32,076 nucleotides of DNA from a virus (IMGVR_UViG_3300025133_000400:1-32076), one strand, 5' to 3'; shown: positions 1 through 32,076, counted from the first letter of the stretch. Program-made: numbers and translations. The notes: generated by a model from the sequence alone, not told the origin.

Positions 1-169
1 CAATTGATTTATCTGCTTCCAAAAATGGATTTATACAATCTTCTACATCATAGCATTTATCAATAATACATTCTAATAAATCTGATTGTTTTTCTGTGAG
101 TTTAACCTCAATCATTATATCATCCCATTCTTTAAAGCCTTCTATGTTTGTTGTTCTTGATGTTTTCAT
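1..169 (-). CDS. Hypothetical protein, C-terminus cut by window edge
   Basis: Leftward reading frame of 56 complete codons that runs off the left edge, beginning MKTSRTTNIEGFKEWDD and rich in acidic residues and Cys. The ATG (169-167) is preceded by AAAGGATAACAAA, a ribosome binding site like the one used at 5123. It lies 20 bp downstream of the 117-residue gene on the same strand, so the two are probably cotranscribed. I do not recognise the family. If the molecule is circular, joining position 1 to 32076 gives four more codons and a TAA, making a 60-residue protein that overlaps the start of the gene at 32073. Confidence 0.6.
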   Translation of the reverse strand, partial: MKTSRTTNIEGFKEWDDIMIEVKLTEKQSDLLECIIDKCYDVEDCINPFLEADKSI

Positions 170-189
170 TTTGTTATCCTTTGTGTTGT

Positions 190-543
190 TTAAAGTTCGT
201 TAAATTGTATAGCCTGTGATAAGTCCTCTAATACCCTTTCAATATGTTCATCAGTAAAACCACCCATATCTTCATTGTTTTCTGTGTGTTTAAATTGATG
301 TGCTACTGTAAAAACTAATTTAGGGGAAAGGTTATCAATTAATCTGACACTAACCCTACAGACTAGTTTGTTAATAATAGGCTCAAAGACTTCATCAGAC
401 ACTAACTTGATGTTGGCTAGTGCAAAAGGCTTTATAAGTTCGCCTGTCAGTGGGGATGTGGTGCAATACTTATCATCAGTGTATTGTTCATAGTTGAATA
501 AATCTATTGTAACATGTGTGCTGTTTATTAGAGTTGTTGTCAT
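190..543 (-). CDS. Hypothetical protein, 117 aa
   Basis: Leftward gene with a good ribosome binding site (AGAAAGGAATTGAA before ATG). The product is mostly polar, with a mixed strand/helix pattern and an acidic C-terminal third. No Cys-pair, membrane segment or catalytic motif is visible. It is the first gene leftward from the 544-889 control region and is followed 20 bp later by another small gene. Codon use (AGA/AGG arginines, A/T-ending codons) matches the rest of the window. Function unknown; early or host-takeover genes often occupy such positions in phages, but nothing in the sequence proves that. Confidence 0.8.
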   Translation of the reverse strand: MTTTLINSTHVTIDLFNYEQYTDDKYCTTSPLTGELIKPFALANIKLVSDEVFEPIINKLVCRVSVRLIDNLSPKLVFTVAHQFKHTENNEDMGGFTDEHIERVLEDLSQAIQFNEL

Positions 544-889
544 TTCAATTCCTTTCTATGTTTAATTTTAACGACACCTAAAAATAAACATGCCAACCAA
601 CACCCTGCAACACTTATTTTATTATATTTATTATATTTTATTAGGTAAATATTATAATAATCATAATGTTGAAAAAGTGGTTGGTTCTCCTTATGAGAAT
701 TAGTTTCTCAACTTTTAAATGCTAACATACACCAAGCCCCCTAAAGTGGCAGGAAAGGACAATTTTGGGGCTTATATAGTATTATTGCTGTTTTGGGCAT
801 ATATTACAAATCTAAGCAATATTATTTTTTTATTTGCATCAATAACATGTTTATAACTAAATTTATCTAAGCTATGAAAAGGAATAATT
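544..889. promoter_or_regulatory. Divergent early control region
   Basis: No gene is seen in these 346 bases, which separate leftward and rightward genes. They are extremely AT-rich, with many TATAAT-like stretches (for example around 615-660 and 775-850), so promoters for both directions are expected here but no single one can be assigned. They hold a phased set of TTCTC/GAGAA elements (685-710), flanked by an outer AAAAGT (673-678) / ACTTTT (711-716) inverted pair, and a wide inverted repeat AAGCCCC (734-740) / GGGGCTT (767-773). The rightward gene at 890 has its own AAAAGGA binding site at the right end. Confidence 0.6.
685..710. repeat. Phased TTCTC-GAGAA-TTCTC inverted/direct repeats
   Basis: TTCTC begins at 685, GAGAA at 695 and TTCTC at 705, so three half-sites alternate in orientation at exactly 10-bp steps, one helical turn each. 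TGAGAA/TTCTCA (694-699 and 705-710) is the longest perfect pair. This looks like an operator for a dimeric or multimeric DNA-binding protein between divergent promoters. A hairpin role in RNA is the alternative. No repressor gene is recognised in the window. Confidence 0.45.
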
Positions 890-1078
890 ATGAGTTATGG
901 ACATAATTCTGGGGCTTCAAGTGCCTATGCTTATCAGCAGACAAAGAAGAAAAATAAGCATATAAATGCTTTGAAAGAAATAAAAGAAGAAGCCAATAAG
1001 ATTAAAAGTTGGATTGATGAAGAGGCTGTGGTTAAGAGTGCAATTAAAATTCTTGATATTATAAAGGGGGTAGAATAG
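890..1078 (+). CDS. Small phage protein with YGHNSG N-terminus, 62 aa
   Basis: First gene rightward from the control region, with AAAAGGA seven to eight bases before ATG. The protein begins MSYGHNSG, a short N-terminal signature seen in various small phage proteins, then has a lysine/glutamate-rich helical or coiled-coil stretch (about residues 18-62). No enzyme motif is present. Its TAG stop overlaps the GTG start of the next small gene. Function unknown. Confidence 0.75.
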   Translation: MSYGHNSGASSAYAYQQTKKKNKHINALKEIKEEANKIKSWIDEEAVVKSAIKILDIIKGVE

Positions 1079-1182
1079 TGCCAGAAGAATCAGCAATTGG
1101 TTTGGTAGTAATGTGGTTTTTAGTTTTACCTATTGGAACTGTAATTTTAGAAAGGATTCACAAGTGGTTCAAATCGTTATAA
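1078..1182 (+). CDS. Small single-pass membrane protein, 34 aa, GTG start
   Basis: A GTG overlapping the preceding stop (TAGTG) lies eight bases after AAAGGGGG and opens a 34-codon frame. The product begins MPEESAIG, then has a hydrophobic segment (about residues 7-23, with VVMWFLVLPIG) and a basic end ERIHKWFKSL. This is the classic form of a tiny inner-membrane protein with positive charges on the cytoplasmic side. The binding site, stop/start overlap and codon use support it. It overlaps the next gene's proposed start by 19 bases. Function unknown. Confidence 0.55.
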   Translation: MPEESAIGLVVMWFLVLPIGTVILERIHKWFKSL

Positions 1183-1454
1183 AAAGGGTCTGCTTGTGTC
1201 CTGCTTGTGATGGTGCTGGAATTGTCCAACATCATGCATGGCAAAGGCTGTGGGAATCTTCAGCTGGGGGTGGGGGTGGAATTATTACCCATAAAGAAAT
1301 GCTGGAAAGGATGGATTCAACTGATTCTTTGCCCCCGATGGAAGTAGTGTGTGCAAATTGTAATGGCACTAAGAATGTTATAATTAATGAAGTGGTTGAC
1401 ATTGAAACAATGGCTGAAATGATTAAACCTTATTTAAACAAGAACAAAGACTAA
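1164..1454 (+). CDS. DnaJ-like double CxxC zinc-binding protein
   Basis: The product (about 96 aa) has CPACDGAG near the N-terminus and CANCNGTK about 50 residues later, the CxxCxGx(G) arrangement of a DnaJ-type cysteine-rich zinc site, separated by a glycine-rich linker and an acidic helix. I place the start at GTG 1164 because AAAGGA lies about eight bases upstream. An ATG at 1113 in the same frame lacks a binding site and would run through the small membrane gene. TTG 1194 after AAGGG is the other option. Probably a structural zinc protein; partner unknown. Confidence 0.7.
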   Translation: MVQIVIKRVCLCPACDGAGIVQHHAWQRLWESSAGGGGGIITHKEMLERMDSTDSLPPMEVVCANCNGTKNVIINEVVDIETMAEMIKPYLNKNKD

Positions 1455-1468
1455 AAGAAAGGGGTGCT

Positions 1469-1693
1469 ATGATAGCCACCAAAGTGATTGAAGGAATAAA
1501 AACTAAAAATGAAGAAGCTGTGCAGAAGATTGCCAAAATTAAAGGTGAAAAGCATTTGTTTATGTTGAAAGTGCCAAAACTTTTATGGGAAGACTTTGAA
1601 CATCTTTATATTACACTGAAAGGGACTACTGGAATTAAGTCAAGGGAATCATTGATTCTTTATTTAATGGAAGTGGCTACAAAAAATGACTGA
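1469..1693 (+). CDS. Hypothetical basic protein, 74 aa
   Basis: The start follows AGAAAGGGGTGCT. The product has a lysine-rich N-terminal helix and a C-terminal half (FMLKVPKLLWEDFEHLY, then a helix near SRESLILYLMEV) that could be a small ribbon-helix-helix-like or similar DNA-binding fold, but no diagnostic motif is seen. Its TGA overlaps the ATG of the exonuclease gene (ATGACTGA), so the two are probably translationally coupled. A role near recombination is suggested by position only. Confidence 0.75.
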   Translation: MIATKVIEGIKTKNEEAVQKIAKIKGEKHLFMLKVPKLLWEDFEHLYITLKGTTGIKSRESLILYLMEVATKND

Positions 1694-2540
1694 ACACTTA
1701 CAGCCAAGTGCATTGGTGCAATCTAAGATTGAATGTTCTTCAATGGATTTACCAAATGGCAGATGGTATTATGGGGTAAATCAAACTGAAGAAACTAGGG
1801 CTTATTTCCCTAGTGTCACCAGTATTTTAAACATAGTTAGCAAAGGAGAGGGTTTCGACAGGTGGCTTGGCAATGCATTAAGTTATGATGATGCAATGGC
1901 TTATGCAATGAAGAAAGCCAACACTGGCTCGATTGTTCATGCAATATGTATGTTTTTAATTTGGGGGCAAGACATCAACCTTGCTGATGGATGGATAGAT
2001 GATATAACTGGGAGAAAACATGTGTTAGGCAATGAAGTAGCTAAAAGATTGATGGGTTTTCAATGCTGGTTATATGAATTTGAACCAACCCCAGTGGCAT
2101 GGGAAATTTCACTATACAATCCAAGAAAATATCGGAATAAACACTTGTATCCATTTAGTGGACAAGCTGATGGTGTAGTTGAAGCAAAAGATGGGTCACT
2201 GTGGCTGATTGATATTAAAACTGGCAATGAATATAAGACCCACCAATTACAACTATCAGCCTACAAAGTCCTATGGGATTCACTTTATGGTGAAGAACAT
2301 GGGAAAATTGACCATGTGGCTTGTTTGTACTTAAAAGACACTTGGAGAAAAAAACCCACCTACACTTTAAAAGAATTTGATTTTGTTCCAAATCTGTGGT
2401 TTAATGCCCTAGAATTATGGGGATGGGCTAATGCAACAAAATCAAGTGAACCAAAACCATCCTTTAGAAAAGAATATCAAACAATTTTTGAAGGATATAA
2501 ATTAACAATAAAAGAAAAGGAAGAAAATGGCAATGGATAA
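1686..2540 (+). CDS. PD-(D/E)XK exonuclease (RecB/Cas4-like)
   Basis: A 284-residue protein with the ordered motifs of the PD-(D/E)XK nuclease superfamily as found in RecB/Cas4-type phage exonucleases: GSIVH (residues 81-85), an acidic residue E140, GQAD (159-162), then DIK (176-178) and the QLQLSAY stretch (187-193), which is the QxxxY motif. D162, D176 and K178 would form the metal site. It probably degrades double-stranded DNA ends to give single strands for recombination or repair. The next gene is an SSB that overlaps it by 14 bases, an exonuclease/SSB pair typical of phage recombination modules. No annealing protein of a known family is seen beside it. Confidence 0.88.
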   Translation: MTEHLQPSALVQSKIECSSMDLPNGRWYYGVNQTEETRAYFPSVTSILNIVSKGEGFDRWLGNALSYDDAMAYAMKKANTGSIVHAICMFLIWGQDINLADGWIDDITGRKHVLGNEVAKRLMGFQCWLYEFEPTPVAWEISLYNPRKYRNKHLYPFSGQADGVVEAKDGSLWLIDIKTGNEYKTHQLQLSAYKVLWDSLYGEEHGKIDHVACLYLKDTWRKKPTYTLKEFDFVPNLWFNALELWGWANATKSSEPKPSFRKEYQTIFEGYKLTIKEKEENGNG

Positions 2541-3039
2541 TAAACCACCTTTAAAAATACAACCTAATTCACCTTACATGATTAAGTTGGAAGAAAAGAC
2601 ACCTTTCAAATCTGGTGTGAATAACTATGGCAAAAACTGGCATGGCTTCAAACTTGCTACACCCATCAATGGAAGTGATGTATATTTTGCATCTGATGCT
2701 GTTAAGTCACTTTTTGATTTAGCAAATGTCACAGCAAGAACTGAATTTGCTCTTGAAATGAAAACTGGCAACACAAAAGATGGCAATCCCTTCACAATTT
2801 GGCTACTTAATGGAAAAGGGTCTAAAGACTATCTTGCAGAACAGCAAGGTCAGCCAATCCAAACACCAACAACAGCTCCAGTGGTTGCTCCAGTTGTTGG
2901 CACACCAGTGGATATTAATGACCTTTGTGTTAAGGTGGATTGTCTTAAAAAAGAACTGGATGCTGTAATTGTTCAGTTGGCAGGTCTTAAACCTAAAAAC
3001 CAACCTGCACCAGTTGCTGATGCAGATATTCCTTTTTAA
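2527..3039 (+). CDS. ssb: Single-stranded DNA-binding protein
   Basis: A 170-residue protein with an N-terminal part (about residues 10-100) of alternating hydrophobic strands compatible with an OB fold, a low-complexity Pro/Thr/Val linker (about 105-130), a short helical stretch, and the C-terminal tip DADIPF. The acidic ...D-I-P-F end is the hallmark of bacterial and phage SSB proteins, where it binds partner enzymes. It directly follows the exonuclease gene, with its start inside that gene's end and a GGAAG binding site upstream. It would coat single-stranded DNA during replication and recombination. Confidence 0.85.
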   Translation: MAMDNKPPLKIQPNSPYMIKLEEKTPFKSGVNNYGKNWHGFKLATPINGSDVYFASDAVKSLFDLANVTARTEFALEMKTGNTKDGNPFTIWLLNGKGSKDYLAEQQGQPIQTPTTAPVVAPVVGTPVDINDLCVKVDCLKKELDAVIVQLAGLKPKNQPAPVADADIPF

Positions 3040-3051
3040 TTAACCAATAAT

Positions 3052-3120
3052 GCTGGGTGTTCCTTTGTATGTTTCCTTTCTAAGCACAAATGTGCTATTT
3101 CTCTGTTAGGAATGCCCAGC
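3052..3120 (+). other. Two-tier stem-loop between SSB and the 105-aa gene
   Basis: GCTGGGTGTTCCT (3052-3064) pairs with AGGAATGCCCAGC (3108-3120): 13 consecutive pairs, two of them G-U, enclosing a second hairpin AGCAC-AAAT-GTGCT (3083-3096). G-U pairs point to an RNA rather than DNA role. TTCTATTT follows the outer stem, so a weak intrinsic terminator or attenuator is possible, but the run of T is poor. It ends ten bases before the start of the next gene and could affect its binding site, mRNA processing or stability. Confidence 0.6.
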
Positions 3121-3130
3121 TTCTATTTAG

Positions 3131-3448
3131 ATGATTAAGAATTTAGAGCATATTGTTGAAGGTCTTTTGAAAAGAAACCCCAGTTGTAGGGATAATGACA
3201 GGGCTTTAATTGCTGGCATTTGGTCAAAAGAAATGGGGGGTGAAAAGAAAGCCAGAGGGTTTACAGCTTTGCACCTATTAATTAAGCTGTCCAACAATGA
3301 ACTAACTAATCCAGAAAGTGTTACAAGGTGCAGAAGAAAATTACAAGAAATTAATCCTACACTTAGGGGTGAAAAATACAAAGAAAGAAAGAAAGCAGAG
3401 AAGATTGTAAAAAATGAAATTAATAACTGGGATGGAAATCTATTTTAG
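3131..3448 (+). CDS. Conserved phage protein of unknown function, 105 aa
   Basis: The product contains SCRDNDRALIAGIW near the N-terminus and NPESVTRCRRKLQE followed by NPTLRG near the middle, a pattern I recognise from a widespread family of small phage proteins next to replication genes, usually left unnamed. The charged C-terminus is lysine-rich (KYKERKKAEK). A nucleic-acid-binding helical protein is plausible. It is bracketed by two long stem-loops (3052-3120 and 3450-3506), an unusual arrangement in this otherwise tightly packed operon. The binding site is weak (upstream sequence is TTTAG), so translation may depend on the upstream structure. Confidence 0.75.
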   Translation: MIKNLEHIVEGLLKRNPSCRDNDRALIAGIWSKEMGGEKKARGFTALHLLIKLSNNELTNPESVTRCRRKLQEINPTLRGEKYKERKKAEKIVKNEINNWDGNLF

Positions 3449-3449
3449 T

Positions 3450-3506
3450 AGCAAGGGGATTGTCAAAATGCTGATGGGTCGGACATTAGCAAGCAATCCT
3501 TTTGCT
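3450..3506 (+). other. Two-tier stem-loop after the 105-aa gene
   Basis: AGCAAGGGGATTG (3450-3462) pairs with CAATCCTTTTGCT (3494-3506): 13 consecutive pairs including two G-U. Inside it, TGCTGATG (3469-3476) pairs with CATTAGCA (3484-3491), eight pairs including one G-U, with a seven-base loop GGTCGGA. The CGG in the loop is notable in a CpG-poor genome. GTTTTAGG follows, too weak for a standard terminator. The structure ends 16 bases before the next start and mirrors the architecture at 3052-3120 without sharing its sequence. Confidence 0.65.
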
Positions 3507-3522
3507 GTTTTAGGGGTTAAAA

Positions 3523-3738
3523 ATGGACTATAAAGATAATATTATTCAACAGATGGAGGTGGTTTTGCAGAATAAAACAATTTTATCAGAAAAGCTAAAG
3601 AAAAGCCTAGATATTGCAGTTCTTGCTTTATTGGAAATTAAATTGAGTAGTAAGGGACAATATGCTGGCAATGTTGCTGATAAAGCAATGGAAGCTTTAG
3701 CTAATTTAGGGGGTGATGATAATGCCAAAGATGCATAA
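3523..3738 (+). CDS. Hypothetical helical protein, 71 aa
   Basis: The ATG follows TTAGGGGTTAAAA. The product looks almost wholly alpha-helical, with heptad-like leucine spacing (residues 5-40, including KLKKSLDIAVLALLEIKL) and an acidic tail GGDDNAKDA. No catalytic motif is visible. Its end overlaps the next gene, whose binding site GGGGG lies inside this coding region. Function unknown. Confidence 0.7.
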   Translation: MDYKDNIIQQMEVVLQNKTILSEKLKKSLDIAVLALLEIKLSSKGQYAGNVADKAMEALANLGGDDNAKDA

Positions 3739-3907
3739 ACTGTTTTTTTGTCCTAAATGTAGAAATGGATGGCAAAAGGACATTGCACAAACTAAAGGCT
3801 ATGGAATGCACAATAATAAAATTCAGAAATATGTGGACATTCCAAGTTATGGATTAGACAAAATTGAATGTGTTGATTGTAAAAAGAAGCCCCATGCCAA
3901 ACCATAA
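3722..3907 (+). CDS. Small zinc-ribbon-like protein
   Basis: The product (61 aa from ATG 3722) carries CPKC near residue 10 and CVDC near residue 53, two CxxC pairs that could bind one zinc. The start at 3722 is chosen because TTAGGGGG lies eight bases upstream. GTG 3713 and ATG 3716 are in frame but too near that site. It overlaps the gene before (by 17 bases) and the nuclease gene after. Zinc ribbons of this size usually bind nucleic acid or protein partners; the role here is unknown. Confidence 0.65.
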   Translation: MPKMHKLFFCPKCRNGWQKDIAQTKGYGMHNNKIQKYVDIPSYGLDKIECVDCKKKPHAKP

Positions 3908-4373
3908 GCATAGTTTTCACCAAAGAAATCAACATGGTAATATTGCTGAAAGGCTGGCTGAAGGTTTTATGCAAAAACACAATATTACTTATATAAGGTT
4001 TGGGTTAAATCAAATCAACAAAATTTCATTTAAAGACATGTGCAAGATGCCCATATTCCTTAGATATGCCCCAGATTATTTTACAATTACAGATTCCCAT
4101 GCTTTTCTGGAAGTCAAGGGTTGTGCTGATGTTTTAAGGTTAAAGCTGGATTCCATCAAAGAACTAAAGAAGTGGGAAGAAATATCCCCTATCAATTTTT
4201 TTATATATTCAACAACTTACAACTGTTTCACATTAATTAAGTTTAAAGCTATTAGGACACACTTGGAAGAGGGGGATTTTGAAATGGGAAGATTCCATGA
4301 CAACAACAAACCTTACTGGAAGATTCCAGTGAAGTTATTAATGAAGGAAGGAAAGGTTTATGGAAGGGATTAA
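3894..4373 (+). CDS. PD-(D/E)XK-family endonuclease-like protein
   Basis: A 159-residue product with E19 in an N-terminal helix (NIAERLAEGF), then APDYF (PD at 60-61) and FLEVKG (E73-V-K75), matching the order E ... PD ... ExK of the PD-(D/E)XK nuclease core. No extra DNA-recognition domain is evident. I start at ATG 3894 (MPNHKHSF) because the earlier in-frame start at 3864 would overlap the upstream zinc gene more and has no binding site. It sits between zinc-ribbon genes and replication genes, so a DNA-processing role is likely. The substrate cannot be told. Confidence 0.65.
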   Translation: MPNHKHSFHQRNQHGNIAERLAEGFMQKHNITYIRFGLNQINKISFKDMCKMPIFLRYAPDYFTITDSHAFLEVKGCADVLRLKLDSIKELKKWEEISPINFFIYSTTYNCFTLIKFKAIRTHLEEGDFEMGRFHDNNKPYWKIPVKLLMKEGKVYGRD

Positions 4374-4773
4374 ACTGGAAGAGCTGGATAAGTGTGAATT
4401 TTGGAATTATAGGGTTTTTAAGGAATCTTCTGACATGCTAGACACCTACACCATTAGGGAATGCCTATATTTAGACAAAACCCCACACACATGGGCAAGT
4501 TCTGGTTCTCCAGTGGTTGGAATTACTGAACAAGATGCAATGCACGACTTAACACAACAATTTGAGGCATTTAACCACCCAGTCCTTGTTTTAAACAGCA
4601 AGGGTGAATTGATAAAGGAAGAACCACCACCAATTGAGGCAATTAAGGCAATCAATAAACTAAAAGACATAGTTGTGCATGTAAATCCAGCCCAGATTAA
4701 GGACAATTGTAGCCATACTATTACCCACATGGATGTTTGTGTTAATTGTGGGCATGATTTAAAAGGGGAATAA
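4360..4773 (+). CDS. Conserved phage protein with C-terminal CxxC, 137 aa
   Basis: The N-terminal half (WNYRVFK ... YTIRECLYLDKTPHTWASS ... VGITEQDAMHDLTQQFEAF ... PVLVL) resembles a family of unnamed phage proteins built around a WNYRV opening and a P-V-L end. The C-terminal part has a Cys/His cluster (NCSHTITHMDVCVNCGHDL) that could form a zinc site. The binding site GAAGGAAAGG lies inside the end of the nuclease gene, which it overlaps by 14 bases. Function unknown. Confidence 0.75.
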   Translation: MEGIKLEELDKCEFWNYRVFKESSDMLDTYTIRECLYLDKTPHTWASSGSPVVGITEQDAMHDLTQQFEAFNHPVLVLNSKGELIKEEPPPIEAIKAINKLKDIVVHVNPAQIKDNCSHTITHMDVCVNCGHDLKGE

Positions 4774-4780
4774 ACAAACT

Positions 4781-5023
4781 ATGATAGAACAAATAATTGA
4801 ACAACACTACGAGGAAAAATTTTTAAAAGCAGATGGTTTTGATGATGCTATAATAGGGGTTGAAGAAAATGGAATGAGGTTAATCTATTCTGTTTCTAAA
4901 TGCTTAAAAATTCTTGAACAAGACATGCCAGAACTAGATGCTGTGGAATACTTTACATTTAATGTAAGTGGTGCTTATGTTGGTGATAAAACCCCTATTT
5001 GGTGTTGGGATAATTTTGCCTAA
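4781..5023 (+). CDS. Conserved phage protein of unknown function, 80 aa
   Basis: The product has the string FDDAIIGVEE, then RLIYSVSKCLKIL and FNVSGAYVGDKTPIW, a pattern shared by small unnamed proteins found in many environmental phages. It is acidic and probably a compact mixed alpha/beta domain. It starts seven bases after the previous stop, with AAAAGGGG in the end of the preceding gene serving as binding site. No function is known to me. Confidence 0.78.
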   Translation: MIEQIIEQHYEEKFLKADGFDDAIIGVEENGMRLIYSVSKCLKILEQDMPELDAVEYFTFNVSGAYVGDKTPIWCWDNFA

Positions 5024-5084
5024 CAAAGAAGATTGTAGTGAATGTAATGGTTCTGGGGAGATAAACCAACTAGCAACATCATAG
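4977..5084 (+). CDS. Possible small CxxC protein, 35 aa
   Basis: A short frame overlapping the end of the 80-residue gene encodes ...NKEDCSECNGSGEIN..., a CxxCxGxG motif like those in the gene at 1164, which would be unusual by chance. ATG 4977 or TTG 5016 could start it. Neither has a strong binding site. The 99-bp gap between 5023 and 5123 is otherwise the only sizeable unexplained gap in this part of the operon. Treat as tentative. Confidence 0.35.
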   Translation: MLVIKPLFGVGIILPNKEDCSECNGSGEINQLATS

Positions 5085-5122
5085 ATTTAATAAGATTGTT
5101 AAAATAAGAAAGGATAACAATA

Positions 5123-6028
5123 ATGGCAAGAAAAAGGATGATTGACCCAAAGTTTTGGGCAGATGATGAAATAATAGAACTAAACCACATGCAAAGGTTG
5201 CTTTTTATTGGCATTTGGAACTTTGCTGATGATTCTGGTATTATAAAGAATGCACCCAAATCAATTAAGGCTTCAGTGTTCCCAGCAGACAATATTAAAT
5301 TCACTGAATTGGTTTCATCAATCAATGAATTAGTGTCTAGGGGCTTACTTGAATGCAATGATGATGATACACTGCTTAGGGTGGTTAATTGGTCAGAGTA
5401 CCAAAAGATAAACAGACCACAGCCTTCTAAGTACCAGCAATTTAAGGCTGTAGTAGGGATTCATGGAACATTCAGTGAACATTCAGTGAATGACCCCAAC
5501 AAATGTGATACCCATTCACTCCCAATAGAACAGAATAGAATAGAACAAAATAGAATAGAACAGAATAGAAAGGAATTGTTAAAGGAAAACATTAGTGAAC
5601 AACCACAGCAAGCTGTGGATTCTTCACCAGCTAAGAAGGTTAATAAGATTAGTAAACCTTATGATGTTAGGGTTAATGAATACTTTGATGGTATAAACCA
5701 AGAACTGATTCAATCATGGGCTGATGCTTATACAGCCTTAAACATCAAAGAAGAACTAAAAAAGGCTAAGGCATGGTTATTGTCTAACCCTACCAACCAG
5801 AAAAAAAAGTTCAGCAGGTTTGTCAATAACTGGCTTAGTAATGCTAAACCAGAACCATCTACAGTGGGTGGTAAGTCAGTCTATAGACATGCACAAGAAC
5901 AAAATAAAGCGTTTGAAGCTTATATGCTAGAAGCTAAGGATAACTGTGCAGAACAAGAGGATGTTAGTAGCATTATGAATGAAACACTTAATAATCTAAA
6001 GAAGAAGGGGAAAGTCAATGGCAAGTAA
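5123..6028 (+). CDS. DnaD-like replication initiator / replisome organizer
   Basis: The N-terminal 100 residues (MARKRMIDPKFWADDEIIE ... RLLFIGIWNFADDSGI ... KASVFPAD) are the winged-helix region typical of phage replisome-organizer proteins. The middle holds a low-complexity linker with IEQNR repeated three times (about residues 135-150), encoded by DNA iterons. The C-terminal part (about 190-255) is helical, with KKKFSRFVNNWLSNA, as in phage initiators that recruit host helicase. It would bind the origin inside its own gene. The start follows AGAAAGGATAACAATA. Confidence 0.8.
   Translation: MARKRMIDPKFWADDEIIELNHMQRLLFIGIWNFADDSGIIKNAPKSIKASVFPADNIKFTELVSSINELVSRGLLECNDDDTLLRVVNWSEYQKINRPQPSKYQQFKAVVGIHGTFSEHSVNDPNKCDTHSLPIEQNRIEQNRIEQNRKELLKENISEQPQQAVDSSPAKKVNKISKPYDVRVNEYFDGINQELIQSWADAYTALNIKEELKKAKAWLLSNPTNQKKKFSRFVNNWLSNAKPEPSTVGGKSVYRHAQEQNKAFEAYMLEAKDNCAEQEDVSSIMNETLNNLKKKGKVNGK
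5466..5568. repeat. Iteron cluster, candidate replication origin
   Basis: Inside the initiator gene lie two tandem copies of GAACATTCAGT (5466-5476, 5477-5487), an inverted pair AGTGAATG (5485-5492) / CATTCACT (5513-5520), and three tandem 15-bp units AATAGAACAGAATAG, AATAGAACAAAATAG, AATAGAACAGAATAG (5524-5568). Phage initiator genes commonly carry their origin as such repeats in the linker-coding part. AT-rich sequence follows. The repeat also encodes the IEQNR peptide repeats, so protein-level selection is the alternative. Confidence 0.6.
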
Positions 6029-6335
6029 GTCTAAGGCTAAGGGCAATAGGTTTGAATATCTATGTAGGGATATTATACAAGAAGGTGGTGTGTATTGCAA
6101 AAGGGCTTATGCATCTAATGGATTAGCACTAGGACTAACTGAAGATGTTGACCTATTAGCTACACATCAAGGGGAACAGTACCCACTACAGTGCAAAGCA
6201 AGGAAAAGGATAGCTGAATGGATTAAGCCTAATGGCAATGTTTTTGCCCAGCTTATTAAAGAAGACAGGGGTGAAGCATTAGCTGTGGTTAGGCTAGAAG
6301 ATTTAATTAAATTAATCAAGGCTAATGGGCAATAG
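6018..6335 (+). CDS. Holliday-junction-resolvase-like PD-(D/E)XK nuclease
   Basis: A 105-residue protein with KGNRFEYLCRDII (E13), then RAYASNG, TEDVDLLA (D43, D45) and PLQCKARK (Q58-C-K60). This matches the compact resolvase / VRR-type arrangement: helix glutamate, a turn with S-N-G, an acidic strand, then Q/E-x-K. It probably cuts branched DNA from recombination or before packaging. Its ATG overlaps the end of the initiator gene, after AAGAAGGGGAAAG. It is the last gene before the terminator at 6353, which fits the end of an early operon. Confidence 0.75.
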   Translation: MASKSKAKGNRFEYLCRDIIQEGGVYCKRAYASNGLALGLTEDVDLLATHQGEQYPLQCKARKRIAEWIKPNGNVFAQLIKEDRGEALAVVRLEDLIKLIKANGQ

Positions 6336-6352
6336 TTATGTTAAATTAATTA

Positions 6353-6392
6353 CTGGATGGGGGCTGACACCCCCCACCCAGACTGTTTTTTT
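6353..6392 (+). terminator. Rho-independent terminator of the early operon
   Basis: CTGGATGGGGG (6353-6363) pairs with CCCCCACCCAG (6371-6381), eleven positions with one A-C mismatch, loop CTGACAC. Four bases later come seven T (6386-6392). This is the strongest rightward intrinsic terminator in the window and lies 17 bases after the resolvase stop. Confidence 0.85.
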
Positions 6393-6396
6393 AATG

Positions 6397-6491
6397 GTAA
6401 AACTACACACCACAACATATAGTGGTGTTTTACTTTACATAACTTCAGTTATCAACATTGTGATGGTATGCCATACCATATATAGTGGTGT
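6397..6491. promoter_or_regulatory. Palindrome array upstream of the small terminase gene
   Basis: Four elements are packed in 95 bases: ACACCAC/GTGGTGT (6407-6413, 6422-6428) with outer arms GTAAA (6397-6401) and TTTAC (6429-6433); ATAACT-TC-AGTTAT (6439-6452); ATGGTAT-GCC-ATACCAT (6463-6479); and a direct repeat ATATAGTGGTGT at 6417-6428 and 6480-6491. TTGTGA (6458-6463) and TATAGT (6482-6487), 18 bp apart, could be a promoter. The site follows a terminator and precedes the packaging gene, as expected for a late promoter/operator or a packaging (cos/pac) site. The 20 bp at 6409-6428 recur at 14852-14871. Confidence 0.6.
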
Positions 6492-6495
6492 GGTG

Positions 6496-6621
6496 ATGGG
6501 AAAAACAGCGAAGAAGAAGGGGGCATGGGGGGTTTTTGGGGTTGCTATACTCGCAGTCACCCAAACCCACAAAGCCAAAATTAATATGTTAACCAGAGAA
6601 TTAACAGAATATGGGGGTTAA
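6496..6621 (+). CDS. Possible small basic/hydrophobic protein, 41 aa
   Basis: ATG 6496 opens MGKTAKKKGAWGVFGVAILA..., ending directly before the small terminase start. It has a basic N-terminus and a short hydrophobic stretch. No clear binding site precedes it, and its codons include GCG, CTC and GCA/GTC combinations rare in the window, so it may be untranslated leader. A longer frame from 6325 runs through the terminator and is less believable. Tentative. Confidence 0.35.
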   Translation: MGKTAKKKGAWGVFGVAILAVTQTHKAKINMLTRELTEYGG

Positions 6622-7275
6622 ATGACTGTAGGAAGTCATGGATTAACAGAAAAACAAAGGATTGCAGTTGATGTGATTGCCACTAATATAAATGCCACTA
6701 TTCAGTATGTTGCTAAGATAGCTGGATGTAGTACAAAGTCAGTTTCTTCATGGAAGAAGAACCCAAACTTTATTGAGGCTATTTATGATAGGTATGTGGA
6801 ACTCACTGGGGTCAAATTGATTGAAGTATTAGAAGCATTATTTGAAAAAGCCCTTGATGGGGATGTGTCAGCTACTAGGTTATTACTTGAACACCACCAG
6901 AAACTTCAAAGGAATGTAAACATTACTATTGATTCCCCATTTGAAAAGTTTATGAAGATAAACAATATTCCAGCAGGGGAAATAGCTGAAGGGGAAGTAG
7001 TTGAACCTATACCCATCCCAGTTGAAGTTCCAAAAGAAGCCCTAGTTGTAGAAACTATACCCCAAGAAAGGGTTAGGCATGCTAAATTAGATGAAAGGGC
7101 TAGGTATAATGCAGACCAGCTTAAAAGAAGAAGGTTAAGAATTAGGGCTGAAGCTGTAGGGTTGAAGTTATTTCCAAAAGGGAAGCACCCACAGCATAAA
7201 AGGGATGTGTGGCTGAAAAAATTAAAGAAACTAGAAGCAGAACAAGGGATAATTTACCCAGATGATGAAATTTAG
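6622..7275 (+). CDS. Terminase small subunit-like DNA-binding protein
   Basis: A 217-residue protein whose N-terminus (LTEKQRIAVDVI ... ATIQYVAKIAGCSTKSVSSWKKNPNF) is a helix-turn-helix of the type found in phage small terminase subunits and related homeodomain-like phage proteins. A helical segment (VLEALFEKALDGDVSATRLLLEHH) could oligomerise, followed by a Pro/Val/Glu linker and a very basic C-terminus (DQLKRRRLRIRAEAVG). It should recognise the packaging site and present DNA to the large subunit. It is far from, and opposite in strand to, the large subunit (13445-14755). The binding site is TATGGGGGTTAA. Confidence 0.7.
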   Translation: MTVGSHGLTEKQRIAVDVIATNINATIQYVAKIAGCSTKSVSSWKKNPNFIEAIYDRYVELTGVKLIEVLEALFEKALDGDVSATRLLLEHHQKLQRNVNITIDSPFEKFMKINNIPAGEIAEGEVVEPIPIPVEVPKEALVVETIPQERVRHAKLDERARYNADQLKRRRLRIRAEAVGLKLFPKGKHPQHKRDVWLKKLKKLEAEQGIIYPDDEI

Positions 7276-7435
7276 CATTCTGGAATGGTATGTAATTGAC
7301 TACAGGATGCAGTTTATTGACATTAAAACTTTAGAAGAAGATATTATTATGGGCAATGCAGTGATGCAGTTCTTACACATCTATTTAAAGACAGCTAAGG
7401 ATGATGCCCATTATTTGCACCTACCTTTAGCCTAA
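7262..7435 (+). CDS. Hypothetical protein, 57 aa
   Basis: Starts inside the end of the small-terminase gene (ATGATGAAATTTAG) and encodes MMKFSILEWYVIDYRMQF..., a helical protein ending HYLHLPLA. Stop/start overlap, typical codon use and lack of other features in this stretch support it. AAGGG lies about 13 bases upstream of ATG 7262, a little far. Its TAA stop (7433-7435) runs into the A-tract of the leftward terminator. Function unknown. Confidence 0.65.
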   Translation: MMKFSILEWYVIDYRMQFIDIKTLEEDIIMGNAVMQFLHIYLKTAKDDAHYLHLPLA

Positions 7436-7467
7436 AAAAAAGCCCCAGAACATGTATTCTAGGGCTT
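7434..7467 (-). terminator. Strong leftward terminator (weakly bidirectional)
   Basis: AAGCCCCAGAA (7440-7450) pairs with TTCTAGGGCTT (7457-7467) with a single mismatch and loop CATGTA. On the leftward transcript the stem is followed by eight U (A-tract 7434-7441). It ends the leftward block beginning at 9580. On the rightward strand the stem is followed only by CTTAGGG, so it is a weaker stop for the small-terminase unit. Confidence 0.85.
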
Positions 7468-7486
7468 CTTAGGGATAACACACAAC

Positions 7487-7720
7487 TTACCTATCAATGC
7501 AACATATTTGAAGCCATCCTTTTCCATCTTTAACACCATAATCAATATTTGTCATATAGTGTGGAAAATAATCAAGTAACCATTGATTGATTTCACAAAT
7601 TGTTTCTGGGTCATCATGTGTATATTTAACAACTGAACATTCTTTGTCATATACCATTTTTAAGCCAGTAATTTCAATCATTGATTTTAGATATTTATAT
7701 GTAAGTTCCTTCTTTGCCAT
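7487..7720 (-). CDS. Hypothetical protein, 77 aa
   Basis: Last gene of the leftward block, with AGAAAGGGCAGTAAA before its ATG. It is a small acidic/basic mixed protein with an aromatic-rich second half (EINQWLLDYFPHYMTNIDYG) and two adjacent Cys near the end. No domain is recognised. It lies just upstream of the leftward terminator. Confidence 0.75.
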   Translation of the reverse strand: MAKKELTYKYLKSMIEITGLKMVYDKECSVVKYTHDDPETICEINQWLLDYFPHYMTNIDYGVKDGKGWLQICCIDR

Positions 7721-7754
7721 TTTACTGCCCTTTCTTTTTTATTCTAATGTCTAA

Positions 7755-8606
7755 TTAGATAAGTGGAATAGCCATAGATACATCTATTTTAATAAGCTTT
7801 ATCCTTGCAAGCTGGGTTTCTTTATACTGGAAGTCATTAAAGTGTCTTAAATCACTGTTTTGGTGGCTTTCAGCCATATTATGTGATTTTATAGTTCCAG
7901 TAATTTCAGCATTCATTCCTTTTTCTATACTATCAACTATTTTGCCAGATGTAAAAGTGATAAAAATATTGCCCTTTTTATCTTGCATTTTAATTATCCA
8001 AGACTCCCCATACATCCCATCAAAAGAAAACATATTTAAAATAGTAACTTTAGTGGTAATCTTTTCACCTTCAACCCCCACCCATTTTGATGTAGTATAT
8101 TTATCTATCAATTTTTTATCTTCAGCTGTTCTTGCCTTTTCTTCATCTTCAATAGTTTTTGTATAAGCAATGATTTCTGGAAGGGTTTTTATATAGGCTA
8201 AACATTCAACTTGGGCTGTTGATTTATTAGCACTTAGACCCCATTGTTCAGCCAAATATTTAATGCCAAATTCTTTTTCTTCTTTTATAATATCTAAAAT
8301 TTTCCACCCAAAATATTTTTGCCCATAATTAAGTGTTTCACCATCGAAGATTCTAGTCCTTTCATCTACCCCATAAACACCATATTCTGTTAAGTTAGTT
8401 TCTGGGGTAGTTTTGAAGCTGGCATTAAGTCCATCAGCATAAAGCTTGCCTTTGGCTATTGCTTCATCATAATCAATAGCAAGGTTTTTAACATGATAAT
8501 CAGATTGGCTAATTAGTTTGCCTTCATATTCTCCACCACCTTCAAAATATCTAAGGGTATAAATTTTACCTTCCCCACCAGTTGATAAATAATAGTAATC
8601 TTTCAT
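7755..8606 (-). CDS. Unknown protein with OB-fold-like C-terminal domain, 283 aa
   Basis: The N-terminal 60 residues form a small domain with KLISQSDYHVKNLAIDYDEA and glycine turns. A long helical stretch (about 110-165) follows, with many Lys/Glu. The last 110 residues (SKWVGVEGEKITTKVTIL ... GESWIIKMQDKKGNIFITFTSG ... GMNAEITGTIKSH) show the strand-turn pattern of an OB-fold-like module that recurs in phage and plasmid proteins, often ending in a G-T-(I/V)-K-x-H strand. Nucleic-acid binding is possible but unproven. It is the third of four leftward genes, with GGAAG before its ATG. Confidence 0.75.
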   Translation of the reverse strand: MKDYYYLSTGGEGKIYTLRYFEGGGEYEGKLISQSDYHVKNLAIDYDEAIAKGKLYADGLNASFKTTPETNLTEYGVYGVDERTRIFDGETLNYGQKYFGWKILDIIKEEKEFGIKYLAEQWGLSANKSTAQVECLAYIKTLPEIIAYTKTIEDEEKARTAEDKKLIDKYTTSKWVGVEGEKITTKVTILNMFSFDGMYGESWIIKMQDKKGNIFITFTSGKIVDSIEKGMNAEITGTIKSHNMAESHQNSDLRHFNDFQYKETQLARIKLIKIDVSMAIPLI

Positions 8607-8607
8607 T

Positions 8608-8955
8608 TTATTTAACTTCCTTTTTTATTTTCAAACCATCTTTTCCAGTTTTGAAGCCTTCCATAGCTTGGTTAATTGTAGCCATAGTCTGTTTTTTAGT
8701 AACTGCTGGCTCATAGTCTATAAGTGCAATCCACACCATTTTGCCTTGTAATTCAGTTTGGTATTCAAGGGCAATAGAATCAAAGTTGCATCTTTCCCCA
8801 GTATATGCACAGGTTGCTTTATCATAAGCACTGAATCCATACATATTATCAAATGTCCATCTCACTAGCATTTCCCTGCTACTTCCAACCATTCGAACAG
8901 TAAAAGCTTCTGATTTAAAAATCCAATTATATTCTGTTTCAGCTGTAAATTTCAT
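8608..8955 (-). CDS. Hypothetical protein, 115 aa
   Basis: I start at ATG 8955, MKFTAETEYNWIF, because AAGGAAGC lies eight bases upstream inside the end of the preceding gene. A longer frame to 9015 would overlap that gene by about 60 bases. The protein is strand-rich in its first half, has two Cys (CAYTGERC) and a helical basic tail. Family unknown. It lies one base after the 207-residue gene and two bases before the 283-residue gene, so the block is one operon. Confidence 0.72.
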   Translation of the reverse strand: MKFTAETEYNWIFKSEAFTVRMVGSSREMLVRWTFDNMYGFSAYDKATCAYTGERCNFDSIALEYQTELQGKMVWIALIDYEPAVTKKQTMATINQAMEGFKTGKDGLKIKKEVK

Positions 8956-8956
8956 G

Positions 8957-9580
8957 TTATTTAGCTTCCTTATATAGTTCTGGATGTTCATCTTTATGTT
9001 TACCATAAATTGCACATATTGTATTTAATGCAGTTACTTTACCAAATAGATAATAAAAGGTTCTAATAAATTGAGTTCCATGTTGATTCATTCCCCAATG
9101 AGAATTTGCAGTTACTTCTAAACCACCAAATTCTTCGGTTAAACTATATCCTTCTAGGAATCTAACTTTTTTTGCTTCCATTATTTCTTCAATAGTCTTT
9201 TCTATTTTATTAGCCTTTATTTGTTCTGGAGTTTCAATTTTAACTAGTGGTACAACTTCAGTTTCTTTTATTGCATTCCTCAATTCAACCAAAATTTCAA
9301 TTTCCTTAGTTTCTTTGGGGAATCTGGCACTAGATAACTTGCTGTGCTTTTTATTCCAAATATGTGGGTAGGCTGGAAGCCCCCAGTATAGTTTAGAATG
9401 TTCTTCAGTTTTTAATCTTTCCTCTATAGGAACATTTAATAACTCTTCTCTAATCATTCCTGTAAGTGCTTCATAAGCATAAAGTATTTGACTTAGTGCA
9501 TTTTTCTTAGATGCCTTAGAGGTGAACCCTTTATTTAATAGGTCAATTGCTTGGTTCTTATAGTATTCAAATGTTCTCAT
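8957..9580 (-). CDS. Hypothetical protein, 207 aa
   Basis: First gene of the leftward block. ATG 9580 (MRTFEYYKNQ) is favoured because AAAAAGGAACAAC precedes it directly. An upstream in-frame ATG at 9613 has no near binding site. The product is helical in its first 150 residues, with an acidic/basic repeat-like stretch (QIKANKIEKTIEEIMEAKK), then a Gly/aromatic-rich end (SHWGMNQHGTQFIRTFYYLFG). The N-terminal helix-rich part resembles small phage proteins of unknown role. No catalytic motif is evident. Confidence 0.72.
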   Translation of the reverse strand: MRTFEYYKNQAIDLLNKGFTSKASKKNALSQILYAYEALTGMIREELLNVPIEERLKTEEHSKLYWGLPAYPHIWNKKHSKLSSARFPKETKEIEILVELRNAIKETEVVPLVKIETPEQIKANKIEKTIEEIMEAKKVRFLEGYSLTEEFGGLEVTANSHWGMNQHGTQFIRTFYYLFGKVTALNTICAIYGKHKDEHPELYKEAK

Positions 9581-9802
9581 GTTGTTCCTTTTTCTGTTGT
9601 TTGCTGTTGTCATAACTATTATAAAAATAAGGAATATTATATATATAATACAACTAATAAAATGGGGAAAAGTGCATTTTTTTAAACAAAGTGCTTTTTT
9701 ACTGTTTTCAGAGGGGGGAAATCTTTTAAATCAAAATATTATTGGAAGATATTGTTTTTTTTTGTATATTGTAACCCTTAAAATGGAAGGAATCTATTTA
9801 TT
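9581..9802. promoter_or_regulatory. Divergent promoter region with AAAGTGC repeats
   Basis: This 222-bp region lies between the leftward block and the small rightward gene at 9803. TATAAT-like sequences occur near 9635-9650 in both directions. Two direct copies of AAAGTGC followed by T-runs lie at 9669-9675 and 9688-9694, 19 bp apart, near a spacing for sites on one DNA face, and could be operators. T-runs at 9675-9683 and 9694-9700 are not preceded by strong hairpins. A short open frame here (9579-9815) is not believed to be a gene. Confidence 0.5.
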
Positions 9803-10000
9803 ATGGCAGAATTAAAATCAATACAGGATGCTGTAGATGCTTATGAAAAAGCATTTGGGAAAAAGCCCCATGTGTTTTCATTTGCTGATGAAAAAAGTTT
9901 TATTGATGCAGTTAAATTTTGCTTAGAAAAGAAAAGCCCAATAGCTGGGAAAATGGGGCAAAAGATTAAGCTTGGTGAAAATCCAGACATTTTTATATAA
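9803..10000 (+). CDS. Hypothetical protein, 65 aa
   Basis: An isolated rightward gene between two leftward units, with GGAAGGAA about ten bases before ATG. The product is a small basic/acidic helical protein (SIQDAVDAYEKAFGK ... FADEKSFIDAVKFCLEKK) with no known motif. Its stop overlaps tail-to-tail by eight bases with the end of the leftward gene at 9993. A gene alone with its own promoter region in this position is sometimes regulatory, but no DNA-binding motif is seen. Confidence 0.65.
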   Translation: MAELKSIQDAVDAYEKAFGKKPHVFSFADEKSFIDAVKFCLEKKSPIAGKMGQKIKLGENPDIFI

Positions 10001-11396
10001 TATTCCCATCAATTAAGTCTTCATAAAACTTAGTTAGTTCTGGCAATCTTTCCTTTGTCCAAGCCCAAGCCTCTGGGTTTCTGGTATAAATTTCAGTTAA
10101 ATTAGCAAACACTTCATGTAGTTGCCCTTTTACACCCCTTTTAGTATAATAAGATGTTTCATGACCATAGCCAAGTTTGTTTTTTGTTAAAGCCCCAAAA
10201 AGGTCATTTATATTTATGTAATCACTAAATAATTCCCTTCTAATGCTAGTCTTAGTTCCAAGTGCTGGGTTGTCTTGAAGGGTAGCTAATGCTTTTCCAA
10301 TTTTTTCCCCAAATTCAGATGCCAAATTCTGCCCCCATCTGCCTTTTATATAAAGCTTCCTTGATGAATAAAGGGATTGGTCAGCCTTAAAAGCCCTACC
10401 AAACCTATGTAAAATAGTTGCTTCACTGTCAGTAAACCTTAAAAACTTAACTAAATCTGAATCTATGGTTTTACTTGAAAGAAATTTATTTAGTTCCTTT
10501 TTAAACCAAGAGGTTTTGCGATTGATGCTAGTTAGTTGCTCTAGCATGTAATGCCCATATTCATGCCTAGCAATAGAATATCCCCTTGCATTTACCTTTG
10601 TGGATGATAAATAGCTTTTTCCCATGTGAATGGAAGATGAAACAGCCTTATGGTAAGCATCCTCTCCATCAATCCTAAACATATTTTTAATAGCTGGAAC
10701 ATTTTTTGTAATAAAGCCAGTAAATTTTTGGTTTGCTGTTTTAAAAGCATCTTGAAAGTGTTTATTCAACCCTTTGTCATCACTTGCAAATTTCTTATTA
10801 AACTCACCCCTTGCACCACCACTTTTAACTGGTTTTTTCCTAGTGAAAGTTTTCTTTTCTGGTTTAGCTTTTTCAACCACCACCTTTTTATCCATTTTGC
10901 CAACTGGGTCAAGGACACAATAACACCAACCCCTGCAAAATGACCATCCACTTGCTGGCAACCCTTCTTTAACCCATTCATCCCAGCTTTTAACTTCACC
11001 AGCCCTTGCATCACAATCTGGGCAAACCTTGTGACCACCAACAGTGACCCAAGCAAAACTGTCTTGTTCACCATATTTTTCAAACTGTCCTAATCTAGAA
11101 GATTGATTGATTCCTTCAACAATGGATTCTTTAGAATTGTTCCTTAGTTCCCCAAAGATTCTGCCCCCAGCCTTCATGTCATTTTTCAAAACCCTTTCAA
11201 TCTGTTTTGTAGTCATTCCATTAGCTGACATTGTTGAAACAGCTTGTTCAATTCTACTTCCAAAAACTTGCACATCAAAAAGCATTTTGTCAATAGTGTT
11301 TCCAAGCATTGTTTCCATTCCTTCTGGAAATGTGTCCAGAAGCTTTACAATACTATCAAAATCATCACCAAATATTTCTGTTAAACCTTGTGCCAT
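9993..11396 (-). CDS. Mu F-like minor head protein fused to zinc metallopeptidase domain
   Basis: A 467-residue protein in two parts. Residues 1-165 resemble the minor capsid/head morphogenesis (Mu gpF-like) family: helical start, then VCPDCDARAGEV (Cys 125, 128) and a Cys cluster near 154-160 (FCRGWCYC), with WDEW and GLPASGW between. After a basic linker, residues 225-467 contain ARHEYGHYM (H278, E279, H282), an HExxH zinc site, and later LHEVFANLTEIY (about 427-437), where E428 or E435 could be the third ligand. Such peptidase-like tails occur on phage head proteins. A capsid-associated protease or host-directed enzyme are both possible. Last gene of the leftward head operon. Confidence 0.78.
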   Translation of the reverse strand: MAQGLTEIFGDDFDSIVKLLDTFPEGMETMLGNTIDKMLFDVQVFGSRIEQAVSTMSANGMTTKQIERVLKNDMKAGGRIFGELRNNSKESIVEGINQSSRLGQFEKYGEQDSFAWVTVGGHKVCPDCDARAGEVKSWDEWVKEGLPASGWSFCRGWCYCVLDPVGKMDKKVVVEKAKPEKKTFTRKKPVKSGGARGEFNKKFASDDKGLNKHFQDAFKTANQKFTGFITKNVPAIKNMFRIDGEDAYHKAVSSSIHMGKSYLSSTKVNARGYSIARHEYGHYMLEQLTSINRKTSWFKKELNKFLSSKTIDSDLVKFLRFTDSEATILHRFGRAFKADQSLYSSRKLYIKGRWGQNLASEFGEKIGKALATLQDNPALGTKTSIRRELFSDYININDLFGALTKNKLGYGHETSYYTKRGVKGQLHEVFANLTEIYTRNPEAWAWTKERLPELTKFYEDLIDGNII

Positions 11397-11950
11397 CCAG
11401 CTTTCAACCCACTTTTAAGTCTTAATTTCAATTCAAGCATAGCTTTCTGGTAATGTTTACCTTTAGGCTGGGCTGATTTAGGTATTCCAAACCATTTTCT
11501 GGCTGGAACTTTTTTATTAGGAATCATTGATTTAGAACTGGTGATGTAACCTTGATTGTGAAAAGCCCCATAATAAACCCCAGCTTTTTTTCTTTTTACT
11601 TTTCTACCAAAAACCACATCTGATGATTTGTTTTTTCCAACCATCTTTAGTTTGAATTTCAAATTGCTAGTTGTAGCTGGTTCAAGTTTGGTTTGTCTTA
11701 ATCCCTTGCTTCTTCCCCCAGTTTTAAGCAGTGGTTTTTCACCATAACCACCAGCTTGCCTAATTGGAATTGTGGAATCTGAACTTAATGATTTAAAAGA
11801 ATTTCCATCAATATCAACACCCTTTTCAATTCCTTCTTGGATGGCTAAATTCATCCTTCTAGCTAAGACATTCAAGCTATCAGCCATAGTTTTAGCCAAC
11901 CCTTCAGCCATCTTGCTAAAGGAGTAGTTTTTTGTTCCCTTTTTAATCAT
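11381..11950 (-). CDS. Phage virion morphogenesis protein (tail completion/gpG-like)
   Basis: A 189-residue very basic protein. The sequence GGRSKGLRQT, then YYGAFHNQGY and PNKKVPARKWFGIP, follows the pattern of the virion morphogenesis / HK97 gp10-like group, where a central F-H-N-x-G strand and a late VPARxF motif are common. These proteins act at the head-tail junction. It overlaps the Mu F-like gene's start by 16 bases and directly follows the 77-residue gene. Confidence 0.72.
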   Translation of the reverse strand: MIKKGTKNYSFSKMAEGLAKTMADSLNVLARRMNLAIQEGIEKGVDIDGNSFKSLSSDSTIPIRQAGGYGEKPLLKTGGRSKGLRQTKLEPATTSNLKFKLKMVGKNKSSDVVFGRKVKRKKAGVYYGAFHNQGYITSSKSMIPNKKVPARKWFGIPKSAQPKGKHYQKAMLELKLRLKSGLKAGWHKV

Positions 11951-12184
11951 TTAGCCTTCTAAATTCTTGCTTGCAAAATCTTTTCCAAGTTTGTAGGATT
12001 CCATATATTTTTCCACATGATTTGCAAAATTCATTTCAACCAAATCCAAAGCATATTGCTCTGGGTTTTCAATTATAGCTTTGATGTTTTGCTGGGGAAT
12101 TTCTACATCAATTTCATTTAGCTTTTGCAGTTTTGTCACGAATTCTTTTAAAAACTGATTGTGTGGATTCTGGTTGGTTGGCAT
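11951..12184 (-). CDS. Small protein between portal and morphogenesis genes, 77 aa
   Basis: The start lies inside the 3' end of the portal gene (71-bp overlap). ATG 12184 (MPTNQNPHNQF) has AGAAAGG six bases upstream. ATG 12187 is the near alternative, and a longer frame reaches 12211. The product is helical and acidic (LKEFVTKLQKLNEI ... YALDLVEMNFANHVEKYMESYKLGK). It may be a head-assembly accessory protein by position; no family recognised. Confidence 0.7.
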   Translation of the reverse strand: MPTNQNPHNQFLKEFVTKLQKLNEIDVEIPQQNIKAIIENPEQYALDLVEMNFANHVEKYMESYKLGKDFASKNLEG

Positions 12185-13448
12185 CATTGACCTTTCTATT
12201 ATTTTGAACAATTGAATCAGCTTCTTTTTCTTTTAAATCTTGATTGTAACCCACTAAAAGCTTTGATTGTGTGGTTAGATTGTTAGCCAGCAAATGATTA
12301 TCCCAAGCAATTTGGTCTTGGACATTCTTAGGGTAATCTGGTTCATTAAAATCTAGCCCTAATTTGTCTGGCAATTTAATCCCATTAAGGTCAGCATGTG
12401 CTTTTTCTAAAGCATAAACATTTCTTTCATAAACATCCCAAATCCCTAAATCATTTTGCCAATTAGTGTGCATGTCTAAGTCTTTAATTTTTAATGCTAT
12501 CCCAGAGCTTGCCCTTTCTTTTCCTTCATTACTAAACTGGACTTGAAGGCTGTTGTTGGTGGCACATAAATTAATCATTGACTTAACTAGCTCAATTGCA
12601 TCCTTCATGTTAGAATTTGGGGACTGGAAACTAAAACTAGCACCTTCTGGAAGAATCATTGCTTCATCTGTTCCAGCTCTTGTAATCTTGGCATCTGAAT
12701 AAAGCCCAGTTATAATTGGCTGTCCAAACATTTGAAACCTCATACCAAGATTTGCTTCAGTAAGTAGAATGTTAACTGATTCATTACAGTTAATGATGTC
12801 ATCAGCCCCAGCAACCTTAAAATCAACAAGCTGGTGTTCTTTATGCATAAATGTGAAAGGTAAAAACCCATAACTGTGTTTAACTTCTTTTAAAACCCCA
12901 CCATCTTCATCATATTCAATATAAGTGTGGGCATCCCAATAGCAATAACTAAGTTTTTCAATATTGTCAATATCACTGGTTGACCTCATTAATGGGTAGC
13001 TTATAGATATTGGGGTAAAAGGGTCATCACCAAAATTTGCATCAAAATAATAAATTGGGAGATAGTCAAAGAAAGTATTTCCAAAACTGTCATGCTTCAA
13101 TAAAACCCTAACAGCAACTGTTCCTAACAGCTTGGTCATCCTTTCAATGTGTTTAAATTTATAGTCCTTTTTTCCAATCATGGTAGCATATTTACTGCCA
13201 GCATTTCTAGAAGCACCTAATGAATAGACCCTACTAATTTTGGCAATGAATTTTTTAGTTAGGTTAAAGTTAACTGGGGGGACTTCTTGAAATGAAGCCC
13301 CTTTAAATCTTGGCTTAATATATTGTAGAGTATTATCCCCAGCATAATAATCAATAAATTTAGTTATCAATTTGCGTTCTTCTTGTGCATTAACCAGCCT
13401 TGCTGATTTAACACTTTCTTGAATTATATCTTGTGCTATTATATTCAT
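12114..13448 (-). CDS. Portal protein
   Basis: A 444-residue protein directly after the terminase large subunit (ATG overlaps its stop by 4 bases). Its pattern fits tailed-phage portal proteins: an N-terminal helical part with FIDYYAGDN and RFKGASFQEVPPVNFNLTKKFIAKISRVY, a strand-rich wing (about 90-230), the central helix with NILLTEANLGMRFQMFGQPIITG, then SSGIALKIKDLDM and a long C-terminal helical region. Twelve copies would form the DNA gateway at the capsid vertex and contact terminase and connector. Length is typical of the smaller siphovirus portals. Confidence 0.85.
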   Translation of the reverse strand: MNIIAQDIIQESVKSARLVNAQEERKLITKFIDYYAGDNTLQYIKPRFKGASFQEVPPVNFNLTKKFIAKISRVYSLGASRNAGSKYATMIGKKDYKFKHIERMTKLLGTVAVRVLLKHDSFGNTFFDYLPIYYFDANFGDDPFTPISISYPLMRSTSDIDNIEKLSYCYWDAHTYIEYDEDGGVLKEVKHSYGFLPFTFMHKEHQLVDFKVAGADDIINCNESVNILLTEANLGMRFQMFGQPIITGLYSDAKITRAGTDEAMILPEGASFSFQSPNSNMKDAIELVKSMINLCATNNSLQVQFSNEGKERASSGIALKIKDLDMHTNWQNDLGIWDVYERNVYALEKAHADLNGIKLPDKLGLDFNEPDYPKNVQDQIAWDNHLLANNLTTQSKLLVGYNQDLKEKEADSIVQNNRKVNDANQPESTQSVFKRIRDKTAKAK

Positions 13449-14755
13449 CTTCCTATTGCCCTATATTTGTATTGTTTAATGGGAAACTTGTTGACAAAAA
13501 AGTATCTCATGCAGTCCATGCTATGGTCGTGATAACCATCTTTAAGTGGTTCATTTTTGATGTGTGTGCCATCCTTATGTTCTGGGTATCTATAAGCTTC
13601 TAAGTCTTCAGCAATTTCAATGCATTTTTTATTAACATGTAGAAACCTTTCATTCTTAGCATTTTCAATAAAACTTCTTACATGATTAATTCCAGCTTCA
13701 ACATTCCTGCTGGTTTTATCCCTAATTGTGAAAATCCTTTTCCCAGTATATCTGTAAAATAGTTCAGCATCACCAATGCCAGTGCCAGCATTAACTTGGT
13801 AGCCAGCTGGGTCACCATAAAATCTACTAACATTGTAAGGTTTCCCCATTACTATTTCAGCTAATTTATCCACTTTTAAGTTGGTTTGATGCACCACTTC
13901 ATCAATTATGTTAACATGGTTTGCACCATCTTGCTGATAGGTTTGAAACCACAAAACAGCTGGCATTCTATAACCAAAATCAATAGAACAAAAAGTTGGA
14001 ATTGCTGGATTGTATGGAAAAAGACCAATATCAAGATTTCTGTCAAAAGGGTAAACCTTACCAGCCAAACTGGTAAATTCAGCACCATATTCTTGGGCAA
14101 AATTTTCTTTAGTAGATGTCCTTTTTGCATCTTGCAAATCTTCATCTTCCAACCCTTTGGGGAATACAATATTATTTTCCCATGTAGGGGAATTAAAAGA
14201 AAAATATGATGGTTCTTTTTTCCCTAATAAATAAAGTTCCCAAAAATAATTATAGGATTCTGGTGTGGAAATGAAAATTGCCTTTCCTTTTTTATCTGAT
14301 AATGAGGGTCTTAATATTTGTCCCCAAACCCTTCTTAAATTCATTTTACTGGCTTCATCAAATACAACCAAATCTAAGCCTTCACCAACAAGACCATCTG
14401 GATGTTCTGCTGATTTTCCACAGAAGGTTGAACCCCATTCAAATTGAATAAACTGTTCTTTTAAAGACTTCCTAATTGTTGGAAGCTTTTTGTCAATAAT
14501 CAAATCCTTCCAAACTATGTTAAAAATCTTTTCACTAATCGAATAAGTGGGGGCAACTACCCACACAACTTTATTAGGCTGTGTCACTAGTGCTTCAATT
14601 TCTTTGGCAGATGCAACAGACTTGCCCCACCTTCGCCCACAACAAGCAATGATGAATCTTTTATTGTCTGGGGCATTGTGAAGCTTTAATTGCCCACTGT
14701 GTGGTTTATAGTCAACAAACTCAAACCACTTCTTTTTATAAGCATTTTTAATCAA
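13445..14755 (-). CDS. terL: Terminase large subunit
   Basis: 436 residues with all expected motor and nuclease parts. The Walker A-type motif is CGRRWGKS (39-46), Walker B is LDLVVFDE (127-134) and the coupling motif is STP (163-165). The C-terminal RNase H-like nuclease shows SIDFGY (D259), YGDPAG (D315) and GYHDHSMDCMRY (D410/D414). It translocates DNA into the prohead through the portal and cuts it. The first gene of the leftward head operon, it is transcribed away from the scaffold/capsid genes, an unusual split from the tail side. The small subunit-like gene is 6 kb away on the other strand. Confidence 0.95.
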   Translation of the reverse strand: MIKNAYKKKWFEFVDYKPHSGQLKLHNAPDNKRFIIACCGRRWGKSVASAKEIEALVTQPNKVVWVVAPTYSISEKIFNIVWKDLIIDKKLPTIRKSLKEQFIQFEWGSTFCGKSAEHPDGLVGEGLDLVVFDEASKMNLRRVWGQILRPSLSDKKGKAIFISTPESYNYFWELYLLGKKEPSYFSFNSPTWENNIVFPKGLEDEDLQDAKRTSTKENFAQEYGAEFTSLAGKVYPFDRNLDIGLFPYNPAIPTFCSIDFGYRMPAVLWFQTYQQDGANHVNIIDEVVHQTNLKVDKLAEIVMGKPYNVSRFYGDPAGYQVNAGTGIGDAELFYRYTGKRIFTIRDKTSRNVEAGINHVRSFIENAKNERFLHVNKKCIEIAEDLEAYRYPEHKDGTHIKNEPLKDGYHDHSMDCMRYFFVNKFPIKQYKYRAIGR

Positions 14756-14896
14756 ATTACTAAAATATTTTGCATAGTTATACTTATAATTTATATATTA
14801 TAACACCAATTACACAAGATATTGTGTAAATTTGGTAAATTTTTAACCATAACCACAACATCTTGTGGTGTGAGTTTAATAAAAAAAAGGATGCAG
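14756..14896. promoter_or_regulatory. Divergent late control region with paired palindromes
   Basis: Between terminase (leftward) and scaffold (rightward). It contains TTACACAA-GATA-TTGTGTAA (14810-14829) and ACCACAA-CATC-TTGTGGT (14852-14869). Both share the core CACAA-NATN-TTGTG and their centres are 41 bp apart, close to four helical turns. TATAAT (14785-14790) reads rightward and ATTATA (14797-14802) reads TATAAT leftward, so promoters for both directions fit. The second palindrome belongs to a 20-bp element nearly repeated at 6409-6428. AAAAAAAAGG at the right end is the scaffold binding site. Confidence 0.65.
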
Positions 14897-15430
14897 ATGG
14901 CAGAAGAACAGGTTCAGCAGAACCAAGAACAAAATGAAGGTAATCAAGAAACCAGTGAGGGTGAACAAGATTACAAAGCTTTGTATTTATCAGAAATTGA
15001 TAATGCTAAAAAACAAAGGAAGGCTAAACAGGAAGCAGAATCCAAGCTTAATAAGTTTGAGCAAGATGCAGAAGCATTAAGGGTGGGGAGTCTTAAAGAA
15101 GAAGGCAAAAAGGATGAATATATTAAGGAACTGGAAGGCAAAATTTCAACTATATCTCCTAAGCTTGAAACTTTAGAAGGCTTTTATAATAACACCAAAA
15201 CTGAATTGCTTTCAAAGGTAGCAGACGAAACAGAAAGGGAAACACTTTCTGGTTTATCATTAGAACAGTTGCAAGTAATCATCCCTAAGATGACAGCACA
15301 AAAGAAAGCTGAACAAATTGGGGATTCATATGGGGCTGTTAAACAAAATAAAATTAAAAAAGACATTTCTGAAATGACGATTGACGAACAAAAGGAAAAT
15401 TGGGACGCAATTGTTGATTCTTTCAGATAA
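14897..15430 (+). CDS. Capsid scaffold protein
   Basis: A 177-residue highly charged helical protein immediately before the capsid gene. The N-terminus is Gln/Glu-rich, with a coiled coil (about residues 25-95, KKQRKAKQEAESKLNKFEQD), then a second helical stretch ending near EQLQVIIPKM and a basic-acidic tail ending EQKENWDAIVDSFR. Composition, length and position are as in scaffolding proteins of siphoviruses. I start at ATG 14897 because AAAAAGG is six bases before it. A longer frame from 14822 lies inside the control palindromes. Confidence 0.82.
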   Translation: MAEEQVQQNQEQNEGNQETSEGEQDYKALYLSEIDNAKKQRKAKQEAESKLNKFEQDAEALRVGSLKEEGKKDEYIKELEGKISTISPKLETLEGFYNNTKTELLSKVADETERETLSGLSLEQLQVIIPKMTAQKKAEQIGDSYGAVKQNKIKKDISEMTIDEQKENWDAIVDSFR

Positions 15431-15446
15431 AAATTAAGGGGCTTAT

Positions 15447-16334
15447 ATGGCTTATGTAAATACTTCAGTTGGAACAGCAGACACAGATGCTGACATGCTT
15501 GTTCCAGAACTCTGGGCAAAATCAGTTTTTGGCTATATCCAAAAGAAAATGGTTTTATCAAACTTGGTTGACACTTCTTTTTCTTCTTTAGTAAAAGAAA
15601 AAGGTGATGTGATTCACATTCCTAAAGTGTCAGCTGAAAGTGCAACCACTACAACACCAGTAGCATTGTCTGGTGCAACCGAAAACATAACTTACACATC
15701 ACCAAATGATGGCGAAGTGCAACTGTCTATAAATAAATTGTCTTATGTGGCAAAAATTATTTCTGACATTGCTAAAATTCAAGCTTCACCAGAATTATTA
15801 AATGCATATACTAAAAATATGGGTTATGCTATTGCTGGGGCAATTGAAGACTTTGTTCATACAACAATTTCTGGTGCATCTGGTGCATCAAATCTTGATT
15901 TAGGAACAGCCAACACCTTTGCTGATTCAGACCTTTCAGCAATTGTTTCCAAAATAGGTGATTTAGGTCTTGATGCCAAAGGCATGGTGTTTGCTCTACA
16001 TCCATATCATTATGGCAAATTATATGCACTAGATGAGTTCACTTCTAGGGATTACAGAAGTGATGCACCAGTTCAATCTGGAATAGCTGGAACATTGCTT
16101 GGCATGCCAGTTGTTGTTTCAAATGAATTTGGAACTGGAACACCATCAGCTGATGCTGTTGTTGGTGCGTTATGGCATCCCGAAAATGTTAAGCTTGCAT
16201 ACCAACAAACACCTAAAGTTGTTTCACAATATTCTGTGGACTTTTTGGGCAATAAAGTTGCTGTATGGTCAGCTTATGGGGGTGCAGTTCTTAATGGCAA
16301 CCAAGTCATTTTAATTAACGAACCAGCAAGTTAA
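15447..16334 (+). CDS. Major capsid protein (HK97-type fold)
   Basis: A 295-residue protein in the standard place after scaffold. It has an N-terminal arm (MAYVNTSVGTADTDADMLVPELW), an extended strand region with VIHIPKVSAES, a long helix around SPELLNAYTKNMGYAIAGAIEDF, the P-domain-like FALHPYHYGKLYALDEF, then GIAGTLLGMPVVVSN and a closing strand set. These fit HK97-fold capsid proteins. AAGGGG precedes the ATG. Small accessory genes and an unusual 14-bp stem-loop follow it. Confidence 0.88.
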   Translation: MAYVNTSVGTADTDADMLVPELWAKSVFGYIQKKMVLSNLVDTSFSSLVKEKGDVIHIPKVSAESATTTTPVALSGATENITYTSPNDGEVQLSINKLSYVAKIISDIAKIQASPELLNAYTKNMGYAIAGAIEDFVHTTISGASGASNLDLGTANTFADSDLSAIVSKIGDLGLDAKGMVFALHPYHYGKLYALDEFTSRDYRSDAPVQSGIAGTLLGMPVVVSNEFGTGTPSADAVVGALWHPENVKLAYQQTPKVVSQYSVDFLGNKVAVWSAYGGAVLNGNQVILINEPAS

Positions 16335-16349
16335 TAGTTGTTAAATAAT

Positions 16350-16393
16350 GGGCATGAGGTTGGTTGTTGCTTACTTCTTCCAACCTCATACCC
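16350..16393 (+). other. Long stem-loop after the capsid gene
   Basis: GGGCATGAGGTTGG (16350-16363) pairs with CCAACCTCATACCC (16380-16393), 13 of 14 positions, loop of 16 bases. An outer pair TAGTT (16335-16339) / AACTA (16395-16399) extends it. There is no T-run after it and the next binding site AAAAAGG follows at once, so it is not a standard terminator. It could shield the 3' end of capsid mRNA or mark an RNase processing site, giving more capsid message than tail message. Confidence 0.65.
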
Positions 16394-16409
16394 TAACTAA
16401 AAAGGAACT

Positions 16410-16592
16410 ATGGAATTTATTTGTTTTAAAAAACCAGATGGGAGCATTCTTAGATTTGATAAATCTATAATAGATGAGAAAGAAAAGAAAAGATATTTGG
16501 CTAAAAACTTCCTTCTTTGTGATGAAAAAGGGAATGAAATAAAGGTCAAAAAACCCCCAACTAAAACATATTTTAAAAAGAAGAAAAAATAA
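16410..16592 (+). CDS. Small lysine-rich protein, 60 aa
   Basis: Starts after AAAAAGGAACT. The product is about one quarter lysine, with MEFICFKKPDGSILRF and a basic C-terminus ending in five Lys after TYFK. Its stop is followed directly by the endolysin start. It sits between the capsid and lysis genes in the late operon. A small DNA- or capsid-associated accessory protein is possible; no family recognised. Confidence 0.7.
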   Translation: MEFICFKKPDGSILRFDKSIIDEKEKKRYLAKNFLLCDEKGNEIKVKKPPTKTYFKKKKK

Positions 16593-17021
16593 ATGCCACA
16601 TTTTGGGAAAGCATCAAAGCAAAAGCTTGACACATGCCACCCAGACCTTCAAAAACTTGCTAATGCTATAATTGAAGATGGGCTTGACATATCAATTATA
16701 GATGGGTATAGGGACAAACAAACACAAAATGATGTCTTTGACAAAGGGGCTAGTACAAACATATTTCCAGAATCCAAACATAATGGTGTGGATGGGAATC
16801 CACCATCAATAGCATTCGATATTGCACCCTACCCAATTGATTGGGATGATTTTAGAAGATGGTATTTTTTAGGTGGTTATGTTTTAGCTAAAGCCAAAGA
16901 ATTAGACTTAAACATTAGATGGGGTGGTTTATGGTCAAAAAGTAATTTTGAAAACCTTGATTTTGACAAGAATACTTTCAATGACACCCCACATTTTGAA
17001 TTAATAACAAAAAGGGATTAA
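16593..17021 (+). CDS. Endolysin, M15-family peptidase
   Basis: A 142-residue protein with the M15 (VanY/endolysin Ply-type) zinc peptidase signature: IIDGYRDKQTQND (32-47), SKHN (H63), AFDIAPYP (D76) and NDTPHFEL (H134, with D131 as likely catalytic acid). It has no signal peptide and no separate wall-binding domain, so it should need a holin. It probably cleaves peptide links in peptidoglycan. The small membrane protein next to it (17023) is a natural holin candidate. Lysis genes between capsid and tail genes are unusual but known in environmental phages. Confidence 0.88.
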   Translation: MPHFGKASKQKLDTCHPDLQKLANAIIEDGLDISIIDGYRDKQTQNDVFDKGASTNIFPESKHNGVDGNPPSIAFDIAPYPIDWDDFRRWYFLGGYVLAKAKELDLNIRWGGLWSKSNFENLDFDKNTFNDTPHFELITKRD

Positions 17022-17022
17022 C

Positions 17023-17166
17023 ATGATTGATTTTATACAAGCACATTGGGAATATATTACTATTTTAATCTTAGTAGTTGATAAAGTTGTTGCATTGTCA
17101 CCATCAAAAAAAGATGATTTAATTTGGTATTACATCAAAAAGATGATTCCAAAAGGGAAAAAATAA
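17023..17166 (+). CDS. Small membrane protein, candidate holin, 47 aa
   Basis: An ATG two bases after the endolysin stop, preceded by AAAGGGATTAAC, opens a 47-codon frame. The product begins MIDFIQAHWEYITILILVVDKVVALS, a single hydrophobic segment (about residues 10-25), then a charged tail rich in Lys and Tyr/Trp. The small N-out helix plus basic tail beside an endolysin suggests a holin or pinholin-like role. The frame ends directly at the TTG start of the next gene. Codon use and tight spacing support it. Confidence 0.7.
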   Translation: MIDFIQAHWEYITILILVVDKVVALSPSKKDDLIWYYIKKMIPKGKK

Positions 17167-17751
17167 TTGTCAAAAACCCTTTCATTAGAAACTGTTGACC
17201 AACATTTTAGACCAATAAGGTTTAGTGAAAAATCCACTTGTTTAAGCATGCGTGATGATGGTATTAAGGTTGATGGTTCTATTGTTACAAGGTCACTTAA
17301 AGTGGATGGGTGTGAAACAGGCACAACCATGCTTAATATAATCCATGCTGGATGGTATGCTTCAACGACTGGAAAAGTATATATGCCACTTAATGGCTAT
17401 ATTGTAGAAAAGACTTCAGTAACTTCCAGTAATGAATATATTGCTATAGTAGCCCCTTTTAGTGGACAGCTTAAAAGGGTAATAATTAGGTCAGAAATAG
17501 CTTGTGGAACTGGTTGTGAAGTTGGGCTTCATATTAGCACAAATGGCACAGAAGTGCCTAATTCAACAGCTACACACACTAAGGGAGCTGACATGTTAGT
17601 AGATGACACTAGTTATCCATTTAAATTTGAAAATGCCACATTTAATGCAGGGGAAATCTTAGCAGTTTCATTTAGTTCTAGCAATAAAAGCTATGACACA
17701 AATGCTGTGCTTGTTTTTGAATATAATATTAAAGAAGGATTGGACACTTAA
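17167..17751 (+). CDS. Virion structural protein, fiber-like, TTG start
   Basis: 194 residues starting at TTG, eight bases after AAAGGG. It is strand-rich with Gly/Ser/Thr content. GWYASTTGKVYMPLNGY followed by PFSGQLKRVIIRSE and FNAGEILAVSFSSS looks like a beta-sandwich domain of phage head or tail decoration proteins. The following gene overlaps its stop (TTAATGG). The exact role is unknown; either head fiber or neck/tail fiber is possible. Confidence 0.65.
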   Translation: MSKTLSLETVDQHFRPIRFSEKSTCLSMRDDGIKVDGSIVTRSLKVDGCETGTTMLNIIHAGWYASTTGKVYMPLNGYIVEKTSVTSSNEYIAIVAPFSGQLKRVIIRSEIACGTGCEVGLHISTNGTEVPNSTATHTKGADMLVDDTSYPFKFENATFNAGEILAVSFSSSNKSYDTNAVLVFEYNIKEGLDT

Positions 17752-18548
17752 TGGCTGGGTTTGCTTCCAAAACAGTTAAAGACACATACAATGATTTACT
17801 TCAAATTGACAATGTAAATGCTGGAATTGACACTACAACCAGACCACTTAAAGATGGTGCTGGCAATAGTAGTGCCTTAGGCATATCAGATGACATTGTT
17901 AGGGTTAAGCCAGTAACAGATGATGGAACAGCTTTTGATGTCCAAAATAAGGCTGGAACATCCTTGTTTTCTGTGGATAGTTCTGGGGAAACAATTACAG
18001 CTGTTAATAATTATATTAATACACATGAGGCATGGTTCAATTGGTCAAAAGCCAATGAAGCTGATGCTTTTACTGCTGATGACACACATGCTTTGGGTCA
18101 TTTTGGATTAATGGCTAATGATGTCACAACTAACCCCTTTTATGTAGCTATTGGAACTGGAACAGACCCAGACACATCACTTTCTTTAAGTAGTTCCTCA
18201 TTACCTCAATTAATGGCTTACTGGATATTGCCCTACAATATAACCCTAGACCTTATTAAAATATATTCAGCTAATGCAAATTCATCTGGAACAACATCTG
18301 TGATTCATCTAGTGGAATATGATATTGACACCAGCAATAGTTCTACATCTGGGGATTTGTCGAATGGTGTTGTTATTGCTGACCATACAGCCACAATTCA
18401 ATCAGATAGGTCAGCAGTAGATTTTCATAATTTAACCATTCAACAGGCAAATGTAAATTCTGGCAAATGTGTTGTGGCTTCAATGGCTGTAGCTGACCAA
18501 ACATTAGCTAATTCAATTAAAATGCAAATTTTATATCATTTAAGGTAG
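17751..18548 (+). CDS. Fiber-like structural protein, 265 aa
   Basis: The N-terminal 80 residues contain TVKDTYNDLLQIDN, RPLKDGAGNSSALGIS and AFDVQNKAGTSLFSVD. These are the short repeated-strand patterns common at the beginning of phage fiber or adhesin shafts. The remainder forms a Ser/Thr/Asn-rich beta domain with NPFYVAIGTG and SLPQLMAYWILPYNI. It is translationally coupled to the gene before (A of TAATG shared). It likely adorns the virion surface; the target is unknown. Confidence 0.65.
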   Translation: MAGFASKTVKDTYNDLLQIDNVNAGIDTTTRPLKDGAGNSSALGISDDIVRVKPVTDDGTAFDVQNKAGTSLFSVDSSGETITAVNNYINTHEAWFNWSKANEADAFTADDTHALGHFGLMANDVTTNPFYVAIGTGTDPDTSLSLSSSSLPQLMAYWILPYNITLDLIKIYSANANSSGTTSVIHLVEYDIDTSNSSTSGDLSNGVVIADHTATIQSDRSAVDFHNLTIQQANVNSGKCVVASMAVADQTLANSIKMQILYHLR

Positions 18549-18554
18549 GATAAT

Positions 18555-20099
18555 ATGGGAAAACTAACTTCAAATTTATCAATTACAGCAGACCAAAATT
18601 TTAATTTTGAAATCAGTAAAAATTTCAGCGAATCTTTAGTTGTCAACCAAGAGCTGGACAACACAGACAATGGGGTTCAAATTATTGCTTTCAATCCATC
18701 CCAAATTCAAGCTGGTAGTCTTGCAGATTCAAAGATGCTTGTTTTATCTAATGCTGGGACAGTTCCAGCTGAAATTACAATAAGATTTCCAGATTGGACA
18801 AGTGGAACACCAGATTCAGTTGGGACAGCAGATACCACGCATAAATGTATGCTTAAACCCCTTGAATTTATCACCCTACCAAATATAAGATTTTTAGGGG
18901 CAGGGGCTGGGTTACCTTCTTTAGCAATGGGTGATGGTGGGGCTTTAAATAATACTACACCAAATTCAGCTGGAAAAGTAGATTCTGGGGCAAATACAAA
19001 TGAAGGTGGCACATTTACTGTTGGTGACACAACACTTACAGTTACAGATGGTGACTATTTTGAGGTAGGTGACTATATAAGAATTGAAAATGAAATTTGT
19101 GAAGTAACAGCAATTTCAACTAATGATTTAACTGTCAAAAGGGGAATGTTAGGGTCAACAGATGCAAGTCATTCAGATACTGATATTTATTTCCACCATT
19201 TTAATAGTTATTATGATTATGACAAGGTACTTTCTGGGTCATCCCAGTTAGTCCAAACAGATGCACAGGGTCAGTTTTTAAGCAAAAACTTCTTTGGCTA
19301 TGGAAGAACTGGGGATGATGTTGCAAGTGGTCTAGTGGCTGGGTCAGTAGCAATTAAATTTTTTGAATCAGCTTACCAGAATTTTGGATTTAATAAAAGA
19401 ATAACTAATTCCACTAGCACAAAACTAGATGTTTCAACAGCTTATGCATTTGATTTAACAGTTGATGATTCTAGTGCAACCACAATATCATTTACAACTG
19501 GCAGTGATGCAACTTTTAAAGATGTTATTAGCAAGATACAAACAGCAATCAACAATGAAGTTGAAGATAACACAAGCAACCTTTATAATTACCCATGCAC
19601 AATTTCATTAGCAAATGGTGATGTTAGAGTTGTTTCATCTTCACATTTATTCCCACATGATGGCACTAATGGAAGCCAAGTTCTATTGGAAAGTGGTTCT
19701 ACTGGAACTGATTTATTTGCTGGAACAAGTGGGATTTTTCCAGCAGAAGCAAATTTACCAAAAGCAGTTAAACCCCAACTTCCAGCTGACACAATAATGG
19801 ACAAAGCAACTGGTGTTTCTAAGCCAAACACTGGTGCATTTTTAATTGACAATGGTAATGGAAATTTAGTTTCAGAGGGGGGTGCATTTGGTTCTGGTTC
19901 AATAAATTACCAGACTGGTGAAATTTCTTTTATATCAGCCCCTTTAAATGCCTCTTTTGTAATAAATGGACACTATGACAGTGGTTTTTCGGGGGAAGTG
20001 CATTCTTCCACGACAAAACAAAATATGATAACCTATATTTATGGGAGAAGTGTAAACCCAAAAATTAACACAGTTGTTAATGTTGTAGGATTTAATTAA
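18555..20099 (+). CDS. Large virion structural protein, 514 aa
   Basis: A strand-rich protein. The first 130 residues are a compact beta domain (MLVLSNAGTVPAEITIRF). Then comes DTTLTVTDGDYFEVGDYIRI ... VKRGMLGSTDASH, a module I associate with phage structural proteins (a turn G-M-L-G-S/T-x-A-x-H is typical). Later STAYAFDLTVDDSSATTISF and a following helix (FKDVISKIQTAINN) resemble flagellin/hook-type insert domains. The C-terminus has another beta domain. AGGTAGGATAAT precedes the start. Probably a fiber, neck or decoration protein; the exact role is open. Confidence 0.62.
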   Translation: MGKLTSNLSITADQNFNFEISKNFSESLVVNQELDNTDNGVQIIAFNPSQIQAGSLADSKMLVLSNAGTVPAEITIRFPDWTSGTPDSVGTADTTHKCMLKPLEFITLPNIRFLGAGAGLPSLAMGDGGALNNTTPNSAGKVDSGANTNEGGTFTVGDTTLTVTDGDYFEVGDYIRIENEICEVTAISTNDLTVKRGMLGSTDASHSDTDIYFHHFNSYYDYDKVLSGSSQLVQTDAQGQFLSKNFFGYGRTGDDVASGLVAGSVAIKFFESAYQNFGFNKRITNSTSTKLDVSTAYAFDLTVDDSSATTISFTTGSDATFKDVISKIQTAINNEVEDNTSNLYNYPCTISLANGDVRVVSSSHLFPHDGTNGSQVLLESGSTGTDLFAGTSGIFPAEANLPKAVKPQLPADTIMDKATGVSKPNTGAFLIDNGNGNLVSEGGAFGSGSINYQTGEISFISAPLNASFVINGHYDSGFSGEVHSSTTKQNMITYIYGRSVNPKINTVVNVVGFN

Positions 20100-20101
20100 A
20101 T

Positions 20102-21061
20102 ATGGCTTCACAAGCAATTTACTGCACCAACCAAGACATTAAAGATGTATATCCACATGTGGATGAATATGACCAAAAAACCAGATTGCTGGGCTGGGTT
20201 TTAGATTCAACTAATCTTTATGCTTCCCACGACTGTGGCAATATTTCTATGATTTATGTGAACAAAGCAAAAGGTGGTTCAATGAATATCTCCAAAGCTT
20301 CATGCACAGAAAATGGGGATTGGTTTTATGATTCAACAGAAGATGTGGTATATTATTTTGATGACAGGTACAATTTAACACTTGGTGAAGTTATTATGGA
20401 AAGTGGTGTTGATTATTCTACTTTATTAACTAGATTTAGGACTAATGCCAGCAGATATGTAGATGGAAGATTAGATTCAAGGGTTAGGGCTGAAAATTGG
20501 AAAAACAGACATGGTTCTTACAATTATAATGTTATAAGGGCTTCAGCATTAATAGCTTGTGGCTTCATGATTAAAGCCCATGATACAGACAATGCAATTG
20601 CAGAATCTTTTATGGAAGAAGCTGACCATTTAATTGAATTAATCAACTCTGGTGCTATTGTTTTAGATGACCAAGTTACCAAAGATTCATCTAGTGGCAT
20701 AATTAGGGAAGTTAGCATTACTGGTGGGGGTTTAAGACCAGTTGACCTTAAAGGTAGTTATAATTCTAGTGATTATGACCTTATTAAGATTTGGGTTGAC
20801 ACAACTGGTGGTGTTATTGGCACTGCTACTTATTCAGTAGCAGTTAAAGATTCCACTGGTTTAAAGGCTCAAACTGTCGTTGACCAGCAAATTATCAATG
20901 GACAATATCAGCTTGTGACTTCTGGGCTTTATGTTAGATGGGCTGGCACTGATGACAGTGCTACAGCTACAGCAACTGATGAATGGGAAATTGAGGTTTA
21001 TGGCACAAATGTAAGTGTTGACAATAGTGCAATTGGAACAATGAGAATGACCAGATTATAA
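20102..21061 (+). CDS. Head-tail connector-like protein with extra beta domain
   Basis: The central helical region (about 100-190: TLLTRFRTNASRYVDGRLDSR, then ASALIACGFMIKAHD and EADHLIELINSGAI) resembles head-completion adaptor proteins (gp36/gp6-like) with an N-terminal N-Q-D-I-K-D-V-Y opening. The last 110 residues form a separate strand-rich domain (SYSVAVKDSTG style turns and YQLVTSGLYVRWAG). A beta insertion near residues 45-85 is also unusual. Position before the tail terminator-like gene supports a neck role. ATG lies about 11 bases after AGGATT. Confidence 0.62.
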   Translation: MASQAIYCTNQDIKDVYPHVDEYDQKTRLLGWVLDSTNLYASHDCGNISMIYVNKAKGGSMNISKASCTENGDWFYDSTEDVVYYFDDRYNLTLGEVIMESGVDYSTLLTRFRTNASRYVDGRLDSRVRAENWKNRHGSYNYNVIRASALIACGFMIKAHDTDNAIAESFMEEADHLIELINSGAIVLDDQVTKDSSSGIIREVSITGGGLRPVDLKGSYNSSDYDLIKIWVDTTGGVIGTATYSVAVKDSTGLKAQTVVDQQIINGQYQLVTSGLYVRWAGTDDSATATATDEWEIEVYGTNVSVDNSAIGTMRMTRL

Positions 21062-21519
21062 TGATAATTAATACTGATTATTCAAATGCTTTTTGGAATG
21101 ATGTAGTTGTAAATTTAAGGGATACAATAAGCCCAGAATTTGCACCTGTTCCAGTGTATGTTTCCCCAGTTTTTCAAGAAAGTGGGAATTTAGGGATTAG
21201 AATCTGGGGTGAATCTTCTAGCACAATTGATTACATGCAAAGTGGGTGGTCTAGGTCATTTGATGTAACTATTGCATTATATATGATTAAAGAAAACCCA
21301 GATGAAGTTTTTTTTAAGCAGTTTTATCAAGATGCAGAAAGGCTTTACCAGTTATTATTTGACAACAAATTTATTGGTGCTAATGGCACTAATAATGGGT
21401 TTATTGATGGTGTAGTTTCAGAATTAATTATTAATGAAATAGAAAAAGATGAAGAAGATATTAATGGCTTACATGTAGCCAAATTTAATTATCAATGTAT
21501 AGTGCAAAGGAGTGACTAA
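21061..21519 (+). CDS. Tail terminator-like neck protein, 152 aa
   Basis: Starts with overlap of the previous stop (TAATG) and has a weak own binding site, so translation is probably coupled. The product has a strand-helix-strand pattern: FDVTIALYMIKENP, FYQDAERLYQLLFDN, then IDGVVSELIINEIE and GLHVAKFNYQCIV, which resembles tail terminator / minor tail proteins. It lies between the connector and the tail tube gene, the normal place for that role. Confidence 0.6.
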   Translation: MIINTDYSNAFWNDVVVNLRDTISPEFAPVPVYVSPVFQESGNLGIRIWGESSSTIDYMQSGWSRSFDVTIALYMIKENPDEVFFKQFYQDAERLYQLLFDNKFIGANGTNNGFIDGVVSELIINEIEKDEEDINGLHVAKFNYQCIVQRSD

Positions 21520-21693
21520 ATGAAATATGTTAAAGGTGAAAATTTTAATAAAATTGATGCTTTAGATAACTACAAAGGACTGGGAAGGTCTATTTTTGAA
21601 GCCCTAGAAAGGGGTGAGAAAGTCAAAATAGAAAGCCCACCACAAGATTTGATTGCAAATAAGTGCATCAAAGCTGAATCTGTTAAAAAATAA
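21520..21693 (+). CDS. Hypothetical protein, 57 aa
   Basis: ATG directly follows the previous TAA. The frame encodes MKYVKGENFNKIDALDNYKG..., with one helix and a basic end KAESVKK. It fills the 186-bp gap before the tail tube gene and uses typical codons (AGG before TCT is seen here). Small basic proteins of this type near tail genes are common in phages, with unknown role. Confidence 0.68.
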   Translation: MKYVKGENFNKIDALDNYKGLGRSIFEALERGEKVKIESPPQDLIANKCIKAESVKK

Positions 21694-21705
21694 AAGGGGT
21701 AAATT

Positions 21706-22701
21706 ATGGCTGTATATAGTGGAAAACAATTTGAAGCTTATGTTGGGCTTGGTACTGGGGTGCAAAATTTAGGAAGTCCAACCACAACTTCAATTGTAAC
21801 TTATAAAATGAGAATGAACCAAGTGGCTGATTTTGATTTTTCTAGTGGTGTGGTTTTAAATGAACTAGAAAGAACTGGGCAAAGAACAATGAGGGCGACA
21901 GACATGTATAGCACAAGGGCTGGTGGCTTTTATTCATGGGGTTTTGACTGGTTAGTAGAAAGCAAAGAATTGCTTGATTTATTACTTAGATTGGTGTCAG
22001 AAAAAACAACAAGTGCTTACACAATTGCTGGGAATATTTCAAATGCAACTTATGATGCTGATGCAAATACAGGACAATATGCAAGCATAGTTTTGGCTAA
22101 TCCTAACAGCTCTTATGATAGATACATGCATGGGGCTGTTCTTAATGATTTAACACTTTCTATGGATGCTGGAAGTGATGGTGGTCAGTTAAGGGCTTCT
22201 GGAACATTTTATTCTGGATTCCAACCAGTTATTGGGGCAAACACATTGTCACCAAATGCAACAGCTGTTAACTACCAAAAAACAATCTTTGATTGTACTA
22301 CAACCACAATTGGGACTAATGCTGTTGTTCCTAAGTCATTTAATGTTAAAATTAGCAATCCAGCTTCTAGATATGGTTATCAAACACTAAACACCAACAT
22401 AGGAGAACCAGTAGGCTACAATAGGGGCAACCAAATTGTTGTTGAAGGTTCTGTTTCATGCAAATATGATGGAACAACTGAAGGTGAATTTACAGAATGG
22501 CTAGCCACACAAACTGGCACACAATCAGCTACTTCAGCAATATTGTTTAGTGATACTAGTGAATTAATCATTTCTGTGCCTACAGCAAAATATGTTGGGA
22601 ATACACTTGACATGGGTGGCGAAGATGGTGTTTTTACAGAAATCCCATTTAAAGGAACAGCTGATGGAGCTAATTCTTTAATCAGCATCACTGTAGCTTA
22701 A
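21706..22701 (+). CDS. Major tail (tube) protein
   Basis: 331 residues, begun after AAAAGGGGTAAATT. The protein is strand-rich with a long repeated beta-sandwich character: FDFSSGVVLNELERTGQRTMRATDMYSTRAGG near the N-terminus, RYMHGAVLNDLTLSMDAGS and FNVKISNPASRYGYQT in the centre, and a C-terminal FKGTADGANSLISI. This fits siphovirus tail tube proteins, and the next genes (frameshifted chaperone, tape measure) confirm the position. Confidence 0.82.
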   Translation: MAVYSGKQFEAYVGLGTGVQNLGSPTTTSIVTYKMRMNQVADFDFSSGVVLNELERTGQRTMRATDMYSTRAGGFYSWGFDWLVESKELLDLLLRLVSEKTTSAYTIAGNISNATYDADANTGQYASIVLANPNSSYDRYMHGAVLNDLTLSMDAGSDGGQLRASGTFYSGFQPVIGANTLSPNATAVNYQKTIFDCTTTTIGTNAVVPKSFNVKISNPASRYGYQTLNTNIGEPVGYNRGNQIVVEGSVSCKYDGTTEGEFTEWLATQTGTQSATSAILFSDTSELIISVPTAKYVGNTLDMGGEDGVFTEIPFKGTADGANSLISITVA

Positions 22702-22702
22702 C

Positions 22703-23005
22703 ATGATTGAAAAAAAACTGTCAACTGGTAGGGCTGTTAAAATAAAAGACATGTCAATTGATTCAATTGATGATTGTCTTGACATCCCTACTATTGAATA
22801 TAAAAGTGGTGTAGCAGTTGCAATTAAAAATGCCAACAAAGCAAGAACAGCATGGATTAGAAAAGGGCTTGCTGGTGGTGATTTTAAAAACTGGGAAACC
22901 ATTGCTGGGATGCCAACAGACAAAGTGATTAAGGAATTAACAGACGCTGAAAAGGAAGAACTTAGAAGCTTAATCCAAGAATCACAAAGTCTGGGGGAAG
23001 ATTAG
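22703..23005 (+). CDS. Tail assembly chaperone (gpG-type product)
   Basis: A 100-residue acidic/basic helical protein starting two bases after the tail tube stop. It is the upstream half of a gpG/gpGT-type pair before the tape measure gene, where a chaperone and a frameshifted longer form are expected. The last in-frame codons CTG GGG GAA GAT before TAG contain a G5 run (22993-22997), the probable slip site. The binding site is poor (GTAGCTTAAC), suggesting coupling with the tail tube gene. Confidence 0.8.
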   Translation: MIEKKLSTGRAVKIKDMSIDSIDDCLDIPTIEYKSGVAVAIKNANKARTAWIRKGLAGGDFKNWETIAGMPTDKVIKELTDAEKEELRSLIQESQSLGED

Positions 23006-23436
23006 CCCTTGCACTTGGGTTAAATGTTCTTATTAGAGCAAGGTGTCAAGGGTGTAGATTTCATAGCTTCCCTTATACAATCAATGGAATTGTGCAAGAT
23101 GAACATGGCAATTACCCAGCTGTGGAATTTACAAACCAGAATGATGTCTGGGATTACATTACTCTTGTAATTTCAGAATCACAACAGATTCAAACCCAAA
23201 GGGGCAGTTGTTATGATACACTTATAGATGTTTATCACCAATTGCCCTTTTTTGCTTGTGTTAATATGTTTCTTGAAGAAGAACACCAAAAAGTGATTGC
23301 ACAATATATATATTGCAAAGATACTGGTGTCCAGCCTTTTAAGGGGGGTTATGGTGACCAGCCCAAGTTATGGGTTGAAAAATATGGAGTAATTAAAAGT
23401 GCAATCAACACACTAAACAATATGAAGAAAGAATAG
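22996..23436 (+). CDS. Frameshift extension of tail chaperone (gpT-type part)
   Basis: A frame -1 to the chaperone runs open from before 22996 to 23436 with no start codon near its beginning. It reads GRLALALGLNVLIRARCQGCRF..., then VQDEHGNYPAVEFTNQND... to NTLNNMKKE. Ribosomes slipping back one base on GGG (22994-22996) within CTGGGGGAA would make a fused 244-residue protein. A GTG at 23092 would give only a truncated piece. CCTTGC (23007-23012) and GCAAGG (23038-23043) can pair ten bases downstream as a stimulator. CQGC may bind zinc. Confidence 0.8.
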   Translation, partial: GRLALALGLNVLIRARCQGCRFHSFPYTINGIVQDEHGNYPAVEFTNQNDVWDYITLVISESQQIQTQRGSCYDTLIDVYHQLPFFACVNMFLEEEHQKVIAQYIYCKDTGVQPFKGGYGDQPKLWVEKYGVIKSAINTLNNMKKE

Positions 23437-23437
23437 C

Positions 23438-25888
23438 ATGGCTGACAAATTCAAACACATAATTGAAGTGGAAATGAAGGGTGTTCCACAAACCAAGAAC
23501 AAGCTAAAAGAATTAGATGCAAAGACTAAAAAGCTTGGTGGAACTACAGAAAAAGCTTCAAACAATAATAAAAATTTAGGTTCATCATTTAAAAGCATGG
23601 CACTAAAAATTGGTGCATCAACTGTAGCAATTATAGCTGTCCAAAAAGCCTTCAAATATTCAATTGATGTTGGAATGAAATTTGAGCAAGCTATGGCTAA
23701 TGTTAAAGCTATTTCTGGGGCTACATCCCAGCAGTTTAAGACCTTAGAAGCAGATGCTAAAAGGTTAGGTTCATCCACTAAATTTACAGCCACAGAAGTG
23801 GCAAATCTTCAAACAGAATATTCCAAACTTGGTTTCACAGCCAGTGAAATCACTAAGGTTACAGAAGGCACACTTGCACTAGCTTCAGCAGTAGGTGCAG
23901 ACTTGCCTCGAAGTGCAGAAGTGGCTGGTGCTACTTTAAGGGGTTTTGCTTTAGATGCATCCCAAACCAACAGGGTTACTGATGTGATGGCACTAAGTTT
24001 TTCATCTTCTGCACTAGACATGGAAAAATTTGCTGAATCCATGAAGTTTGTAGCCCCAATTGCAAAATCTGCTGGGTTTACGATTGAAGGAACAACAGCT
24101 ATTATGGCTAAAATGGCTGATGTTGGTATTCATGGAAGCTTGGCTGGTACAGCACTTAAAAACATCTTCATTGAACTTTCTAAAGAAAGTGGTGCATTAT
24201 CTGACAGGCTAGGTGGTCAAGTTACCAGTATGGAAGACCTTGCACCAGCACTTGAACAGCTAAAAGAAGAAGGGCTTACATTATCAGAAGCCATTGATTT
24301 AGTTGGTAAAAGGTCAGCCCCAGCTTTCTTAGCACTTGTTGAAGGTGCTGGGGATTTAGAAGGTTTAAAAGAAGCTTTTGACAATGCTGGTGGTTCAGCC
24401 CAAACAATGGCTGACATCCAGCTTGACACCCTTGAAGGTAAAGTGACAATTATGAAATCAGCAACTGAAGGCTTAGGGATTGCATTTTATGACACTTTTG
24501 ATGATGCTCTACAAAGTGGTGTGACCATGATAACTGGAATGGTTGGGGGGTTAACTGAATTGATTGCTATTAAACCAGAAGAACAATTTAGGAATCAAAA
24601 AGTGGAAATGATGGGATTAATTGGAACACTAAAAGACCATAATATTAGTTCACAAACAAGGTTGGCTACTGTGAAAACCTTAAACGAGGAATATGGTAAT
24701 TTAATAGGCTTTGAAGTAACAGAAAAAACTTCACTTGAAGATTTAGAAATTGCCCAAAATAACATCATTAATGCAATGGTTAAAAGGATTGCATTAGGAA
24801 CTAAAGAAGATGAAATTGCTAAAATTATGGAAGTTAGGGAACAGACAAAAGCCTTTATTCAAGATTTAAAAGAACAAGAAGCTCATTTAGTTGCTTCTGG
24901 CAATGCTACAGAATCAATTGCTTTTGGGGTTAGGTCAATAAATTTTGAAAATGATGAAACTAAGGATGCTTGGGAAAACATTCAACTACAACTTGAAATG
25001 GCAAATTCAGACCTAGAAAGCATGCCAGACAAAGTAAAAGATTTAACAGCTGAAGCAAGAATTTTAGCTGAAGAACTAGGGCAACCCTTTAATGGGGAAT
25101 CAAAAGAAAATATTGAAACAACAATCCAAACTTGGGTTGAATTTAAAGAAACCCTTGCCACAATCACCAGCACCACATTGCCAGAATTTAAAGAAACTTA
25201 CACCAGTGTTTTAAGTAATATGAATGAAGAAATTGGTGTGTTTTATGCAAATTTAGAAATGCTTGATGGTTCTAATGTTGAAAACAAAATGATTAGGATT
25301 AACATGCAAGAAGCAAGACAAATTGAACAACTAAGAAACATTGATGAATCCACAATGTCTTATGACGAAAAAGCTAAGGTAAGGGATAAAATCAAAGATG
25401 CTTTTGATAAAAAAAGAACTCAAACAAAAATTAAAACTAAGGCAGATGAATTTAAAAGTTATGAGGGAATTGCAAGGGCATTTGGAGCAAGTGAAAAAGA
25501 CATTGCAATTACCAAAGCCACCATTGATGCTTATGTGGCTATCCAGAAAGCATGGACTTCAGCACCTTACCCTGCAAATGTTGTTCCAATAGCTATGGCA
25601 ACAGCTAAATCATGGGCAAATGTGGCAAACATTAAAGCACAGGGATTTGCGACAGGGGGTTCATTCACCACTACTGGGGAAATGCCAATTATTGTTGGGG
25701 ACAATCCCAGTGGAATGGAAAGGATTGACATCACACCAATTGAAGAAGGTGATGCACCAGAAACTTCTAGCCAGAATATAAACATTAATATGTCTGGGAA
25801 TATCCTAAGCCAAGACTTTATTGAAGAAGAAGCTATTCCAGCAATAAAAGAAGCCATAAGAAGGGGGGCTGACATTGGTATTGGTTAA
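23438..25888 (+). CDS. Tail tape measure protein
   Basis: 816 residues. The region about 70-330 (FEQAMANVKAISGATSQQF ... STKFTATEVANLQTEYSKLG ... AVGADLPRSAEVAGATLRGF) is the conserved TP901-type tape measure core. Long helical segments follow (380-640). The end has AKSWANVANIKAQGFATGGSF, then GDNPSGMERIDITPI, a motif common at tape measure C-termini. It sets tail length; at 816 residues the tail should be fairly short for a siphovirus. The start ATG follows AAGAAAGAATAGC. Confidence 0.93.
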   Translation: MADKFKHIIEVEMKGVPQTKNKLKELDAKTKKLGGTTEKASNNNKNLGSSFKSMALKIGASTVAIIAVQKAFKYSIDVGMKFEQAMANVKAISGATSQQFKTLEADAKRLGSSTKFTATEVANLQTEYSKLGFTASEITKVTEGTLALASAVGADLPRSAEVAGATLRGFALDASQTNRVTDVMALSFSSSALDMEKFAESMKFVAPIAKSAGFTIEGTTAIMAKMADVGIHGSLAGTALKNIFIELSKESGALSDRLGGQVTSMEDLAPALEQLKEEGLTLSEAIDLVGKRSAPAFLALVEGAGDLEGLKEAFDNAGGSAQTMADIQLDTLEGKVTIMKSATEGLGIAFYDTFDDALQSGVTMITGMVGGLTELIAIKPEEQFRNQKVEMMGLIGTLKDHNISSQTRLATVKTLNEEYGNLIGFEVTEKTSLEDLEIAQNNIINAMVKRIALGTKEDEIAKIMEVREQTKAFIQDLKEQEAHLVASGNATESIAFGVRSINFENDETKDAWENIQLQLEMANSDLESMPDKVKDLTAEARILAEELGQPFNGESKENIETTIQTWVEFKETLATITSTTLPEFKETYTSVLSNMNEEIGVFYANLEMLDGSNVENKMIRINMQEARQIEQLRNIDESTMSYDEKAKVRDKIKDAFDKKRTQTKIKTKADEFKSYEGIARAFGASEKDIAITKATIDAYVAIQKAWTSAPYPANVVPIAMATAKSWANVANIKAQGFATGGSFTTTGEMPIIVGDNPSGMERIDITPIEEGDAPETSSQNININMSGNILSQDFIEEEAIPAIKEAIRRGADIGIG

Positions 25889-26036
25889 GCCTACCATTTA
25901 CAAAGATAGGTTTGTTAAATGCAAAGGATGCGACCAATTAACAGCTTCTTTTAGATGCAGAAAATGTGGTTGTTTTATGATTATTAAAAGCAAATTAAAA
26001 TTGGCTAAATGCCCACTAAGTAAATGGGAAAACTAA
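25875..26036 (+). CDS. Small zinc-binding protein (CxxC...CxxC...CPLxKW), 53 aa
   Basis: TTG 25875 is six bases after GGGGGG and opens MVLVKPTIYKDRFVKC. The Cys pattern is CKGC, CRKCGC, then AKCPLSKW near the end, a set seen in very small conserved proteins beside phage tail genes (often ending C-P-x-x-K-W). It overlaps the tape measure end. TTG 25881 is an alternative in-frame start. Probably a tail assembly or zinc-structural protein. Confidence 0.68.
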   Translation: MVLVKPTIYKDRFVKCKGCDQLTASFRCRKCGCFMIIKSKLKLAKCPLSKWEN

Positions 26037-26069
26037 AATTACATATAAAACAGAAAGCATGGTGCTGAC

Positions 26070-29000
26070 ATGATTGATGTGCAAAACACTTACACTAAAT
26101 TTTGGAATGACATTCAAGCAGATATGACTTCAATTAATCCACTGGTCATAATTGGCTGGGATGCTGAAACAAGTTCGCCAAAAGAAGGCTCAATTTTAGT
26201 GGCTGAACAAAAACAAAGATTTGATGGATATTATTTTGAAGATTATGACCTAAAAATTCCATCAATTAAAGAATCCACTGACTTTGAAAGTAGAAAGTTT
26301 AAGATTAGCAACATGACCTTAAAGCTTTCTAATTACCCAACACCATCTGGTGAAAGATTTAGCGACCTATTGGCAGGCAAAACCATGATTAATGAAGTAG
26401 TTAAAATTTTATGGGCTTCACCAAGCTGTTCTTCAATTAGTGACTGCTTGCCATTATATCATGGAACAGTTAGAAGATTAAACCATGATGAAAAAAGTGT
26501 TACTATCCAAATGGAAGATTTAAGCCAAGCAAAACTTCACAAAGACCTACCAAGTCAGAAGGTAGAACTAGATGAAGCTATTCCAGAAAAATATCACAAT
26601 GTTTTTATCCCAATGGTTTATGGGGTAAATGAATTATCCCCAGCAGTTGTTACTTCAAATGATGGCTCAGCAATTAAAATCCAGTGTGATTCTAAGCAGT
26701 TAGCAGGACAATCAATAAATAAAAAAACTATTAGTGATGGCACTGAACCAATTTTGGTTGACAATTGTGTATTGAAAATACAAATTAATGGAAGTGAAGA
26801 CTTGGTTGAAATAATGGAAAAATCTTCATATGTGCAAGGTAGGGTTGAAATTGATGGTGAAGCTACAGTTTTCCCCTCATCTGGAATTGAACAATACAGC
26901 TACAGCAACAATTCTTGCACAATTATGAAGGAATTTAATTACAGTGGGGATTCTTTAGATAATGCTAGTAAATATATAATTACAGGCTATATTTTCAAGC
27001 CAGTAACCAATTTAATAAAAGCTTCTAGTTATTATATGCCAAATTATACTACAACAATAGAACCAATGAATGATGTTCGTTTTGAAAACATAGAAGATGG
27101 GGTTGCTAACATCTATGATGGAACAAGAAGTGTTTGGCATTTAGAAACAAGTGAAGAAAGTTATTCAGACCATCCACCACCAGACACCCAGCTATATGTG
27201 CATGATGCTGTTTTTCAAGTTCCAAAGCCTTTAATTACTGTACCTTTTATAGACAACTATATTAGACCACAATTATTGTTTGATTTTAAATATTTGGGGG
27301 AAAGTCATTTTGTAGGTGATAACTTCTTTGCAAACAATGTTTTTGTCTATATGTTTAATGCAGATTACACAGCTAGTGGTGGTGTTCATTGTGGGTTAAA
27401 CTTGTTTAACACAGAGCCAGTTCATGTTGGGAATCATTACAAATACATTTGGAATAACTATAATGATAGTGAAATCATTGAAGGGGAGAGTTCTTACACA
27501 ACAGGAGCTGGAACAATTTATTATTTGCAAGATTTAGAATTTAACACAAACATTAAAAGTGAAACATCTGGCTTTATTACTGGGCTTGATTATAAAAAGT
27601 TTACAAAGCTGGGGATTTATGACAATTTTAAAATTAGGGCTTGTGTGCAACCTTTTGAAACTACTGGCAATTCTGGGGAAGTAGATTTTGACATTGAACA
27701 AATGGGAATGCTTTACATGCTTGTAGTTCCTTTTTCACAAGATGCTAATTTTTACATGAATGTAAGGGGAAGAATCAATGTAGATAGTGGGGGGAATCAT
27801 GCAGACTACACAGTTAATGGTGGTGGTTTAATTGAAAAACCTTGTGACATTATTCTTCATATATTAAAAGAAGAATTGAATTTTAAAAATGAAACATATG
27901 CTGAAGAAATAGAAAAAGCAAGGGAAGCACATTCTTTTTGGAAGTTTGGCTTTTCTATAAAAGAAAAAACTAATTCTAAAAAATTAATTGAAAGAATTGC
28001 TTCACAATCCATGCTATTCCCAAAGTTTAGGGGGGATGGGTCTTTTGGGTTTAATACAATAAAGCCCACCTACAACCAAGATGAAGCAATTACAATCCCA
28101 GCTAAGCATGTGAACAAGTTAAATATCAACAAGACAAAGTTGGAAGATATAAAAACAAAAGTGGCTGTTAATTACAAACAGAACTATCATTTAGATAATT
28201 TTGCAAGAAAAACCCAAATGGGTATCAATGACCCTTTGATGCTTGGAAGCAACTATGATTTTGGGTTTTATGGGCTGTCTGATATTGACCCAAATACTTC
28301 AGAAGAATCACATGCTGACAGCACCCTTGAAATAGATGCAGATTTGATTAGGGATAAATCTACAGCTGAAAAGCTTAGGAATTTCTTATTATATTGGTAT
28401 TGCCAACAGCATTTAACTTTTTCATTTCAATTGCCTCTTAAATATTTGTATTTAGAACAAGGTGACATTATTAGGTTTGATGAATTAATTAATAACTATA
28501 AGGCTTATGGGGTAGATTATACCAAAATATATAAACTAAATGGGCAGTGGATTTATCCAGCTTTTATGGTTAATAGCATCACAAAGTCAACTAAGGGTGT
28601 AAAAATTAAAGCCATACAGATGCATTATTTAGGAAATGATGACCAACATGGGTGGGTTGAAGAACCAATTACTGGATGCCTTGAAGAAGTTGATGAAGCC
28701 AATGGTATGGAAAATTGGAATTACAACCCTAATGCTGATGAAGCTGGTGACTGTCATCCTTTTGGGGATGTTAATAATGATGGGGTTTTAAATGTCTTGG
28801 ACATTATAGCTGTAGTTAATGAAATCATTGATGGTGGCACAATGACTGAAACACAAAGAATGATTGCAGACAGCAATAAAGATGGTGTGGTTAATATTGT
28901 TGATATTATAAGAACAATTAATGCTATTATGTATGAAACTACAATTGAAGGTTGTACTGATAACCAAGCCATCAACTATGATTCGACAGCAAATTCTGAT

Positions 29001-29501
29001 GATGGAAGTTGTGAATATGATGGTGTTGCTGGGTGTACAGATGAAAATGCAATAAATTACAATCCAAATGCAACTGTTGATGATGGAAGTTGTGAGCTTG
29101 GTGACCCAGAAAGTTTTATTGAAATTAATTTTGATTTAAGCAGTATTGTATCCACACAACAGGAAAGTCAAAATTTTATGGTGTTTACAGGGGAAATTAT
29201 TACAACTGACACAAGCAACCCCCCTGTCAATTCATTCATTTGGACGACTAAATTGCATTACAACTTAAATGGTGAAACCATTATAAACACAAATGAAGCT
29301 TTATCTGCACAAACAACCCCTAACTTTTTAATTGAAAGTCTGGGTGTTATAACTGCCACAACATTAAGTAATGTGGTTGTTTGCACAGAATGCTTTACAA
29401 CAAATGATGATGTAAATCAAGCTAATTATTTTGGCTTTTATCCAGATGGCAATGTGGCTAATCTAGGAACTTCTAAACCATCATGGTGGGATGAAGCTTA
29501 A
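26070..29501 (+). CDS. Large tail tip protein with dockerin and GCTD repeats
   Basis: 1143 residues. The first 890 form the tail module: N-terminal strand-rich domain (KIPSIKESTDFESRKFKISNM, GVNELSPAVV), a long central region, and LRNFLLYWYCQQHLTFSF near 770, as in baseplate/hub-like tail proteins. Then come residues 899-955: DVNNDGVLNVLD (900-911) and DSNKDGVVNIVD (934-945), two calcium-loop halves of a type I dockerin-like module. Two 21-residue repeats of form GCTD...A.NY...A...DDGSC follow at 961-981 and 988-1008, then a C-terminal beta domain. The binding site is weak. It may bind host surface material. Confidence 0.8.
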   Translation: MIDVQNTYTKFWNDIQADMTSINPLVIIGWDAETSSPKEGSILVAEQKQRFDGYYFEDYDLKIPSIKESTDFESRKFKISNMTLKLSNYPTPSGERFSDLLAGKTMINEVVKILWASPSCSSISDCLPLYHGTVRRLNHDEKSVTIQMEDLSQAKLHKDLPSQKVELDEAIPEKYHNVFIPMVYGVNELSPAVVTSNDGSAIKIQCDSKQLAGQSINKKTISDGTEPILVDNCVLKIQINGSEDLVEIMEKSSYVQGRVEIDGEATVFPSSGIEQYSYSNNSCTIMKEFNYSGDSLDNASKYIITGYIFKPVTNLIKASSYYMPNYTTTIEPMNDVRFENIEDGVANIYDGTRSVWHLETSEESYSDHPPPDTQLYVHDAVFQVPKPLITVPFIDNYIRPQLLFDFKYLGESHFVGDNFFANNVFVYMFNADYTASGGVHCGLNLFNTEPVHVGNHYKYIWNNYNDSEIIEGESSYTTGAGTIYYLQDLEFNTNIKSETSGFITGLDYKKFTKLGIYDNFKIRACVQPFETTGNSGEVDFDIEQMGMLYMLVVPFSQDANFYMNVRGRINVDSGGNHADYTVNGGGLIEKPCDIILHILKEELNFKNETYAEEIEKAREAHSFWKFGFSIKEKTNSKKLIERIASQSMLFPKFRGDGSFGFNTIKPTYNQDEAITIPAKHVNKLNINKTKLEDIKTKVAVNYKQNYHLDNFARKTQMGINDPLMLGSNYDFGFYGLSDIDPNTSEESHADSTLEIDADLIRDKSTAEKLRNFLLYWYCQQHLTFSFQLPLKYLYLEQGDIIRFDELINNYKAYGVDYTKIYKLNGQWIYPAFMVNSITKSTKGVKIKAIQMHYLGNDDQHGWVEEPITGCLEEVDEANGMENWNYNPNADEAGDCHPFGDVNNDGVLNVLDIIAVVNEIIDGGTMTETQRMIADSNKDGVVNIVDIIRTINAIMYETTIEGCTDNQAINYDSTANSDDGSCEYDGVAGCTDENAINYNPNATVDDGSCELGDPESFIEINFDLSSIVSTQQESQNFMVFTGEIITTDTSNPPVNSFIWTTKLHYNLNGETIINTNEALSAQTTPNFLIESLGVITATTLSNVVVCTECFTTNDDVNQANYFGFYPDGNVANLGTSKPSWWDEA

Positions 29502-29513
29502 AAAGGGGAAAAA

Positions 29514-29972
29514 ATGAGCAGAACAGAAATCAATAAAGCAAAGCCAATTCCAACCAATTCCAAAGCCATTTATGGAAGTGGTGAATTTAGACTTAAAACC
29601 AATGGAAGTGTGGCTGGGATTCAAATCAACTATTCTGGGATGGTTAGAATAACTTATGAACTTCCAAATGGTTGGTTCATTAGGGCTGGGGAAAATAAGA
29701 TAATAATCTTTGGATTAACAACAGCTGATTTGCCAGAAACCCTTTTTAAATACACTGGGGAGTTTAGGGTTAAAACAGTCCATTTAGTGGACTGGCATCT
29801 GAATAAAACCTATACCACAATAATAAATCCTACACTAGATTATTGGAATAATATGAATGAAAAATGGGAAGACATTAGTGAAGAGTATAAAAAGCTTGCC
29901 AAAACTTACACTATTGGAAAACCACCAACCAAAACCAGAGTTTTTAAAAAAATTAAAGGGGCTACAAAATGA
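29514..29972 (+). CDS. Tail-associated protein, 152 aa
   Basis: Starts after AAAAGGGGAAAAA. It has two strand-rich halves (FRLKTNGSVAGIQINYSGMV, GWFIRAGENKIIIFG, FKYTGEFRVKTVHLVDW) followed by a basic helical tail (EWEDISEEYKKLAK-like, PPTKTRVFKKIKG). It is overlapped by the next gene. Its place after the large tail protein suggests a tail tip component; no family recognised. Confidence 0.65.
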   Translation: MSRTEINKAKPIPTNSKAIYGSGEFRLKTNGSVAGIQINYSGMVRITYELPNGWFIRAGENKIIIFGLTTADLPETLFKYTGEFRVKTVHLVDWHLNKTYTTIINPTLDYWNNMNEKWEDISEEYKKLAKTYTIGKPPTKTRVFKKIKGATK

Positions 29973-31081
29973 ATGTAGGAACACCAAGATTTTATGTTGA
30001 CAATACACAGTTTATGCTTCAAAGTGGGGCAATAGACCCTTCTCAAATTACATTAAAAGGTGAAAATGAAAAGGGTTTAAAACTTGCTGATTTAAACCCA
30101 GCTAATTATATAATTAGGGAAAACAGTGGTTCAAATGATTTTGAAATATATCAAGTTCCAACAGGCACAACAGACGACACTGGGGAAGTCCATAACATTA
30201 ATTATGTGGCTGTGTTAGGGCATAATTTAACTAACTGCATGAGTAGACTAAATTTTGAATCAATGGGTAATTGGGGAGATGGTAACACACCAAAATATTT
30301 TCATTCAACCACAAGCATAATTAATCAACCAGAAAGCACAGCAGAACACCCAGATTACAATGGTTTTTCAATTGGTCTTGTTAACCAAGCACCAACAGAG
30401 GACAAAACCCACTGGTTTAGGGTAATAATGAAAGATATATCTATTGGTGGCTCACCAGTAAATTGGCAAGATAATCTAAAAGTGGGGGCAATTAGTGTTG
30501 GTCACTATTTTGACATGCCCAGCAGTCCAAACATGAAGCTTACAATGTCTATTGATTATGGGGTTGATTCCAAAGAAACAACTGGTGGAGCAATATTGTC
30601 TAACAAAAGATGGACAAAAGCACCAGATTGGTTGACCCCAGCATGGATGCTGACCTCTAATGATGAATATGGAATTGCCCACAGCGAAACTGGAAACTTT
30701 GATTCCTACCATTCTGGGCAGTTTAAGGATTCCAGAACTGGGAGAAGAAGTTGGAATTTATCTTTTTCATTTATGGAGGATGATGATGTTTTTAGCCCCA
30801 ACTTAATGCCAAACATAAATGGAATAAATTCTGGGGATTTCACAGACCATGAGGCTGATGTAGCTGACAATGGGGTTACTTTTAGAAATCAAGCAAGTTT
30901 TTATTCACAAGTATTGCACAAAACCATGTTTGGACATATTCCTTTTATATTTCAACCAGACAATGCCAATAACAGCCCAAGTGGTTTTGCCCTGTGTAAG
31001 CTTGACATGAAAAAATTTAAAATTAAACAAGTAAGCCACAAAGTTTATTCAATGAATTTAAAAATTAAGGAAGTATTTTAA
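29969..31081 (+). CDS. Tail structural protein, possible receptor-binding, 370 aa
   Basis: ATG overlaps the previous stop by four bases (ATGA). The product is strand-rich with aromatic residues, with NINYVAVLGHNLTNCMSRL, SWNLSFSFMEDDDVF and FYSQVLHKTMFGHIPFIFQPDN. The end QVSHKVYSMNLKIKEVF is typical of a beta-barrel closing strand. It lies next to the end of the tail operon, where distal tail or receptor-binding proteins are common. Function by position only. Confidence 0.65.
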   Translation: MNVGTPRFYVDNTQFMLQSGAIDPSQITLKGENEKGLKLADLNPANYIIRENSGSNDFEIYQVPTGTTDDTGEVHNINYVAVLGHNLTNCMSRLNFESMGNWGDGNTPKYFHSTTSIINQPESTAEHPDYNGFSIGLVNQAPTEDKTHWFRVIMKDISIGGSPVNWQDNLKVGAISVGHYFDMPSSPNMKLTMSIDYGVDSKETTGGAILSNKRWTKAPDWLTPAWMLTSNDEYGIAHSETGNFDSYHSGQFKDSRTGRRSWNLSFSFMEDDDVFSPNLMPNINGINSGDFTDHEADVADNGVTFRNQASFYSQVLHKTMFGHIPFIFQPDNANNSPSGFALCKLDMKKFKIKQVSHKVYSMNLKIKEVF

Positions 31082-31323
31082 TGACCAAACAAGAACATAG
31101 GCAAATAATTGAAGCACAGCTTGCCGAAATAAGCACTGACATCAAACACATCTTAAAAAGGATTGATGCAACTGACAAATATATTAACCATATTAATAGC
31201 AGGGTTAGGATTTTGGAAAAGTCAGTTAACACCATCAAGGGGATAGGCACAATTTTAAGCATGTTATTTGTGGGAACATTATCTTGGGTGGGTGTAAAGC
31301 TTGGGGTTGATTCTAAACCCTAA
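31081..31323 (+). CDS. XhlA-like coiled-coil membrane protein
   Basis: An 80-residue protein with an N-terminal coiled coil (KQEHRQIIEAQLAEISTDIKHIL ... RVRILEKSVNTIKG split over residues 2-55) and a single C-terminal membrane helix (about 57-75, GTILSMLFVGTLSWVGVKLG). This is the plan of XhlA-type phage hemolysin/holin-associated proteins. AAGGAAGTATTTTA precedes the start. It could serve the lysis step with the endolysin at 16593, although it is at the far end of the operon. Confidence 0.72.
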   Translation: MTKQEHRQIIEAQLAEISTDIKHILKRIDATDKYINHINSRVRILEKSVNTIKGIGTILSMLFVGTLSWVGVKLGVDSKP

Positions 31324-31339
31324 ATAAAGGCATTTAGGG
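31318..31339. terminator. Weak bidirectional terminator at the end of the tail operon
   Basis: CCCTAAAT (31318-31325) pairs perfectly with ATTTAGGG (31332-31339), loop AAAGGC. On the rightward strand GCTTTCTGTTGCATTTT follows, and on the leftward strand TTTAG follows. It overlaps the TAA of the last rightward gene and lies between convergent genes, as expected of a shared terminator, but both U-tracts are short. Confidence 0.55.
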
Positions 31340-31354
31340 GCTTTCTGTTGCATT

Positions 31355-31609
31355 TTAAGTAATATCCAAAGCTTCCCAAATATTAACTTTAAGACATTCC
31401 CCAGATTCAAAAAGTTTAAAATACTTCTTTCTTGCATTTTTGTAATTATCAAAAAGCTGGTGCTTCGACACTTTGGGTTCAAGCTTGTCTAGATAAGCCC
31501 TTGTGCTTTTAAGCTGTCCAACTGTCCATGTAACAATGTAGATGGGTTTATTTTGGATGTTTTACCCCTTCCTTATTTTAATTACATCATTATATATGTA
31601 TTTCATCAT
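31355..31609 (-). CDS. 84-codon leftward gene interrupted by an in-frame TAA
   Basis: A leftward frame starts at ATG 31609, overlapping the stop of the SEC-C gene, encodes [15 protein letters not shown], then meets TAA (31564-31562). The same frame continues open and clearly protein-like to 31355 (NIQNKPIYIVTW ... KHQLFDNYKNARKKYF ... WEALDIT). AAGGAAGGGG lies just before the TAA and six bases before an ATC codon at 31558, so the second part could start at ATC. Three readings are possible: a nonsense mutation, a non-AUG start, or readthrough. Function unknown; the second part is basic and aromatic. Confidence 0.5.
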
Positions 31610-31896
31610 TACACTAACTCCTTGTTTAAACAGCATTTCTTATATTTCTTACCAGACCCACAAGGGCAGGATTCATTTCTTCCAACCTTTTTTACATCCT
31701 GCCTTCTGGCAAAGTAAACTTCAGCTTGTTTTAGCAGATTATAATATTCAGCTATTCTAGATGCATATCTTTTTATTTCTGCATCTGCATCTTTGGCTGA
31801 CTTATTAAACACTGGTTTTGGGAAGCTTTTCTTCCATTCTGATAATGAACCAGCACTGGTGGAAAAGCTTCTTCCTAAAGTTGTTTTAATCTTCAT
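31609..31896 (-). CDS. SEC-C zinc-motif protein, 95 aa
   Basis: The C-terminus contains [18 protein letters not shown], the exact SEC-C type zinc-binding motif ([10 protein letters not shown]-x-C-C). The N-terminal 70 residues are helical and charged. SEC-C motifs occur at the end of SecA and on many small bacterial and phage proteins, where they bind zinc and may contact other proteins. It lies in a leftward operon between 32073 and 31355. The ATG is preceded by AAAGGGATTAACC at about 15 bases, a little far. Confidence 0.78.
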
Positions 31897-31905
31897 AGTA
31901 TTGGG

Positions 31906-32073
31906 TTAATCCCTTTCTATTTTATATTCTTCCATATCTCTATACATTACTTTTATGGCTTCTTCTATTCTACCACATGTTATTAGAAATATATATAAAG
32001 ATATCCTATTAGGTTTATAACCTTCTATTAAACCTCTTTTTTCTTTAGTTTTAACTATCTCTTTATAATTCAT
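31906..32073 (-). CDS. Hypothetical protein, 55 aa (possibly longer)
   Basis: A leftward frame MNYKEIVKTKEKRGLIEGYK... ending in YKIERD, lysine/isoleucine-rich with a hydrophobic middle (ISLYIFLITCG). The ATG lies three bases from the window edge, so an earlier start outside is possible. Its AGAAAGGGATTAA end provides the binding site for the SEC-C gene. If the molecule is circular it overlaps the gene at 1-169 by 14 bases, as expected in one operon. No family recognised. Confidence 0.62.
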   Translation of the reverse strand: MNYKEIVKTKEKRGLIEGYKPNRISLYIFLITCGRIEEAIKVMYRDMEEYKIERD

Positions 32074-32076
32074 TAT

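Follow-up and report, generated by a model that had tools for sequence, protein, structure and literature searches.

The palindromic elements found in two control regions of an uncultured phage are probably NrdR boxes, i.e., sites of the host's own NrdR. Boxes A and B lie between the divergent genes for the terminase large subunit (terL, minus strand) and a scaffold-like protein (plus strand), where they straddle the predicted promoters of both. Boxes C and D lie upstream of the terminase small subunit gene (terS). This reading draws on the fit of the sequences to the published box, the invariant positions, the pairing and spacing of the boxes, their conservation at the divergent promoters, and searches of the phage group that found no gene for NrdR or ribonucleotide reductase (RNR). 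NrdR is described as a repressor of RNR genes, which it represses when loaded with ATP plus dATP (PMC9110341). What is new is the location of the boxes, at phage assembly genes, and their apparent recurrence in other phage lineages; the NrdR box itself was already known.

Genes and layout of the window

The stretch analysed, hereafter the window, comprises all 32,076 bases of a virus record in IMG/VR (IMGVR_UViG_3300025133_000400:1-32076). Its packaging and head genes and the elements discussed here are listed in Table 1.

Table 1. Genes, boxes and promoter element of the window (NrdR-like boxes scored out of a maximum of 23)
Feature	Position	Strand	Remarks
terS (terminase small subunit)	6622..7275	+	PHROG phrog_24579, E 5.7e-9; Pfam HTH_Tnp_1_2
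terL (terminase large subunit)	13445..14755	-	PHROG phrog_2, E 6.5e-42
Scaffold-like gene	14897..15430	+	named from its position directly 5' of the major capsid protein gene
Major capsid protein	15447..16334	+	PHROG phrog_267, E 2e-39
Candidate terL -10 (TGT-TATAAT)	14797..14802	-	9 bp from box A; predicted from sequence
Box A, NrdR-like, ACACAAGATATTGTGT	14812..14827	.	22.0 of 23, best single box of the window; 15/16 consensus positions
A-B spacer, 25 bp	14828..14852	.	within the 24-27 bp tolerated by NrdR (PMC12051234)
Box B, NrdR-like, CCACAACATCTTGTGG	14853..14868	.	19.0, fourth-best single box; core of the second 20-mer, 14852-14871
Box C, NrdR-like, CCACAACATATAGTGG	6410..6425	.	20.0, second-best single box; 13/16; core of the 20-mer 6409-6428
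Box D, NrdR-like, ATACCATATATAGTGG	6473..6488	.	19.5, third-best single box; 13/16; includes most of the half-site 6480-6491

We found no close relatives of this phage among cultured phages: terL was about 31% identical to a match in Arthrobacter phage Wollypog, and the capsid about 25% identical to matches in cyanophages. The scaffold-like gene matched no PHROG or Pfam family in the profile search, and a divergent ORF is kept in its place upstream of terL in relatives. A scan for tRNA genes found none in the window. The block running from terL to the head morphogenesis genes (window 7487-14755) is inverted relative to terS and the scaffold gene, here and in most relatives. It is collinear in L004, L020-L022, L039 and L046, and the boxes are confined to the inverted arrangements. 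A 98-aa ORF (window 6325-6621) with a sub-threshold Pfam hit overlaps both terS-side boxes and is possibly not a gene; translation from an internal ATG at about 6497 could nevertheless yield 41 aa and extend up to terS.

Palindromes of the window and their fit to the NrdR box

The preliminary description had reported two palindromic 20-mers, at 6409-6428 and 14852-14871, and both were found at these positions, identical at 18 of the 20. Their palindromy is uneven. The second site is a clean palindrome (14852-14869, with 7-bp arms and a 4-bp spacer), and the first is a weaker one than described, palindromic only in the form ACACCAC-N8-GTGGTGT (6407-6428). A related third palindrome does exist (TTACACAAGATATTGTGTAA, 14810-14829, with 8-bp arms); its centre is 41 bp from that of the second site. 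The half-site ATATAGTGGTGT also recurs, at 6480-6491. The elements do lie, as was proposed, in two packaging or head control regions on opposite strands. When the 32 kb were searched for the 20-mer with up to three mismatches, the sole extra match was the first site read in reverse. No similar matches occurred inside coding regions, and dinucleotide shuffles gave zero matches at the same threshold.

We scored every 16-mer of the window against the NrdR consensus acaCwAtATaTwGtgt (Rodionov and Gelfand, quoted in PMC4009431), with 2 points for capitals, 1.5 for w and 1 for lower-case positions; this is the published bacterial box, which may not match that of the phage's host. The four highest-scoring boxes of the whole 32 kb were precisely the four elements noted above, whereas only about 0.2 boxes scoring at least 19.5 are expected in the window. 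Box A sits within the palindrome 14810-14829, over the -35/spacer part of the promoter predicted for terL. Box B departs from the consensus at four positions, keeps every capital, and lies 28 bp ahead of the start codon of the scaffold-like gene.

NrdR binds two boxes separated by 14-17 or 24-27 bp, and binds other spacings poorly (PMC12051234). The A/B pair (14812/14853) scored 41.0 at a spacer of 25 bp, the best pair with a permitted spacer in the window and above all three E. coli nrd promoters under the same scoring (nrdAB 37.0, nrdHIEF 38.0, nrdDG 40.0; at each nrd locus the top pair falls in the promoter). Of 400 windows simulated with a second-order Markov model, one reached 38 and none reached 39 or more. 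The best pairs in the unrelated phages HTVC011P, 11b, HMO-2011 and A-4L scored between 31.5 and 36.

The motif was picked after the sequence had been seen, a post hoc choice that lends some weight to another reading: that the divergent late promoter is controlled by some other regulator, encoded by the phage or an unrelated one of the host, whose site is also a CAA-N4-TTG palindrome, and that the likeness to NrdR boxes reflects coincidence or a shared recognition logic. We consider this unlikely. Given the order of events, we ran a random-motif control on the terL/scaffold region, in which an equal fit arose at a rate of 1.5e-4 with random palindromic half-sites and of 0.0025 with column-permuted NrdR motifs.

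Across 15 boxes compared, the only invariant positions were A3 together with C4, A6, A8, T9, T11 and G13. The latter six are the capitals of the consensus, and variation was limited to w and lower-case positions. C4 and G13, present in 15 of the 15 boxes, match the GC pairs with which NrdR makes contact (PMC9110341). The same comparison bears on a role of the palindromes as RNA hairpins or terminators instead of protein sites, which we regard as very improbable. The site at 6407-6428 does have a terminator-like hairpin score on both strands. Yet A and T swap independently at positions 5 and 12, which breaks pairing while keeping CwA...TwG, and box A precedes the putative transcription start of terL and would thus be outside the terL transcript.

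Promoter context

The predicted terL promoter element, TGTTATAAT, is on the minus strand at 14805-14797, and is separated from box A by 9 bp; a strict two-hexamer promoter scan returned nothing at terL/scaffold. At terS there is a sigma70-like match (6458-6486), of a kind found in about the number expected by chance, and its predicted -10, TATAGT, is overlapped by box D. A perfect palindrome with 8-bp arms, ATGGTATGCCATACCAT (window 6463-6479), also overlaps box D and is possibly another operator.

Conservation in relatives

Relatives, which are ocean phages, were collected by TerL-based searches of IMG/VR (15 loci, then 80 of 456). They show two arrangements: terL divergent from a scaffold-like gene, as in the window, or terS and terL collinear. 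Eight relatives whose terL is 52-55% identical (L008-L014 and L017) carry AAATAC[A/T]ATATCTTGTATTT, or a closely similar sequence, equally far ahead of terL. Compared with the window palindrome on the terL strand, the core ACAATATCTTGT is exact in seven of the eight, and one base off in L012. The arms differ from those of the window on both sides simultaneously, as expected for a dimer site. The collinear relatives lack the palindrome before terL.

Among the 57 distinct divergent terL regions, 26 contain a pair scoring at least 34 (vs. 0.5% of simulated regions) and 18 a pair scoring at least 37 (vs. 0 of 3000), and none of the nine collinear regions reaches 34. The region's pair is the best of the locus, across its analysed DNA, in 31 of the 57 divergent regions. 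With spacers from 4 to 44 bp taken into account, the pairs scoring at least 37 had spacers of 14 (two), 15 (nine), 16 (three), 25 (one) and 26 bp (three), plus singles at 8, 10 and 36. These clusters at 14-16 and 25-26 bp are the two windows permitted by NrdR (PMC12051234), which argues against an unrelated regulator. The boxes lie in predicted promoters, and their register with the terL start is held across relatives; the second, scaffold-side box overlaps the scaffold Shine-Dalgarno in relatives, which supplies part of the match.

In a sister clade (L006, L040-L049, L062, L077, L078, L084 and L090), the place of the NrdR box is taken by the palindrome TATGCAAATTTTTGCATA or a variant of it, about -85 from terL, and a further copy sits at the terL start, 52 bp from the first. 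It matches nine of the 16 NrdR consensus positions and has in common with the window only the frame CAA-N4-TTG. Either the regulators may differ between clades, or this frame may serve another protein; the persistence of the frame in the same place under a different sequence is a point for the unrelated regulator considered above.

Conservation is therefore strong between terL and scaffold. It is absent upstream of terS, where relatives show no consistent NrdR boxes. A pattern search for small terminase relatives found none, and tblastn on the relatives' contigs found terS in most relatives. The upstream regions show instead a G-rich stretch and short repeats (TACCATTCCACAAAAAATGTAAAA, AACTTTGA), a candidate packaging site. 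In the window's C/D pair the boxes are separated by 47 bp (63 bp between centres), more than the spacings over which NrdR was tested. This pair is less secure as an NrdR site and could belong to a packaging site.

The region upstream of terS is a common location of packaging sites. The first site (6409-6428) might accordingly be a packaging (cos/pac) or replication element unrelated to NrdR, a reading that we find unlikely; the features of the relatives' terS regions speak for it. It is countered by the ranking of C and D as the second- and third-best NrdR boxes of the genome, and by the overlap of D with the promoter-like match.

These results also bear on the regulator proposed in the preliminary description, a single protein coordinating late transcription across strands that was either new or the small terminase itself. 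The sites do look like those of one regulator, which at the divergent terL/scaffold promoter could plausibly coordinate the two strands; the case for including terS in that circuit comes from one genome, and the terS pair is not conserved. We rejected the small terminase, for which we found no evidence, because the boxes are missing upstream of terS in relatives that have the terS gene. Nor does the regulator have to be new, since a known host repressor explains sites that fit the NrdR box by sequence, invariant positions and box-to-box spacing. The observation is confirmed, and the idea of one regulator appears right in spirit, though it calls for no new regulator and does not require the small terminase in that role.

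Absence of RNR and NrdR genes

We searched the window and other records for protein families linked to NrdR. There were no matches to the ATP-cone domain of NrdR and many RNRs (PF03477; 30 records including the window), to the class I/II RNR large subunit (PF02867; 23 records including the window), to the RNR small subunit (PF00268; 17 records including the window) or to the NrdR zinc ribbon (PF22811; 17 records). As these searches turned up neither NrdR nor RNR genes in the phage group, the regulator should be that of the host. The window's sites do not lie upstream of an RNR gene and hence are not classed as RNR-operon sites. PHROG and Pfam searches recognised no regulator gene in the window, in agreement with the earlier remark that no known regulator family is evident among its genes, and this too counts against a distinct regulator. 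One contig of this phage group (L095, NHEP01000147.1) is part of the MAG TMED88 (GTDB). We discarded TMED88 as the host, as the contig is a probable misbin: another TMED88 contig encodes Ala-, Arg- and Gly-rich proteins, which, judged from the proteins, are typical of a GC-rich genome.

NrdR box pairs in other viruses

The textbook pair ACAATATATWGT...ACWATATATWGT was found in 105 IMG/VR stretches (loci L129-L233) at spacers of 14-17 bp, vs. two at 18-21 bp, the commonest spacer being 16 bp; viral contigs may include host flanks, and 105 is therefore an upper bound for phage-owned pairs. These independently found pairs follow the same spacing rule, a further argument against an unrelated regulator. 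Almost all of them (101 of 105) lie outside long ORFs. Among 50 IMG/VR records with a consensus pair, PF02867 was present in two and NRDD in 15, counted anywhere in the record. Of 84 ORFs with a start no more than 220 bp from a pair, the full reach of the survey, one is NRDD. Few pairs adjoin RNR genes, and some stand ahead of genes for portal, head protease or scaffold in other phages. Among the neighbouring genes are those for Clp-type head proteases, SPP1- and P22-type portals, a scaffold, methylases, repressors and an antirepressor.

One pair (L203:5318-5361) lies between divergent portal and head scaffolding genes. None of the eight window proteins searched matches this locus, and we rejected it as a relative of the window, as the product of its 427-aa gene is a portal protein in which BLAST detects no similarity to the window's terL. 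Here the same logic is apparently used independently. Pairs of CACAANATNTTGTG occur in four more loci, which include two related viral contigs (L127:2055-2200 and L128:1331-1385) with repeated CACAACATCTTGTG sites over a TTGACA...TATATT promoter; their boxes precede an Acb2/Tad1-hairpin gene, and a terminase gene lies further on in L127. In a 150-kb phage (L126:1527-1583), an NrdR-like pair immediately precedes a small ORF and a long cluster of tRNA-like genes.

Comparison with known systems

The phage sites resemble those at the RNR operons of bacteria (E. coli nrdHIEF, nrdAB and nrdDG; S. coelicolor nrdRJ) in the 16-bp palindrome with its invariant positions and in the pairing of boxes at 14-17 or 24-27 bp; the bacterial pairs overlap promoters, as the phage pairs would if the predicted promoters are correct. 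They differ in that they precede terminase, scaffold and capsid genes, with no RNR or NrdR gene in the window or the relatives searched. The NrdR regulon is not strictly limited to RNR genes, as shown by topA of Pseudomonas aeruginosa (PMC4409342), which differs from the present case in being a host gene with a single box and a reported activating effect. In T4, late transcription depends on replication by way of the sliding clamp gp45 (PMC2988020, PMC7892883), a system alike in purpose in that it ties late genes to DNA replication; it uses a phage clamp and phage factors, whereas the link proposed here is a host dATP sensor.

Discussion

NrdR loaded with ATP does not bind DNA; once dATP occupies its second site, it forms a tetramer, by which two-box promoters are bent and repressed (PMC9110341). 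If the boxes are NrdR sites, early in infection, when dATP would be high, NrdR would hold the head and packaging genes off: with box A over the predicted terL -35 and box B before the scaffold-like start, both transcription units would be repressed. Phage DNA replication would then consume dATP and lift the repression. Alternatively, release might come from replicating phage DNA which, with four boxes per genome, would titrate scarce NrdR. In either case late genes would come on together with host nucleotide synthesis. More broadly, several phage lineages may have recruited the host's dATP sensor as a timer from replication to assembly, with box pairs in portal, terminase, scaffold and protease promoters and the drawdown of dATP releasing late genes. 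We put this forward tentatively, at slightly less than even chances.

With the same sites, one would also expect a decoy effect on the nrd genes of the host. That this is their main role, i.e., that they titrate NrdR from host nrd promoters and raise dNTP supply, with secondary effects on late promoters, is in our view a poor prospect. The four boxes per genome would suit such a role, as would the infection by phage SpSL1, in which NrdR-regulated operons are the most strongly upregulated host genes (PMC6755750), a result that also counts for the main reading. But placement in predicted promoters and register with the terL start would be superfluous for a pure sponge, and SpSL1 itself has no strong box pair (best 33.0 with the same scoring), showing that derepression is possible without phage boxes.

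A full-text search of an open-access library returned no paper whose title or summary describes NrdR boxes in phages. If the proposal is true, phages have turned a conserved metabolite sensor of the host into a switch for their own development, which would give a general answer to how late transcription is timed in lytic phages without a late regulator of their own. The NrdR regulon would reach into viruses, dATP levels would predict the timing of late genes, and box pairs would provide a signature that can be searched for. The phage and its relatives may time virus assembly with the nucleotide sensor of their host.
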